Shown here: positions 1 to 60,066 of the stretch, piece by piece
Position numbering within the stretch: the stretch's first letter is position 1
Layout of the letters: each line of letters starts with the position of its first letter
Assembly: GCA_001314805.1 (NCBI GenBank)
Contig: LJSY01000025.1
Span: 1-60,066 of the forward strand
Direction of reading: 5' to 3'
DNA: 60,066 nt
Source: Rhodobacteraceae bacterium HLUCCO18
GTDB lineage: Bacteria; Pseudomonadota; Alphaproteobacteria; Rhodobacterales; Rhodobacteraceae
The notes under the pieces: model-generated
What the model was told of the DNA's origin: nothing
The model's database searches: none
The model's input: the letters and a program-made list of their open reading frames with translations, nothing else
Position numbers and translations under genes: made by a program

Positions 1-40
1 CTTCCATCAAGCGGTCCAGAAGGTCTTTGTCGATGCTCAT
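1..40 (-). CDS. IS256-type transposase, N-terminal fragment cut by the window edge
   Basis: Only the first 13 codons are inside the window, reading MSIDKDLLDRLMEG leftward from an ATG at 40. The peptide resembles the N-terminus of IS256-family DDE transposases of Rhodobacterales. The assignment rests on this short match plus the terminal-repeat-like sequence just upstream (about 80-99). A GGAG run (antisense of 50-55) lies ahead of the start as a ribosome binding site. With 13 residues visible the family is probable, not certain. Confidence 0.55.
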   Translation of the reverse strand, partial: MSIDKDLLDRLME

Positions 41-99
41 ACGTGGGTCTCCTCTCAGAGCAGTTACCACGTCAGCGCACAAAATTTAGGATAGTCCCC
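1..99 (-). mobile_element. Left part of an IS256-like insertion sequence
   Basis: Read on the minus strand, the sequence at 99-80 (GGGGACTATCCTAAATTTTG) resembles the terminal inverted repeats of IS256-family elements. It sits about 55 bases in front of the transposase start, the usual spacing. The element extends beyond the left edge, so the other terminus and any target duplication cannot be checked. The first 8 flanking bases (100-107) would be one copy of a duplication if there is one. Confidence 0.5.
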
Positions 100-491
100 A
101 TGAGCCTTGAAACCCTCGCCCGCGTCACCGACAATCCCACCGTCAGGCTGCCCGCAGTGGCGTCCTGATCAAAGCGGACCTTTTCGAGGGACGGCGCTCT
201 TAAACCATCCGGTGGGACACTACCATGGAACATCAGATACATACAGACCCTCCCACTACCTCCACCCTATCTCCTACCCCCTCTCCATTACTCATACCAA
301 TTCCCCTCTGACCCACCCTCTCCGGGATACCCCGCCGACACCCCCTCAGACCTCCGCTGATGGAGCCCTCTGAGGTCCTGTGTGTTGCTGTAGGATGTAG
401 AGAGGACACCCCCGAGCATGGGGCATTCCCGGGGGCACTCCGGAGGCCCTTGGAGACGCCCGGTCGATAACGCTCATGAGGACGGGTGGAC
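100..491. other. Gene-free stretch between insertion sequence and tRNA-Gln
   Basis: No convincing gene is present. From about 241 to 365 the plus strand is strongly pyrimidine-rich (repeated CCTCC/CCCTC/CTACC patterns), unlike the rest of the window. Near 400-460 there is a GC-rich stretch with short dyads (for example CCCCGAGCATGGGG). The short plus-strand frame that runs through the pyrimidine tract has a low-complexity P/S/T/H translation and no ribosome binding site. Confidence 0.5.
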
Positions 492-566
492 TGGCTGGGG
501 TGGTAGGATTCGAACCTACGGTACACGGTACCAAAAACCGCTGCCTTACCGCTTGGCTACACCCCA
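492..566 (-). tRNA. tRNA-Gln(UUG)
   Basis: The minus strand folds as a complete cloverleaf. The 7-bp acceptor stem is TGGGGTG/CACCCCA, the D arm contains AGCGGTAA, the anticodon loop TTTTGGT has anticodon TTG, and the T arm GTAGG-TTCGAAT-CCTAC carries the invariant TTC. The discriminator is G and CCA is encoded (492-494). Anticodon UUG reads CAA/CAG, so this is a glutamine tRNA. No copy of its 3' end was seen nearby, so there is no sign that it serves as an integration site here. Confidence 0.95.
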
Positions 567-639
567 ACCGTGCCGCGCTAGCTACTCAATCCGTCACCGG
601 GGATCAAGCCCTGGCAAGCGTTTTTCGCAAGGGCGCGCG

Positions 640-1971
640 CTATTCCTGCGGGGCCTCGCGGCGCAGCAGATCGTTGTCGGGAAGCGCCTGGCGTTCGACC
701 TCGATCATCGTCTCGAGCGCGGCCTGTTCTTCCGCGCCGATGTCCTGCGCTTCGACACGCGTCCCGGGCGGGGTCGGTGCCGCGGGGCGGGTGGGGGCCG
801 CGGCCGGGGCTCTCGTCGGTGTCTCCGGCCCGACAAGCCGGTATGTCGGTTCCGGCAGGCCGATGCCTGCCGCCTCCAGCCGCGCCTTCACGACGCGGAT
901 CGCCTCGCCCTTGGCCATCCCGATCGAGGTCTGGTGCTGCATGATCCAGGCCGCCGCGGTCAGGTCGATGGTTGACGCGCCGAGGCCCTCGACCCACACC
1001 GCCGGCGCCGGTGTCTCCAGCACGAATGGCAGCTCCGTCAGCGCGCCCAGGACGATTTCCTGCGCCCTCCCGATATCTGCCGACGGGTCGATGCCGAGCC
1101 CGAAGGTGAAGCGGCGTTCGTCGTTGCGGGTGTAGTTGATGATCTTGGCCTTGAAGACCGTCGCGTTTGGAAGCCGGACGTGGTTGCCGTCGAGGCTGAG
1201 CAGGATCGTGGCGCGGCTGGTCAGGCGGATCACGTGGCCCAATTCGCCCTCGATCTCGACGAGGTCCTTGGGGCGGAACGGCTGGCGGATCGACAGCATG
1301 ATCGAGGCGATGAAGTTTTCCACCGTGTCACGGACGGCGAAGCCGATCGCGAGGCCGATGATCCCGGCCGCACCCAGGATCGTGCCCAGGAGCGCCGTCA
1401 GGTTCAGCAGGTCGAGCGCCAGAACGACGCCGAGGATGCTGAAGCCCAGGCGCACGATCTGGCGGTAGATGTCGGCGATGAACGCGTTGGGCGCGATGCT
1501 CTCCCAAGGCCATTTCCGGCTGGCGATGAAGAACCCGGCGACGGCGACGATCGCGCCCGCGCCTGCAGCCACGAGGATCAGGGGCAGGACCGCAGCGATC
1601 TGCGCGATACGCCCCTCGATCCGCGCGACGGCGGGGTCGAGCCGTTCGCGCAGATCCGTGCTTTCGACGACCTCGTTCTCGATGGCCACCACGCCCTCGA
1701 CACGGGCCACGAGTTCGGCGAGCGCGGTGATCTGGGCGGGGTCCAGCACTGTGCCGCGCAGGGTCACGATCCCGTCGGCCACGGAAACGGTGACATCCCT
1801 GTATCCGTCGAGCTGGCGGATGATTTCGCGGATGCGGACCGCGATCGCGGCGTCCTGGTTTGCATCGGACTCCACGGCGATGGTGCCGCCCGGTTGCCCG
1901 TTCCCGGATTGCGCCGCGGCCGGTGTGCCGAGACAGGCGAAGCACAAAAGCAGGGTAAGAAGAAGACGCAT
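640..1971 (-). CDS. BON-domain MscS-family mechanosensitive channel
   Basis: This is a predicted inner-membrane small-conductance mechanosensitive channel that releases solutes on hypo-osmotic shock. The ATG at 1971 begins MRLLLTLLLCFACLG..., a clear Sec signal peptide ending near AAAQ. A BON domain follows (about residues 35-110, with DGIVTLRGTV). Then come membrane segments (LPLILVAAGAGAIVAVAGFF and the pore-like AALLGTILGAAGIIGLAIGFA) and the MscS beta domain (RQPFRPKDLVEIEGELGHV, HVRLPNATVF). The C-terminal tail is rich in Pro and Ala. An upstream in-frame TTG would add 12 residues in front of the signal peptide and is less likely. It lies downstream of kdsA on the same strand after about 75 bases. 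Confidence 0.85.
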   Translation of the reverse strand: MRLLLTLLLCFACLGTPAAAQSGNGQPGGTIAVESDANQDAAIAVRIREIIRQLDGYRDVTVSVADGIVTLRGTVLDPAQITALAELVARVEGVVAIENEVVESTDLRERLDPAVARIEGRIAQIAAVLPLILVAAGAGAIVAVAGFFIASRKWPWESIAPNAFIADIYRQIVRLGFSILGVVLALDLLNLTALLGTILGAAGIIGLAIGFAVRDTVENFIASIMLSIRQPFRPKDLVEIEGELGHVIRLTSRATILLSLDGNHVRLPNATVFKAKIINYTRNDERRFTFGLGIDPSADIGRAQEIVLGALTELPFVLETPAPAVWVEGLGASTIDLTAAAWIMQHQTSIGMAKGEAIRVVKARLEAAGIGLPEPTYRLVGPETPTRAPAAAPTRPAAPTPPGTRVEAQDIGAEEQAALETMIEVERQALPDNDLLRREAPQE

Positions 1972-2046
1972 GACGGCGGCCGTTGCCCGTGGGGAACCTT
2001 GGGGCAAGCCTAGGCCGCTTTGTCCTAACTCGAAAGGGGGGAGCGC

Positions 2047-2880
2047 TCAGACCCGGATCGGGTTGTCCTTCGCCAGCGCGTCGAAGGCCATGAGGCTTTC
2101 GATGAGCGACGGCATCTGATCGAGGGGGATCATGTTGGGCCCGTCCGAGGGCGCGGTGTCCGGCGCCTCGTGGGTTTCGATGAAGACCGCGGCGATCCCC
2201 AGCGAGACTGCGGCGCGCGCCATGACCGGGGCGAATTCGCGCTGCCCGCCGGAGGAGCCGCCCTGACCCCCCGGTTGCTGCACCGAATGGGTGGCGTCCA
2301 TGACGACCGGGTAGCCGGTCTTCATCATCTCGGGAAGGGCGCGCATGTCGGTAACGAGCGTGTTGTAGCCGAAGCTGACGCCGCGCTCGGTCAGGAGAAT
2401 CCTGTCGTTGCCGGTAGAGGCGACCTTGGCGGCGACATTGGCCATGTCCCAGGGCGCGAGGAACTGGCCCTTCTTGACGTTGATCGCTGCGCCGGTTTCG
2501 CCGGCGGCCAGCAGCAGGTCGGTCTGGCGGCACAGGAAGGCGGGGATCTGGAGGATGTCGCAGGCCTCGGCCGCGGGCGCGCAGTGGTCGGACGCGTGCA
2601 CATCGGTCAGCACCGGGCAGCCGATGCGCGCGCGGACCTCGGCGAGGATATCGAGCCCGGCGTCCATTCCGACGCCGCGTCGGCCCGACAGGCTCGTGCG
2701 GTTCGCCTTGTCGTAGCTTGCCTTGAAGACGTAGGCAGCGCCGGCCGCGGCGCAGGCGTCGGCCATGCGCCGGGCGATCATCAGCGCGTGGTCGAGCGAC
2801 TCCAGCTGGCAGGGACCCGCGATCACGGTCAGCGGACTGTCATTGCCGACCGTGATGGGCCCGATCGAGACGTTTTTCAT
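2047..2880 (-). CDS. kdsA: 3-deoxy-8-phosphooctulonate synthase (KDO-8-P synthase)
   Basis: KdsA condenses phosphoenolpyruvate with arabinose 5-phosphate to make KDO-8-phosphate, the precursor of Kdo in lipopolysaccharide and capsule linkers. Visible motifs are IAGPCQLES near the N-terminus, DVHASDHC, NVKKGQFLAPW, DATHSVQQPGGQGG and SDGPNM. The Cys in GPCQ, the His in ATHSV, the Glu in FIETHE and the Asp in SDGPN match the metal ligands of the metal-dependent class. The ATG at 2880 (MKNVSIG) is preferred; an in-frame TTG at 2898 would add six residues. Length is about 277 residues, typical. It lies directly downstream of the capsule export genes, consistent with a Kdo-linked capsule. Confidence 0.95.
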   Translation of the reverse strand: MKNVSIGPITVGNDSPLTVIAGPCQLESLDHALMIARRMADACAAAGAAYVFKASYDKANRTSLSGRRGVGMDAGLDILAEVRARIGCPVLTDVHASDHCAPAAEACDILQIPAFLCRQTDLLLAAGETGAAINVKKGQFLAPWDMANVAAKVASTGNDRILLTERGVSFGYNTLVTDMRALPEMMKTGYPVVMDATHSVQQPGGQGGSSGGQREFAPVMARAAVSLGIAAVFIETHEAPDTAPSDGPNMIPLDQMPSLIESLMAFDALAKDNPIRV

Positions 2881-2916
2881 CTGGTGTTCATGGTCCAATC
2901 CGGTCCTCGGCCCGCC

Positions 2917-4740
2917 TCACGAACTGACCTGTTCGCGCAGGATCGATACCGTCATCGAGATCAGGAGGTAAATGCCCGAAAAGACGAGGAAGGCCAGAAG
3001 CGTGTTCTCGAAGGCGCGCGGATAGGCGGGGGCGTCGGGCGCGATGGGGAAGACGCCGACCGAGAGGTAAAGCGTCTGGCGGTTGGCCTCGATCCGGGCG
3101 CTTTCCATCTGTTGCAGCGCCTGGGCCAGGATCATCTGCCGTGTCTCGAGGTCCGCCTGGGCGATGATGAGTTCCGACTGGATACGCGCCAGCGAGATCT
3201 CACCCGTGCCCGTGTTGGTCAGGCTGGATCGCAAATCGGTGATCAGCGCCTCCAGCCGGGCGATGTTGCGTTCGGCCACCTCCACACGGGATGCATTGGG
3301 CTGCGGCACCGACAGCAGTTCGGCGAGGCGTAGCCGTTCTTCCTGCAGTTGCAGCTCGAAGTTCTGGATCTGCCCGAACACGGTCGAGACTTCAGCCTCG
3401 GTCGACAGAACGCCACGCTGTTCCTGCAGGTTGAGGACGCGTTGTTGCGCTTCCAGCGCCCGTGCCTCTGCGTCCTCGAAGTTTTCGCGCGCGCCGGACA
3501 TCTGGTCCGCGCGCAGCCTCTGGCTCATCCGGTCGACGCGCTCCTCGGCGAAGCCGATGAGCGCCTGGGAATAGGACTGGCTGACCTCAGGGTCCGCCGC
3601 GATCACTTCCATCCGGATCAGTCCCTCGGTCGGGTCGTAGCCGATCCGAAGGTGTCGCAGATAGGTGTCATACACGTCCTCGTCCGTCGCATCGGGGCCG
3701 ATCCGGTTCAGCGGGTCGATCGCCTCCTGCGAGAAATGTTCCCTGAAGCCCAGTTCATCCTCCAGGCGGAGCATCGCCTCGCGGCTTTCGAGGAAGGCCT
3801 GAACCGTGATGCTTTCCTGAACGGTGGCGAAGCCCGATCCGCCCAGCAGACCGCCAAGCCCGCCGCCCCCGCTGCTGGCGCCGCTTTCGGCCTTCTGGAT
3901 GATGAACTCGGTATGGGTCGCGTACATGGGCGTCGCGACGCGGTAGAAATAGAATGCGACCAGCAGGGTGGGCAGCAGAACGAAGAAGCTGAGCCGTGTG
4001 GCCAGCAGGATGAGCCTCTTGCGGCGGCGGCGCGCGATGTCTCGCTGCACCTTCATGATCTCGGCGGCACGTTCATCGGCGCCGAGGGGTTGCGGCACCC
4101 CGACCGGTTGCGGCACGGCCGGTGTCGTCTGCCGGCTCATGGGCGCAAGCGCCTGACCGGTGGATTGCGACTGCGTGCCGGCGGGCGCGGCGGACGGTTG
4201 CGTCCCGGTGTCGACCACGAGTTCCAGCTTGCCGCCGCGGGCGAAGGGATCGATGCCGCGGTGCCGCAGGAGCCGGACCGCGTCGAAATCCGAGCTTGGC
4301 GCAAGCCCGTGTTTCTGCGCGATGCGCCGGGCCATGCGCAACTGCCGCCCGGTCAGGCCCTCGGCGCGGATCGCTGCAAGCTCCTGTTCGGCGGTGGGCG
4401 TGCCGCCGGAGGGCGGCGAAGCGGGCGGCGGGGCTTGCGCGGCGCCGGCATCCTCGGCTTGTTGGGCGGATTCGCGTCCGGCGCTTTCGGCCTCCAGCCG
4501 GTCATGGGCGGCCGACCCCGGGAAAGGCGTCGTGCCGAAACCGTCTTCGGTGGCTGCCGGTCCGGGGTGCTTCATGGCCACCTGCCCGGCGGCCGCGACC
4601 TCGGACCGGGGGCTTGGCCCGGGCGTATCGGACCGCGCCATATCCGCCGCCTGCGCTGCGCCGGCCTCCGCAGGCCCGGTCGTCGACGCACCGCCCGTCT
4701 TGCGGATGCGGAACTTCCTAGCCTTGGGTTTCATAGTCAT
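2917..4740 (-). CDS. Capsule polysaccharide export inner-membrane protein, KpsE/CtrB-like
   Basis: This is a polysaccharide co-polymerase/adaptor that links an ABC capsule exporter to the outer-membrane channel. The first roughly 220 residues are Ala/Pro/Gly-rich and probably disordered. They contain a small conserved-looking helix region (LTGRQLRMARRIAQKHGL). A transmembrane helix (LILLATRLSFFVLLPTLLVA) follows, then a large periplasmic coiled-coil region (AEARALEAQQRVLNLQEQRG, LELQLQEERLRLAEL). A C-terminal membrane helix (TLLAFLVFSGIYLLISMTVS) closes the protein. KpsE/CtrB proteins are usually near 380-400 residues; the excess is the N-terminal extension. The start (ATG 4740 or 4734) overlaps the end of the ATPase gene, indicating translational coupling. 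Confidence 0.85.
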   Translation of the reverse strand: MTMKPKARKFRIRKTGGASTTGPAEAGAAQAADMARSDTPGPSPRSEVAAAGQVAMKHPGPAATEDGFGTTPFPGSAAHDRLEAESAGRESAQQAEDAGAAQAPPPASPPSGGTPTAEQELAAIRAEGLTGRQLRMARRIAQKHGLAPSSDFDAVRLLRHRGIDPFARGGKLELVVDTGTQPSAAPAGTQSQSTGQALAPMSRQTTPAVPQPVGVPQPLGADERAAEIMKVQRDIARRRRKRLILLATRLSFFVLLPTLLVAFYFYRVATPMYATHTEFIIQKAESGASSGGGGLGGLLGGSGFATVQESITVQAFLESREAMLRLEDELGFREHFSQEAIDPLNRIGPDATDEDVYDTYLRHLRIGYDPTEGLIRMEVIAADPEVSQSYSQALIGFAEERVDRMSQRLRADQMSGARENFEDAEARALEAQQRVLNLQEQRGVLSTEAEVSTVFGQIQNFELQLQEERLRLAELLSVPQPNASRVEVAERNIARLEALITDLRSSLTNTGTGEISLARIQSELIIAQADLETRQMILAQALQQMESARIEANRQTLYLSVGVFPIAPDAPAYPRAFENTLLAFLVFSGIYLLISMTVSILREQVSS

Positions 4741-5377
4741 AAAGTTGCTTTGCCTCTTCGAGCGTATCGAATTCGTAAAGCCGTCCATCCCTCAGAACGG
4801 CGGCCCGTCGCGCGAATTTTTCCAATGTCTGCATCTGGTGGGACACGATGACAACCGTCGCGTTGCGGATGCGGTCGGCCAGGATGCTGCCGGCGCGGCG
4901 GTTGAACTCGGCATCCGTCGAGGCCGGCATGCCCTCGTCGATCAGGTAGATGTCGAATTCCAGCGCGAGCAGGAGGGAAAAGTTGAACCTTGCCCGCATC
5001 CCCGAGGAATAGGTGCCGATGGGCATGTCGAAATATTCCTCGATCCCGCAGACCCAGCGGCAGAACGCCTCCACGTAATCGGGATCGAGGCCGTAGAGTT
5101 GCGCGATGTAGCGGGCGTTCTCGGTGCCGGTGAGCTTGCCGATCACGCCGCCCATGAAGCCCAGCGGAAACGATATGCGGCAATTGCGGTAGATGCGCCC
5201 TTCATCCGGCAGTTCGAGGCCGGCCATCATGCGGATCAGCGTGGTCTTGCCGGTGCCGTTGGGTGCGAGGATGCCCAGCGAATAGCCAAGCTCGACCGTA
5301 AAGGATTCCTTGTCCAGAATCACCTTCCGGCGCTCTCCGGTCCAGAACGATTTCGATACCTCGGCGAATTCCAGCAT
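4718..5377 (-). CDS. Capsule polysaccharide ABC exporter ATP-binding subunit, KpsT/CtrD-like
   Basis: This is the ATPase of a group 2/3 capsule exporter. Walker A is APNGTGKTT (residues 38-46), the signature is YSSGMRARFNF and Walker B is IYLIDEG, with a switch-histidine region VVIVSHQM. The phenylalanine/leucine-rich LLLALEFDIYL stretch and the short 219-residue length fit KpsT-type ATPases. An AAGG site precedes the ATG. Its 3' end overlaps the kpsE-like gene. The membrane permease partner (KpsM/CtrC) is absent on either side, so it must be encoded elsewhere. Confidence 0.88.
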   Translation of the reverse strand: MLEFAEVSKSFWTGERRKVILDKESFTVELGYSLGILAPNGTGKTTLIRMMAGLELPDEGRIYRNCRISFPLGFMGGVIGKLTGTENARYIAQLYGLDPDYVEAFCRWVCGIEEYFDMPIGTYSSGMRARFNFSLLLALEFDIYLIDEGMPASTDAEFNRRAGSILADRIRNATVVIVSHQMQTLEKFARRAAVLRDGRLYEFDTLEEAKQLYDYETQG

Positions 5378-5674
5378 GCCCGCCTTCTGCCCTTCGGTTT
5401 TCGCGACGCCACGCCTGGCAAGACCAGGGGGCGTGCCATGTCTCCGGTCTGACGCCGGATTCGGCCGCGGTCGCGCTACATCCCCATTGGGGCTGTTTTA
5501 TGGTCTGAAGGGTTAAATGGGTATGATTATTTTGCCTCTCCGGACGCGCGCGGCCCCGCACGTGCGGAACTCCGCCATACGGGGCCGTGCGGATCGGCTG
5601 ATCGGGGGGATCGGTCGAACCGGTCTGCCGGGCCGCGCCGATCCGCGCGGCCCCCCGTTGCTCACCCCGAGGGT
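5378..5674. other. Intergenic region with hairpin downstream of the permease gene
   Basis: No gene is seen. An 8-bp perfect inverted repeat CGGCCCCG (5551-5558)/CGGGGCCG (5580-5587) encloses a smaller hairpin GCGG-AACT-CCGC. It may end transcription coming leftward from the permease gene, although no T run follows. The A+T-rich segment about 5490-5535 lies upstream of the capsule genes and probably holds their promoter; no clear -35/-10 pair could be assigned. Confidence 0.4.
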
Positions 5675-6700
5675 TCAAGCCATCGCCGACCAGGCAAGGC
5701 CCGCCGCGAAGGCGCCGATCAGCGCGAAGGCGATATAGGCCCCGAAGACCCGCGGCTTGACCAGCGCCCAGACCGCCACCGCCGCGGGGATGGAGCTGAT
5801 GCCGCCGGCGATCACGAAGGCCATCGCGGCGCCGGGGTTCATGCCCTGTCCGATCAGCCCTTCCAGCAGCGGGACCGCCGCGTAGCCGTTCAGGTAGGCC
5901 GGAGCGCCCACCAGCGTCGCCAGCAGGACCGGGCCCACGCCGTCACCGCCGATGACGGTCGCGACGAACTCGGCCGGGACATAGGCGATCAGGAGCGCCT
6001 GCAGCAGGTAGGCCAGCATCAGCCACTTGCCGAGGAACACAAGGTTCGACCAGCCGCTGTCGCGGAAGATGCGAAGGCGCTCGGTCTCTTTCCAGAACTG
6101 CCAGTCGAGGCTCAGCTTCTTGGCGCCGCAGCAGCCGCCGGTGCGGATCTGCGCCTTGAGCGGATTGGCGAAGACGGGGGTGGCCGCCATCAGCTTGACC
6201 GCGTAGCCCCCCGCCACGCCGAGCATGACCGCGGCCACCGTCTTGGCCACAGCGAAGTCGAAGCCCAGCCCGCCGGCGGTGATCGCGAACATCGCGGGGT
6301 CCATCAGCGGCGAGGACAGCCAGAAGGCCATGACAGCCGATAGCGGCGCGCCGGCGGCCAGAAGGGCGGCGACGAAGGGGATCACCTGACACGAGCAGAA
6401 GGGCGAAAGCCCGCCCACCAGCGCCCCGATCAGGATCATCCGCGTCTCGCGGCCCTGGAAGGCGCCGTCCAGCAGACGTTCGGACCCGCTGGCCTTCATG
6501 CCGGCGATGGCCACGACGGCGAAGAGGATATAGGGCAGGGTGCCCCAGAAGCTCTCGAGCATCTCCTCGATGGTGGGCACCACGGCGGGCGTGTCGAAGA
6601 CCGCGACCGTCAGCAGGATCAGCACGCCGGTCAGCGCGACCTTGTCGATGCGGCCCCATGCCGTGGCAAGGGGGCGGGGGTTCTGTGTCAGGTCAGCCAT
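5675..6700 (-). CDS. ArsP/DUF318-type permease
   Basis: This is an integral membrane permease of the PF03773 family, which includes the organoarsenical exporter ArsP. About eight to ten hydrophobic segments are visible. The family hallmark PFCSCQVIPF sits in the first half, and a Cys pair (TGGCCGAKK) lies in the central hydrophilic loop. Both could take part in thiol-metalloid chemistry. The start at 6700 overlaps the last 8 bases of the upstream arsR-family gene, so the two are one translationally coupled unit. The substrate (trivalent organoarsenical versus another metal or oxyanion) cannot be told from sequence alone. Confidence 0.8.
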   Translation of the reverse strand: MADLTQNPRPLATAWGRIDKVALTGVLILLTVAVFDTPAVVPTIEEMLESFWGTLPYILFAVVAIAGMKASGSERLLDGAFQGRETRMILIGALVGGLSPFCSCQVIPFVAALLAAGAPLSAVMAFWLSSPLMDPAMFAITAGGLGFDFAVAKTVAAVMLGVAGGYAVKLMAATPVFANPLKAQIRTGGCCGAKKLSLDWQFWKETERLRIFRDSGWSNLVFLGKWLMLAYLLQALLIAYVPAEFVATVIGGDGVGPVLLATLVGAPAYLNGYAAVPLLEGLIGQGMNPGAAMAFVIAGGISSIPAAVAVWALVKPRVFGAYIAFALIGAFAAGLAWSAMA

Positions 6701-7040
6701 CGGCGGTGTCCCTTGGATGTGGCGCCGCGCCAAGATCGGCGCAGCATTCGGAAATCAGGAAGTCGGAAAGCGCCTCGACCTCGGCGATCACGACCGAGCA
6801 GAGGATGTGCCGTCCGTCGCGGCGTTGCTCGACCAGCCCGGCCGAGACGAGGTGTTTGACATGGTGCGTCAGGACCGATCCGGTGATGCCCACGTCCTCG
6901 CCCAGCGCGCCGATCGGCAGGCCCGACGGGCCTGCGCGCACGAGGCGGTGGAGGATCGACAGTCGCGCCTCGGAGCCCAACGCGGCAAAGGCCGTCGCGG
7001 CACGGGTGACTTGGGGAATCGGGAGAGGTGACGGTTCCAT
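6693..7040 (-). CDS. ArsR-family metalloregulatory repressor
   Basis: This is a 115-residue winged-helix repressor of the ArsR/SmtB family. The core is TAFAALGSEARLSILHRLV, with recognition helix region GITGSVLTHHVKHLVSAGLV and wing EQRRDGRHILCSV. Cys81, Cys99 and Cys100 are candidate metalloid ligands. It precedes and overlaps the ArsP-type permease gene, so it probably represses its own operon. An operator-like dyad lies immediately upstream of its start codon. The ATG at 7040 (MEPSPLPIPQ) is the only good start. Confidence 0.88.
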   Translation of the reverse strand: MEPSPLPIPQVTRAATAFAALGSEARLSILHRLVRAGPSGLPIGALGEDVGITGSVLTHHVKHLVSAGLVEQRRDGRHILCSVVIAEVEALSDFLISECCADLGAAPHPRDTADG

Positions 7041-7067
7041 GTTTCTATGTTTATAGAAATATAGAAT
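7041..7067. promoter_or_regulatory. Operator-like inverted repeat for the arsR/permease operon
   Basis: TTTCTAT (7042-7048) and ATAGAAA (7053-7059) form an inverted repeat separated by 4 bases, with a further ATAGAA at 7061-7066. The dyad directly abuts the arsR start codon and is much richer in A+T than its surroundings. ArsR/SmtB repressors bind such short imperfect palindromes. That this is the binding site is inference from position and symmetry. Confidence 0.6.
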
Positions 7068-7116
7068 TGGTGTCCAGACCGTTTCTTCCGCCGCGCGGGG
7101 CGCTAGGAAGGGGACC

Positions 7117-7707
7117 ATGACATACGACACGCTCGCCACGGACATCGCCGCCTGCCGCCTCTGCGCCGACCGCTTCGCCGGCACCGCCACGGGCCATGCG
7201 CCCAACCCGGTGGTTTGGTTCCGCCCGGGTGCGCGGGTGCTTATCGCCAGCCAGGCGCCGGGGATGCGCGTGCACAAGGCCAACAGGCCCTTCTGGGATG
7301 CCTCGGGCAAGCGGCTGCGCGAGTGGATGGGCGTGGACGAGGCCACGTTCTACGACCGCGAAAGGGTGGCGATCCTGCCCATGGCTTTCTGCTTTCCGGG
7401 CTATGACGCGGCCGGATCGGACCTGCCGCCGCCGCGTATCTGCGCCGCGACATGGCGGGACCGCGCGCTGGCGCAGCTGCCGGACCTGCGCCTGACGCTG
7501 CTGATCGGGGCCTATGCGCAGGGCTGGCATCTGGGTGGCCGCGAGAGCGTCACGGCGCGCGTCGCGGGCTGGCGCGACCATGCGCCCGCCGTCTTCCCCT
7601 TGCCGCATCCGTCTTGGCGCAATACCGCGTGGCTCAAGCGCAACCCGTGGTTCGAGGCCGAGCTTCTGCCGGTCCTGCGCGCCCGCGTGAGGGAGGTTCT
7701 GGCGTGA
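7117..7707 (+). CDS. Uracil-DNA glycosylase-family protein
   Basis: This is a 196-residue protein of the uracil-DNA-glycosylase superfamily (COG1573-like). The N-terminal CRLCADRF, the glycosylase-like loop VLIASQAPGMRVHKANRPFW and the C-terminal LPHPSWRN are visible. The last resembles the His-containing motif that contacts the minor groove. It is divergent from the arsR gene across a 76-base gap. Its stop overlaps the next gene's GTG start (GTGA). The family includes members with confirmed uracil excision and others of unknown substrate, so the exact activity is open. Confidence 0.75.
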   Translation: MTYDTLATDIAACRLCADRFAGTATGHAPNPVVWFRPGARVLIASQAPGMRVHKANRPFWDASGKRLREWMGVDEATFYDRERVAILPMAFCFPGYDAAGSDLPPPRICAATWRDRALAQLPDLRLTLLIGAYAQGWHLGGRESVTARVAGWRDHAPAVFPLPHPSWRNTAWLKRNPWFEAELLPVLRARVREVLA

Positions 7708-8483
7708 CGACACCGCTCGACGAGGCATTCGCGGCCATGGAGGCGGATGGCACGGAGGCCGCGCGACTGCGCTGGTTCGACCGGCTGGCGGCCTCCGAGC
7801 TGTTCCTTTTGCTGGAGGCCGAGGCCGAGGGCGACCGCATCCGTCCGCGCGTCTTCGAGGTCGAGGACGGGGCCTTCGTCTGCGTGTTCGACCGGGAGGA
7901 GCGGCTGTCGGGCTTCGCGGGGGAGGCCGCGCCCTATGCGTCGCTGTCGGGCAGGGCGCTGGCGGGCATGCTGACGGGGCAGGGGCTCGGGCTGGCCGTC
8001 AATCTTGGCTCCGGGGCCGAGATGCTGCTGGACGAGGCGGCGGTGGCGTGGCTGGCGCAGCTGCTGGCGACGCGGCCCGACGAGGTGGAGGAGGCACCCT
8101 CGGAGATCGCGGCACCCGGCGCGCTGCCGGAGGCGCTGCTGACGGCGCTCGACGCGCGGCTGGCCTCGGCGGCGGGGCTGGCCCGTCGCGCCGCGCTGGT
8201 CGCCGTTGGTTACGCCGGTGGGGGTCAAGGGCACCTGCTGGCCTTCATCGATGCGCTGCCGGGCGCGGAGCCGTCGCTGGCGCGGCTGGTGGGCGAGGCG
8301 CTGAGCTTTTCGGGGCTGGAGGCCGGCACGCTCGATGTCGGGTTCTTCCGCGGTGACGATCCGGTCGCACCCCGGCTGGTGCGCGCGGGGCTGATGTTCG
8401 ACCTGCCGGATCTGCAGGACCCGCAGGCACGTGGCCCTGCGGCGCCCGGCATGGACCCCGACCGGCCGCCGCGCCTGCGGTGA
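7704..8483 (+). CDS. SseB-domain protein
   Basis: This 259-residue acidic protein has an N-terminal SseB-like domain (PLDEAFAAMEADGTEAARLRW, FDREERLSGFAG, SGRALAGMLTGQGLGLAVNLG). The C-terminal half is an Ala/Leu-rich domain of the type paired with it in alphaproteobacteria. Its function is not established. The GTG start overlaps the stop of the glycosylase-family gene by 4 bases (GTGA), so the two are translationally coupled. The last residues are Pro/Arg-rich and probably unstructured. Confidence 0.72.
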   Translation: MTTPLDEAFAAMEADGTEAARLRWFDRLAASELFLLLEAEAEGDRIRPRVFEVEDGAFVCVFDREERLSGFAGEAAPYASLSGRALAGMLTGQGLGLAVNLGSGAEMLLDEAAVAWLAQLLATRPDEVEEAPSEIAAPGALPEALLTALDARLASAAGLARRAALVAVGYAGGGQGHLLAFIDALPGAEPSLARLVGEALSFSGLEAGTLDVGFFRGDDPVAPRLVRAGLMFDLPDLQDPQARGPAAPGMDPDRPPRLR

Positions 8484-8514
8484 TGTAGTGGAGCGAGGGG
8501 CCAGCCCGCCGATC

Positions 8515-8556
8515 TTCAGGGGGCGCACCCCGGGATATTTCCGACCAGAGGAAGGA
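8515..8556. repeat. Rhodobacterales-type intergenic repeat, copy 1
   Basis: The sequence GGGGGCGCACCCC followed by CGGGATATTTCCGACCAGAG and a GAAG-type end lies between the SseB-domain gene and ghrA. It shares its core CCCCGG(G/A)..TTT..CC..CCAG..GAAG with the element at 26371-26430. Intergenic elements with this core are frequent in Rhodobacterales genomes (from memory). It may act as a terminator; that is inference. Confidence 0.5.
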
Positions 8557-8560
8557 GGGG

Positions 8561-9508
8561 TCAGTAGCCTGCGCCACGGTCCACGAGATGCAGGAACGGC
8601 TCGCCGGCCTCGCCTCGCCGGATGTTTTCGGCGATCACGCGCGCGGCGGAAATCGGCCGCGTTTCCGAGGCGATATGCGGGGTCACGGTGACCCGCGGAT
8701 GGGCCCAGTATGGGTGTTCGGGGGGCAGTGGCTCGGTTCGGAAAACATCGAGCGTGGCATGGCCCACCTGCCCGCTGTCGAGCGCTTGAAGCAATGCATC
8801 ATCGTCGATCAGGGGCCCGCGCCCGGGGTTCACGATCACCGCGCCGCGGGGCACAAGCGCCAGGGTGCGCGCGTTCAGCGTATTTTCCGTGGCCGGGGTG
8901 TCGGGCAGGAGCAGGACGACGATCTCGGCCCGACGCAGCGTGGCGTCGAGGCCGTCTTCCCCATGCGCCGTCTCGATGCCGTCGATGGACTTGGCCGAGC
9001 GGGACCAGCCGAGCACCCGGAAGTTCAGCGCCGAAAGCGCCCGCGCGCAGGCCGCGCCCAGCACACCGAGGCCCAGAACCGCCACGGTCCGGTCGCGGGC
9101 AAGCGGCGGGGCGCTCCCTGCGCGCCAGACACCGTCCTGGCCGTGGATATGGGTGTCCATGCCGAGGTGGTGACGCAGCACGTGGCCCGTCACCCATTCC
9201 ACCATGCCTTCGGTCAGCCCGTCATCGACCATGCGCGCCAGCGGCACGTTCAGCGTTGGATTGCCCGTCACGTCCTCGACCCCGGCCCAGAGATTCAGAA
9301 CCGCCTTGAGCCGCGTGAAGGGTGTGAAATCTGTCAGCCCGCTGTTGGGGGCGTAGATGATGTAGTCGACCTCGGCCGGGTCGGCCTCCGTCGTCAGGGT
9401 CGCGTCCCCCAGTCCGGCGGCGTCGAAGGCTGTCCGCAAAGGGCCTTCGTATTGCTCCCAGCGTTCGGTTTTCGCGGCGAAGAGGACAACGGGGGATCTG
9501 TCGGTCAT
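8561..9508 (-). CDS. ghrA: Glyoxylate/hydroxypyruvate reductase A
   Basis: This is a D-2-hydroxyacid dehydrogenase that reduces glyoxylate and hydroxypyruvate with NAD(P)H. The Rossmann motif is VAVLGLGVLGAACARAL. The substrate Arg lies in VNPGRGPLID, and the catalytic Glu/His appear in FRTEPLPPEHPYW and TPHIASETRP. Length is 315 residues, typical of the GhrA subgroup, and the N-terminal APNSG loop also fits. The ATG at 9508 (MTDRSPVV) is chosen; upstream in-frame codons would add an unconserved tail. Confidence 0.9.
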   Translation of the reverse strand: MTDRSPVVLFAAKTERWEQYEGPLRTAFDAAGLGDATLTTEADPAEVDYIIYAPNSGLTDFTPFTRLKAVLNLWAGVEDVTGNPTLNVPLARMVDDGLTEGMVEWVTGHVLRHHLGMDTHIHGQDGVWRAGSAPPLARDRTVAVLGLGVLGAACARALSALNFRVLGWSRSAKSIDGIETAHGEDGLDATLRRAEIVVLLLPDTPATENTLNARTLALVPRGAVIVNPGRGPLIDDDALLQALDSGQVGHATLDVFRTEPLPPEHPYWAHPRVTVTPHIASETRPISAARVIAENIRRGEAGEPFLHLVDRGAGY

Positions 9509-9571
9509 GGGCTCGTCCGGATTGGTTTGGGCGCGTCGGGCTAGCAAAGCGCACCGGGCGCGTCCAGAGGC

Positions 9572-10711
9572 TCAGCGGGGACGATGCACATGGGCCGATT
9601 GCACCAGTCCGAAGGCCACCATCAGGACCAGCATGGCCGAGCCCCCGTAGCTGACCAGCGGCAGCGGCACGCCCACCACGGGCGCCAGCCCCATCACCAT
9701 CGCCATGTTCACCGCGAAGTAGAGGAAGAAGGCCGCCGCGATCCCCAGCACCAGAAGCGACGCGAACCGGTCGCGCGCGGCCATCGCGGTGTAGATGCAG
9801 AAGGCGAGGATCAGAATGTAGAGCGCCAGAAGCGACACGGCGCCGACGAAGCCGAATTCCTCGGCCAGCGTGGTGAAGATGAAATCGGTATGTTTTTCGG
9901 GCAGGAAGTTCAGCCGGCTCTGCGTGCCTTCCATGAAGCCCCGCCCGGTCCATCCCCCGGACCCCAGCGCGATCTGGCTTTGCGTGATGTGATAGCCCGC
10001 GCCGAGCGGGTCGGAGGACGGATCGAGAAAGGTGTCGATGCGCCGGTACTGGTAGTCCTGCAGAAGCTGCCAGGGCGTCCCGCGCGAGGTCAGGACCGCG
10101 GCGACCGCGCCGACGCCTGCGGCGATGACGCCGACGAAATAGGCCCAGTGCACGCCGGCGAGGAACATCACCGCGCCCCCGCCCATCAAGAGCAGAAGCG
10201 CCGTGCCGAGGTCGGGCTGGCGCAGCGTCAGCAACACCGGCACTGCGATCAGCACAAGCGGCAGGATCACGAAGATCGGGCGCGAGGTCTTGTCCAGATC
10301 GAGCCAGTCGTAATAGGCGGCCAGCACCATCACCAGCGTGATCTTCGTCATCTCCGACGGTTGCAGGCGCATGAAGCCGAGGTCGATCCAGCGCTGGGCG
10401 CCCATGCCGACAATGCCGAAGAACTCGACGACAAGCAGGAGGATGACGGAGACCGCATAGGCCAGCGCCGAGAGATTGCGCCAGAACCAGATCGGCACCA
10501 TGGCAACCACGAACATCAGCACGAGACCGAGTCCGAAACGCTGCATCTGCGGCTGGACCCACGGGGTCATCGACCCGCCGGCGACCGAGAACAGCATAAG
10601 GAAGCCGAGGCCGGCCACCGCCACCAGCAACAGGACCAGCGCCCAGTTGAGGTGCAGGATCTTGCGCCAGCCCGCAGGCGTCGAGGCCACGTTGTATTCG
10701 AGAAAGCTCAT
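9572..10711 (-). CDS. rodA: Rod-shape peptidoglycan glycosyltransferase RodA
   Basis: RodA is the SEDS-family glycosyltransferase of the elongasome, polymerising lipid II during lateral wall growth. The protein has about ten membrane segments. Signature motifs are GAQRWIDLG, QPSEMTKI, RQPDLGTALLL, the catalytic-Asp region WTGRGFMEGTQSRLNFLPE and PLVSYGGSAM near the C-terminus. Its ATG overlaps the mrdA stop (ATGA), so the cognate transpeptidase and glycosyltransferase are translationally coupled. Length is 379 residues. Confidence 0.95.
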   Translation of the reverse strand: MSFLEYNVASTPAGWRKILHLNWALVLLLVAVAGLGFLMLFSVAGGSMTPWVQPQMQRFGLGLVLMFVVAMVPIWFWRNLSALAYAVSVILLLVVEFFGIVGMGAQRWIDLGFMRLQPSEMTKITLVMVLAAYYDWLDLDKTSRPIFVILPLVLIAVPVLLTLRQPDLGTALLLLMGGGAVMFLAGVHWAYFVGVIAAGVGAVAAVLTSRGTPWQLLQDYQYRRIDTFLDPSSDPLGAGYHITQSQIALGSGGWTGRGFMEGTQSRLNFLPEKHTDFIFTTLAEEFGFVGAVSLLALYILILAFCIYTAMAARDRFASLLVLGIAAAFFLYFAVNMAMVMGLAPVVGVPLPLVSYGGSAMLVLMVAFGLVQSAHVHRPR

Positions 10712-12678
10712 GTGCGATCCGATCCCGCTTGGCGTGGACCGCTGGCGCGTCCCGAGGGCATCGGCGGTTCGGCAAGGATCGGCAGGCGGCGGTGCATCTC
10801 CTCGATGTCGCGGCGCTGCGAGACCGGGTAAAGCTCGAGCGGCGGCACGTCCCCGATCTGCGCCCTGAGAAGGATGTCGCGCGCGATGGGGGCGGCCACA
10901 GCCGCGCCGCCGCCGCCATGCTCCACGACCACGGAAACCGCATAGCGAGGCGCCTCGAACGGGGCGTAGCCCACGTAGAGCGCATGGTCGCGCCGTTCCC
11001 ATGGCAGGTCTTCGTTGGCGATCACGCCGGCCTCGCGCTCGGCCGTGGTGATGTTGCGCACCTGGCTGGTGCCGGTCTTGCCTGCGACCAGATAGGCCTC
11101 GTTCATCACGCGGCTCCCGAAGGCGGTCCCGCGCCGATCATTGTTCACCCGCCACATGGCCCGGTGGATCAGGTCGAGATGCTCGGCCGGAATGCCCAGA
11201 TCGGCAGGCGTGCCGGTACTGCGGGGCACGCCGTCCACGGAGCGGACCACGCGCGGCTCGATGATGCGACCGGTGGCCAGTCGCGCGGTCATCACCGCCA
11301 ATTGCAGGGGCGACGCAAGCACGAAACCCTGCCCGATCGAGGCGTTGAGCGTGTCGCCCACGACCCAGTCCTCGCCGCGATTGCGCCGCTTCCACTGCAT
11401 GGTGGGCGCGAGGCCCTGCGCGATGCCCGAGAGCGGCAGGTCATGGCGCAACCCGCATCCTAGGCGCAGCGCCATGGCCGAGATCGCCTCGATCCCGACG
11501 CGTTGGGCGAGATCGTAGAAATAGACGTCGCAGCTCTGGGAGATGGCCTCGATCAGGTCCACGCGTCCGTGCCCCTGCCGCTGCCAGCAATGGAAGCGTC
11601 GGTCGCCGAGCTCGGTATGGCCGATGCAGTTGATCTCGTCTTCGGGGCTGAAGACACCGGCCTCGAGGGCTGCCAGCGCCACGATCATCTTGTAGGTGGA
11701 ACCCGGCGGATAGAGGCCCTGCGTCGCCTTGTTGGCGAGCGGGCGGTAGGGGTCCTCGTTCAGGGCCGTCCACTGGGTCTGGCTGATCCCGCGCACGAAG
11801 TGGTTGGGGTCGAAGGTGGGCGCAGAGGCCAGCGCCAGGATCTCGCCATCGGCGCAATCCATCACCACGGCACCGGCGCTTTCCCCGGTCAGCCGTGCCT
11901 CGACGTAGTTTTGCAGCCCCGCGTCGATGGTCAGCTGCACGTCCGATCCCGCCACGGCCGCGTCTCGGTCGAGCTCGCGCATCTCGCGGCCGGCGGCGTT
12001 GACCTCGACGCGCTTGGTGCCGGCGCGGCCGCGCAATTCGCTTTCCATGCGGGCCTCGACATTGTAGCGGCCGACCTGGAAATCCGGGATCTGCAGGACC
12101 GGGTCGGTGTCGCCGGTCTGTTCGATATAGTAGTCGGACACCGGGCCGACATAGCCCACCACATGCGAGAAATCCGCGCCGAGGGGATAGACCCGGCTCA
12201 GGCCCACCTCGGGGTTCACGCCGGGCAGAGCGGGCGCGTTCACCGCCACCGAGGACAGCTCCGCCCAGCTGAGACGGTCGGCGACCGTGACCGGAACGAA
12301 GGGCGGGCGGCGCATGATCTCGGCGCGGGCGCGTTCCAGCCTCGCGATGTCGAGGTTCACGATCCGTGCCAGCTCGGCGAGGACGGCGTCAACATCGTCG
12401 GTATCCTCGCGCACCAGCGTGATCCGGTAGTTCTGTTCGTTGCCCGCCAGAAGTACGCCGTTGCGGTCGAAGATCAGGCCGCGTTCGGGGGGCAGGAGCC
12501 GGATGTTGATGCGATTCTCCTCGGCCAGCAGGCGGAAGTCGTCGGCGCGCTCCACCTGAAGGTAGCGCATCCGCGCCGCCAGCACCGCGGAGGTGCCCAG
12601 GAATAGACCGCCCATGACAAGGGCCCGGCGCCCGATCACGCGGTTGCTTTCTTCCAGATCCTTGGGGCTGCGTTTCAC
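10708..12678 (-). CDS. mrdA: Penicillin-binding protein 2, elongasome transpeptidase
   Basis: This is a monofunctional class B PBP that crosslinks peptidoglycan with RodA. It has a short cytoplasmic N-terminus, one membrane anchor (about residues 18-35) and a pedestal domain. The transpeptidase domain has the active serine in STYK (S327, K330), SCD (381-383) in place of SxN, and KTGT (534-537). SCD is the usual form in PBP2. Length is 656 residues with a Pro/Gly-rich tail. The gene lies between mreD (23-base gap) and rodA (4-base overlap) in a classical mre cluster. Confidence 0.96.
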   Translation of the reverse strand: MKRSPKDLEESNRVIGRRALVMGGLFLGTSAVLAARMRYLQVERADDFRLLAEENRINIRLLPPERGLIFDRNGVLLAGNEQNYRITLVREDTDDVDAVLAELARIVNLDIARLERARAEIMRRPPFVPVTVADRLSWAELSSVAVNAPALPGVNPEVGLSRVYPLGADFSHVVGYVGPVSDYYIEQTGDTDPVLQIPDFQVGRYNVEARMESELRGRAGTKRVEVNAAGREMRELDRDAAVAGSDVQLTIDAGLQNYVEARLTGESAGAVVMDCADGEILALASAPTFDPNHFVRGISQTQWTALNEDPYRPLANKATQGLYPPGSTYKMIVALAALEAGVFSPEDEINCIGHTELGDRRFHCWQRQGHGRVDLIEAISQSCDVYFYDLAQRVGIEAISAMALRLGCGLRHDLPLSGIAQGLAPTMQWKRRNRGEDWVVGDTLNASIGQGFVLASPLQLAVMTARLATGRIIEPRVVRSVDGVPRSTGTPADLGIPAEHLDLIHRAMWRVNNDRRGTAFGSRVMNEAYLVAGKTGTSQVRNITTAEREAGVIANEDLPWERRDHALYVGYAPFEAPRYAVSVVVEHGGGGAAVAAPIARDILLRAQIGDVPPLELYPVSQRRDIEEMHRRLPILAEPPMPSGRASGPRQAGSDRT

Positions 12679-12701
12679 GGGGTCTGCGCCTCGGTCATGG
12701 G

Positions 12702-13232
12702 TCAGAGGGGCTCAAGGTCGGCCGGGCCGAGCTTACGCAAGCCGAACAGGAATTTCGAGACCGCGACGACGACCGGATAGATCGCGACTGTCACGATCCC
12801 TTGTGTCAGGCTCAGCCCGAGGGACGGCAGGTCGGCCATCAGCAGCCACAGGATGACCCGCTCGGCCAGAACCATGCCGGCCACGGCACCGGCGATGGCG
12901 CCCCATTCCACCAGAAAGGGGAACTCCGTCATCTGAAGGCGCCGGCGGCGCAGGCTTTCGGAGGCGAGGACCGCAAGCGCGGTCCAGAGCCCGGGCGGCC
13001 GCTGGAGCAGGAAATCGGCCAGCAGGAACACGATCACGATCGACAGGATCGGAACCACGGCCGGTTGCCGCAGGAGCCACGCGAAGGTCAGCGCAAGCAG
13101 GAGATCGGGACCGGGCAGGCCGCTTTCGCCAAGCCCCAACGGCAACAGCCGACCGACTATGATGATCCCGCAGAGGGCGAGGAAGATCACCCTGTAGGTC
13201 CAGATATGGCTGGAGGAGGTGGCCGAACTCAT
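12702..13232 (-). CDS. mreD: Rod shape-determining protein MreD
   Basis: This is a small polytopic membrane protein (176 residues, about five hydrophobic segments) of the elongasome that connects MreC to the membrane machinery. Sequence conservation in MreD is low; identification rests on length, topology and exact position between mreC and mrdA. The segment PGPDLLLALTFAWLLRQP and the Arg-rich loop SLRRRRLQMTEFPF are typical of alphaproteobacterial MreD. The start overlaps the mreC stop by 4 bases. Confidence 0.9.
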   Translation of the reverse strand: MSSATSSSHIWTYRVIFLALCGIIIVGRLLPLGLGESGLPGPDLLLALTFAWLLRQPAVVPILSIVIVFLLADFLLQRPPGLWTALAVLASESLRRRRLQMTEFPFLVEWGAIAGAVAGMVLAERVILWLLMADLPSLGLSLTQGIVTVAIYPVVVAVSKFLFGLRKLGPADLEPL

Positions 13233-14179
13233 GGCTGCGCCGCGCTGCTGTTGTCGAGACGGGCTTCGTCCGGCAGGGCGCTGTCCGGGGCGGTCCGGTC
13301 TTCGGTCTCGTCGGGCAGCGGCCAGGGCGGGCCGATCAGGTCGCCGCTGTCGCCGAGCGCCGTGCCCGGATGGCTGCGCATGACCCGCAGGAACTGCAGG
13401 CGGACGAGATCGGCCGCCAGCCGCGCGCGCAGCCGTCCGTCCGTCGTGGCGATCACCTGCCCCACCAGCAGGCCGGGGGGGAACAGTCCGCCGTCACCCG
13501 AGGTGATGATGCGGTCGCCCGGATTCACGTCCTCGCGCGCGTCGATGAAGTCGAGCATCGGCGCCTGCGAATTGTCCCCCATCAGGAGCGCCTGTTGCCC
13601 CGAGGGCTGGATCGTCACCGGGATGCGGCTGTTGCTGTCGGTCAGAAGCAGCACGCGCGACGTCCTCTCGCCCACGCCCGAGACGCGCCCCACGACGCCC
13701 AGACCGTCCATGGTGGCCCAGCCGTCGAGGATGCCGTCGCGGGCGCCCACATTGATCAGGACCGACCGCCGGAAGGGCGAGCCGCTGTCGGCAAGGACAA
13801 GGCCGGTGACGAAGGTCAGTTCGGGGTCGAGCTGCACCCGGTTCAGGTCGAGAAGCCGCGCGTTTTCCTGTTCCAGTTGCAGCGCCGCCTCGCGCCAGGC
13901 GCGCATCTGCTGCAACTCTCGCCGGAGTTCCTGGTTCTGTTCGAAGAGCCGCGCGTAGCTCTGGAAATCGTCGAAGATGCGCGCCACGCCCGTGACCGGT
14001 GCCATGGCCCATTCCATGTTCGGCACGACCCGGTCGACGATGGCCGCGCGCATGCGCTCCACCCGCGGGTTGTCGATCCGCCACAGGATGACCAGCGCGA
14101 TCAGGCAAATGACCAGGACCGCCACCAGCAATCGCCGGACGGGTCGCGCATAGGCGTCGTCGTAACTGTCCCGTGCCAT
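13229..14179 (-). CDS. mreC: Rod shape-determining protein MreC
   Basis: MreC is an inner-membrane scaffold with one N-terminal membrane helix (LLVAVLVICLIALVIL). A coiled coil follows (about residues 75-110, FEQNQELRRELQQMRAWREA), then a double beta-barrel periplasmic domain. Typical motifs are FVTGLVLADSGSPFRRSVLIN, GWATMDGLGVVGRV and GLFPPGLLVGQV. The C-terminal about 40 residues are Asp/Pro-rich. It sits 41 bases downstream of mreB and overlaps mreD, in the usual order. Confidence 0.94.
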   Translation of the reverse strand: MARDSYDDAYARPVRRLLVAVLVICLIALVILWRIDNPRVERMRAAIVDRVVPNMEWAMAPVTGVARIFDDFQSYARLFEQNQELRRELQQMRAWREAALQLEQENARLLDLNRVQLDPELTFVTGLVLADSGSPFRRSVLINVGARDGILDGWATMDGLGVVGRVSGVGERTSRVLLLTDSNSRIPVTIQPSGQQALLMGDNSQAPMLDFIDAREDVNPGDRIITSGDGGLFPPGLLVGQVIATTDGRLRARLAADLVRLQFLRVMRSHPGTALGDSGDLIGPPWPLPDETEDRTAPDSALPDEARLDNSSAAQP

Positions 14180-14220
14180 GGCGCTCCAATGTCAGAGGCG
14201 TGTGCCCCGCGAACGGAGGG

Positions 14221-15643
<1,423 letters not shown>

Positions 15644-17206
15644 TCAACCGACGTCCTTGTAGCTGACCTCCCGCTGGTCCGAGCCGAGCTTTTCCTTGCG
15701 CACGATCATGCGGTTGAGCGCGTTCACGTAGGCCTTCACGCTGGCCACGACGGTGTCGGTATCCGCCGACTGGCCCGTGGCGATGCGCCCGTCCTCCTCG
15801 ATCCGCACGGTCACCGTGGCCTGCGCGTCCATGCCTTCGGTCACTGCACTCACCTGATAGAGGTTGAGAACCGCCTCGTTGGGGTAAAGCGCCTTGACCG
15901 CGTTGAAGGCCGCGTCCACCGGCCCGTCACCCTGTGCGGTGGCCTGCTTGTCCTCGGTCCCGACGCGCAGCGTGATGTCGGCCGACTGCGGCGCCTCGGT
16001 GCCGCAGATCACGCGCAGGAACTTCAGCTCGAGGTGGTCGTCCTGGTCGGCGGCGGCGGCATCGGTCACCAGCGCGATCAGATCGTCGTCGAAGACCTCC
16101 TTCTTGCGGTCGGCCAGCGACTTGAAACGCACGAAGAGGTCGTTGAGCTGGTTGTCGACCATGTCGAAGCCAAGGTCCTTGAGCTTCGCACGCAGCGCCG
16201 CGCGGCCCGAATGCTTGCCCAGCGGCAGGGACGTCCCGGCGAGGCCCACATCCTCGGGCCGCATGATCTCGAACGTGTCGGCGCTTTTCAGCATACCGTC
16301 CTGGTGGATGCCGCTTTCATGGGCAAACGCGTTCTTGCCGACGATGGCCTTGTTGGGCTGCACGCCGAAGCCCGAGACCGTCGCCACCCGGCGCGAGATA
16401 TGCATGATCTTGGTCGTGTCGATGCCCGTTGTGAACGGCATGATGTCATGGCGCACCCGCATGGCCATCACGACTTCTTCCAGCGCCGTGTTGCCCGCGC
16501 GTTCGCCCAGCCCGTTGATCGTGCACTCGATCTGCCGCGCGCCGCCCGCCACAGCCGCCAGCGCGTTCGCCGTCGCCATTCCGAGATCGTTGTGGCAGTG
16601 CGTGGCGAAGACCACGTCCTCGCCGCCCTCGCAGTCCGCGATCAGGCGGCGGATCAAATCGGCGCTTTCCACTGGCGCCGTGTAGCCCACCGTGTCGGGG
16701 ATGTTGATCGTCGTGGCACCCGCGCGGATCGCGATCTCGACCACGCGCTTGAGGTAGTCCCATTCCGTCCGCGTGGCATCCATCGGCGACCATTGGACGT
16801 TGTCGCAGAGGTTGCGGGCGTGGGTCACGGTTTCGTGGATGCGGTCGGCCATCTCGTCCATGGTCAGGTTCGGGATGGCCCGGTGCTGCGGCGAGGTTCC
16901 GATGAAGGTGTGGATGCGGGGCGATTTCGCGTGGCGCACCGCCTCCCAGCAGCGGTCGATATCCTTGAGGTTGGCGCGCGCCAGACCGCAGATCGTGGCG
17001 TTTTTCGCCAGTTGCGCGATTTCCGAGACGGCGGCGAAATCCCCGTCCGAGGCGATGGGAAAGCCCGCCTCGATGATATCGACGCCCATCTCGTCGAGGA
17101 GTGCCGCAATCTCGAGTTTCTCGTCATGGCTCATGGTGGCGCCGGGGCTCTGCTCGCCGTCGCGCAGGGTGGTGTCGAAGATCAACACTCGGTTTTCGGT
17201 GGTCAT
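15644..17206 (-). CDS. leuA: 2-isopropylmalate synthase
   Basis: LeuA condenses acetyl-CoA with 2-oxoisovalerate, the first committed step of leucine synthesis. The HMGL-like TIM barrel starts with FDTTLRDGEQSPG. The metal-binding His pair is in FATHCHNDLGMA, and NGLGERAGN and HESGIHQDGML are present. The C-terminal regulatory domain (about residues 390-500) is the leucine feedback site. Length is 520 residues, typical. The ATG at 17206 is preceded by AAGGA at a 9-base spacing (17220-17216). A leucine-rich leader peptide and competing RNA structures lie upstream. Confidence 0.96.
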   Translation of the reverse strand: MTTENRVLIFDTTLRDGEQSPGATMSHDEKLEIAALLDEMGVDIIEAGFPIASDGDFAAVSEIAQLAKNATICGLARANLKDIDRCWEAVRHAKSPRIHTFIGTSPQHRAIPNLTMDEMADRIHETVTHARNLCDNVQWSPMDATRTEWDYLKRVVEIAIRAGATTINIPDTVGYTAPVESADLIRRLIADCEGGEDVVFATHCHNDLGMATANALAAVAGGARQIECTINGLGERAGNTALEEVVMAMRVRHDIMPFTTGIDTTKIMHISRRVATVSGFGVQPNKAIVGKNAFAHESGIHQDGMLKSADTFEIMRPEDVGLAGTSLPLGKHSGRAALRAKLKDLGFDMVDNQLNDLFVRFKSLADRKKEVFDDDLIALVTDAAAADQDDHLELKFLRVICGTEAPQSADITLRVGTEDKQATAQGDGPVDAAFNAVKALYPNEAVLNLYQVSAVTEGMDAQATVTVRIEEDGRIATGQSADTDTVVASVKAYVNALNRMIVRKEKLGSDQREVSYKDVG

Positions 17207-17300
17207 GTCGGTCTGTCCTTAGCTGCTTGGTGGTGTGTCCTCGGCGCTGATCCTCCCCTGAGCGGTCGCGCCGAATGGCACGCTCAGAGGCGGCTAAGGA
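17207..17300 (-). promoter_or_regulatory. leuA leader: predicted leucine-responsive attenuator/SD-sequestration element
   Basis: In the leuA leader RNA the segment UCCUUAGC (17300-17293), inside the Leu codon run of the leader peptide, is perfectly complementary to GCUAAGGA (17223-17216), which contains the leuA Shine-Dalgarno. Two further mutually exclusive stems are possible: GAGCG (17285-17281)/CGCTC (17264-17260) and TCGGCGC (17274-17268)/GCGCCGA (17247-17241). A ribosome stalled on Leu codons would mask 17300-17293 and free the Shine-Dalgarno. A ribosome that finishes at the stop (17284) would let the pairing form. The complementarity is seen directly; the mechanism is inferred. Confidence 0.7.
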
Positions 17301-17370
17301 GCAGAAGAGCAGGCAGACCCGTCCGCACGCGAAGCGCCGGCAGGGTCGGGATATGGGCATGCCTGATCAT
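17284..17370 (-). CDS. Leucine leader peptide upstream of leuA
   Basis: This is a 28-codon frame from an ATG at 17370 to a TGA at 17286-17284, ending 77 bases before leuA. Eight of 28 residues are leucine and the C-terminus reads LPALLLLSRL, with four consecutive Leu codons. This is the classical composition of an amino-acid attenuation leader. Leucine leaders ahead of leuA have been predicted in other alphaproteobacteria. No strong ribosome binding site precedes the ATG; a TATTTT box about 7 bases upstream raises the possibility of a nearly leaderless transcript. Confidence 0.8.
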   Translation of the reverse strand: MIRHAHIPTLPALRVRTGLPALLLLSRL

Positions 17371-17399
17371 GGACCCGGAAAATACCGGACGCGTCGCGG

Positions 17400-17435
17400 A
17401 AGAAAAGCCCCAATCGGGTCAGTGCGTCTGACCCG
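17400..17435 (-). terminator. Hairpin terminator after the glutaredoxin-MauE gene
   Basis: CTGACCCG and CGGGTCAG (17415-17422/17428-17435) form an 8-bp stem with a 5-base loop directly after the stop codon. On the minus strand ATTGGGGCTTTTCTT follows. It fits an intrinsic terminator that insulates the leuA leader from upstream transcription. Confidence 0.55.
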
Positions 17436-18188
17436 TCAGAGGGCAAGCTTTGCGAAGGTCCAGACACCCATGCCCATCATGAACAGGTTTTCGGTCAGCG
17501 ACACGAAGCCCAGCGGCACGTTCGAGTCGCCGCCGACGCAGGCGCATTTGAGTTCGCGTTTCTCGATGTAGACGGCCTTGAAGACGGAAACCGCGCCCAC
17601 CGTCCCGATGAACAACGCGACCGGAGCGGATATCCACGGCAGCACGGCGCCCGCCATCAGCACGCCCGCCAGCGCTTCGCCGAAGGGATAGACGCGGCCG
17701 TATGGCACCCAGCGCCGGGCGAGCAGGTCGTAATTAAGGAACATCGTCGAGAAGCTTTCGACATCCTGCAGCTTCTGGATCGCGAGGATCGCCATGGAGA
17801 GCGCCACGAAAAGCTCCAGCGTGCGGATGCCGACCAGATCACCCGTCATCCCCCAGGCGATCGCCAGCGCCAGTCCCACCGCGACAGCGAAGATGGCGAT
17901 GACAGGCTGGTAACTCGTGTCGTCCTCGCCCTTCACGTCGTCGCCCAGCCATTCGCGAAGGGCGTCGTAGCCGCCGATCCGCTCGTCACCGATCCAGATC
18001 TGCGGCGTGGTCGGAACGCCGTGCTTCTCCATGAAGGCTTCGGTCTCCTCCCGCGTCTTCAGGCCGTGATCGTCCACCTCGTAGCCCTCGGCCTCCAGCC
18101 GGTGCTTGGCCTTGAGGCCAAAGGGGCAGAGGTGGTCCTCCATCATCATCCGGTAGAGCGTGGCGGTCTTCGCGGTGTCGCGGGGCAT
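17436..18188 (-). CDS. Glutaredoxin-MauE membrane fusion protein
   Basis: The N-terminal about 85 residues form a glutaredoxin-like domain, with CPFG in place of the dithiol CPYC and the cis-Pro region GVPTTPQIW. Four or so membrane helices follow (IAIFAVAVGLALAIAWGM onward), resembling the MauE/DoxX redox-associated membrane family. A CxC motif (KCACVGGDS) lies near the C-terminus. The fold suggests transfer of reducing or oxidising equivalents across or at the membrane; partners are unknown. The ATG at 18188 gives 250 residues. The single-Cys glutaredoxin site is atypical for a classical reductase. Confidence 0.75.
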   Translation of the reverse strand: MPRDTAKTATLYRMMMEDHLCPFGLKAKHRLEAEGYEVDDHGLKTREETEAFMEKHGVPTTPQIWIGDERIGGYDALREWLGDDVKGEDDTSYQPVIAIFAVAVGLALAIAWGMTGDLVGIRTLELFVALSMAILAIQKLQDVESFSTMFLNYDLLARRWVPYGRVYPFGEALAGVLMAGAVLPWISAPVALFIGTVGAVSVFKAVYIEKRELKCACVGGDSNVPLGFVSLTENLFMMGMGVWTFAKLAL

Positions 18189-18285
18189 GGTCGGTCCTCG
18201 TGTGTTTGCAGGACAACGCAAGGAAGCGACTTTTGGTTCGATCGGCGTGCTTGCCGCGACGCGTCACCGGGCCTAGCCTTGCGGC

Positions 18286-19005
18286 ATGTCCGATGCAGGC
18301 CGCAGAACCGCGATCGTCACCGGCGGCGCCGGGGGTATCGGGCGCGTGCTGTGTGCGCGGCTCGCCGCAGAGGGCTGGCGCGTCATCGCCGTGGATCGCG
18401 ACGCCGGGGCGCTCGCCGCGCTGCCCGACGGCGTCGAGCGGCGGGAGGTCGATATCTCCGACGAGGCCGCCGTCGCCGCCTGTTTCGACGTGCTCGGCCT
18501 CGACCGGCTGGACCTGCTGGTGAACAATGCCGGGATCGCGCATCCGGATGTCGGCGGCCCGCTGGACCGGCAGAGCCTCGACACCTTCCGCGCCTATATC
18601 GACAGCCATCTGACCGGCGCTTTCCTGATGACCCGCGCCGCACTTCCCGCACTGCGCGCCGCGAGGGGCGCCATCGTCAACATCTCCTCGACCCGCGCAC
18701 TCATGTCCGAGCCGAATTCCGAGCCCTACGCCGCCGCGAAAGGGGGGCTCGTCGCGCTGACCCATGCGCTCGCCATCAGTCATGGGCCCGAAGTGCGCGC
18801 CAACGCGATCCTGCCGGGCTGGATCGTGACCGACAAGCATGGAGACCTGAGGCCGGAGGATCACGCCCAGCATCCCGCGGGCCGGGCTGGCACGCCCGAG
18901 GACGTGGCCGATGCCGTGTTCTATCTGGCCAAAGCCGGTTTCGTCACCGGACAGACGCTTGTCGTAGACGGGGGCATGAGAAAGAAGATGATCTATGTCG
19001 ACTGA
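18286..19005 (+). CDS. Short-chain dehydrogenase/reductase (SDR), classical
   Basis: This is a 239-residue NAD(P)-dependent oxidoreductase. The cofactor motif is TGGAGGIGRVL, NNAG appears as VNNAGIAHPD, the catalytic Ser is in INISST, and Tyr/Lys are in PYAAAKGG. GQTLVVDGGM is at the C-terminus. The acidic residue after beta-2 (VIAVDRDAG) favours NAD(H) over NADP(H). The substrate cannot be deduced. It is divergent from the glutaredoxin-MauE gene and convergent with the GST gene, whose stop lies 3 bases away. Confidence 0.88.
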   Translation: MSDAGRRTAIVTGGAGGIGRVLCARLAAEGWRVIAVDRDAGALAALPDGVERREVDISDEAAVAACFDVLGLDRLDLLVNNAGIAHPDVGGPLDRQSLDTFRAYIDSHLTGAFLMTRAALPALRAARGAIVNISSTRALMSEPNSEPYAAAKGGLVALTHALAISHGPEVRANAILPGWIVTDKHGDLRPEDHAQHPAGRAGTPEDVADAVFYLAKAGFVTGQTLVVDGGMRKKMIYVD

Positions 19006-19008
19006 GGC

Positions 19009-19803
19009 TCAGACCAGCCCGAGTTCGGCATCGGTCGCGATCCGGTCATACTTGTCGCGGGGGGGCATCGGACGATCGCGCCAGTGCGGCTCGAAGACGA
19101 AGGACGACCTCTCCCGCCCCTCGGGCAGCGCCCCGTTCCCGAAGCCCACGGCGTAGTCGTAGTAGAGCTTGACGATCTCGTCGTGGCTGACCTGTTGGGC
19201 CGCCGGGTGGGCCATGCAGGCATCGCGCCACCGGCGGACCCGATCATAGGCCGGGTCATCGGGGAGGTCGAAGCCCTCGTAATATTCGAGGAACCAGAAC
19301 CGCATGAACATCGGCGTATAGGCCAGATCGGCAAGCCCGAAGGTGTCGAACAGGAAAGTGCCGTCGGGATTGTGATGGCGCAGAAAATTGTCGAGCCACG
19401 CGTAATGACCCAGAAGCGTCTGGCGTTTTTCCTCCGCCTTCGCGCGGTCGCGGTTCATCACCATGAGGTAGCCGGCCATGGTGAAATCGCCCGCCCGTTC
19501 GATCATCAACCGCTCGACCCCGCGCTCGTAGGGATCGCTGCGCGCGACCTGCGGCTCGGGAAAGGCCTCCTCGACATAGCGCAGGATCACGAGGCTTTCT
19601 TTCAGGACGCGCCCGCCGCCGAGGTCCATGATCGGCAAGGCCGTGGTTCCGCGCGACAGCTCGAGGATATGGGGATCGCGCGGTTTCGTGATGTCGACCA
19701 CGCGGAATTCGACCGCATCGCGAAGCCCCTTCAGCTCCAGCAGGATCTCGACCCGCTGCGAGAACGGGCAGACGGGGATGTGGTAGATGATCGGTTTGCT
19801 CAT
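19009..19803 (-). CDS. Glutathione S-transferase family protein
   Basis: The N-terminal thioredoxin-fold domain starts YHIPVCPFSQRVEILLELKG, with a Cys-type active site (CPFSQ) as in omega- or glutathionyl-hydroquinone-type GSTs. The glutathione-binding TTALPIMDL and KESLVILRYVEE follow. The C-terminal helical domain contains FGLADLAYTPMFMR. Length is 264 residues. Cys-type GSTs tend to act as reductases or deglutathionylases rather than conjugating enzymes, which is inference here. The ATG at 19803 follows an AGGAGGCC site. Confidence 0.85.
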   Translation of the reverse strand: MSKPIIYHIPVCPFSQRVEILLELKGLRDAVEFRVVDITKPRDPHILELSRGTTALPIMDLGGGRVLKESLVILRYVEEAFPEPQVARSDPYERGVERLMIERAGDFTMAGYLMVMNRDRAKAEEKRQTLLGHYAWLDNFLRHHNPDGTFLFDTFGLADLAYTPMFMRFWFLEYYEGFDLPDDPAYDRVRRWRDACMAHPAAQQVSHDEIVKLYYDYAVGFGNGALPEGRERSSFVFEPHWRDRPMPPRDKYDRIATDAELGLV

Positions 19804-19883
19804 GGTGGCCTCCTCTGCCGGTCGGAGTCTGCAATGTGGGATCCGGATTGACCAGTGCGCCCGCCGGCTTAGGTGACCCGACC

Positions 19884-20549
19884 ATGATAGATGCATTGGT
19901 AATCGGCGCGTCGGGCGGGATCGGCGACGCCATGGTTGCGGAAATGACCGCGCGCGGCGGGACTGTCACCGCGCTTTCGCGCACGCAGGACGGGCTCGAC
20001 GTCACCGATCCGGCCTCGGTCGACCGTGTCCTCGGCGCGCTGGAGGGACCGTTTCAGACCATCTTCGTCTCCGTCGGAATCCTCGCGCCCGAGGGACACA
20101 CGCCGGAAAAGCAGATCGCGGCACTCGACCCGGCGGCCATGGCGCGGGTCTTCGCGGTGAACACGGTGGGCGTCGCCCATGTCCTGTCGCACCTGCCGCG
20201 CCTTCTGCCGAAGACGGGCCGGTCGGTCACCGGCGTCCTGACCGCGCGGGTGGGATCGATCGGCGACAACCGGATCGGCGGTTGGTATTCCTACCGCGCC
20301 TCCAAGGCCGCGCTGAACCAGATCGTGCATGGGCTGAGCATCGAGATCGGGCGCACCCATCGCGATGCCGTTCTCGCCGCTCTTCACCCCGGCACCGTGG
20401 CCACGCCCTTCACCGAGGGCTACGAGCCCAAGCACGGCAAGGTCACGCCGGAGGAGGCGGCGACGAAGCTCTGCGACGTGATGGAGCGGCTGACGCGCGA
20501 CCAGTCGGGCGGGTTCTTCGACTACGCGGGCCGCGAGATCCCGTGGTGA
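19884..20549 (+). CDS. SDR family oxidoreductase (C-factor-like)
   Basis: This is a 221-residue short SDR. The cofactor loop is IGASGGIGDAM and the catalytic Tyr/Lys are in YSYRASKAAL; LHPGTVATPFT is also present. It resembles the CsgA/C-factor-like subgroup often found next to photolyase genes in marine bacteria. It is 7 bases upstream of the photolyase gene in the same direction, so co-transcription is likely. The substrate is unknown. Confidence 0.85.
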   Translation: MIDALVIGASGGIGDAMVAEMTARGGTVTALSRTQDGLDVTDPASVDRVLGALEGPFQTIFVSVGILAPEGHTPEKQIAALDPAAMARVFAVNTVGVAHVLSHLPRLLPKTGRSVTGVLTARVGSIGDNRIGGWYSYRASKAALNQIVHGLSIEIGRTHRDAVLAALHPGTVATPFTEGYEPKHGKVTPEEAATKLCDVMERLTRDQSGGFFDYAGREIPW

Positions 20550-20556
20550 GCCGACC

Positions 20557-22086
20557 ATGACGACGCGGCTTGTCCTGATCCTCGGCGATCAGCTGAGCGA
20601 GGATATCGCCGCCCTTCGCGAGGCGGATCGCGATAGCGACGTGGTGGTCATGGCCGAGGTGATGGACGAGGCAAGTTATGTCCCGCATCACCCAAAGAAG
20701 ATCGCGTTTCTTTTCGCCGCCATGCGCAAATTCGCGGCGCGGCTGACGGATGACGGTTGGACCGTCCGTTACACCCGCCTCGACGATCCCGACAACGCGG
20801 GATCCATCCCCGGTGAGCTTCTCCGCGCGGCCGAGGCCACTGGCGCGACCGAGGTGCTTGCGACCGAACCGGGGGAGTTTCGCCTGATCGCCGCGCTGGA
20901 GGATTGCCCCCTCCCGGTCAACCAGTTCCCCGACGACCGGTTCCTGTGCTCCCACGCCGAGTTCGAGGCCTGGGCCGAGGGGCGCAAGGAGTTGCGGATG
21001 GAGTGGTTCTATCGCGAGATGCGGCGCAAGACGGGCCTCCTGATGGCGGGCGACAAGCCCGAGGGCGGCAAGTGGAACTACGACCACGACAACCGCAAGC
21101 CCGCCCCGGGCGAGGTGAGTTTCGGCGGCCCCATGCGGTTTACGCCCGGCGAGACGGTCGAAGAGGTGCTGGAACTGGTCGAGGCGCGCTTTGCCGACAG
21201 TTTCGGCACCCTGCGCCCCTTCTGGTTCGCCACCGACCAGGGGCAGGCGCGGCGTGCGCTGGCGCATTTCGTCACCGGCGCGCTGCCGAGGTTCGGTGAC
21301 TACCAGGACGCCATGCTCGACGATGAGCGGTTCCTCTACCACTCCGTCATCTCGATGTATCTCAACGCCGGGCTGCTGGGCTGGCGCGAGGTCTGCGACG
21401 CGGCCGAGGAGGCATACAGGGCCGGCGACGCGCCGCTCAACGCGGTGGAGGGCTTCATCCGCCAGATCATCGGCTGGCGCGAATACATGCGTGGAATCTA
21501 CTTTCGCGAGGGACCTGACTATGTCCGCCGCAACGCGCTGGGCCATGACCGGAAGCTTCCCGACTTCTACTGGACTGCCGACACCAAGATGCGCTGCGTC
21601 TCCCGCGCGGTGGAGCAGACACGCGACGAGGCCTATGCCCACCACATCCAGCGGCTCATGGTGACGGGCAATTTCGCGCTGCTGGCGGGCATCGACCCGC
21701 ATGAGGTGCACGAATGGTATCTCGCCGTTTATGCCGATGCCTATGAATGGGTCGAGGCGCCGAACGTGATCGGCATGAGCCAGTTCGCGGATGGCGGCAT
21801 CGTGGGGTCCAAGCCCTACGTCTCCGGTGGCAACTACATCCGCAAGATGTCGGATTATTGCACCAAATGCGCCTATGATGTTGGCGAGAAGACCGGCCGC
21901 GACGCGTGTCCGTTCAACTACCTCTACTGGGACTTCCTGCACCGGCACCGCGACCGCTTCGGCCGCAATCCCCGCATGGCGCAGATGTATCGGACCTGGG
22001 CCAGGATGTCGGACGAGCGGCGCGAGGCCGCCGTGAATAGCGCGGAGGCCTTCCTCGCACGGCTCGATGCGGGTGAGCGTGTCTGA
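20557..22086 (+). CDS. FeS-type bacterial cryptochrome/(6-4) photolyase
   Basis: This is a 509-residue member of the FeS-BCP (CryPro) clade of the photolyase family, whose characterised members repair (6-4) photoproducts with FAD, a lumazine antenna and a [4Fe-4S] cluster. The four cluster Cys are visible at 347 (MRCVSRA), 435 and 438 (YCTKC) and 451 (ACPFN), the spacing of the PhrB prototype. FAD-site motifs include IIGWREYMRGIY and MSQFADGG. The N-terminus LILGDQLS is typical of this clade. It follows an SDR gene closely. Confidence 0.93.
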   Translation: MTTRLVLILGDQLSEDIAALREADRDSDVVVMAEVMDEASYVPHHPKKIAFLFAAMRKFAARLTDDGWTVRYTRLDDPDNAGSIPGELLRAAEATGATEVLATEPGEFRLIAALEDCPLPVNQFPDDRFLCSHAEFEAWAEGRKELRMEWFYREMRRKTGLLMAGDKPEGGKWNYDHDNRKPAPGEVSFGGPMRFTPGETVEEVLELVEARFADSFGTLRPFWFATDQGQARRALAHFVTGALPRFGDYQDAMLDDERFLYHSVISMYLNAGLLGWREVCDAAEEAYRAGDAPLNAVEGFIRQIIGWREYMRGIYFREGPDYVRRNALGHDRKLPDFYWTADTKMRCVSRAVEQTRDEAYAHHIQRLMVTGNFALLAGIDPHEVHEWYLAVYADAYEWVEAPNVIGMSQFADGGIVGSKPYVSGGNYIRKMSDYCTKCAYDVGEKTGRDACPFNYLYWDFLHRHRDRFGRNPRMAQMYRTWARMSDERREAAVNSAEAFLARLDAGERV

Positions 22087-22131
22087 CGCCGCGCGGATTT
22101 CGTGACATGCCCTCTCGAGGAGACGCGCCGG

Positions 22132-22548
22132 TCACTCCCACCAAGGGTCGATCTGCGCGATGTCGTCGTCGCTCCAGCCGAAGTGGTGGGCCAGTTCGTG
22201 GACCAGCACATGGGTGACCAGCTCGCCCAGGCTGACATTTCCGCGGTCGGACCATTCGTCGAGGATCGGTCGCCGGAAAAGCCAGATCGTGTCAGGCTGT
22301 CCGGGTTGATCCGCCACCGATTTCTCGGTCAGGGGGATCCCGTCATAAAGCCCGGTGATCTCGAACGGGTCGTCCACGCCCATGTCCATCAGGATACGGC
22401 GCGGCGCGAAATCCTCGATCCGGATGACCAGCTCGCGCGCGGCCGCCTGGTAGGGCTGCGGAAGGAGCAGAAGCGCGGCGTCGGCCAGCGCCTCGATCTC
22501 GCCCAAGCCCGGGGCCGTCCAGTCCGTGCAGTCCATGCGCCGCTCCAT
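22132..22548 (-). CDS. Zincin-like metallopeptidase family protein
   Basis: This 138-residue protein belongs to the COG3824-like minimal zincin family. The zinc motif HELAHHFG is at residues 117-124, followed by acidic residues (SDDDI). The conserved EDFAPRRIL and DTIWLFRRPILDEW are also present. It may be a small metallopeptidase, but activity has not been shown for most members. It is convergent with the photolyase gene (46-base gap) and divergent from gltX. The alternative start Met5 changes little. Confidence 0.82.
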   Translation of the reverse strand: MERRMDCTDWTAPGLGEIEALADAALLLLPQPYQAAARELVIRIEDFAPRRILMDMGVDDPFEITGLYDGIPLTEKSVADQPGQPDTIWLFRRPILDEWSDRGNVSLGELVTHVLVHELAHHFGWSDDDIAQIDPWWE

Positions 22549-22613
22549 GCCCCCTTATGGACTTTGGCCCGCGACTGTGAAAGAGCACGCGTCGCATCGC
22601 CCGGAGCATACCG

Positions 22614-23936
22614 ATGACCGTCACCCGTTTCGCGCCTTCGCCGACCGGCTATCTGCATGTCGGAAACCTGCGCACGGCCCTGTTCAACTTCCTGATCGCA
22701 CGCAAGGCGGGGGGCACGTTCGTCCTGCGCCTCGACGACACCGACCCCGAGCGGTCGAAACCCGAATATGCCGACGCGATCCAGGAGGACCTGGAATGGC
22801 TCGGCATCACATGGGACCGGCTGGAGCGTCAGTCCGAGCGGCTCGACCGCTATGCCGAAGCTGCCGACGAGCTGCGCGAAAAGGACCGGTTCTACGAGGC
22901 GTTCGAGACGCCGACGGAACTGGACCTCAAGCGCAAGAAGCAGCTGAACATGGGGCTGCCGCCGGTCTATGACCGCGCCGCGCTGGGCCTGTCGGACGCC
23001 GAACGCGAGAAGCTGCGCGCCGAGCGTGGCCCCGGCGTCTGGCGTTTCAAGCTGAGGCGCGAGAGGATCGAGTGGCACGACGGCATCCTTGGCGATCTGT
23101 CCATCGATGCGGCCAGCGTGTCCGACCCGGTGCTGATCCGCGCGGACGGGCAGGTGCTCTACACGCTCGCCTCCGTCGTGGACGACATGGACATGGGGAT
23201 CACCCATGTGGTGCGCGGCTCGGACCACGTGACGAACACGGCGACGCAGATCCAGATCATCGAGGCGCTGGGCGGCACCCCGCCCGCCTTCGCGCATCAT
23301 TCGCTTCTGACCGGCCCGCAGGGCGAGGCGCTGTCCAAGCGTCTGGGGACGCTGTCCCTGCGCGATCTGCGCGCGGCGGGGGTGGAACCCATGGCGCTGC
23401 TGAGCCTCATGGCGCGCCTCGGCTCCTCGCAGCCGGTGGTTCTGGCGCGGTCCCTCGACGAGTTGGCCGAGGGGTTCGAGCTGTCCCATTTCGGCGCGGC
23501 GCCGACGAAATTCGACGAGGCCGATCTCTGGCCGCTGACGGCCAATGTGCTGCAGGACATGGATGTCTCGGAAATGGCCGATGAGATGGCAGCGCTCGGC
23601 GTGCCCGAGGCGTTGGCAAGCGACGTGTGGGAGGTCGCGCGCGCGAACATGTCGCGGCGGTCCGAGCTGGCCGGCTGGTGGCAGCTTTTCCGCGATGGCG
23701 CCGCGCCACTGGTCGATCCCGAGGACCGGGAGTTTGTCGAACAGGCCTTCGCCCTCCTGCCCGAACCACCCTACGGGCCCGACACGTGGGGCGCGTGGAC
23801 CAACGCGGTGAAGGAGGCCACCGGCCGCAAGGGCAAGGCGCTGTTCATGCCGCTCCGCAAGGCCGTGACCGGGCGCGAACGCGGGCCCGAGATGGCCGAC
23901 GTGATGCGTCTTCTGCAGAAGAAACCGACACTCTGA
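22614..23936 (+). CDS. gltX: Glutamyl-tRNA synthetase (short form)
   Basis: This class I aminoacyl-tRNA synthetase charges tRNA with glutamate. The HIGH-like element is in FAPSPTGYLHVGN and the KMSKS-like loop is GEALSKRLGT. The Rossmann insertion contains VLRLDDTDPERSK. Length is 440 residues, matching the shorter of the two GltX forms that many alphaproteobacteria carry, so a second copy may exist elsewhere. These bacteria generally make Gln-tRNA(Gln) by the indirect pathway. A GGAG site lies 7 bases before the ATG. Confidence 0.94.
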   Translation: MTVTRFAPSPTGYLHVGNLRTALFNFLIARKAGGTFVLRLDDTDPERSKPEYADAIQEDLEWLGITWDRLERQSERLDRYAEAADELREKDRFYEAFETPTELDLKRKKQLNMGLPPVYDRAALGLSDAEREKLRAERGPGVWRFKLRRERIEWHDGILGDLSIDAASVSDPVLIRADGQVLYTLASVVDDMDMGITHVVRGSDHVTNTATQIQIIEALGGTPPAFAHHSLLTGPQGEALSKRLGTLSLRDLRAAGVEPMALLSLMARLGSSQPVVLARSLDELAEGFELSHFGAAPTKFDEADLWPLTANVLQDMDVSEMADEMAALGVPEALASDVWEVARANMSRRSELAGWWQLFRDGAAPLVDPEDREFVEQAFALLPEPPYGPDTWGAWTNAVKEATGRKGKALFMPLRKAVTGRERGPEMADVMRLLQKKPTL

Positions 23937-23955
23937 GGCGGCGGCCACGCCGGGA

Positions 23956-24534
23956 TCAGAGGCTGGTGATCCGGCGCACGCCGCGCAGGCGCAACTCGTC
24001 ATCGACGAAGCTGCGCTCGTCGCTCGTCATCCGCGTGACGCGGGAATAGACGGGCTCTTCCCGATCGTCGAAGACCGGCGCCTCCCATCCCGCGGTCGTG
24101 TCGAAGAAGCGCCGCGCGCCCGCTTCGCCGAACTCGGTCAGGTAGCCCTGGATCACCGTGTCGAGATAGCTCAGCAGGATCGGGTGCTCGTCCGAGCCGT
24201 CGCTGTCATGTTCGGGTTTGGTCCGATAGATATGCACGTCGAGGCGCCGCTCCGGCCCGTGGTCATGGTCGATCTCGATCCCGGCATGCCGGTCATAGGC
24301 GTATTCGCGTTTGTCCAGCGCCGCCCAGTCCGCGCCGGGAACGGCGGCGATCAGGCCCTCGATCTCCGCTCCCGGCGCTTCCACGGCGGTCAGGAAGGCC
24401 AGCTTGCGCAGTCGCGTGCGCTTCCACGTCCGCGCCCAGCCGCGCACCCGTGCGCGTGCCGCCTGCGGGAAGGCGTGGGTGCCACGGTTCACGAGGCTGC
24501 CATAGCCGAAGAAGAAAGGGTCGGTCCCGGACAT
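23956..24534 (-). CDS. Gamma-glutamylcyclotransferase-family protein
   Basis: The N-terminal FFFGYGSLVN is the YGSL nucleotide/glutamate-binding loop of the gamma-glutamylcyclotransferase (BtrG/GGCT) fold. A catalytic-type Glu lies in LDKREYAYDR. Length is 192 residues, with an acidic central insertion. Members act in glutathione degradation or remain uncharacterised. It is convergent with gltX (19-base gap) and divergent from the glycine riboswitch. The same reading frame stays open far upstream across the gcv genes; the ATG at 24534 is the only reasonable start. Confidence 0.8.
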   Translation of the reverse strand: MSGTDPFFFGYGSLVNRGTHAFPQAARARVRGWARTWKRTRLRKLAFLTAVEAPGAEIEGLIAAVPGADWAALDKREYAYDRHAGIEIDHDHGPERRLDVHIYRTKPEHDSDGSDEHPILLSYLDTVIQGYLTEFGEAGARRFFDTTAGWEAPVFDDREEPVYSRVTRMTSDERSFVDDELRLRGVRRITSL

Positions 24535-24614
24535 CGCACCAATGGATGACGAATGCGCGCGGGCATCGCAAGCCTCTTGCGGGCCAGCCGCGCTTTGATA
24601 TCTTGCACCTGCCC

Positions 24615-24788
24615 GCATGGGGGAGACGCTGACCGAACCCGCAAGGATCGGCCAGGGCCGAAGGAGCAACCGCCCCGGTAAACTCTCAGGCAAACGGACC
24701 TCGCCGGGCGAAGGACTCTGGAGAGAGGTGCGCATCGCCGCATCCGCCGAAGGGATAACGATCTCAGGCGAAAGGACAGAGGGGGCAT
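24615..24788 (+). promoter_or_regulatory. Tandem glycine riboswitch upstream of gcvT
   Basis: Two glycine-aptamer cores are visible in tandem. The first contains GCCGAAGGAGCAACC, AACTCTCAGGCAAACGGACC and ACTCTGGAGAGAG. The second contains CGCCGAAGGGATAACGATC, TCTCAGGCGAAAGGACAGAG and GGGGGC. The order and spacing match known cooperative tandem riboswitches, which turn on glycine cleavage genes when glycine is abundant. gcvT starts 74 bases downstream. A hairpin GCGCCG-TTT-CGGCGC (24795-24809) lies between and may be part of the expression platform. Confidence 0.93.
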
Positions 24789-24861
24789 CTTGCGGCGCCG
24801 TTTCGGCGCTCTCACGATGCCGGGTCACGTCTTGGATGACGGCCCCGGAAGACGGGGTGAC

Positions 24862-25971
24862 ATGGACGAAACCGACGTGCTCGAACACCTGCCGCTGCGC
24901 GCGCTCCACGAGGAACTCGGGGGCAGTTTCGTGCCGTTCGCGGGCTGGGAGATGCCCGTGCGCTACGGCCCGGGCGTGATGGCAGAGCACCTGTGGTGCC
25001 GGGAGAAGGCGGGTCTTTTCGACGTGTCGCACATGGGGCAGGTGATGCTGCCGGCCGATGCGGGCGAGGCGCTGGAAGCGCTTTTGCCGATGGATGTGAT
25101 CGGCCTGCAGGAGGGTCGGCAGCGCTATGCGTTCTTCACCAATGCCCAGGGCGGGCTGCTCGACGACCTGATGATCGCGCGCCACGCCGAGGGGCTGCAC
25201 CTTGTCGTCAACGCGGCCTGTGCGGCGACCGATATCGCCCATCTCGAAAGCCATGTGCCCGATGTGCGGGTCCTGTCCGATCGCGCGCTTCTGGCGCTGC
25301 AGGGGCCGATGGCGGCGACGGTGCTGGAGCGGCTTGTGTCCGGCGTCGCGGAGCTGCGTTTCATGGATGTGGCGCGGCTGCGCTGGGAGGGTGTCGATCT
25401 GTGGATATCGCGGTCGGGCTATACCGGCGAAGACGGGTTCGAGATTTCGCTGCCGGTCGAGGGGGCGGAGGGTTTCGCCCGGGCGCTTCTGCGCGACGAA
25501 CATGTGGCGCCGATCGGGCTGGGCGCGCGGGATACGCTGCGTCTCGAGGCCGGATTGCCGCTTTACGGGCAGGACCTCGGGCCGGAGATCACGCCGGTGG
25601 AGGCCGGCCTGACCTGGGCGATCCAGAAAGTCCGCCGTCCGGGCGGGGCGCGCGCGGGAGGTTACCCGGGCGCGGACGTCATCGCGGCGCAGATCGAGGG
25701 CGGCGCGCCACGCAAGCGTATCGGCCTGCTGCCGGAAGGCCGCGCGCCGATGCGCGCGGGCACCGAGGTTTTCGCCGCCGAAATCGGCGGGAAACGGGTC
25801 GGCGTCGTGACCTCGGGCGGGTTCGCCCCGAGCCTCGGGGCGCCCGTCGCGCTTGCGCTCATCGAGGCGGGCATTGCCGATGACGCGGCGCTCTGGGGCG
25901 AGGTGCGGGGACGACGCCTGCCTGTCGCCTCGATGCGCCCGCCCTTCGTCGCGCATCGTTATCATCGCTGA
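24862..25971 (+). CDS. gcvT: Glycine cleavage system T protein (aminomethyltransferase)
   Basis: GcvT transfers the methylene group from aminomethyl-lipoyl-GcvH to tetrahydrofolate, releasing ammonia. The N-terminal FVPFAGWEMPVRYG, GLFDVSHMGQV and SRSGYTGEDGFEI are family hallmarks, as is the C-terminal SGGFAPSLGAPVALALI. The start ATG at 24862 (MDETDVLEHLPLRALHEE) gives 369 residues, typical. An upstream frame to 24790 would intrude on the riboswitch and is rejected. It is the first gene of gcvTHP. Confidence 0.95.
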   Translation: MDETDVLEHLPLRALHEELGGSFVPFAGWEMPVRYGPGVMAEHLWCREKAGLFDVSHMGQVMLPADAGEALEALLPMDVIGLQEGRQRYAFFTNAQGGLLDDLMIARHAEGLHLVVNAACAATDIAHLESHVPDVRVLSDRALLALQGPMAATVLERLVSGVAELRFMDVARLRWEGVDLWISRSGYTGEDGFEISLPVEGAEGFARALLRDEHVAPIGLGARDTLRLEAGLPLYGQDLGPEITPVEAGLTWAIQKVRRPGGARAGGYPGADVIAAQIEGGAPRKRIGLLPEGRAPMRAGTEVFAAEIGGKRVGVVTSGGFAPSLGAPVALALIEAGIADDAALWGEVRGRRLPVASMRPPFVAHRYHR

Positions 25972-25998
25972 ACAGGACACCAGAACCAAGAGGGTCAG

Positions 25999-26370
25999 AT
26001 GAAGTTCACGGAAGATCATGAATGGCTCAACCCCGATGTCGAGGACGGTGACGTGATCGTCGTCGGCATCACCGAATACGCCGCGACGCAACTGGGCGAC
26101 GTGGTGTTCGTCGAACTGCCCGAGGTGGAGACGCGGGTCGCCAAGGGTGACGAGATCGTCGTCATCGAAAGCGTGAAGGCCGCCTCCGATATCGTGGCCC
26201 CGATCGACGGAGAGATCGTCGAGGTCAACGATGCGCTCACCGACAACCCCGGACTCGTCAACGAGGACCCGCTGGGCGCGGGCTGGTTCTTCAAGATCAG
26301 GGTCGAGGATGTCGGTGCGCTCGACGATTTCATGACCGAGGACGAGTACAAGGATCACACCGGCAACTAG
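25999..26370 (+). CDS. gcvH: Glycine cleavage system H protein
   Basis: GcvH is the lipoyl carrier of the glycine cleavage complex; it shuttles the aminomethyl group between GcvP, GcvT and the dihydrolipoyl dehydrogenase. The lipoylation site is Lys60 in VIESVKAASDI. N-terminal FTEDHEWL and TEYAATQLGDVVFVELPE are diagnostic. Length is 123 residues, typical. It lies 27 bases after gcvT. Confidence 0.97.
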   Translation: MKFTEDHEWLNPDVEDGDVIVVGITEYAATQLGDVVFVELPEVETRVAKGDEIVVIESVKAASDIVAPIDGEIVEVNDALTDNPGLVNEDPLGAGWFFKIRVEDVGALDDFMTEDEYKDHTGN

Positions 26371-26430
26371 GGGGCTCTGCCCCCGACGCGCGGTTCGCGC
26401 GTCTCCCCCGGAGTTTTCCCGCCAGGATGA
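26371..26430. repeat. Rhodobacterales-type intergenic repeat, copy 2, between gcvH and gcvP
   Basis: Directly after the gcvH stop comes GGGGGCTCTGCCCCC (a stem-loop), then GACGCGCGGTTCGCGCGTC (a second stem-loop), then CCCCCGGAGTTTTCCCGCCA and GGATGAAG. This arrangement matches intergenic elements I know to be common in Rhodobacterales. Here it sits inside an operon, so it cannot be a full terminator unless it modulates gcvP level. Confidence 0.6.
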
Positions 26431-26463
26431 AGGTGCGGGTTGCGCGCCAGAAAGGAAGCCGAG

Positions 26464-29301
26464 TTGCCCTGGACCACGACGGATTACGACCCGACCGATT
26501 TCGCCAATCGCCGTCACATCGGCCCCTCGCCCGCCGAGATGGAGGAGATGCTGCGCGCCGTTGGTGCCGACAGTCTCGACGCGCTGATCGACCAGACCGT
26601 GCCGGCGTCGATCCGGCAGGAGCGCGGGCTTGACTGGACGCCCATGTCCGAGGCGGAGCTTCTGGCCCATATGCGCGGGATCGCGGCCAGGAACCGGCCG
26701 ATGGTGCAGATGATCGGGCAGGGCTATTACGGCACGCATACGCCACCCGCGATCCAGCGCAACGTGCTGGAAAACCCGGCCTGGTATACCGCCTACACAC
26801 CGTACCAGCCGGAAATCGCGCAGGGGCGGCTCGAGGCGCTTCTGAACTTCCAGACGATGGTGGCCGATCTGACCGGGCTGCCGGTGGCCAACGCCTCGCT
26901 TCTGGACGAGGCGACGGCCTGTGCCGAGGCGATGGTGATGGCCGAGCGCGTGGCGAAGTCCAAGGCGCGCGGGTTTTTCGTGGACGAAGCCTGCCATCCG
27001 CAGAATATCGCGGTGATGCAGACGCGGGCCGAACCGCTGGGCATCGAGATCATCGTGGGCGCGCCGGAGGATCTGGACCCCGAGGCCGTGTTCGGCGCGA
27101 TTTTCCAGTATCCGGGCACCTATGGGCATCTGCGCGATGTTTCCAACGAGATCGCGGCGCTCCATGCCGAAAAGGCGGTGGCGATCGTCGCCACTGATCT
27201 TCTGGCGCTGACGCTGATCCGGGAGCCGGGCGCGATGGATGCCGATATCGCCGTGGGGTCGGCGCAGCGTTTCGGCGTGCCGCTGGGCTATGGCGGGCCG
27301 CATGCCGCCTTTATTTCCTGTCGCGACTCGATGAAGCGTGCCTTGCCCGGTCGGATCGTCGGCGTGTCGGTGGACAGCCTCGGGCAGAAGGCCTACCGGC
27401 TGTCGCTGCAGACGCGGGAGCAGCATATACGCCGCGAAAAGGCGACCTCGAACGTGTGCACGGCGCAGGCGCTTCTGGCCGTCATCGCCAGTTTCTATGC
27501 GGTGTTCCACGGGCCGCTCGGGCTGCGGGCCATCGCCGAACGCGTGCACAGCAAGGCCGCGCGGCTGGGGGCGGCCCTTCAGGCCGGCGGGTTCGAGCCC
27601 GAGGCGCAGGCCTATTTCGACACCCTGACCGTGCCCGTGGGCGAGCGTCAGTCGCGCATCATGGCGGCGGCCGTGGCGCGCGGCATCAACCTGCGCGACG
27701 TGGGGGCCGACCGCATCGGCATCTCGGTGGACGAGACCACGACCGAGGCCGATCTGGAGGGGGTCTGCCGCGCCTTCGGGATCCTCAAGCCGCCGGCGCA
27801 GGTCCTGCCGGCGATCCCCGACGCGCTTGTCCGGACATCGGAGTACCTGACGCATCCGATCTTCCACATGAACCGCGCCGAAAGCGAGATGATGCGTTAC
27901 ATGCGGCGCCTTTCGGACCGTGACCTGGCGCTGGACCGGGCGATGATCCCGCTGGGGTCCTGCACGATGAAGCTCAACGCCTCGGTCGAGATGATGCCGA
28001 TCACCTGGCCCGAGTTCAACGCGATCCATCCCTTCGCGCCCGCCGACCAGGCCGAGGGTTACGCCGCGATGATCGAGGACCTCGCGGCGCGGCTGTGCGA
28101 GATCACGGGCTATGACGCGATGTCGATGCAGCCCAATTCCGGCGCGCAGGGCGAATATGCGGGCCTTCTGACCATCGCCGCCTATCACCGCGCGCGAGGG
28201 GATCGTGAGCGCGATATCTGCCTTATCCCGGTCTCGGCGCATGGCACCAACCCGGCTTCGGCGCAGATGGCGGGGATGGAGGTGGTCGTGGTCGCCGCCG
28301 CCGGGAACGGCGATATCGACCTTGCGGATTTCACGGCCAAGGCCGAAGCGGCCGGCGACAGGCTGGCCGCCGCCATGATCACCTATCCTTCGACCCATGG
28401 CGTGTTCGAGGAAACCGTGCGCGAGGTCTGTCGCATCACCCATGAGCACGGCGGACAGGTCTATCTCGACGGGGCGAACCTCAACGCGATGGTGGGGGTC
28501 TCGCGCCCCGGCGACCTTGGTGCGGATGTAAGCCACCTGAACCTGCACAAGACCTTCTGCATTCCCCATGGCGGGGGCGGGCCGGGCATGGGGCCCATCG
28601 GGGTCAAGGCGCATCTGGCGTCGCATCTTCCGGGCCATCCCGAGATGGGCGGACGGAACGGGCCGGTCTCGGGCGCGCCGTTCGGCTCCGCTTCGATCCT
28701 GCCGATCTCCTACGCCTATATCCGCCTGATGGGCGGCGCGGGCCTGACGCAGGCGACCAAGGTCGCGATCCTGAACGCCAACTACCTCGCCGCGCGTCTG
28801 GACGGGGCGTTCGAGGTGCTGTTCACCGGATCGCAGGGGCGCGTGGCCCATGAGTGCATCATCGACACGCGACCCTTCGCGGAGGCGGGCGTGACCGTGG
28901 ACGACATCGCCAAGCGGCTGATGGATCATGGTTTCCACGCGCCGACCATGAGCTGGCCGGTCGCAGGCACGCTGATGATCGAACCCACCGAGAGCGAACC
29001 CAAGGCCGAGCTCGACCGTTTCGTGACCGCGATGCTGGCCATCCGGGCCGAGATTGCCGAGGTCGAGGCGGGACGGATCGCCGTGGAGGACAGCCCGTTG
29101 CGCCATGCGCCGCACACTATGGAGGATCTCGTGCGCGACTGGGACCGCAGCTACAGCCGCGAACAGGGATGCTTCCCGCCGGGCGCGTTCCGCGTCGACA
29201 AGTACTGGCCGCCGGTCAACCGGGTGGACAATGCCTATGGCGACCGGAACCTCGTCTGTACCTGCCCGCCGCTCGACTCCTATCTCGACGCCGCTGAATA
29301 G
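26464..29301 (+). CDS. gcvP: Glycine dehydrogenase (decarboxylating), P protein
   Basis: GcvP is the PLP-dependent decarboxylase of the glycine cleavage system. It is a single-chain form of about 945 residues. The PLP lysine is near residue 696 in [15 protein letters not shown], followed by the [11 protein letters not shown] glycine loop. [25 protein letters not shown] and [14 protein letters not shown] are also hallmarks. The most likely start is TTG at 26464 ([13 protein letters not shown]), with AAGGA 7 bases upstream; no ATG fits. The rare TTG start and the repeat in front may keep P-protein synthesis lower. Confidence 0.95.
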
Positions 29302-29307
29302 CTGCTG

Positions 29308-29847
29308 TCAGCGCGAGCGTCCGAACCGCGCGTAGAGCCCGTCCAGGGACAGGGCATCGGGCACCGGCCCGTGCTCTTCCGGGACGAAGCCCGGATCGAC
29401 CGGCAGGCAACCGCGCCCGCAGACCTGCCGCAGCGCGCCCGAGCGACCGTCGACGAACCACAGGCGGCCGCCCGGGGTCGAGACCCAGCCGTTGACGCCC
29501 ATGGACATGTCGCCCTCGACATCCTGGATGGAGGGGACCTCGCCATCGTAGCCCTCGGCCCATGCGGCATGGGTGTGCCAGGACGCCACCGTGGTGAGGC
29601 CCGGCTGCAGCGGCAGCGAGGCGCAGCTTGCCGCGCCGCCCCAAGAGACCTTGGTCGAGGAATAGCTCCCGTCCGCGTCCCGCAGGACGAAGCCGCAGAC
29701 CTCACGGTTGAAGCGGACGGACAGCTGGTTCATCCCCCGCAGCAGGGCCAGGACGAAGGCCGTTTCCTCGGCGCTCTGCGCTGTCGCTGGCGATGGCGTG
29801 GCGACGGACAGAAGGGCGGCCAGGGCGAAGGCGGTCAGCGATTTCAT
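29308..29847 (-). CDS. Secreted DUF4329-like protein
   Basis: The Sec signal peptide MKSLTAFALAALLSVATPSPATA is followed by a compact domain. It contains EVCGFVLRD, VASWHTHAAW and GDMSMGVNGWVSTPGGRLWF. The HTH pair after the Ser/Trp resembles the zinc site of the JAB-like/DUF4329 fold, and paired Cys (CGFVL, CASL, VCGRGC) suggest periplasmic disulfides. The substrate and function are not known. Length is 179 residues. It is convergent with gcvP. Confidence 0.7.
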   Translation of the reverse strand: MKSLTAFALAALLSVATPSPATAQSAEETAFVLALLRGMNQLSVRFNREVCGFVLRDADGSYSSTKVSWGGAASCASLPLQPGLTTVASWHTHAAWAEGYDGEVPSIQDVEGDMSMGVNGWVSTPGGRLWFVDGRSGALRQVCGRGCLPVDPGFVPEEHGPVPDALSLDGLYARFGRSR

Positions 29848-30076
29848 GCGTCGATCCCGATAAGGTCGGCTGGCGAGGCGCGCGCCACAGGTGCGACGGC
29901 GCGCCGGGTCATCCTAGCCGCAAGGCGCGGGCAGGCCAATCTGGACCGCGCCGGCGGGGTCCTGCCGGGAGACCCTGCGCATTTTCCCTATCGCTGGACC
30001 TTCGATGCGCAACGCCTATGTTCTTAACCCGGGCGCGGTCGGGATCGCGCAGGACAAGAACAAGGAGGCGCCGCCA

Positions 30077-30238
30077 ATGTCGCGCATGGAAAGCATCGAC
30101 ACCGGAACTGTCGTCGGCGACGACGTCGAAGAGGACGCGGATATCGCGCTGTGGAACCGCATGGGCCGCGCCGCGATGTTCTTCTGCATCTGGAGCGCGA
30201 TGGCGATCCCCGTGCTTCTCATCATCGCCGTCCGCTGA
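30077..30238 (+). CDS. Small single-pass membrane protein, 53 residues
   Basis: An ATG at 30077 follows a strong AAGGAGG (30062-30068). The protein has an acidic N-terminal half (GDDVEEDADIALWNRMG) and one C-terminal membrane helix (AAMFFCIWSAMAIPVLLIIAV). No family was recognised. The good ribosome binding site and isolated position support a real small gene. Confidence 0.6.
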   Translation: MSRMESIDTGTVVGDDVEEDADIALWNRMGRAAMFFCIWSAMAIPVLLIIAVR

Positions 30239-30329
30239 GTGTCCGCACCTGACACGTCTCCGCCCGGATCCCGCTTCTAGGGTTCCGGCGCCGGAGGGGT
30301 TCGGGGCAAGATATAAAGTCGAGACCCAC

Positions 30330-30357
30330 AAGCGCCTGCATGGGCGCTTTTCTTTTT
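30330..30357 (+). terminator. Rho-independent terminator
   Basis: AAGCGCC (30330-30336) pairs with GGCGCTT (30343-30349) across a 6-base loop and is followed by TTTCTTTTT. It lies 92 bases after the 53-residue membrane protein gene and probably ends that transcript. It could also end an unannotated RNA from the gap 30239-30330. Confidence 0.8.
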
Positions 30358-30474
30358 CGGGCTGGCTGCGGTTTCGGGGTGCAGTTTCGGGGTGTGGTCG
30401 AGGTCGCGCGCAGGATTTCGCCATCGCTCCCTCGTCCTCGGACGGGTCATCGCGAAGGTCGGAGACGGCCGCCG

Positions 30475-30717
30475 TCAGCCCCGATTCGCGGGTTTGACCT
30501 TCATCGGAACGGCGCGGTTATCGGCCTTGTCGCCGGAGCCGGCACCGCCCACGAGGTATCCGAACAGGGCCGACAGAAAGCCGGCCGCGACAACGGCCCA
30601 GCCCGTTAGCATGTAGATCAGGACCGCATTGCCGAAGGAAACAAAGCCCAGAAGCCATGCGCAAACAGCGACCGGTAGCGCGATCACACCTGCAAGCAAG
30701 ACCAACCCTATCGCCAC
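30475..30717 (-). CDS. Small two-helix membrane protein
   Basis: GTG at 30717 preceded by GGAGG at a 5-base spacing gives 80 residues. An upstream in-frame GTG at 30738 lacks such a site. Two hydrophobic segments are visible (IGLVLLAGVIALPVAVCAWL and a second from VLIYMLTGWAVVAAGFLSAL). A Gly-rich turn and a short basic tail follow. No family was recognised. Its composition and start signal are gene-like. Confidence 0.55.
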   Translation of the reverse strand: MAIGLVLLAGVIALPVAVCAWLLGFVSFGNAVLIYMLTGWAVVAAGFLSALFGYLVGGAGSGDKADNRAVPMKVKPANRG

Positions 30718-30739
30718 ACGTGCCTCCAAACGGTTCACC

Positions 30740-31100
30740 CCTGGTTGTCTACGGACCTACGGTTAAAATGTGGTATATTTGGGGCGAAGAAAACTGGTTG
30801 TTTCCATTTAGTGAACAATGGCGGATTTTTGCCAAAACACAAGGGTTTGCTGGACGGTGAAGTCCGACATCCTTTCTGCGCTGCGGAATTGGCGCGCCGA
30901 TGCGACGCAATCATTGCGTGCCTCGGCGGGGAAACGGACAGGAATGGGACCGCCGATCTTTGGCGAAACAAGGGCAATGGGGACGGGAATAGGTTAATTG
31001 GGACATTCGGGTTTCCCGGGGCCATCGGGCATCGGAGCGCGGCGACCGGACGGTATCCCGATGGCCGGCTGCCCGGCCCGGGCCCCGTTTCCGGGACATG
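30740..31100. other. Gene-free, locally A+T-rich stretch downstream of cspA
   Basis: Positions about 30765-30860 are markedly A+T-rich (GTTAAAATGTGGTATATTTG, then AAGAAAACTGG), unlike the chromosome around. A perfect 9-bp inverted repeat GCCATCGGG (31021-31029)/CCCGATGGC (31057-31065) lies near the cspA terminator. The overlapping short frames on both strands look random. An unannotated RNA or a decayed insertion is possible; nothing identifies it. Confidence 0.4.
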
Positions 31101-31134
31101 AAAAAGGGCGCGGTCCCGTCGGAGCGCGCCCTTT
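31101..31134 (-). terminator. Rho-independent terminator of cspA
   Basis: On the minus strand AAAGGGCGCG and CGCGCCCTTT (31134-31125/31112-31103) form a 10-bp stem with a 12-base loop, followed by TT. It sits 20 bases after the cspA stop. Confidence 0.85.
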
Positions 31135-31154
31135 CCCGATGAGATGTCCTGCCG

Positions 31155-31361
31155 TTACTGCGGCTGGATGTTCACCGCGCTCTCGCGGCCGTCGCGGCCG
31201 GCCTCGAGGTCATAGTCGACCTTCTGGTTGTCGGCGAGGCCGGTGAGGCCCGAGCGCTCGACAGCCGAGATGTGGACGAACACATCCTTGCCGCCGCCAT
31301 CGGGTGCGATGAAGCCGTAGCCTTTGGTGGCGTTGAACCATTTCACGGTGCCAGTGGCCAT
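31155..31361 (-). CDS. cspA: Cold-shock-domain protein
   Basis: This is a 68-residue single-stranded nucleic-acid-binding CSD protein. RNP1 is KGYGFI and RNP2 is VFVHIS, with the N-terminal GTVKWFN. It is a typical full-length CspA-family member that acts as an RNA chaperone. GGAG precedes the ATG by about 10 bases. It has its own terminator downstream. Whether it is induced by cold or by stationary phase cannot be told from sequence; about 190 bases of upstream leader are available for regulation. Confidence 0.95.
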
Positions 31362-31555
31362 ATCCGTGGTCTCCTGTCTTGGGTCCGCCCGCGGAAGTGC
31401 GGCGGGGTGGCGTCAGTGTAGCAGATCGAGGCTGACGTCCGGGTAGAGGAGACAGGGTATCGAGTGCGGTAACGGTCGCGCTGCGTCATATGCCGGAAAA
31501 GGGGATTCGTTGCAAGGGGGGTACGTGATCTCGGCGTTAGGCAAGCAGATTGAAG

Positions 31556-32233
31556 CTAATCCGGGCGACCCTGACGATTGTGCCGTTCCAGCGACTTACG
31601 GGCTTCCTCTAACTCCCGCTCGAGGTCCAATTTGGCGCGATAATTGCGCACCGAACTGATCACATACGCCATTCTACATTCTTCAGTAGCTAGGACGCAA
31701 ACCATGAGTGCTGCGCGGAATGCGCATTCTCCAAAATATTCGAGGCTCTTCGCCCATCGCGATGCGGGAGGTATTTTTGCCTTCGCCAAAGTTGCAAAGT
31801 CTGCCTTGCGTGCATCGTCTATCTCAAATGACAGTGTGTGTGCGAACCTGTTTCGGAGAGCGTTCAACTTCGATAGGCATGCAAACGTGTCTTTTTGGAT
31901 GACACCAACTTGATAAAGAAATTCAAGTCTATCGATTGTGCTGCGGCGTCGACCGATTGCATCACTTGCCTCACGAACGCTGAAGTCCGAGATCATTTCG
32001 GACAGTATGTGGTCTACGAAGAGATGAGCGGCAATGGTTGCGGCCCATGCTTCTTGATCGCGAAGAATTTCCCTTGCTCGTCCAAGATCGATTGATTTCG
32101 TGGCAATGATTAGGTCCGCAATATCGTCATCGATAGCAGAGCCAATGTCTTGACCGAGTTCTTCCTCAAGGAAAGCGATGGTGGCTTGTAGGCGCGCATG
32201 ATTCATTTTTACCCGCCGAAAGGCACTCCCCAT
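31556..32233 (-). CDS. HEPN-like protein of unknown function
   Basis: This 225-residue all-alpha protein contains R127-NRFA-H132, an Rx4xH-type motif as found in HEPN ribonuclease domains, within LSKLNALRNRFAHTLSF. A C-terminal charged helix (LERELEEARKSLERH) is also visible. The start ATG at 32233 overlaps the ettA stop by one base (TAATG); Met10 is an alternative. Base composition is clearly lower in G+C than the neighbours and codon use differs, suggesting recent acquisition. HEPN proteins often work as toxins or in phage defence, but no antitoxin partner is adjacent, so function is open. Confidence 0.7.
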   Translation of the reverse strand: MGSAFRRVKMNHARLQATIAFLEEELGQDIGSAIDDDIADLIIATKSIDLGRAREILRDQEAWAATIAAHLFVDHILSEMISDFSVREASDAIGRRRSTIDRLEFLYQVGVIQKDTFACLSKLNALRNRFAHTLSFEIDDARKADFATLAKAKIPPASRWAKSLEYFGECAFRAALMVCVLATEECRMAYVISSVRNYRAKLDLERELEEARKSLERHNRQGRPD

Positions 32234-33888
32234 TACCTCATGAACTTCTTGTACTTCACCCGCTTCGGCTCCAGCGCGTCCGGTCCCAGCCGCCGTTTCT
32301 TGTCTTCCTCGTAATCCTCGAAATTGCCCTCGAACCATTCCACATGCGCCTCGCCCTCGAAGGCGAGGATATGCGTGCAGAGCCGGTCTAGGAAGAACCG
32401 GTCGTGGGAGATGATCACGGCGCAGCCCGCGAAATCCTCGAGCGCGTCTTCCAATGCCCTGAGCGTCTCCACATCGAGGTCGTTGGTGGGCTCGTCGAGC
32501 AGGAGCACGTTGCCGCCCGACTTGAGCAGTTTCGCCATGTGGACGCGGTTTCGCTCGCCCCCCGACAGGAGCCCCACCTTCTTCTGCTGGTCGCCGCCCT
32601 TGAAGTTGAACGCCCCGCAATAGGCGCGGGAGTTCATGGAGGCGTCGCCCAGTTCGATGATCTCCGCCCCGCCCGAGATCTCTTCCCAGACGGTCTTGTT
32701 CGGGTCGAGCGCGTCGCGCGACTGGTCGACGTAGCTGAGTTTCACCGTGTCGCCGTATTCCAGCGTGCCCGCGTCCGGCTGTTCCTGCCCGGTCAGCATA
32801 CGGAAGAGCGTGGACTTGCCCGCGCCGTTGGGCCCGATCACGCCGACGATCCCGCCGGGGGGGAGCGAAAACGTCAGGTCCTCGATCAGCAGCCTGTCGC
32901 CGTAGCCCTTCTTGAGGCCATCGACCTCGATCACCTTCTGGCCGAGGCGGGGACCGTTGGGGATGATGATCTGAGCCTTGCCGACCTTCTCGCGCTCGGA
33001 CTGGCCGGCCAGTTCCTCATAGGCGTTGATCCGGGCCTTCTGCTTGGCCTGACGCGCCTTGGCGCCGGCGCGGATCCATTCAAGCTCGCGCTGGAGCGTC
33101 TTCTGCTTGGACTTGTCCTCGCGCGCCTCCTGCTCCAGCCGCTTGGCCTTCTGTTCCAGCCAGGCGGAATAGTTGCCTTCGTAGGGAATGCCCCGCCCGC
33201 GGTCGAGCTCGAGAATCCAGCCGGTGATGTCGTCGAGGAAATAGCGGTCGTGGGTGACGATCAGGCAGGTGCCCTTGTAGTCGATCAGATGTTGCTGAAG
33301 CCAGGCGATCGTCTCGGCGTCGAGGTGGTTGGTGGGCTCGTCCAGAAGCAGCATGTCGGGCGCTTCCAGCAAAAGCTTGCACAGCGCCACGCGCCGCCGT
33401 TCGCCGCCCGACAGGTTCTCGGGCATCGCGTCGTCGGGCGGGCAGCGCAGCGCCTCCATGGCCACGTCGATCTGGCTGTCGAGATCCCACAGGTTCTCGC
33501 TGTCGATCTCGTCCTGCAGGCGCGCCATCTCGTCGGCGGTCTCGTCGGAGTAGTTCATCGCCAGTTCGTTGAACCGGTCGAGCTTGGCCTTCTTTTCGGC
33601 CACGCCCTGCATGACGTTGGCGCGCACGTTCACGGCCTCGTCGAGCTGCGGCTCCTGTGGGAGGTAGCCGACCCTGGCGCCTTCCGCGGCCCAGGCCTCG
33701 CCGTTGAAATCCGTGTCCCAGCCCGCGATGATGCGCAGCAGCGTCGACTTGCCCGCGCCGTTCACGCCGACCACGCCGATCTTCACGCCGGGCAGAAAGC
33801 TCAGGCGGATGTTCTCGAAACATTTCTTGCCACCGGGATAGGTCTTGGAGACGCCATCCATGTGGTAGACATACTGGTAGCTGGCCAT
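32233..33888 (-). CDS. ettA: Energy-dependent translational throttle protein EttA (ABC-F)
   Basis: This is a ribosome-associated ABC-F ATPase with two ATP-binding domains and no membrane part. It binds the E site and tunes translation to the energy state. Walker A motifs are [12 protein letters not shown] (first domain) and [12 protein letters not shown] (second domain). Both signature motifs are LSGGE, with Walker [12 protein letters not shown] and [11 protein letters not shown]. The linker is Arg/Lys-rich ([20 protein letters not shown]). Length is 551 residues, typical. The start is ATG at 33888. Confidence 0.95.
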
Positions 33889-34079
33889 TGGTCTCTCCGC
33901 GCAGGTTCGACCACGGGTTTAAGGCGGCGCGTGGCGAGGTTCAACGGGGCGTGGACGATGGCGGGGCGGGACGCGTTCCGCCCGGCGGTCCGGCTATGCC
34001 CGCCGCAGGTTTTTGCTTTGCCTTCCCGCACCTTGTCCTGCTACGGCTCACCGGCGCGACGACAGGGAGGGCGCGGGGC

Positions 34080-34679
34080 GTGCAACGCAGCGATTGGCCC
34101 ATGGCGCGGGCCGGGATGACCGTGGGGCTGTTCGGCGGCTCTTTCGACCCGCCGCATGCCGGGCATGTGCATGTCAGCCGCGAGGCGCTGAAGCGTCTGG
34201 GGCTCGACCGGGTCTGGTGGCTGGTGAGCCCGGGCAACCCGCTGAAGGAACGCGGGCCGGCGCCACTGGAACGGCGCATGGCAGCCGCAAAGGCTGCGGT
34301 GACGCATCCCCGGATCATCGTCACGGATATCGAGGCCCGTCTGGGCACCCGCTATACCGCCGAGACGGTGGAGGCGCTGATCGCGCGCTATCCGGGTGTG
34401 CGCTTCGTCTGGCTCATGGGGTCGGACAACCTCGCACAGTTCCATCGCTGGCAGCGCTGGCAGGACATCATGCGCATGGTGCCGGTCTGCGTTCTCGCGC
34501 GGCCGGGCCACCGGATCGGGGCCCGCACGGCGCGGGCGGCGCAGGTATTTCGTGCCGCGCGCAGACCGGCCTCCGGCGCGCGTGTCCTCGCCAATCGGCC
34601 CGCCCCCGCATGGGTGTTCCTGAACGTTCCCATGGTCGAGGCCTCTTCGACCGAGATCCGCGCGCGGGGCGAGTGGTAG
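34080..34679 (+). CDS. nadD: Nicotinate-nucleotide adenylyltransferase
   Basis: NadD makes deamido-NAD from nicotinate mononucleotide and ATP. The nucleotidyltransferase motif is [16 protein letters not shown], with [11 protein letters not shown] and the C-terminal ASSTEIRAR. The start is uncertain. GTG at 34080 (GGGAGG upstream) gives 199 residues; ATG at 34101 gives 192. Related proteins of the order tend to have a similar short N-terminal extension. It is divergent from ettA. Confidence 0.93.
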
Positions 34680-34777
34680 GGTGCGTGATCCCCGCAACAG
34701 TTGGCCTGCGGCATACCGGGGGTTGAGACGACGACAGGCGTCTGCATATTGTCCCCGGAAGTTTCGGGTTTGTTGAG

Positions 34778-36271
34778 ATGGTTTCCAGACGGCAGTTTCT
34801 GATCGGCGCGCAGTCCGCCTTGCTTTCGGCAGGTGCCGGTACGGCTTTCGCCAGCGCCCCGGAGACCTCGCTGTTCCCGCAGCCGCGTTCCTCCGACCTG
34901 ATCCGCCGCGCCGCTCCGCCCCTGTCCGACGTCATCGCCGCTGCGGGGCTGCCGGGCAGGGTCGGATGCGCTGTTGCCGATGCCGAGACCGGCGAGATGC
35001 TGGAGCTGTTCAACCCGTTCTATCCCTTGCCGCCGGCAAGCGTCGCCAAGGCGGTCACGACGGCCTACGGGCTTGATCGGCTGGGACCGGGATACCGGTT
35101 CCCGACGCGCCTTGTCACCGACGGCACGATTATCGATGGACGACTGGAGGGAGACCTCTGGCTTGTCGGCGGCGGTGATCCTGTACTCGATACGGATGCG
35201 CTGGACGCCATGGCACATGACCTTGTCGACAGCGGCATCCGTCAGGTCACCGGTGCGTTCCGCGTGGCCGCGGATGCTCTGCCGGCCATCGACCAGATCG
35301 ACCCCGGGCAATTGCCCCATGTGGGCTACAACCCCTCGATCTCGGCGCTGAACCTCAACTTCAACCGGGTGTTTTTCGAGTGGGAACGTACGGGTGAGGA
35401 CTACACCGTGCGCATGGATGCGCGGTCCGACAATCACTCGCCGAGTGTCACGGTTTCGCGCATGACGGTCGAGGCGCGCGATTACCCTGTCTATACGTTC
35501 CACCGGTCCGCGGCGTGGGACGAATGGACCGTCGCGCGCAGTGCGCTGGGCAATGGCGGGGGGCGCTGGCTGCCCGTGCGCCGCCCGCCCGATTACCTCG
35601 CCGAAGTGTTCCAGATGCTTGCCCGCGACCGGGGCATCGCGCTGGGCACGCCCGTGATCTCGGAAAACGCGCCGCCGGGTGCGCGGGTGGTCGTCGAATA
35701 CGCGAGCCCGCCGCTGGAGGACATCCTGCGCGGCATGATGCGCTGGTCGACGAACCTCACCGCCGAGGTCGTGGGGCTGTCGGCCACGCAGGCGGGCGGG
35801 GTCCGTCCGACAACACTTGCCGAAAGCGGGGACGCGATGGCGATGTGGATGCGCGAGCGGCTGGGCGCGCGGCAGGCTCGGTTCGTGGACCATTCGGGCC
35901 TCGGCGTGGACAGCAAGCTCAGGCCGCATGACATGACCCGCGCGCTTGTCGCGGCGGGGCCGAACGGCATGCTGCGCGGGCTGATGCGCGATATCCCGGT
36001 GCTGAACGACGCGGGCAACCGGATGCCCTATTCCCCGCTGGAGGTCGTGGCCAAGACGGGCACGCTCAATTTCGTCTCGACGCTGGCGGGATATGTCCGG
36101 ACGCCCAACGGGCGCAGCCTCGCGTTCTCGGTGTTCTGCGCCGATCTCGAGCGCCGCGCGCGCCTGACGCACGACCAGATGGAACGCCCGCCTGGCGGGC
36201 GCACCTACAACGGACGCGCCAAGCGGTTGCAGCAGGCGCTGGTGCGGCGCTGGGGGGCGCTCTACGGCTAG
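34778..36271 (+). CDS. dacB: D-alanyl-D-alanine carboxypeptidase/endopeptidase (PBP4, DacB-like)
   Basis: This class C low-molecular-weight PBP (peptidase family S13) trims and cuts peptidoglycan crosslinks in the periplasm. The catalytic motifs are SVAK (S88, K91), STN (324-326) and KTG (426-428). The N-terminus SRRQFLIGAQSALLSAG fits a twin-arginine signal, which is unusual because most PBPs use Sec. Length is 497 residues. Its stop overlaps the stop of the convergent TerB-like gene. Confidence 0.9.
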   Translation: MVSRRQFLIGAQSALLSAGAGTAFASAPETSLFPQPRSSDLIRRAAPPLSDVIAAAGLPGRVGCAVADAETGEMLELFNPFYPLPPASVAKAVTTAYGLDRLGPGYRFPTRLVTDGTIIDGRLEGDLWLVGGGDPVLDTDALDAMAHDLVDSGIRQVTGAFRVAADALPAIDQIDPGQLPHVGYNPSISALNLNFNRVFFEWERTGEDYTVRMDARSDNHSPSVTVSRMTVEARDYPVYTFHRSAAWDEWTVARSALGNGGGRWLPVRRPPDYLAEVFQMLARDRGIALGTPVISENAPPGARVVVEYASPPLEDILRGMMRWSTNLTAEVVGLSATQAGGVRPTTLAESGDAMAMWMRERLGARQARFVDHSGLGVDSKLRPHDMTRALVAAGPNGMLRGLMRDIPVLNDAGNRMPYSPLEVVAKTGTLNFVSTLAGYVRTPNGRSLAFSVFCADLERRARLTHDQMERPPGGRTYNGRAKRLQQALVRRWGALYG

Positions 36272-36684
36272 AGCGTCATGTGCCGCGCGCGCGCCCCGCG
36301 CTCGATGGCGGCGGCATGCAGGCGGTCGATATTGAGCGCGTGGCGCAATTCCTCGAGGAACCGCAATTCCTGTTGCCGCAGCGAGCCGTCGGCGGCGGCC
36401 ACGTCGCAGGCGATGGCATAGGCGGTTTCCCACAGGCGTTCTGGCAGGGCTTCGTGCACGAGCCCGAAAAGCGCATCCAGCCCGTCCTCTTCCTCGAAGA
36501 GCTCGAACACGGTCTGTGCCACGGCGCGGGTCCGGTCCGCATCGTAGTTGCCGAAGACCGGCAGATTGTTGACGATCTGTTCGATCTTGACCAGTTCCGC
36601 GGTGCGGATCGTCTCGTCCGAGACGGAAACGGCGACCATGACCGCGACAAGCGCGTCCTCTGGGCTGATGGCGTTGTCGGTCAT
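36268..36684 (-). CDS. TerB-like protein
   Basis: This 138-residue all-helical protein of the tellurite-resistance TerB/DjlA-N family has the duplicated acidic EF-like helix pattern: LVAVMVAVSVSDETIRTAEL and AIACDVAAADGSLRQQEL. The Asp and Glu residues in DVAAADGSL and QQELRFLEEL suggest metal binding. Function outside tellurite resistance is unclear; orphan copies are common in alphaproteobacteria. It is convergent with dacB, sharing the CTAG at their stops. Confidence 0.8.
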   Translation of the reverse strand: MTDNAISPEDALVAVMVAVSVSDETIRTAELVKIEQIVNNLPVFGNYDADRTRAVAQTVFELFEEEDGLDALFGLVHEALPERLWETAYAIACDVAAADGSLRQQELRFLEELRHALNIDRLHAAAIERGARARHMTL

Positions 36685-36801
36685 GATGTCGGTCCTTCCG
36701 CGCATGGCTTTCCCGGTATTTATTGACGCCGACGGGCCGGAGCAATAGGTGCGGGTGCGCGCCGGGCCAAGGGGGCCTGCGCCAGCCGAAGGACAAGACC
36801 G

Positions 36802-38451
36802 ATGACCGAGTTGCGCGATGCCGCGATGACCTCGAAAGCCTGGCCTTTCGAAGAGGCGCGCCGCCTGCTCAAACGGTACGAGGCGGCGCCGCCGGACAAG
36901 GGCCATGTCCTTTTCGAGACGGGCTATGGCCCCAGCGGTCTGCCGCATATCGGCACCTTCGGCGAGGTCCTGCGCACGACGATGATCCGCCGCGCCTTCG
37001 AAGTGATCTCGGACATACCCACGCGGCTGATCTGCTTCTCCGACGACATGGACGGGATGCGCAAGGTGCCGGGCAACGTTCCCAACCAGGAGATGTTGCG
37101 CGCGCACCTGCAGAAGCCGCTGACGCGGGTCCCCGACCCATTCGGCACGCACGAGAGCTTCGGGCACCACAACAACGCGATGCTGCGTCGGTTTCTCGAC
37201 ACGTTCGGGTTCGAATACGAGTTCCATTCCGCCACCGACTTCTACGCCTCGGGGCAGTTCGACGAGATCCTCCTGCGCGCGGCGGAACGATACGACGCAC
37301 TGATGAAGGTGATGCTGAAATCGCTCCGCGAGGAACGGCAGCAGACCTATTCGATCTTCCTGCCGCTGCACCCCGAAACCGGCCGCGTCCTTTACGTCCC
37401 GATCAAGCATGTCGACGCGAAGGACGGCACCGTGACCTTCGACGACGAAACGGGGCGCGAATGGACGGTCCCCGTCACGGGTGGCCAGTGCAAGCTTCAG
37501 TGGAAGCCCGACTTCGGCGCGCGCTGGGCCGCGCTTGGCGTCGACTTCGAGATGTACGGCAAGGACCACTCAACCAACACGCCGATCTACGACGCGATCT
37601 GCGAGATCCTGGGTCACCCGGCGCCCGAGCATTTCACCTACGAGCTTTTCCTCGACGAGACCGGGCAGAAGATCTCGAAATCCTCCGGCAACGGCATCTC
37701 GATCGACGAATGGCTCAGCTACGCCGCGACCGAGAGCCTGTCGTATTTCATGTACCAGAAGCCCAAGACGGCGAAGCGGCTCTATTTCGACGTGATCCCG
37801 AAGGCGGTGGACGAATACCACCAGCAGTTGCGCGCCTATCCCGATCAGGACATCGCGCAGAAACTGGCGAACCCGGTCTACCACATCCACGGCCACGATG
37901 TGCCGGCTTCCACCATGATCGTCAGCTTCGCGATGCTGCTGAACCTCGCCTCCGTGGCCCATGCCGAGGACAAGGAAGCGCTTTGGGGCTTCATCCGCCG
38001 CTATGCGCCCGAGGCAAGCCCCGAGACGCATCCCGACCTCGACGCGGCGGCGGGGTTCGCGGTGCGCTACTACAACGATTTCGTGAAGCCCACCAAGGTG
38101 TTCCGCGCGCCCACCGATCAGGAACGCGCGGCGATGGAGGAGCTTGCCGCCTGCCTCGGGAACGCGGACAAGGCGCTGGACGTGATCGCGCGCAAGAACG
38201 CGCAGGAGGGCCGCGAGGCCGATCTGCCGGCGGTGGACTGGCAGGACGAGGAATTCCTGCAATCCATCGTCTTCGCCGTCGGCAAGCTTCACGGCTTCGA
38301 GCCGTTGCGCGCGTGGTTCTCGGCGCTCTACGAGGTGCTGATGGGCGCAAGCCAGGGGCCGCGTTTCGGCGGGTTCATCGCGGTTTACGGCATCGAGGAG
38401 ACGAAGGCCCTGATCGCCGACGGGCTGGCGGGCCGTCTGATGGCGGATTGA
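36802..38451 (+). CDS. lysS: Class I lysyl-tRNA synthetase
   Basis: This is an archaeal/alphaproteobacterial-type LysRS (class I), unrelated in fold to class II LysS. The HIGH motif is PHIGTF (48-53) and the KMSKS motif is KISKSSGN (290-297). Length is 549 residues, typical. The ATG at 36802 (MTELRD) is taken; an alternative is Met9. Class I LysRS in alphaproteobacteria usually replaces the class II enzyme. Confidence 0.96.
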
Positions 38452-38505
38452 CGCGGGCCGCTTCGCGCCTACCGTTCTTCGCGCAATCACCGCGTGGAGG
38501 ACGGC

Positions 38506-38922
38506 ATGGCGAAGCGGATCATCCCGGCACTCGGCCTTTCGGTCTGGGCGGCGCTGGCCAGCGCGCAGGAGCTTCTGGCGCCCGACCCCGATATCGAGGC
38601 CACCATCCAGAACCAGTTCGACGCGTTTCTCGACCGCGACGTGGGTGAGGCGTGGCAATACGCAAGCCCCAATATCCAGAGCCTGTTCGGCACACCGGAA
38701 AATTTCGGGCGCATGGTGGAAAGCGGCTATCCGATGGTCTGGAGCCCCGGGCAGGTCGAGTTCATCGACCTGCAGACGCTGTCCGGGCGCATCGTGCAAC
38801 GGGTCGAGGTGATCGATCAGGCCGGGACCGCGCATTACTTGGGCTACCAGATGGTCCAGACGGAAAACGGCTGGCGGATCAACGGCGTGCAGATCCTGCG
38901 CGGGCCGCAGGTGGGCGCGTGA
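38506..38922 (+). CDS. Secreted DUF4864-like protein
   Basis: This 138-residue protein has a signal peptide (MAKRIIPALGLSVWAALASA). A domain follows with DAFLDRDVGEAWQYASPNIQ, FGRMVESGYPMVW and GWRINGVQIL, the pattern of the DUF4864 family of the NTF2-like superfamily. Function is unknown. GGAGG (38496-38500) lies ahead of the ATG. It follows lysS by 54 bases on the same strand. Confidence 0.75.
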   Translation: MAKRIIPALGLSVWAALASAQELLAPDPDIEATIQNQFDAFLDRDVGEAWQYASPNIQSLFGTPENFGRMVESGYPMVWSPGQVEFIDLQTLSGRIVQRVEVIDQAGTAHYLGYQMVQTENGWRINGVQILRGPQVGA

Positions 38923-39051
38923 TGGGCCTGTCTCCCGCAGCGGCAGTCCCGTTGAGCGCCTGTCCGACCCGCGCGCCCTGACAGCCCTTTCCGCAGCTTT
39001 GCCCCGGGGCGAAGTTGCGCTAGCCCGTGCCAGTGCAGACCCGAGGCAAGG

Positions 39052-39528
39052 ATGACCGCCCTTCCCGTCGAAAACGTTCAGGACTATCCGCGCCCGCCCG
39101 CGCTCGAGCCCGTGGCCGATCGGCTGCGGGTGGAGTTCGGCGGCGTCACCATCGCGGACACCACGCGCGGATACCGCATCCTCGAGACGCACCATGCGCC
39201 AAGCTATTACATCCCGCCCGAGGATGTGCTGATGGCCGCCCTCGTGCCCACCACGCGGGAGACATTCTGCGAATGGAAGGGCAGGGCGGCCTACTTCGAT
39301 ATCGTTCTCGACACGCGGCGGTCGCGGAACGCGGCATGGGCCTATCCGGCGCCCGTCGCGCGCTATGCGGCGCTGAAGGACCATCTGTCGTTCTACGCGA
39401 CCTCGGTCGATGCGGCCTATGTGGGCGAGATACTGGTCACGCCGCAGCCGGGCGATTTCTACGGGGGATGGGTGACGCCCAACCTCACCGGGCGGATCAA
39501 GGGCGCGACTGGCACCCTGCACTGGTAG
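39052..39528 (+). CDS. DUF427 domain protein
   Basis: This is a 158-residue protein of the DUF427 family. Visible elements are the repeated VEFGGVTIADTTR, the AYPAPVARYAALKDHLSFYA core, and ETHHAPSYYIPPEDV. The fold is a small beta-rich domain; no biochemical role is established. It is convergent with the HugZ-like gene (3-base gap). GAGGCAAGG precedes the ATG. Confidence 0.85.
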   Translation: MTALPVENVQDYPRPPALEPVADRLRVEFGGVTIADTTRGYRILETHHAPSYYIPPEDVLMAALVPTTRETFCEWKGRAAYFDIVLDTRRSRNAAWAYPAPVARYAALKDHLSFYATSVDAAYVGEILVTPQPGDFYGGWVTPNLTGRIKGATGTLHW

Positions 39529-39531
39529 GCG

Positions 39532-40014
39532 TCACGCGGGCCTGAGATCGTCGGGGGTGAGGCGATAGGCCTTGCCGAAGCCGCCATTGAGGAACGCCGC
39601 GACCGGGCTCAGCCGGACAAGGCGGAAATCCCCGAAATCGTAATAAAGCTGCGCCTTGGGATAGAGGTCGAGGTAATGCGCCTTGAGCGCGGTCTTGTCC
39701 TGCGCCTCCGCCACGGCCTGAAGCGTGAGCCTCGGATGGGTGAGCGGATCGCCCCTGGGACCCGGTTCGCCCAGCAGAAGCGAGCAGGCCGGGTTGGCGT
39801 CGAGCGCGTCGGTATGGCTCGACAGGCTGGAGATCAGCGTGAGCGGCACGCCGTCAGGCCCCGGAACAACGGCGATGCGCGTGACCATGGGGGAGCCTGT
39901 CTCGGGGTCGGTCACGCCGAGCGCGCCGAAGCGTGCCGCGGCGATCAGGGACCGGGCCAGCGCACGGGCCTCGTCATCGGTGGGGCGAATGGGGTCCTTG
40001 GGGCGATCCGACAT
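39532..40014 (-). CDS. HugZ-like pyridoxamine-5'-phosphate-oxidase-fold protein
   Basis: This 160-residue FMN-binding split-barrel protein has ARFGALGVTDPETGSPMVTRI and LSSHTDALDANPACSLLLGE, followed by LDLYPKAQLYYDFGDFRLVRL and GGFGKAYRLT. These elements fit the HugZ/pyridoxamine 5'-phosphate oxidase family, annotated as haem-iron utilisation proteins. HugZ proteins are usually longer; the short form lacks the C-terminal domain, so a haem role is only possible. Confidence 0.75.
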   Translation of the reverse strand: MSDRPKDPIRPTDDEARALARSLIAAARFGALGVTDPETGSPMVTRIAVVPGPDGVPLTLISSLSSHTDALDANPACSLLLGEPGPRGDPLTHPRLTLQAVAEAQDKTALKAHYLDLYPKAQLYYDFGDFRLVRLSPVAAFLNGGFGKAYRLTPDDLRPA

Positions 40015-40061
40015 GGCGCGAGGCTAGCATGGCCCGCGCGCCGGGGGGAGGCCTCCGCGCG

Positions 40062-40841
40062 TCAGAATTCCTGCCAGATCGACAGCGAGACCCCGACCGT
40101 GTCGCTGCCCCTCAGCCCCGCGACCAGCCCGCCCTGCAGCGAGGTCCCCTCGTTCATGCGCAAAACGAGCGAGGGGCGCGCCGTCACCGAGACCGCAGTT
40201 TGCGGCCATTCCTCGGCCTTCAGCGCGAAGATGGCACGCAGACGGTCGCTGACATGGAGGCCGACGGTCGCCTCGGCCCGCCAGATCGAAAGGGTGCCGT
40301 CGTCGTGAAGGAAGGCGGCCGCGTCGAGCGAAGCCCAGCCGCTGCCGAGCATCGGTATGCCAAGGGGCGAAGCGTCCGCCTCGCTGAAGCTCCCGCCCAG
40401 TGAACCGCCGATGCGCAGCAATCCGTCAGTCGGCTGCCCATCGACCGACCGCCGGGCGAGACCGGCATCGACGGCGGCTTGCAGGGGGGCCGAGGGCTCC
40501 GTCAGCGTGTAGCGCGCGAACACGGTTCCCATTTGCGACGACGTGCCCCAGTCAAGCTCGAGTCCCGCGGTGAAGTCCCGCCCGAGGCCCAGTTCACCAT
40601 AGAGGGAGACCGCCGGGTCGGCCGTGAACTGCCCGGTCGCGAAAGCCGTGCGCGGCTCTTCCGCGCTCAGCATCAGGGACAGGAAGACCGCGCCGTCCTC
40701 CCGTGCCCAGGGTCCTGCTGCTGCGGGCTGCGTGCAGACGGACACCATCGCGGCCACGGCGATACCCCGCGTCCACCTGGCCCGGGATACCCTGTCAAGT
40801 CTGGTCCGCCGTCCCGGAATCGTGGCCGCTGCGCAACGCAT
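40062..40841 (-). CDS. Outer-membrane beta-barrel-like exported protein
   Basis: This 259-residue exported protein has a signal-type segment (GIAVAAMVSVCTQPAAAGPW, after a basic stretch). Alternating beta-strand-like segments follow (TAGLELDWGTSSQMGTVFAR, DRLRAIFALKAEEWPQ) and the protein ends in a terminal Phe (SIWQEF), as in barrel proteins. No precise family was recognised. The start at 40841 leaves an unusually long basic N-region, so a downstream start is possible. Confidence 0.6.
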   Translation of the reverse strand: MRCAAATIPGRRTRLDRVSRARWTRGIAVAAMVSVCTQPAAAGPWAREDGAVFLSLMLSAEEPRTAFATGQFTADPAVSLYGELGLGRDFTAGLELDWGTSSQMGTVFARYTLTEPSAPLQAAVDAGLARRSVDGQPTDGLLRIGGSLGGSFSEADASPLGIPMLGSGWASLDAAAFLHDDGTLSIWRAEATVGLHVSDRLRAIFALKAEEWPQTAVSVTARPSLVLRMNEGTSLQGGLVAGLRGSDTVGVSLSIWQEF

Positions 40842-40957
40842 TGAAAGAGTCTGACCGTGACATGGTTAATGAATCGCTAACGCGGACGCAGGGTCGTTGC
40901 CCCCCGCGCGCGCGTGAGGCAGCCTTCCGAGGCCATTCGCCTGGGGAGGATGAATCT

Positions 40958-41554
40958 TTGGCACTGGTCGATCCGCTGGCCGAAGACGCGATGGATCCCG
41001 GTCTTCGGGAACATGTGCAGTTCTTCAAGGGCCCACTCGGGGTCATTCCCAACTCGGTGCGCACCATGGCGCACCGGGCGCCGATCGCGCGTGCCTTCAC
41101 CGATCTCAACGTGGCGGTGATGACGGATTACGGCGCCGTGACGCCCGAGTTCAAACGGCTGCTGGGCTACGTGTCGAGCTTTGCCTCGGGCTGCCTCTAC
41201 TGTCAGGCGCACATGATCCTCGCCTCCGAACGGTTTGGCGCCTCGGAAGAGCGGCTGAACGATGTATTCGACTTCGAGGGGAGCGCGCATTTCGCCGAAG
41301 CCGAAAAAGCCGCGCTGGCCTTCGCGCAAGCCGCCACGGCGGTGCCCAACGCGGTCACGCCGGAGGTCGGTGAAAGGCTCAGGGCGCATTGGCCGCCCGA
41401 GGCCATCGTCGAGATCATGGGGGTGGTGGCGCTCTTCGGCTATCTCAATCGCTGGAACGACTCGATGGGCTCGGCGCTGGAGGATTTGCCGATCGAGAAG
41501 GGCGAGGCGCGGCTCTCCGAGGCGACAGGCTGGAGCGTGGGCAAGCACCGATGA
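40958..41554 (+). CDS. Carboxymuconolactone decarboxylase/AhpD-like peroxidase-related protein
   Basis: This is an AhpD-fold protein with the redox CxxC in CLYCQAHMI and the helix motif EFKRLLGYVSSFASG. The C-terminal half contains GVVALFGYLNRWND. TTG at 40958 is favoured as the start because GGGGAGGA lies 7 bases upstream; the encoded N-terminus (LALVDPLAEDAMDP) then matches the family length (about 198 residues). An ATG at 40862 would add 32 unconserved residues. The gene overlaps the next one by 4 bases. Confidence 0.8.
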   Translation: MALVDPLAEDAMDPGLREHVQFFKGPLGVIPNSVRTMAHRAPIARAFTDLNVAVMTDYGAVTPEFKRLLGYVSSFASGCLYCQAHMILASERFGASEERLNDVFDFEGSAHFAEAEKAALAFAQAATAVPNAVTPEVGERLRAHWPPEAIVEIMGVVALFGYLNRWNDSMGSALEDLPIEKGEARLSEATGWSVGKHR

Positions 41555-42402
41555 GCGAACTGGCCGGACAGGTTCGGGCGGCGCTGGCCGCGCATGGCTC
41601 CGCAAGGCCTGCGGGGACGCCGGATCGCATGGGCCTGTTCAGCATGCCGTTCCGGCCGGACGACGGCCCGCTTGCCGGACATGTGCTCAAACCCTACCGC
41701 AGCGGCCGCGACCTCGAGGTTCTGGAGCCGCTGTCGCGCCGTCATGTGACCTACCTCGAGTGCCTCAGGCGCGCAGGCCTTGTCGTCCCGGATACCGTGC
41801 TCGTGCTTCTGGACGAGCACGGCGTTCTTCGCCCCATCGTGGTGCAGAAGGCCGTGCCGCAGGCCGACCTGCTGTCCAGCAAGGTGGTTGCCTCGGAAAC
41901 GGCGTCGGCGCTGCGGGCGCTCGAACAGGTCGCGGCGGGAATCTGCGGCTTCTGGTCGGGCGTGGCCCAGAGGCCGGAACGGATCGGCCTTCATGCTTCG
42001 ATCCACAATTTTGCGCTGGACGGGGCCGGGCGGGTGGTCTTCCTCGACACGTTCCCGCCCCTGATCGGCTACAGCCGCGAGGAGATGGGGCGCCTTCTGC
42101 TGCGCTTCTCGGAATCCGGCCTTATGCGGGGTATCGGCGCGCTTCTGCCCGGACGCGTCCGGGAAATTCAGGATCCCTGGTATTCGCTGGCCGGCAATCT
42201 CGGCCTCGTCATCGAAGGTGTCATGGGACACCGGCCGCAGGATCGCGCGGCGATTCTCGGCTGGGCCGAAACCTTCGCCACTGAAAGCCTGTCCCCGCCC
42301 GACCAAGCGGCGCTGCTGGACGGTCTCGCGCGGCCGCGCCCACGGATCGCCGCGGATCATGGTGTGCGCCGGTTCGGGGCGGGGTTGCGGCCGAATGCCT
42401 GA
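41551..42402 (+). CDS. Protein of unknown function, possible kinase-like fold
   Basis: This is a 283-residue cytoplasmic protein without a family I can name. A phosphotransferase-like pattern is suggested by Lys47 (HVLKPYRSG), Lys100 (IVVQKAV) and an N...D pair in HNFALDGAGRVVFLDTF (N153, D166). That arrangement resembles aminoglycoside phosphotransferase-type kinases. This is pattern inference only. The start overlaps the AhpD-like gene (ATGA). The stop overlaps a possible upstream start of trmL, so the three genes appear co-expressed. Confidence 0.55.
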   Translation: MSELAGQVRAALAAHGSARPAGTPDRMGLFSMPFRPDDGPLAGHVLKPYRSGRDLEVLEPLSRRHVTYLECLRRAGLVVPDTVLVLLDEHGVLRPIVVQKAVPQADLLSSKVVASETASALRALEQVAAGICGFWSGVAQRPERIGLHASIHNFALDGAGRVVFLDTFPPLIGYSREEMGRLLLRFSESGLMRGIGALLPGRVREIQDPWYSLAGNLGLVIEGVMGHRPQDRAAILGWAETFATESLSPPDQAALLDGLARPRPRIAADHGVRRFGAGLRPNA

Positions 42403-42445
42403 CGCCGCCATGGGGACCGGCCGGACCCCCGAGACGACGCCCGAC

Positions 42446-42904
42446 ATGAAGATCGTCCTCGTCGCGCCCGAGATCCCGGGCAATACCGGCACGATCGGGC
42501 GCACCTGCGTCGCGCTCGACATGGAGCTCATCCTGATCCGGCCCTTCGGTTTCGAGCTGTCGGACAAGACGGTGCGGCGCGCGGGGCTCGATTACTGGCA
42601 ACATGTGCGCCTGTTGGAATATCCCGATTGGACTACGTTTCTCGAGGATCGCGGCCCCGCGCGGGACCAGCTTTTCCTGTTCGAGGATGACGGCGCTGCC
42701 GGGACGGTCTTCGACCCGGTCTATCCGGCGGGCGCTTACCTCGTCTTCGGGCGCGAGACGACCGGCCTGCCGCCCGGGATCGTGGGGTCCATGCCGGACC
42801 GGGTGTTCCGGCTGCCCATGGTCAGCCCGCACATCCGGTCCCTCAACCTTGCGAACGCAGCCACCGCGGTGGCCTATCAGGCCATGCGGGCATGGTTGCG
42901 CTAG
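42446..42904 (+). CDS. trmL: tRNA (cytidine(34)-2'-O)-methyltransferase
   Basis: This SPOUT-class methyltransferase 2'-O-methylates the wobble C/U34 of tRNA-Leu isoacceptors. MKIVLVAPEIPGNTGTIGR is the classical N-terminus. YLVFGRETTGLPP and LPMVSPHIRSLNLANAATAV form the knotted cofactor site. The ATG at 42446 gives 152 residues, the family length; an upstream ATG at 42395 in frame would add 17 residues and overlap the previous stop. Confidence 0.92.
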   Translation: MKIVLVAPEIPGNTGTIGRTCVALDMELILIRPFGFELSDKTVRRAGLDYWQHVRLLEYPDWTTFLEDRGPARDQLFLFEDDGAAGTVFDPVYPAGAYLVFGRETTGLPPGIVGSMPDRVFRLPMVSPHIRSLNLANAATAVAYQAMRAWLR

Positions 42905-43080
42905 CGCACGCTCGACCCCGGAAATGAACCGTTTCCACACGCCCCGTATATCCGGGGCACCGGCATCGCCTATTGTCGACCATCATGACGCGTCCGCGCG
43001 GGGTCAATTTCGGCCCGTGACAGGCTCGGGCGCGGTCGATTCTTTAAAATATTGAATTGGAATCATTTTCAGGTGTCGTC

Positions 43081-43278
43081 ATGAAATCAGCGCTGCTTGT
43101 GTTTTCCTCCGGTGAAACCGGTGCGATTACGGTTGATTGGGTCGTCCTGTCCGCAGCTGCGGTCGGAATGGCATTGGCCGTGATCACGCTGGTGGCTGGT
43201 GGGTCGAACCAGTCCAGCCTGCAGACATCCGACGTCTTGTCTGGCTACGAGATCGACGACGAGTTCGACACCCGTTAG
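43081..43278 (+). CDS. Flp/TadE-type pilin-like small protein
   Basis: This is a 65-residue protein whose N-terminal hydrophobic segment GETGAITVDWVVLSAAAVGM matches short Flp-like pilin proteins of alphaproteobacteria. The Gly-Glu-Thr-Gly-Ala-Ile junction resembles a prepilin peptidase site. A polar, Ser/Asp-rich tail follows. No tad/pil assembly genes are nearby. An A+T-rich promoter-like stretch (about 43040-43070, TCTTTAAAATATTGAATTGG) lies upstream. Confidence 0.65.
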   Translation: MKSALLVFSSGETGAITVDWVVLSAAAVGMALAVITLVAGGSNQSSLQTSDVLSGYEIDDEFDTR

Positions 43279-43425
43279 GGCATGGCGGCGTTCGCCGAGG
43301 CGCCCGCCCGCCCGGGCGGATCGCGACGACAACCGGTCTTGCCGCCGCGCCGGACGATGACGGATCGCGCTCTGGCCGTGGTGACGCGGGCTTGCTAGGC
43401 TTCTTGCGGGGAAGAGGAGCCAGCC

Positions 43426-43749
43426 ATGCCAAGCATCACGCAAGACACCAGCCTGCAGACCGTCCTGACGACATTCGAGACATCGCCCGCGAACTGCCCC
43501 GCCCTGATGGAGGAGCTGCGCGCGGCCTATTCCGACTTCATCTCGCGCCAGCCGGGCTTTGTGTCCGCGGCTCTGCATGTGAACGATGCGCAAACCCGCG
43601 TGGCCAATTACAGCCAGTGGCGCACCCGGGACGATTTCAAGGACATGCTCAAGACCGACGAAATGCGAGAGCGCCATCAACGCATCAACGCCCTGTGCCG
43701 TGGGTTCGAGCCGGTGATGTACGAGGTCTTCGCGACACATCATGCTTAG
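43426..43749 (+). CDS. ABM-domain (antibiotic biosynthesis monooxygenase-like) protein
   Basis: This is a 107-residue dimeric alpha/beta-barrel-like protein of the ABM/DUF family. It contains FISRQPGFVSAALHVN, RVANYSQWRTRDDFKDML and the C-terminal strand PVMYEVFAT. Such proteins range from cofactor-free monooxygenases to haem-degrading enzymes; the activity is not clear. GGAG lies 7 bases before the ATG. Confidence 0.8.
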   Translation: MPSITQDTSLQTVLTTFETSPANCPALMEELRAAYSDFISRQPGFVSAALHVNDAQTRVANYSQWRTRDDFKDMLKTDEMRERHQRINALCRGFEPVMYEVFATHHA

Positions 43750-43798
43750 GGACGGTCGAGATGCTCAGGCACGGTCGAGGCGACAGGAGAGGGCCACG

Positions 43799-44116
43799 AT
43801 GACGGACGAGACTCGGACGAAGGATGGGGCTGACGGGCGCGAGGCGGGCCTCGACGCCGAGGTCCGCGCGCTGCGCGAGGAGCTGACGCTTCTGAGGAAA
43901 CACCGGATGTTCCTGCTCTATCAATCGGTGCCGCAGGTGCTGCTGTTCCGCCTCGCGAGTGGCATGGCCATGGGTTTGGGGACCGTGATCGGAGCCACCG
44001 TTCTTTTGTCGGTCATCGTCTGGTCGCTCAGCCAGATCGAATTCATCCCCATTATCGGCGACTGGGCGGCGCAGGTCTCGCGTGCGATGTCCGAGACCGA
44101 CGACGCCAGACCATAG
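43799..44116 (+). CDS. DUF5665-like small membrane protein
   Basis: This 105-residue protein begins with an acidic and coiled N-terminal part (AEVRALREELTLLRKHRMFL). A central membrane hairpin follows (LASGMAMGLGTVIGATVLLS and VIVWSLSQIEFIPIIGDWA). The pattern fits the DUF5665 family. Function is unknown. A GGAG site (43786) is followed by the ATG at 43799. Confidence 0.7.
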   Translation: MTDETRTKDGADGREAGLDAEVRALREELTLLRKHRMFLLYQSVPQVLLFRLASGMAMGLGTVIGATVLLSVIVWSLSQIEFIPIIGDWAAQVSRAMSETDDARP

Positions 44117-44193
44117 GTTTTTTTGAACGCCATTGTGCCGTGGTCGCGGCAGATTACTTGCACGACACCTATTCGGCGAACGGAGATTGCGCG

Positions 44194-44454
44194 ATGAAAT
44201 GCCCTGTGGATGGAACGACCCTTGTCATGGCTGACCGGCAGGGCGTCGAGATCGACTACTGCCCGGAATGCCGCGGCGTGTGGCTCGATCGCGGCGAACT
44301 GGACAAGATCATCGAACGGTCGGCGCCAGCCGCCCCGCCGCAGGCCCCGGCCGCGCCGCCACAGGCCGCAGAGCCGCGCGGCCATGACGACGACCATGGC
44401 GGATATCGCAAAAAGCGGCGCGGGTCCTTTCTCGAGGATATTTTCGACTTCTGA
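44194..44454 (+). CDS. zf-TFIIB domain protein
   Basis: This 86-residue protein has an N-terminal zinc ribbon: CP in MKCPVDGTTLV and CxxC in YCPECRGVWLDRGEL. This is the zf-TFIIB (PF13453) signature. A Pro/Ala-rich linker and a basic-to-acidic tail (KKRRGSFLEDIFDF) follow. It may bind nucleic acid or protein; function is unknown. A GAGGCG-GTAA-CGCCTC hairpin lies just downstream (44470-44485). Confidence 0.85.
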   Translation: MKCPVDGTTLVMADRQGVEIDYCPECRGVWLDRGELDKIIERSAPAAPPQAPAAPPQAAEPRGHDDDHGGYRKKRRGSFLEDIFDF

Positions 44455-44469
44455 GCGGCGTTTCTGCAG

Positions 44470-44485
44470 GAGGCGGTAACGCCTC
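44470..44485 (+). terminator. Short hairpin after the zf-TFIIB gene
   Basis: GAGGCG (44470-44475) pairs with CGCCTC (44480-44485) across a GTAA loop and is followed by TTGTCTATTTT. It could be a weak intrinsic terminator separating the zinc-ribbon gene from the arsenic operon. Confidence 0.4.
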
Positions 44486-44498
44486 TTGTCTATTTTCG

Positions 44499-44533
44499 TA
44501 TTTCTATTATCCATGAATTATGGAATTAGAAAT
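44499..44533. promoter_or_regulatory. Operator-like dyad overlapping the start of the arsR-arsC fusion
   Basis: ATTTCTA (44500-44506) and TAGAAAT (44527-44533) are an inverted repeat. TATCCAT/ATGGAAT between them continues the dyad imperfectly, and the start codon ATG (44520) lies inside. TTTCTAT also occurs in the operator of the arsR/permease pair at 7042. No ribosome binding site fits before the ATG, so the transcript may be leaderless. Operator function is inferred. Confidence 0.55.
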
Positions 44534-45365
44534 CACGAATCGCCTGTCCGCCCTCGGGCATCCGCAACGGCTCGCCATCCTGCGGCTGCTGATGCGGCGT
44601 TTTCCCGACCGACTCCCCGCAGGTGACATCTCCCGCGCGCTCGACCTGAAGGCGAGCACGCTGTCGAACTACCTGTCTCACCTCATGCAGGTGGGGCTCG
44701 TCACGCAGGAGCGGTCGGGCACGTCGCTCCTTTATGCCCCCGACATGGACGCGCTGCGCGGCACGGTCGGATACCTCTTCAACGATTGCTGTCGCGGCCG
44801 GCCCGACCTGTGCCCGCCCATCGCGCCCGCTACCAGACCCGGAGCCGACCCCATGTCGCAAGACCCGTTTCGCGTGCTGTTCATCTGCACTGGAAATTCC
44901 GCCCGATCGATCTTTGCCGAGACGCTGCTGCGCGAGCTTGGCGGCGGTCGGTTCGATGTCCATTCCGCCGGCACGAAGCCGCGGTCCGAACTCAACCCTT
45001 TCGCCGTGAAGGTTCTGGAGGCCAAGGGCCATGACGTTTCCGGGCTGAGGTCCAAGACCGTGGCCGAGTATCAGGGGCCGGAGGCCGTCCCCTTCGACTT
45101 CGTCTTCACCGTCTGCGACCGCGCCGCCAACGAGGAATGCCCGCCCTGGCCGGGACAGCCCGTCAGCGGGCACTGGGGCCTGCCCGACCCGGTGCAGGTC
45201 GAGGGCACCGACGCCGAGCGCGCGCTGGCCTTCCAGGCGGTCTATGGTTCACTCCGCAATCGCATCCTGGCCTTGGTCGCGCTGCCCTTCGACGCGCTCG
45301 ACGCCATGTCGCTGCAGCGCGCGGTCGATGACATCGGCAAGATGGACGACGAGGTGCGCGCATGA
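44520..45365 (+). CDS. ArsR-ArsC fusion: arsenic repressor with low-molecular-weight phosphatase-type arsenate reductase
   Basis: Residues 1-90 form an ArsR-family winged helix ([40 protein letters not shown]). A candidate As(III) site follows: Cys90, Cys91 and Cys98. Residues about 115-275 form a reductase of the LMW-PTP fold, with catalytic loop CTGNSARS (Cys123). Further Cys in [11 protein letters not shown] may serve disulfide cycling. Fusion couples arsenite sensing to arsenate reduction in one chain. It overlaps the GAPDH gene by 4 bases (ATGA). Confidence 0.92.
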
Positions 45366-46360
45366 CCGTCTATGCCCTCAACGGCCTCGGACGGATCGGG
45401 AAGCTTGCGCTGAAGCCGCTTCTCGAACGCGGGGCGCAGATCGCCTGGATCAATGACGCCGTAGGCGATGCCGCGATGCACGCGCATCTGCTGGAGTTCG
45501 ACACGGTGCATGGCCGCTGGGATGCCGATTTCGCCCATGACGACGAGAGCATCAGCATCGACGGTACACGCCTGCCCTTCATCGGTACGCGAGACCTGTC
45601 CAATCTGCCGCTCGAGGGCGTGGACGTGGTCATCGACTGCACCGGCGTGTTCAAGACCGAGGAGAAGCTCGCGCCCTATTTCGAGGCGGGCGTGAAGAAG
45701 GTCGTGGTCAGCGCGCCCGTCAAGGACGGGGACGCCGCCAATATCGTCTACGGCGTGAACCACGAGATCTACGATCCCGCACGGCACCGGATCGTCACGG
45801 CGGCCTCCTGCACGACGAACTGCCTCGCACCGGTTGTGAAGGTCGTGCACGAGGCCATCGGCATCCGCCACGGGTCGATCACCACGATCCACGACGTGAC
45901 CAACACCCAGACCATCGTCGACCGCCCCGCCAAGGACTTGCGCCGCGCGCGATCGGCGCTGAACTCGCTGATCCCCACGACGACGGGCAGCGCCACGGCG
46001 ATCACGCTGATCTATCCCGAGCTGAAGGGCCGCCTGAACGGGCATGCTGTGCGCGTGCCGCTTCTGAACGCGTCGCTCACCGATTGCGTGTTCGAACTGG
46101 AGCGCGCGACGACGGTGGAAGAGGTCAACGCGCTCTTTCAGGCCGCGGCGGACGGTCCGCTTGCGGGCATCCTCGGCTATGAGGAGCGGCCCCTGGTGTC
46201 GGCCGACTACACCAACGACACCCGGTCCTCGATCGTCGACGCGCCCTCGACCATGGTCGTCAACGGCACGCAGCTGAAGGTCTACGCCTGGTACGACAAC
46301 GAAATGGGCTATGCCCATCGGCTGGTCGACGTGGCGTTCATGGTCGGTGCCTCGGCATGA
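45362..46360 (+). CDS. ArsJ-associated glyceraldehyde-3-phosphate dehydrogenase
   Basis: This GAPDH paralogue uses arsenate in place of phosphate to form 1-arseno-3-phosphoglycerate for export by ArsJ. The NAD motif is [11 protein letters not shown], the active-site Cys150 lies in AASCTTNC, and a catalytic His region is also present. Length is 332 residues. N-terminal [10 protein letters not shown] differs from housekeeping GAPDH. Its location, overlapping arsR-arsC and arsJ on both sides, defines it as the arsenate-resistance form. Confidence 0.93.
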
Positions 46361-47631
46361 GTGCCGCGGCGCGTCCCGAGGGTATTTCGGCCTATATCGC
46401 CGTCACGGCGGCCTACTGGTCCTTCATGTTGACGGACGGCGCATTGCGCATGCTGGTCCTGCTGCATTTCCACACGCTGGGATTCACGCCGGTCCAACTG
46501 GCTTACCTGTTCGTGCTCTACGAGATCGCGGGCGTGGTGACGAACCTTTCGGCCGGATGGATCGCGGCGCGCTTCGGGCTGACCCGGACGCTCTACGTGG
46601 GGCTTGGTCTGCAGGTCGTGGCGCTTGTGGCCCTCTCGCGGCTGGACCCCGCATGGGCGATCGGGACATCCGTCGCCTTCGTGATGCTGGTGCAGGGCGC
46701 CTCGGGCGTGGCCAAGGACCTGTCGAAGATGTCGTCGAAATCGGCGGTCAAGCTGCTGGCGCCGACCGAGGGCGACGGGCTGTTCCGCTGGGTCGCGCTG
46801 CTGACCGGATCGAAGAACGCGGTGAAGGGCCTCGGCTTTCTGCTGGGTGCCGGGCTTCTGGCCACCGCCGGCTTCACGGTCGCGGTTCTGGCCATGGCGG
46901 CGGTGCTGGCCGTGATCCTTGCCGTGATCCTCGTGGCGATGCCCACGGGTCTGCCGACAGGGCGCAAGGGCGCGAAGTTTTCCGAGGTGTTTTCCAAGTC
47001 GTCCAACGTCAACTGGCTGAGTGCGGCGCGCGTGACGCTTTTCGGCGCGCGGGACGTGTGGTTCGTGGTCGGCATCCCGATCTATTTCTACGCCGTGCTG
47101 TCGGACGGAAGCACCGAGGGGAACCGCGCGGCCTTCTTCATGATCGGCACCTTCATGGCCGTCTGGATCATCCTTTACGGCGCGGTGCAGGCGGCGGCAC
47201 CCCGGCTGCTCAGGGCCGCGTCCCGCCCGCAGGCGGAGCTGATCGGCGCGGCACGCGGCTGGGCGGCGGTGCTGGCGGTGGTGCCCGCGCTTCTGGCCAT
47301 CGCGGTGGCGGTGACGCCGGCTCCGGCCCCGTGGCTGACGGCGACGCTCGTCGGCGGTCTGCTGGTCTTCGGCGGGCTGTTCGCGGTGAATTCCTCGCTC
47401 CACTCCTACCTGATCCTGGCCTTCACTCGGGCCGAGCGGGTGACGATGGATGTGGGCTTCTACTATATGGCGAACGCGGCGGGTCGGCTGATCGGGACGG
47501 TTCTGTCCGGCCTGACATACCAGCTGGGCGGCTTGCCGCTGACACTGGGCACGGCGGCGGTGCTCCTGCTCTGTTCGGCATGGTCGGCCGGACATCTGCG
47601 GCCATTGGTGCGCGAAACGGTGGTGGGCTGA
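46357..47631 (+). CDS. arsJ: Organoarsenical efflux MFS transporter ArsJ
   Basis: ArsJ exports 1-arseno-3-phosphoglycerate, which then decays to arsenate outside. It is a 424-residue major-facilitator protein with about twelve membrane segments. Features include [20 protein letters not shown] near the N-terminus, [15 protein letters not shown] in a loop and [20 protein letters not shown]. The GAPDH stop overlaps its ATG by 4 bases. The operon therefore has sensing/reduction, arsenylation and export. Confidence 0.93.
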
Positions 47632-47818
47632 CCCACTGGCGGAGGGCCCGTTTGCCACGGCCGAGTCGCATTCGCGGGCGCATGTCGGCTCGCCCTGTGC
47701 CGATACGGCCTGACCGACCTTGCCTCGCCTCGTGATTCTGGCACGGGCGTGTTCGCAACAGGGCCGGTCCCGACAAAAAAATCCCCGCAATCCAAGCCAA
47801 TTGAGGCCACCAACGCAG

Positions 47819-47858
47819 GTGTCATACGTCTGTTACAAAACTGTTCAAGAAGCGTCAC
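47819..47858 (+). promoter_or_regulatory. Pho box with four 11-bp-spaced repeats upstream of pstS
   Basis: Four 7-bp direct repeats at an exact 11-base period read GTGTCAT (47819), CTGTTAC (47830), CTGTTCA (47841) and GCGTCAC (47852). Spacers are 4 bases, mostly A-rich. This fits the PhoB consensus CTGTCAT-N4-CTGTCAT, and four half-sites allow two PhoB dimers. pstS starts 64 bases downstream. Confidence 0.85.
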
Positions 47859-47922
47859 GGAGCGCGGATAGGCAGTGCGTCGAGGACGCCTGGCGTCCCG
47901 GACAAAAACCTATGGAGAAGTC

Positions 47923-48957
47923 ATGTCTCATCTCAAGCTTTCCACGGCAGTGATCGCGGTCGTTGCGATCTCGGCTACTGCTGCTGCAGCGCGCGAAGAA
48001 ATTCGCCGCGTCGGTTCGTCCACCGTGTTCCCCTACACCCAGGCGGTCGCGGAGCAGTTCGCGAACAACACCGGTTTCCCCTCGCCGATCGTCGAATCGA
48101 CCGGCACGGGCGGTGGCATGCAGATCTTCTGCGGCGGTATCGGCGAGGATTTCGCTGACATCACCGGCGCCTCGCGCCGCATGAAGCCGTCGGAATACCA
48201 GCTCTGCGTCGAGGGCGGTGTGACCGACATCACCGAAGCCCGCATCGGTTCGGACGGTCTGTCGATCGCCATCTCGCGCGACAACGATTTCGCGTGGGAC
48301 CTGACGCTGGAAGAGATCTACCTGGCGCTCGGCGCGCAGGTGCCGGTCGACGGCGAGTGGGCCGACAACCCCTACACCACCTGGAACGAGATCAACCCGG
48401 ACTTCCCGGAAGTCGAGATCGAGGTTCTGGGCCCTCCGCCGACCTCCGGCACGCGCGACGCCTTCGTCGAGCTGGCTATGTGGGAAGGCTGCATGGAGCT
48501 CGACTACGTCGCGGACAACCATGACGAGGACTGGGTCGAAGAGAACTGCTCGCGCATGCGCACTGACGGCCCGTTCATCGAAGCCGGCGAGAACGACAAC
48601 CTGATCGTGCAGCGCCTGCAGGCCAACTCCGACGCGATGGGCATCTTCGGCTACTCCTTCCTGTTCGAGAACCAGGACACGCTGAAGGCGGTCACGGTCA
48701 ACGGCGTCGAGCCGATGTCGGAAACCATCGCCGATGGGTCCTACCCGATCTCGCGTCCGTTGTTCTTCTACATCAAGAACGCGCATCGCGGCGTGATCCC
48801 GGGCTTCAACGAGTTCCTCGATGAATACATGTCCGAGGAAGCCCTGGCGCCCGGCGGCTACCTCGAAGAGCGCGGTCTGGTTCCGCTCTCCGACACTGCC
48901 CGTGCGGAACTGCGCGAGCGCGTGGCGAACGCGGTCACCATGGATCCGATCGAGTAA
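47923..48957 (+). CDS. pstS: Phosphate ABC transporter substrate-binding protein
   Basis: PstS is the periplasmic phosphate-binding subunit. It has a Sec signal peptide (LSTAVIAVVAISATAAAA). The phosphate-binding loops are RRVGSSTVFP, STGTGGGM and PPPTSGTRDAFVEL. Length is 344 residues, typical of the alphaproteobacterial PstS. ATG at 47923 follows GGAG. It heads the pst-pho operon and is preceded by a Pho box. Confidence 0.95.
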   Translation: MSHLKLSTAVIAVVAISATAAAAREEIRRVGSSTVFPYTQAVAEQFANNTGFPSPIVESTGTGGGMQIFCGGIGEDFADITGASRRMKPSEYQLCVEGGVTDITEARIGSDGLSIAISRDNDFAWDLTLEEIYLALGAQVPVDGEWADNPYTTWNEINPDFPEVEIEVLGPPPTSGTRDAFVELAMWEGCMELDYVADNHDEDWVEENCSRMRTDGPFIEAGENDNLIVQRLQANSDAMGIFGYSFLFENQDTLKAVTVNGVEPMSETIADGSYPISRPLFFYIKNAHRGVIPGFNEFLDEYMSEEALAPGGYLEERGLVPLSDTARAELRERVANAVTMDPIE

Positions 48958-48976
48958 GGCGCCCAAAGCGTCATTG

Positions 48977-49005
48977 GCCGCCCGGTGCTTCACCGGGCGG
49001 CTTTC
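48977..49005 (+). terminator. Strong hairpin between pstS and pstC
   Basis: GCCGCCCGGTG (48977-48987) and CACCGGGCGGC (48991-49001) form an 11-bp perfect stem with a 3-base loop followed by TTTCTT. It resembles an intrinsic terminator inside the operon and probably lets only part of transcription pass, giving more PstS than membrane subunits. It could also stabilise the pstS 3' end. Confidence 0.75.
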
Positions 49006-49027
49006 TTCACCTTGCTGAGTGGTCATC

Positions 49028-50404
49028 ATGACATTGCTTGCATTCGCACTTCTGCTCCTGGCGGCAGTCATTGGCTACTTGGTCAATTGGCGGGCGGCGC
49101 GCGCGATCCGCGAAGGCGGCCAGCGGCTTCATTCCCTCATGGGGTTTCACGGGCTGTTTTCACTCCTGATGATCCTCGTGCCCGTGCTGACCGTGTTGCT
49201 GCTGTGGCTTGGATTTGAAGGGCCTGTGATCAATCGCATGATCCTAGCCTCGCTTCCGGCCGGGGAACTGGAAGGGTTGGGAAGCGGCGCGATACAGCTG
49301 ATCTCGGCCGAAATCCGGTCGATCGCCGGTGGCCGCATCTTCGGCACGCCCGAAGACTGGAAACTGGATGCGGCGGACCGGCTGATCGCCTTGCGGACGT
49401 GGAGCGACATTCTTCTCGTCGTCGTCGTTGTGATCCTGTCGCTTGGCATCCTCCTGTTTAGCCGCAGCCGTGTGACCGCCGACTTCCGTGCCCGGCAAGC
49501 CTCTGAGTCCATCGTGAAGGGTCTCATGATCGCCTGTTCAGTGGTGGCGATCTTCACGACCGTCGGCATCATCTTCGCACTGGTCTTCGAGGCCTATCGC
49601 TTCTTCCAGATCGTGCCGTTCACAGAGTTCCTCTTCGGCACCAACTGGGAGCCGCAGATCCCGATCCGGGAAGACCAGATCGCGGCCGAAGGCGCGTTCG
49701 GCTGGCTTCCGGTCATCATCGGGACGCTTGTCATCAGCTTTGTCGCGATGTTCATCGCGACACCGGTCGGCCTACTGTCGGCCATCTATCTCAACGAATT
49801 CGCGCCGAAAACCGTGCGCGCGGTGGTCAAGCCGGTGCTGGAGATCCTGTCCGGCGTGCCGACCGTGGTTTACGGATTTTTCGCCATTCTCGTCGTGGCG
49901 CCCGCGTTGCGCGGCACCGGGGCGGATCTCGGCATCGACATCTCGTCCAACACCGCGCTTGCGGCGGGCGGGGTTATGGGGATCATGCTGATCCCGTTCA
50001 TCTCCTCCTTCGCCGATGACGCCTTGTCGGCGGTGCCGCGCAGTCTGCGGGACGGCTCGCTCGCGCTGGGTGCGACGCGGGGCGAGACGATGCGCAAGGT
50101 GCTGTTCCCTGCGGCCATTCCGGGCATCGTGGGCGGCGTTCTGCTGGCCGTCAGCCGGGCCATTGGTGAAACCATGATCGTGGTGATGGCCGCGGGTCTC
50201 ATGGCGCGGATGACGATCAACCCGCTCGACAGCGTGACGACCGTCACCGTGCAGATCGTGACCCTGCTGATCGGCGACACGGCCTTCGACAACCCCAAGA
50301 CCCTTGCGGCCTTCGCGCTTGGCCTGATGCTCTTCGTCATCACGCTCGGCATCAACGTGCTGGCGCTTCGTATCGTCCGCAAATACCGTGAAATCTACGA
50401 CTGA
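49028..50404 (+). CDS. pstC: Phosphate ABC transporter permease PstC
   Basis: This inner-membrane subunit of the PstSCAB importer is longer (458 residues) than the E. coli form because of an extended N-terminal part. The membrane-coupling EAA-type loop is in RDGSLALGATRGETMRKVLFPAAIPGIVGG. FIATPVGLLSAIYLNEFAP and SGVPTVVYGFFAILVVAP are typical. ATG at 49028 is chosen; GTG at 49019 is an alternative. Confidence 0.94.
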   Translation: MTLLAFALLLLAAVIGYLVNWRAARAIREGGQRLHSLMGFHGLFSLLMILVPVLTVLLLWLGFEGPVINRMILASLPAGELEGLGSGAIQLISAEIRSIAGGRIFGTPEDWKLDAADRLIALRTWSDILLVVVVVILSLGILLFSRSRVTADFRARQASESIVKGLMIACSVVAIFTTVGIIFALVFEAYRFFQIVPFTEFLFGTNWEPQIPIREDQIAAEGAFGWLPVIIGTLVISFVAMFIATPVGLLSAIYLNEFAPKTVRAVVKPVLEILSGVPTVVYGFFAILVVAPALRGTGADLGIDISSNTALAAGGVMGIMLIPFISSFADDALSAVPRSLRDGSLALGATRGETMRKVLFPAAIPGIVGGVLLAVSRAIGETMIVVMAAGLMARMTINPLDSVTTVTVQIVTLLIGDTAFDNPKTLAAFALGLMLFVITLGINVLALRIVRKYREIYD

Positions 50405-50415
50405 GGCACCCAGCC

Positions 50416-51708
50416 ATGGCTGACATCACCGACCGGGTTGACCCCCCGCGCAAGACCTCGCTCACGCAGAGTTCGGCCGCCGTCGCCCGGCGCAAGCGGG
50501 CCGACCTGATCCTTCAGGGTTTCGGCCTCGGCGCGATTCTCGTGGCGTTTACCGTGCTGTTCATCCTGATCGCCTCGCTGGTGACCACGGGGTTCAGCGC
50601 CTTCGTGCAGACGCATGTGACGCTCGACGTCTATGTCGATCCCGACGAGATCAGCGAAGAGCAATTGCCGCGCGGTGGCTTTCAGGATGTGCTGACCGAT
50701 GCCATGTTGGCCAACCTGCCGAACGCAGACCCCGAGGACGACGTCCGCGCGGTGCGCGCGATCCTGTCGAACGGGGCGCAATTCGCCCTGCGCGACATGG
50801 TGGCAGACGACCCGAGCCTGATCGGCCAGACGGTCACGATGACGGTGCCGGCCTCTGACCCGTTCGACCAGCTCAACAAGGGCAATGTCGACCGCGCCAC
50901 GCCGGAAGGGCAGCGGCGTGTGAATGACCGGGAAATCGAATGGTTCGACACGCTCGACGAGGCCGGCATGATCACCACGCCGTTGAACTTCGGCCTGATC
51001 ACGAATGCCGACTCGCGTTTTCCGGAACTGGCCGGCCTGCGCGGGGCGCTGGTGGGGTCGTTCTACGCGCTCCTGACCTGCTTCCTGATCGCGTTCCCGG
51101 TCGGCATCGGTGCCGCGATCTATCTCGAGGAATTCGCCCCCAAGAACAGGGTGTCGGACTTCATCGAGGTCAACATCAACAACCTGGCGGCCGTGCCGTC
51201 GGTGGTCTTCGGCTTGCTGGCTCTGGCGGTGTTCCTGAACTGGTTCGGTCTGCCGCGGTCCGCGCCCTTCGTGGGCGGTCTGACGCTGGCGCTGATGACG
51301 ATGCCGACGATCATCATCGCCACGCGCGCGGCGCTGAAGGCCGTGCCCCCTTCGATCCGTGAGGCCGCGCTGGGCGTGGGCGCGTCCAAGCAGCAGGTGG
51401 TCTTCGGCCATGTCCTGCCCCTGGCGATGCCCGGCATCCTGACCGGCACGATCATCGGGCTGGCGCAGGCGCTGGGCGAAACCGCGCCGCTTCTGCTGAT
51501 CGGGATGAATGCGTTCATCACCTCGGCGCCGTCCTCGCCCTTCGAGCCGGCGACCGCCTTGCCGACGCAGATCTACATCTGGGCCGACAGCCCCGAGCGC
51601 GGCTTCGTCAGCCGCACATCGGCCGCCATCCTCGTGCTGCTGGGCTTTCTCGTCACGATGAACGCGATCGCCATCTACCTGAGAAACAAGTTCGAGCGCC
51701 AGTGGTGA
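50416..51708 (+). CDS. pstA: Phosphate ABC transporter permease PstA
   Basis: This is the second permease subunit of PstSCAB. It has 430 residues, with an N-terminal extracytoplasmic extension of the DUF3333 type (about 140 residues between the first and second membrane segments). The EAA-like loop is in [49 protein letters not shown] is a hallmark. It lies 11 bases after pstC. Confidence 0.94.
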
Positions 51709-51728
51709 CCGCGATGGAGGATGCCGAT

Positions 51729-52526
51729 ATGTACGACATGAAAGTGACGGAGCAGCACGTGGACGATCTACAGATCAAGATGAAAGCACGCGAGGTCGAC
51801 GTCTTCTACGGCGACACCCATGCGATCCAGAAGGTCGACGTGGACATCCTCGACAAGACCGTCACCGCCTTCATCGGTCCGTCCGGTTGTGGCAAGTCGA
51901 CGTTCCTGCGCTGCCTCAACCGTATGAACGACACCATCGACGTGGCCCGCGTGGCCGGCGACATCACGCTCGACGGGGAGGACATCTACGACAAGCGGGT
52001 CGATCCGGTGCAATTGCGCGCCAAGGTCGGAATGGTGTTCCAGAAGCCCAACCCGTTCCCGAAGTCGATCTACGAAAATGTCGCCTATGGGCCCAAGATC
52101 CATGGTCTCGCCCGGAACAAGGCCGAGCTCGACGAGATCGTCGAGACCTCGTTGCGGCGTGCGGCGCTCTGGGACGAAGCGAAGGATCGTCTCGATCAGC
52201 CCGGCACGGGTCTTTCGGGCGGTCAGCAGCAGCGCCTGTGCATTGCGCGTGCCGTTGCCACGAACCCCGAGGTTCTGCTAATGGACGAGCCCTGTTCAGC
52301 GCTCGACCCCATCGCGACGGCGCAGGTCGAGGAACTCATCGACGAATTGCGCACGCGCTTCTCGGTGGTGATCGTGACCCACTCGATGCAGCAGGCCGCG
52401 CGCGTCAGCCAGAAGACCGCGTTTTTCCACCTCGGCGAACTGGTCGAATACGACGACACGTCGAAGATTTTCACCAACCCCGACGATCCGCGCACCGAAA
52501 GCTACATCACCGGCCGGATCGGCTGA
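51729..52526 (+). CDS. pstB: Phosphate ABC transporter ATPase PstB
   Basis: This is the ATPase of the phosphate importer. Walker A is GPSGCGKST, with [14 protein letters not shown] and Walker [32 protein letters not shown] is diagnostic of PstB. ATG at 51729 is chosen because GGAGG lies 8 bases upstream; an ATG at 51714 is in frame. Length is 265 residues. Confidence 0.95.
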
Positions 52527-52551
52527 GCGCTTCATTCAGGACGGACATAAA

Positions 52552-53265
52552 ATGGTTTCGACGGAACATATCGTCGCTTCTTTCGACCGCGATCTCGAGG
52601 CGATCCAGGCGACCATCATGCGCATGGGCGGCCTCGTGGAGGACGCAATCGCGAAATCCGCGAGGGCGCTGGATGCCCGCGATCCCGACCTGGCGCGCAG
52701 CGTGCGCGAGGGCGATGCCGCCATCGATGCGCTTGATGAACAGATCAACGAGGAGGCCGCGCGCATCATCGCTCAGCGTCAGCCCATCGCCACCGATCTG
52801 CGCACGGTGCTGTCGGTGTTCCGCATCTCCTCCAACCTCGAGCGGATCGGCGATTACGCCAAGAACATCGCCAAGCGGTCCGAGGTCATCCTGGACCACC
52901 CGCCGGTCGACGGCACGGGCGCCTCGCTGCGGCGCATGGCGCGGCAGGTGGAACTGATGCTCAAGGATGTGCTCGACGCCTATATCCAGCGCGATGCCGA
53001 CAAGGCGCTTGACGTGCGTGAGCGCGATCTCGAGGTCGACCAGATGTATTCGGCGTTGTTTCGCGAATACCTGACCTTCATGATGGAAGATCCGCGGAAC
53101 ATCACCACCTGCATGCATCTGCATTTCATGGCCAAGAACATCGAGCGCATGGGCGACCACGCGACCTCGATCGCCGAGCAGGTGATCTACCTCGTCACCG
53201 GCGAGATGCCCGAGGAGGACCGTCCGAAGCAGGAACACCTTCCATCGGACGGCGCGGCGGGCTGA
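52552..53265 (+). CDS. phoU: Phosphate-specific transport regulator PhoU
   Basis: PhoU links the Pst transporter to PhoR and keeps the Pho regulon off when phosphate is plentiful. The protein has two three-helix PhoU repeats with acidic metal-binding motifs: DALDEQINEEAARII and SNLERIGDYAKNIA in the first, and DQMYSALFREYLTFM and KNIERMGDHATSIAE in the second. Length is 237 residues. It lies 25 bases after pstB. Confidence 0.95.
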   Translation: MVSTEHIVASFDRDLEAIQATIMRMGGLVEDAIAKSARALDARDPDLARSVREGDAAIDALDEQINEEAARIIAQRQPIATDLRTVLSVFRISSNLERIGDYAKNIAKRSEVILDHPPVDGTGASLRRMARQVELMLKDVLDAYIQRDADKALDVRERDLEVDQMYSALFREYLTFMMEDPRNITTCMHLHFMAKNIERMGDHATSIAEQVIYLVTGEMPEEDRPKQEHLPSDGAAG

Positions 53266-53284
53266 TCGGGGCGGAGGCGGATAG

Positions 53285-53971
53285 ATGGCTGGCGAACCCC
53301 TGGTCCTGGTGGTCGAGGACGAACCCGCGCAGCGCGAGGTCCTGGCCTACAACATCCGCGCGGAAGGCTACGAGGTGGTCACCGCCGAGGCCGGCGACGA
53401 GGCGCTCGTCATCGTCCGCGAGACACCGCCCGACGTGATCATCCTGGACTGGATGCTGCCGAATGTCTCGGGCATCGAGGTCTGCCGTCAGCTCAAGATG
53501 TCCGGAGACACCGCGCGCATTCCGGTCATCATGCTGTCCGCCCGTTCCGAGGAGACGGACAAGGTCCGTGGGCTCGAGACGGGCGCGGACGACTACGTGA
53601 TCAAACCCTATTCCGTGGCCGAGCTTCTGGCGCGGCTGCGCACGCAGTTGCGTCGCATCCGTCCGGCGGCGGTGGGCGAGCGGCTGGAATTCGAGGACAT
53701 CGTGGTGGACCTCGCCGAGCACCGCGTCTTTCGCGACGGCGTCAGCCTCAGCCTCGGGCCGACCGAGTTCCGCCTGCTGACCGCCTTCATGGAGCGCCCG
53801 GGGCGGGTCTGGAGCCGCGAGCAGCTGCTCGACCGGGTCTGGGGCCGTGACATCTATGTCGACAGCCGCACGGTGGATGTCCATGTGGGCCGCCTGCGCA
53901 AGGCGCTCCGGGCCGCCGATGCGGGTGACCCGATCCGGACCGTGCGGGGCGCCGGCTACGCTCTTGGCTGA
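53285..53971 (+). CDS. phoB: Phosphate regulon response regulator PhoB
   Basis: This is an OmpR/PhoB-type regulator. The receiver domain has phosphoacceptor Asp55 in VIILDWMLPN, acidic pocket VVEDEP and the switch Lys in YVIKPYS. The C-terminal winged helix has LGPTEFRLLTAFM and VDVHVGRLRKAL. Length is 228 residues, typical. GGAGG precedes the ATG. Its end overlaps the following regulator gene. No phoR sensor kinase is present in the window. Confidence 0.96.
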   Translation: MAGEPLVLVVEDEPAQREVLAYNIRAEGYEVVTAEAGDEALVIVRETPPDVIILDWMLPNVSGIEVCRQLKMSGDTARIPVIMLSARSEETDKVRGLETGADDYVIKPYSVAELLARLRTQLRRIRPAAVGERLEFEDIVVDLAEHRVFRDGVSLSLGPTEFRLLTAFMERPGRVWSREQLLDRVWGRDIYVDSRTVDVHVGRLRKALRAADAGDPIRTVRGAGYALG

Positions 53972-54692
53972 CACGCAGGGCGATACGGCGTCCGGCGGGG
54001 ACCGGGCGCTTGACCTGCAACTGGGGTTCCGCGGATTCGCGGCCGGGTTCCATCCATTGCTCGACGCGTTTCTCGACCGTCACCGCGCGCAGCTCGGCGG
54101 GCTCACGCGGATCGCCGATGTGGAGGCGTTCATCGCCTGTATCTCCGACATGCGCCCCGACTACCTGCTGCTTGGGGCGACGGACGCGCCCGGGGATCTG
54201 CTCGACAGGATCGAGACGGCCTCCCGAAGCCCGCATCTGGCGGTTCTTCTGGCAGGATGCGGTGCGGCGGAGGAGGGCGGGACGCCCACCGGCCTGATGC
54301 TTGAGCCCGTCGCGGCGGATGCGGACGGCACCGAGCTTGCGCTGGTCCTGCGCGCCCTGATGCGCCGCTCGAGGCCGCAGGCCATGGTCGGACGCTCCGT
54401 CTCGGGCGCGCTCGAACTGGACGAGGCCTGCCTGACCTTCTCGATCCGGGGCGCCACGGTGTCGCTGAGCCTCGAGGTTTTCAGCGTGCTGGGCCTGATG
54501 ATGGACGCCCCCGATCGCGTCTGGGACCGGTCGGAGCTGCACCGTCTGGTGTTCGGCGCGACCTCCCGCAACGATATCCGCGCCATCGACACGCGGATCA
54601 GCCGGGCGCGGCGCCACGTGACCGCGGCCCTCGGCCACGATCCGATCCGTACTGTTCGTCGTGTCGGATACGCCCTGGTGCCCTATCCCTGA
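53964..54692 (+). CDS. PhoB-like winged-helix regulator with degenerate receiver
   Basis: This is a 242-residue protein. The C-terminal part is a complete OmpR/PhoB winged helix (VSLSLEVFSVLGLMMDAPDRVW, IDTRISRARRHVTAALG, IRTVRRVGYALVP). The N-terminal about 130 residues resemble a receiver domain but lack clear phosphorylation signatures (PDYLLLGATDAPGD replaces the usual D-x-x-M-P loop). The start is probably TTG at 53964, overlapping phoB by 8 bases; no ATG fits. Its position and coupling suggest a role with PhoB, perhaps phosphorylation-independent. Confidence 0.7.
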   Translation: MADTQGDTASGGDRALDLQLGFRGFAAGFHPLLDAFLDRHRAQLGGLTRIADVEAFIACISDMRPDYLLLGATDAPGDLLDRIETASRSPHLAVLLAGCGAAEEGGTPTGLMLEPVAADADGTELALVLRALMRRSRPQAMVGRSVSGALELDEACLTFSIRGATVSLSLEVFSVLGLMMDAPDRVWDRSELHRLVFGATSRNDIRAIDTRISRARRHVTAALGHDPIRTVRRVGYALVPYP

Positions 54693-54700
54693 GCGCCGCC

Positions 54701-55138
54701 TCAGGCGGTCGGCGCGGTGATGCAGGCGCGGAACGCGGCGACCTCGGGCGCGGCCCCCTCCAGATCGATCGGGACCGCGCGTTCGCCGCTCGCGGCCAGC
54801 GCCATGGCATTGAACTCCAGCCCGTCCAGCACGTTGCCGAACCCCCGGTCGCTGACGCTGAGCGTTCTGCCGTCCGACGACAGCACATGCCGCGCGGTCG
54901 AGATCGTGTTGGGCCGCGGCCCCTCGAAGCGCATGGCGAAGATGCCCGCCTCGGGCCAAGGCGCCGCAAGGCGAATGGCGATGGTGTATTCCGGCAGCGA
55001 CGGATCGTAGGTCAGCCGCACCTCGGCCTCGGCGCCGGAATGATCGAGCGTGCAGAGCCCGTCCTCGAGCCCGGCCTGCCAGGCCTGAGCCGGTCCGGCG
55101 ATCAGAAAGAGCGTGGCGATGGCGAAGATGCGACCCAT
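54701..55138 (-). CDS. Small exported protein of unknown function
   Basis: ATG at 55138 gives 145 residues with a signal peptide (MGRIFAIATLFLIAGPAQA). The mature part is acidic and beta-rich (EVRLTYDPSLPEYTIAIRL, FAMRFEGPRPNTISTARH). Paired Cys near each end (LCTLD, RACITA) could form a disulfide. No family was recognised. It is convergent with the PhoB-like regulator gene (8-base gap). Confidence 0.65.
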   Translation of the reverse strand: MGRIFAIATLFLIAGPAQAWQAGLEDGLCTLDHSGAEAEVRLTYDPSLPEYTIAIRLAAPWPEAGIFAMRFEGPRPNTISTARHVLSSDGRTLSVSDRGFGNVLDGLEFNAMALAASGERAVPIDLEGAAPEVAAFRACITAPTA

Positions 55139-55254
55139 GGCGCAGAAAGTGGGGCGATCGGCGCGTCCGGCAAGCCTGCGAAGGTGAAACGATTGACTGC
55201 GCCACCCAGGCGTCCGAACCTGCGCCCATGGAAGGAACGGGGGAGGAGATGACG

Positions 55255-55863
55255 ATGACACGATGGATTTCCCGCGCCGCGCTGCTGGCCGGCCTGTGCA
55301 GCGCGGGCGCTGCGCTCGCCGATCCGGTGGGCATGACGCCCGACATGATGTCGGTGACGGTCGAGACGGCGAGCGGCCCGGTCGAGATCATGCGCAACCA
55401 GGACAACGCGGCGCGCGTGGACGAGGAATGGACGCTGACCTCGCGGCCCTGTCCGATGTTCTGCATCCAGCCGATGGTGCCGGCGCCGGGCGTGACGCCG
55501 GTGGGTGAGCTGGAGGTGCTCGCGGCGCTGCAGGATCCCGGCACGATCGTGGTAGACGGCCGCATCCGCTCGGATTTCGAGGCCGGCACGATCCCCGGCG
55601 CGATCTCGATGCCCTATCTCGAGGCCGCCGACCGGCTGGGCGAACTGGGCTGCGAGATCGATTTCGACGGCTGGATCTGCGAGGGCGACCTGCCGCAGGT
55701 GGTCCTGTTCTGCAACGGCCCGTGGTGCGGACAGTCGCCGACGGCCGCACGCACCATGATCGAGGCGGGCTTCCCGGCCGAAAACATCAGCTACTACCGC
55801 GGCGGCATGCAGAACTGGAACGGCCTCGGCCTGACGGTTGTGCCCGGCGGGGCAGGGGGCTGA
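55255..55863 (+). CDS. Exported rhodanese-domain protein
   Basis: This 202-residue protein has a Sec signal (ISRAALLAGLCSAGAALA). The rhodanese-fold domain contains TIVVDGRIRSDFEAGTIPGA and the active-site loop FCNGPWCGQSPTA. The loop has Cys-Asn-Gly-Pro-Trp-Cys, with a second Cys, suggesting redox or persulfide chemistry in the periplasm. RPCPMFCIQP adds another Cys pair. The ATG at 55255 lies 6-8 bases after GGAGGAG; an ATG at 55249 is too close to that site. The substrate is unknown. Confidence 0.78.
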   Translation: MTRWISRAALLAGLCSAGAALADPVGMTPDMMSVTVETASGPVEIMRNQDNAARVDEEWTLTSRPCPMFCIQPMVPAPGVTPVGELEVLAALQDPGTIVVDGRIRSDFEAGTIPGAISMPYLEAADRLGELGCEIDFDGWICEGDLPQVVLFCNGPWCGQSPTAARTMIEAGFPAENISYYRGGMQNWNGLGLTVVPGGAGG

Positions 55864-56134
55864 CGTACGGGCGTGCGGCGGGCCGGATGGGGCCGCACCT
55901 GGCCGAGATGCCGTCATCGCACGGCTCCGAGGTCGTGGCGGACCGGTCGACGGCGGCCGCCCCGGCCGGGTGAGCGTCAGCGAGCGACGACGGCGGGCGG
56001 GACCGCCCACCGGGCCGGGATGGAGTAAGGCGTGGGGAGGCGCGGCGGCAGGTGGGCGTGAGTGAAGCCGTTTGGCCTGGAGGTGGTAGCGCCGTGGCGC
56101 GCGTCGGAGCTCGAGGAAAAGGTAATTCAAGCTT
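55864..56134. other. G+C-rich gap before a low-G+C islet
   Basis: No gene is seen. Composition is very rich in G+C to about 56060, then falls sharply. The boundary marks the edge of the low-G+C islet 56100-57050. Confidence 0.4.
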
Positions 56135-56284
56135 CTAGCGCTTATCGATCAGCGTAGACTTACCGATTGCAGCGAGTGCTGCGCCGATGCTCCCAGAAAG
56201 CGAGAGTTCCTTTAGGCGAGACACACGATCTTCAGTCAAGTAGAGCAATTCCTCGGGGGGCGCAGCGCAACCGAGCTGGCGCGG
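56135..56284 (-). pseudogene. Remnant of a gene, C-terminal about 49 codons
   Basis: On the minus strand a frame opens right after a stop at 56287-56285 and runs 49 codons to TAG (56137-56135). The translation is coherent and helical (PPEELLYLTEDRVSRLKELS, LSGSIGAALAAIGKSTLIDK) but has no ATG and no full-length upstream frame. It looks like the tail of a truncated gene; a TTG start preceded by GAGGAA is a weak alternative. The family is unknown. It lies downstream of the orphan membrane gene on the same strand. Confidence 0.4.
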
Positions 56285-56326
56285 TTACGCTGCTGTGTGA
56301 TGCCGCTAATTATCTCCGATACAGCT

Positions 56327-56983
56327 TTATTTGTCTTTTTTGGCCACACGCTTAAGAAAAAGGGTCGATTCAAATAACGGAATTTTGAAGCCGAGTGGGT
56401 CTTTGGATACAACGGCATGTGCCTCGATATAGTCGCCCTTGTGGAGCCTCATTGCAAGCGACCTCAGTTCGTCTGGCATGCTCCAATTATGGAGAAAAAC
56501 TCGTTCTTCATTGGTATCGACACTTATGAATAGCGGTTCGACATCGTAGACGACTCCACTAATGACCGCCGGGTGTCCGCCAACCAGTTTTTCGATTTCA
56601 TCCTCGATCTGCGTTTTTGTTAAGCCTTCCAACGCGTCGATTACCCCCTCTCGCCATTCGCTATTGATCTTGACGTAAGTGTGTCCCTTGATCGCGTTTT
56701 TCGGTTCATCTTTGATCACTTTTAATGCTCTACCAGATTGATAGTCAGGATGGCTCGCATCAACAGTCCTGTGCGGCTTGAAGGATGTCGCTTCTCTGCC
56801 TAATATCGGCGTTTTGAAGCTGACTCGCTTTTTGGTATACGCGACCAAACCCCAGAGAATGGAAACCGGAGTTTCTGGGGCGGCGCTCAAATGTGCCAAG
56901 AGCCAAATAACAAGCGCAAAAATGCACGCGGCGAATAATCCTTGGAGACCAAAGGTGGCAAGGTATTCGATGATCGCATCCAT
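56327..56983 (-). CDS. Orphan membrane-anchored protein in a low-G+C islet
   Basis: ATG at 56983 (MDAIIEYLATFG) gives 218 residues. One N-terminal membrane helix (LQGLFAACIFALVIWLLAHL) is followed by a soluble alpha/beta region of about 170 residues: VSFKTPILGREATSFKPHRT, GHTYVKINSEWREGVIDAL, GVVYDVEPLFISVDTNEERV and KGDYIEAHAVVSKDP. The latter part has a beta-barrel-like flavour. No family was recognised. G+C is far below the surroundings and codons differ, indicating acquisition. It lies just downstream of uvrB on the same strand. Confidence 0.62.
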   Translation of the reverse strand: MDAIIEYLATFGLQGLFAACIFALVIWLLAHLSAAPETPVSILWGLVAYTKKRVSFKTPILGREATSFKPHRTVDASHPDYQSGRALKVIKDEPKNAIKGHTYVKINSEWREGVIDALEGLTKTQIEDEIEKLVGGHPAVISGVVYDVEPLFISVDTNEERVFLHNWSMPDELRSLAMRLHKGDYIEAHAVVSKDPLGFKIPLFESTLFLKRVAKKDK

Positions 56984-57053
56984 AGCACTTCGTATGATGC
57001 ATTTGGTGACCCGTGCAAGCGTGCTAAACAACTTGTAATTGGACGATCACCCC

Positions 57054-59246
<2,193 letters not shown>

Positions 59247-59659
59247 GGACTACCCCCGGACAGGCTTATGTTGATGGCTTGCGGCCCGCCTTCAAGCCCT
59301 GTCACACGCCGGAGCGGCGATCCTCGCCTTGCGCCTTCAAATCGTTAACAAATCGTTATTGCGGCGCTCGGCATCTTCACAACCTTAAGGTGATTTTTTT
59401 TATTGCAATGCGCGTTTGCGTTGCCTAACCTCGACCTGCAAGCAGCAGAAGCGGTTGCCGGCCGGATCCGAAACACCCACCCACCCCTCGCTCCCTCGGG
59501 TCCGGCCGGCAACCCTCTCTGACGCAACTGCCCCCACCGCCCTGAATTGCGCCTGTCGCATCCGCCTCGCGGCAGAGCGTGCGGGCGCGGTGAATTTGGC
59601 GCATTGCACGCCGACACGACATTTCCGATAAGCATGGCAACGACCACGAGGGTTCCGAC
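59247..59659. other. Intergenic region between uvrB and the complex I subunit gene
   Basis: This 413-base divergent region holds a long inverted repeat (annotated separately) and an A+T-rich part (59340-59405) with ATCGTTA repeated twice and an eight-T run. A CtrA-like TTAA-N7-TTAT half match occurs at 59345-59359. No gene is credible. Confidence 0.45.
59453..59514. ncRNA. Long inverted repeat, possible structured RNA or terminator
   Basis: GGTTGCCGGCCGGA (59453-59466) and TCCGGCCGGCAACC (59501-59514) are a perfect 14-bp inverted repeat with a 34-base C-rich loop (ACACCCACCCACCCCTCGCT and more). No U tract follows on either strand. It could be a small RNA, a 5' leader element or a protein-binding site. 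Strand and function are open. Confidence 0.4.
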
Positions 59660-59971
59660 ATGCGTGCACGTATCTTCAAACCTGCCAAATCCGCCATGTC
59701 CTCGGGGACGGCGAAGACCAAGGAATGGGTGCTGGAATTCGTTCCGGCCAGTGCGCGCCAGATCGATCCCCTGATGGGCTGGACCTCGTCCTCGGATATG
59801 AACAGCCAGGTCCGGCTTCGCTTCGACACGCTCGAGGCCGCCAAGGACTATGCCGCCGTTCACGGCATCGACGCGGTCGTGGTGCAGCCGAAGAAGCGCA
59901 AGCCCAACATCCGCCCCCGAGGCTACGGCGAGAACTTCGCGACCGACCGGCGCGGGGCATGGACCCACTAG
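59660..59971 (+). CDS. NADH:ubiquinone oxidoreductase NDUFS4-like accessory subunit
   Basis: This is a 103-residue alphaproteobacterial homologue of the mitochondrial complex I accessory subunit NDUFS4 (ETC_C1_NDUFA4/PF04800 family). [32 protein letters not shown] and [20 protein letters not shown] are typical, as is the C-terminal [13 protein letters not shown]. It probably stabilises complex I at the membrane face. The stop TAG (59969-59971) coincides with the left end of an insertion sequence, so the downstream region has been displaced. Confidence 0.93.
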
Positions 59972-60066
59972 GCCCTGTCTGCATTCGGGGGATTCCCAAG
60001 TGAGGTGAATTCTGATTCAAGATCGAAAACGGAGGCGATCTTGAGCAGACGAACATTGAGCGACGC
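59970..60066 (+). mobile_element. Left end of an IS5-like (IS427/IS1031-type) insertion sequence
   Basis: The sequence GGCCCTGTCTGCATTCGGGG begins at 59971, next to CTAG. It resembles the terminal repeat of IS5-type elements, which often target TA or YTAR sites; CTAG fits YTAR. Following segments (TTCCCAAGTGAGGTGAATTC, TGATTCAAGATC) match what I know of such element leaders. The right end is outside the window. Confidence 0.55.
60041..60066 (+). CDS. IS5-type transposase, N-terminal fragment
   Basis: TTG at 60041 preceded by GGAGG (60031-60035) begins a frame reading (M)SRRTLSDA to the window edge. Such an N-terminus is typical of IS5-family transposases in alphaproteobacteria. Only 8 complete codons are visible. 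Confidence 0.5.

Follow-up and report, generated by a model that had tools for sequence, protein, structure and literature searches.

In gamma-proteobacterial Leu/Ilv attenuators, ribosome stalling on cognate codons serves as the sensor, and a U-tract terminator is required. A different arrangement, the LEU element, is found before leuA in Actinobacteria. The excerpted text of Seliverstov et al. 2005 (PMC1262725) describes it as a leader with a run of Leu codons, a base stem formed by the Leu run and the Shine–Dalgarno (SD) sequence, a pseudoknot, and an alternative hairpin. According to the same excerpt, mutations of leader codons in Streptomyces coelicolor had no effect at ilvB, and their effect at leuA did not fit classical attenuation. 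Because the Leu-codon mutations in Streptomyces did not fit codon sensing, its authors favour a protein-binding site; a DEAD-box protein is proposed, with the actinobacterial helicase ML1624 as regulator of the LEU element. As far as the excerpt goes, the working of the element was left open, the stem between codons and SD having been seen and codon sensing judged unlikely (PMC1262725). The leuA leader of Streptomyces lividans is reported to be leaderless and to lack a typical terminator (PMC8079986).

We analysed a 60,066-nt stretch of DNA from Rhodobacteraceae bacterium HLUCCO18 (contig LJSY01000025.1; hereafter, the window), in which a short leader ORF precedes leuA. The product of leuA scores above the NCBIfam leuA_bact cut-off, and its best named matches on plasmids are in Phaeobacter inhibens (77%) and Paracoccus (75–76%), both Alphaproteobacteria of the order Rhodobacterales. 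The features of the element, all on the minus strand, are as follows.

17379..17384 (−): candidate −10 box TATTTT, 8 nt before the leader ATG; weak in this genome
17284..17370 (−): leader ORF, 28 codons plus TGA, 8 Leu; leaderless translation predicted
17293..17305 (−): base stem, 5′ strand, UCUGCUCCUUAGC; inside the Leu-codon run
17281..17290 (−): hairpin P1, 5′ arm, CCUCUGAGCG; contains the leader stop UGA
17277..17281 (−): alternative hairpin P1a, 5′ arm, GUGCC; co-varies with the loop
17268..17273 (−): CGGCGC in the P1 loop; 5′ arm of P2, with 17272–17268 forming the 3′ arm of P1a
17255..17264 (−): hairpin P1, 3′ arm, CGCUCAGGGG; pairs with CCUCUGAGCG
17242..17247 (−): pseudoknot P2, 3′ arm, GCGCCG; co-varies with the loop strand
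17212..17223 (−): base stem, 3′ strand, GCUAAGGACAGA; contains the leuA SD AAGGA
15644..17206 (−): leuA, 2-isopropylmalate synthase (leuA_bact type), 520 aa

In our view, the element probably senses leucine through the ribosome and attenuates leuA at the level of translation, with a construction like that of the actinobacterial LEU element. An earlier sequence-only reading of the same DNA had claimed a 28-codon peptide with eight Leu, four of them in a row, before leuA, and this is what is found at 17370–17284 of the minus strand: the peptide is MIRHAHIPTLPALRVRTGLPALLLLSRL, followed by the stop, with the C-terminal end LLLLSRL and the Leu codons CTG CTT CTG CTT CTG CTC CTT CTC (n = 8) in that order. 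The leader stop and the leuA start are separated by a spacer of 77 nt. The reading was also right that no U-tract terminator is present, as 0 terminator-like sites were found in 17100–17500. A search of Rfam 15 over 16500–18500 gave two matches with E up to 1, neither covering the element, and at gathering score Rfam 15 gave 0 matches in seven loci (four alphaproteobacterial, three actinobacterial). By eye, leuA has a glutaredoxin-like/membrane ORF upstream (17436–18221, minus strand) and rod-shape genes downstream (13229–15273, minus strand); where Paracoccus records match the downstream portion of the window, they carry rod shape-determining protein and mreC annotation.

The leader is read as codons. 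When the leader start is picked solely by a −10-like hexamer, it is in frame, with the stop inside P1, in 118 of the 119 loci whose hexamer exceeds the threshold, and the frame is open in all 118 (118/118). At codons −4 to −7, the entropy of positions 1 and 2 is 0–0.94 bits and that of position 3 is 1.19–1.94 bits. As positions 1 and 2 are far more conserved than position 3, leucine itself is selected in the run. Leu occupies codons −4, −5, −6, and −7 in 125, 100, 119, and 98 of 126 leaders, respectively, and accounts for 58% of the last eight leader residues vs 11% of the remainder. Near the leader end, 97 of the 126 leaders have at least three consecutive Leu and 72 have at least four. The 125 Leu codons at −4 include 76 CTT and 45 CTA; across 29 ORFs of the window, these two have shares of 12% and 1%, respectively, among the codons for Leu. 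Base pairing may be a further cause of this preference. The sole exception to the frame is locus L009 (genome G140), where the ATG nearest the promoter does not share the frame of the Leu run although the RNA arms are intact; either the leader has decayed or the sequencing slipped.

The same Leu codons form one strand of the putative base stem. In the window, TCCTTAGC (17300–17293) is the exact complement of GCTAAGGA (17223–17216), giving the RNA pair UCCUUAGC:GCUAAGGA, and GCTAAGGA ends in AAGGA, 9 nt before the leuA ATG, so that the perfect eight-base complementarity with an SD-containing 3′ arm reported in the sequence-only reading is confirmed. The predicted fold adds UCUG:CAGA and lengthens the stem to UCUG(C)UCCUUAGC:GCUAAGGACAGA, with 12 pairs and one bulged base. 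The fold has a z-score of −2.19 (4 of 200 shuffles equally stable), and in 151 of 2000 mononucleotide shuffles the leader is complementary to the segment downstream of P1 over a run of at least 8. The eight-nucleotide match is therefore unremarkable in a single sequence, and the case rests on comparison across loci.

In this comparison, the duplex energy between the Leu-codon and pre-leuA strands averages −14.49 kcal/mol for strands of the same locus vs −11.83 kcal/mol for strands swapped between loci (z −11.7, 0 of 10,000 permutations). The test covered 123 of the 133 loci of the window's family, with 10 dropped, and preceded the re-anchoring of five loci, one of which was among those dropped. 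A control segment 24 nt further upstream in the same loci showed no co-evolution (z −0.7). After correction of the anchors and de-duplication, in which loci sharing the identical last 14 nt of the Leu strand were collapsed, 128 loci gave 83 clusters and a z of −11.1 (0 of 10,000). Twenty-six loci from other families of the class, which were not de-duplicated and include at least one (L252) with a misplaced P1 3′ arm, gave a z of −5.3 (0 of 10,000). The loci belong to different genera except for congeners, and these values are permutation statistics, not a tree-based count of independent changes. Strand pairs that are altered yet still match include TCTTAGTCGC:GCGACTAAGG, TCCTAACC:GGTTAGGA, and CCTTAGCAG:CTGCTAAGG, and in Paracoccus denitrificans the Leu-run UCCUUCUUC matches, by reading, GAAGAAGGA before leuA. 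By these comparative tests, the predicted base-stem pairing is far beyond chance.

The position of the stem differs among loci. The 3′ end of the longest contiguous helix lies 3–16 nt before the start in 44 loci, 17–30 nt before it in 70, more than 30 nt before it in eight, and less than 3 nt before it in four (126 loci); a further six loci are without any helix of five pairs. The helix overlaps the best SD-like hexamer by at least 3 nt in 29 of the 126 loci. Because 70 of the 126 helices end 17–30 nt upstream and 29 overlap the hexamer, strict masking of the SD by the Leu codons, as the sequence-only reading had it, is true in the window but is not general. In many relatives, the stem would shut the upstream edge of the initiation region, not the SD itself.

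Classical Leu attenuators act at the level of transcription, and here too stalling or release of the ribosome could alter Rho access or RNA polymerase pausing, with the base stem being secondary. The available part of a review (PMC8709942) terms the effect of Corynebacterium glutamicum leuL transcriptional attenuation. We regard such transcriptional control as unlikely for the present element, as there is no intrinsic terminator in the window and the duplex end is at most 24 nt from the start in 123 loci, a place suited to control of initiation.

The two strands of the base stem enclose a hairpin, P1, and two further pairings of its loop. Each of the 10 pairs of P1 is formed in 125–133 of 133 loci, and the leader stop codon stands at the P1 register in 132 of the 133. 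The sequence of P1 is mostly invariant, with few two-sided changes. The P2 strands co-vary (z −10.0, 0 of 10,000 permutations, window's family), and the outermost P2 pair is C–G in 52, G–C in 39, and U–A in six of 132 loci, a few rows of which are mis-anchored. Co-variation is also found for P1a (z −4.7, 0 of 10,000 permutations), and none is found in a control in which GUGCC is set against the 3′ flank (z 0.3). The predicted P2 and P1a pairings are mutually exclusive, as they use one loop strand, and two exclusive co-varying partners would be the pattern expected of a switch. In one locus (L083, genome G109), the P1a arms are changed on both sides (GCACC:GGUGC), leuA is about 300 nt away, and a P2 partner is not clear by eye, possibly a case of hairpin-only retention.

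Strong conservation of the GUGCC motif in the P1 loop would suit a site at which a regulatory protein, the preference of the 2005 authors, or a small molecule binds, with the leader ORF being incidental; the DEAD-box proposal and the S. coelicolor Leu-codon mutations that did not fit codon sensing, both from the excerpt of PMC1262725, point in the same direction. We nevertheless consider such a site quite improbable. Leu is selected with freer third positions and 118 of 119 loci preserve the frame, which counts against a pure RNA site, since such a site would need neither; moreover, the strands of the base stem change together. It is very improbable that the leader merely boosts leuA by translational coupling or re-initiation without leucine sensing, although short leaders are proposed to raise downstream translation in the part of PMC4833913 at hand, because 77 nt from leader stop to leuA start is far for re-initiation and coupling leaves the Leu-run selection and the arm covariation unexplained.

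The leader mRNA also appears to be leaderless. The distance from the end of a TATAAT-like hexamer to the leader start is 7–8 nt in 104 of 119 loci if the hexamer is chosen regardless of frame, and in 94 of 128 if an in-frame start is demanded first. Across leader loci, the commonest −10-like hexamer is TATAGT. An SD-like 4-mer stands ahead of the leader start in four of 128 loci vs 60 of 133 for the downstream leuA (or cupin) start. The spacing of 7–8 nt between hexamer and start predicts a leaderless leader mRNA, with the transcript probably starting at or beside the leader AUG. The window has TATTTT as its hexamer, and scoring for sigma-70 consensus promoters gave none; the promoter is therefore taken to be weaker there.

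Comparison across loci establishes the link to leuA, the leader frame, the selection of Leu, and the pairings of the base stem, P1, P2, and P1a. For the leucine-sensing attenuator, we infer in addition a regulatory effect, its direction, and action on translation (not on mRNA decay or through Rho), along with the leaderless start. Transcription would start at or next to the leader AUG, and ribosomes would load on the leaderless end. When leucine is ample, the ribosome would pass the four Leu codons, terminate at the UGA inside P1, and depart. After its release, P1 and the pseudoknot would form and draw the Leu-codon strand next to its pre-leuA partner, and the base stem would then shut the initiation region of leuA. 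A shortage of charged tRNA-Leu would make the ribosome stall on the Leu run; there it would cover part of P1 together with the 5′ strand of the base stem and keep the initiation region of leuA open.

A ribosome footprint is about 30 nt. In a folding simulation, the ribosome was represented by a block of 30 nt, and folding was nested, so that the pseudoknot was left out. In this model of the window, GCUAAGGA is unpaired in 0.1% without a ribosome and in at most 1% with the A site at codons 2–19. The value is 50% at codon 20, and 55%, 67%, 71%, and 72% with the A site on Leu codons 22–25, respectively; it is 57% at the following Ser, 67% at Arg, 50% at the last Leu, and 43% at the stop. As GCUAAGGA is mostly unpaired with the A site on the Leu codons, stalling on Leu should open leuA. 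The modelled opening begins two codons ahead of the Leu run and extends beyond the Leu codons. Averaged over 119 loci of the family, the modelled opening of positions −20 to −4 rises merely from 0.53 to 0.60. The suggestion of the sequence-only reading that stalling at Leu codons frees leuA thus gains support from the model, in which GCUAAGGA stays closed until the A site reaches codon 20, and the Leu codons and arm complementarity on which the suggestion was built are found in comparison to be under selection and to co-vary, in the family and outside it. The hairpin and pseudoknot enclosed by the stem, with the alternative hairpin, and the leaderless look of the leader go beyond that reading. 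Judged by comparison across loci, the proposed mechanism is well supported.

In the window's family, the element is found before leuA, or before a cupin gene directly ahead of leuA, in 133 of 134 loci, so that peptide and arms are kept in close relatives. leuA was located in 149 genomes of the family and five of the genus (the window's own included); the 134 loci examined comprise 130 of the 149 (30 loci and 100 stretches; 19 were not fetched) and four congeners. Detection was automatic in 121 and by eye in seven, and the remaining five have the element before a cupin-like gene preceding leuA. The only examined family locus without the element is that of genome G029 (L119/L244). A sixth case of an intervening cupin gene, L016, is already among the 121, and its intervening gene matches Pfam Cupin_2. 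The element stays with the first gene, suggesting a cupin–leuA operon under leucine control. Altogether, a cupin-like gene was noted between the element and leuA at L016, L024, L240–L243, L246, and L248, all but L016 by eye. In the window's own genome, the models give one match (strict filters; 15–16 candidates scored per genome). A 27-nt match in that genome (C24, L002) has neither leader nor stem and was taken as chance, not as a second copy.

A model of the family core was positive in 34 of 289 genomes of the class, and the element precedes leuA in 30 of the 30 loci fetched. A broader model, built from 29 of these 30 loci with L272 left out, was positive in 83 of the 289 genomes (68 of 224 genera), with one match each under strict filters. 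All 83 matches (83/83) are upstream of leuA: 77 lie 27–399 nt before it, two (L253 and L266) precede a partial leuA, and one (L291) precedes, by eye, another leuA; three precede a leuA of the leuA_yeast type (G176 by coordinates, L287 by the NCBIfam comparison, and L290 by eye). At L156, L287, and L290, the element stands before a leuA_yeast-type gene as if the leader had outlived replacement of the gene. Among 112 of the 141 genomes with leuA, 77 were positive and 35 negative; nine of the negatives were inspected, and two of these show the element by eye. In a sample of the phylum, 40 matches were found in 249 genomes (the number from other classes is not given), all of them in this class; the model misses one family member, G023, whose element is visible by eye. 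All three named species tried, P. denitrificans and Phaeobacter inhibens (Rhodobacterales) and Methylobacterium bullatum (Hyphomicrobiales), were positive before leuA.

No report of an alphaproteobacterial leuA leader is among the matches listed in the open literature, and an earlier mention in print may exist. What is added here is a class-wide alphaproteobacterial branch, the co-evolution of the codon and pre-leuA strands, the selection of leucine, a pseudoknot with its alternative, and a predicted leaderless start. From this branch, which includes tractable laboratory species such as P. denitrificans, comes independent evidence, with strong covariation, for a double role of the Leu codons, in coding and in pairing. 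With its single stem, the element is a simple design for a translational switch that responds to an amino acid, and it suggests a way in which a large class of environmental bacteria may tune leuA through its RNA.

With the gamma-proteobacterial Leu/Ilv attenuators, the proposed attenuator would share stalling on cognate codons, but their U-tract terminator is absent here (0 found). The leaderless leuL leaders of S. lividans and C. glutamicum likewise place a Leu-rich leader before leuA; in the portions of PMC8079986, PMC8709942, and PMC4046766 consulted, they are classed under attenuation.

The actinobacterial LEU element, as far as the excerpt of PMC1262725 describes it, has in common with the present element the Leu-run leader, the base stem, the enclosed pseudoknot, the alternative hairpin, and the lack of an obvious terminator. 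The pairing of codons with the SD, which the sequence-only reading had singled out as the notable point, is accordingly real but was already described for the LEU element in that excerpt. The two differ in the peptide (for example, LLLGRRDGV vs LLLLSRL here), in the sequence of P1 and P2, and in phylum; leuA in the window is of the leuA_bact type, whereas the actinobacterial loci were found via a protein close to the leuA_yeast type. In the actinobacterial leuA loci, P1 is present in 79 of the 80 fetched, 77 with 10 of 10 pairs, and the best helix between loop and 3′ flank (P2) has at least 7 bp in 69 of 78 loci vs 78 of 390 shuffles. Co-evolution of the actinobacterial base stem was not significant (44 clusters, z −1.3, 1002 of 10,000). 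The broad alphaproteobacterial model matches 11 of 36 actinobacterial loci with E up to 1, four of them with E up to 0.01 (best, 28.4 bits); the 36 were chosen by us from the 80, with most mycobacteria left out. In the 11 matches, the P1 register is exact in eight, within 3 nt in two, and elsewhere in one, and the Leu run itself adds to the score. The layout is common to the alphaproteobacterial and actinobacterial elements, and common descent is suggested, not proven. The chances seem to us evenly balanced that the two belong to one cross-phylum family of leaderless, Leu-codon-operated translational switches, placed before two subfamilies of leuA.
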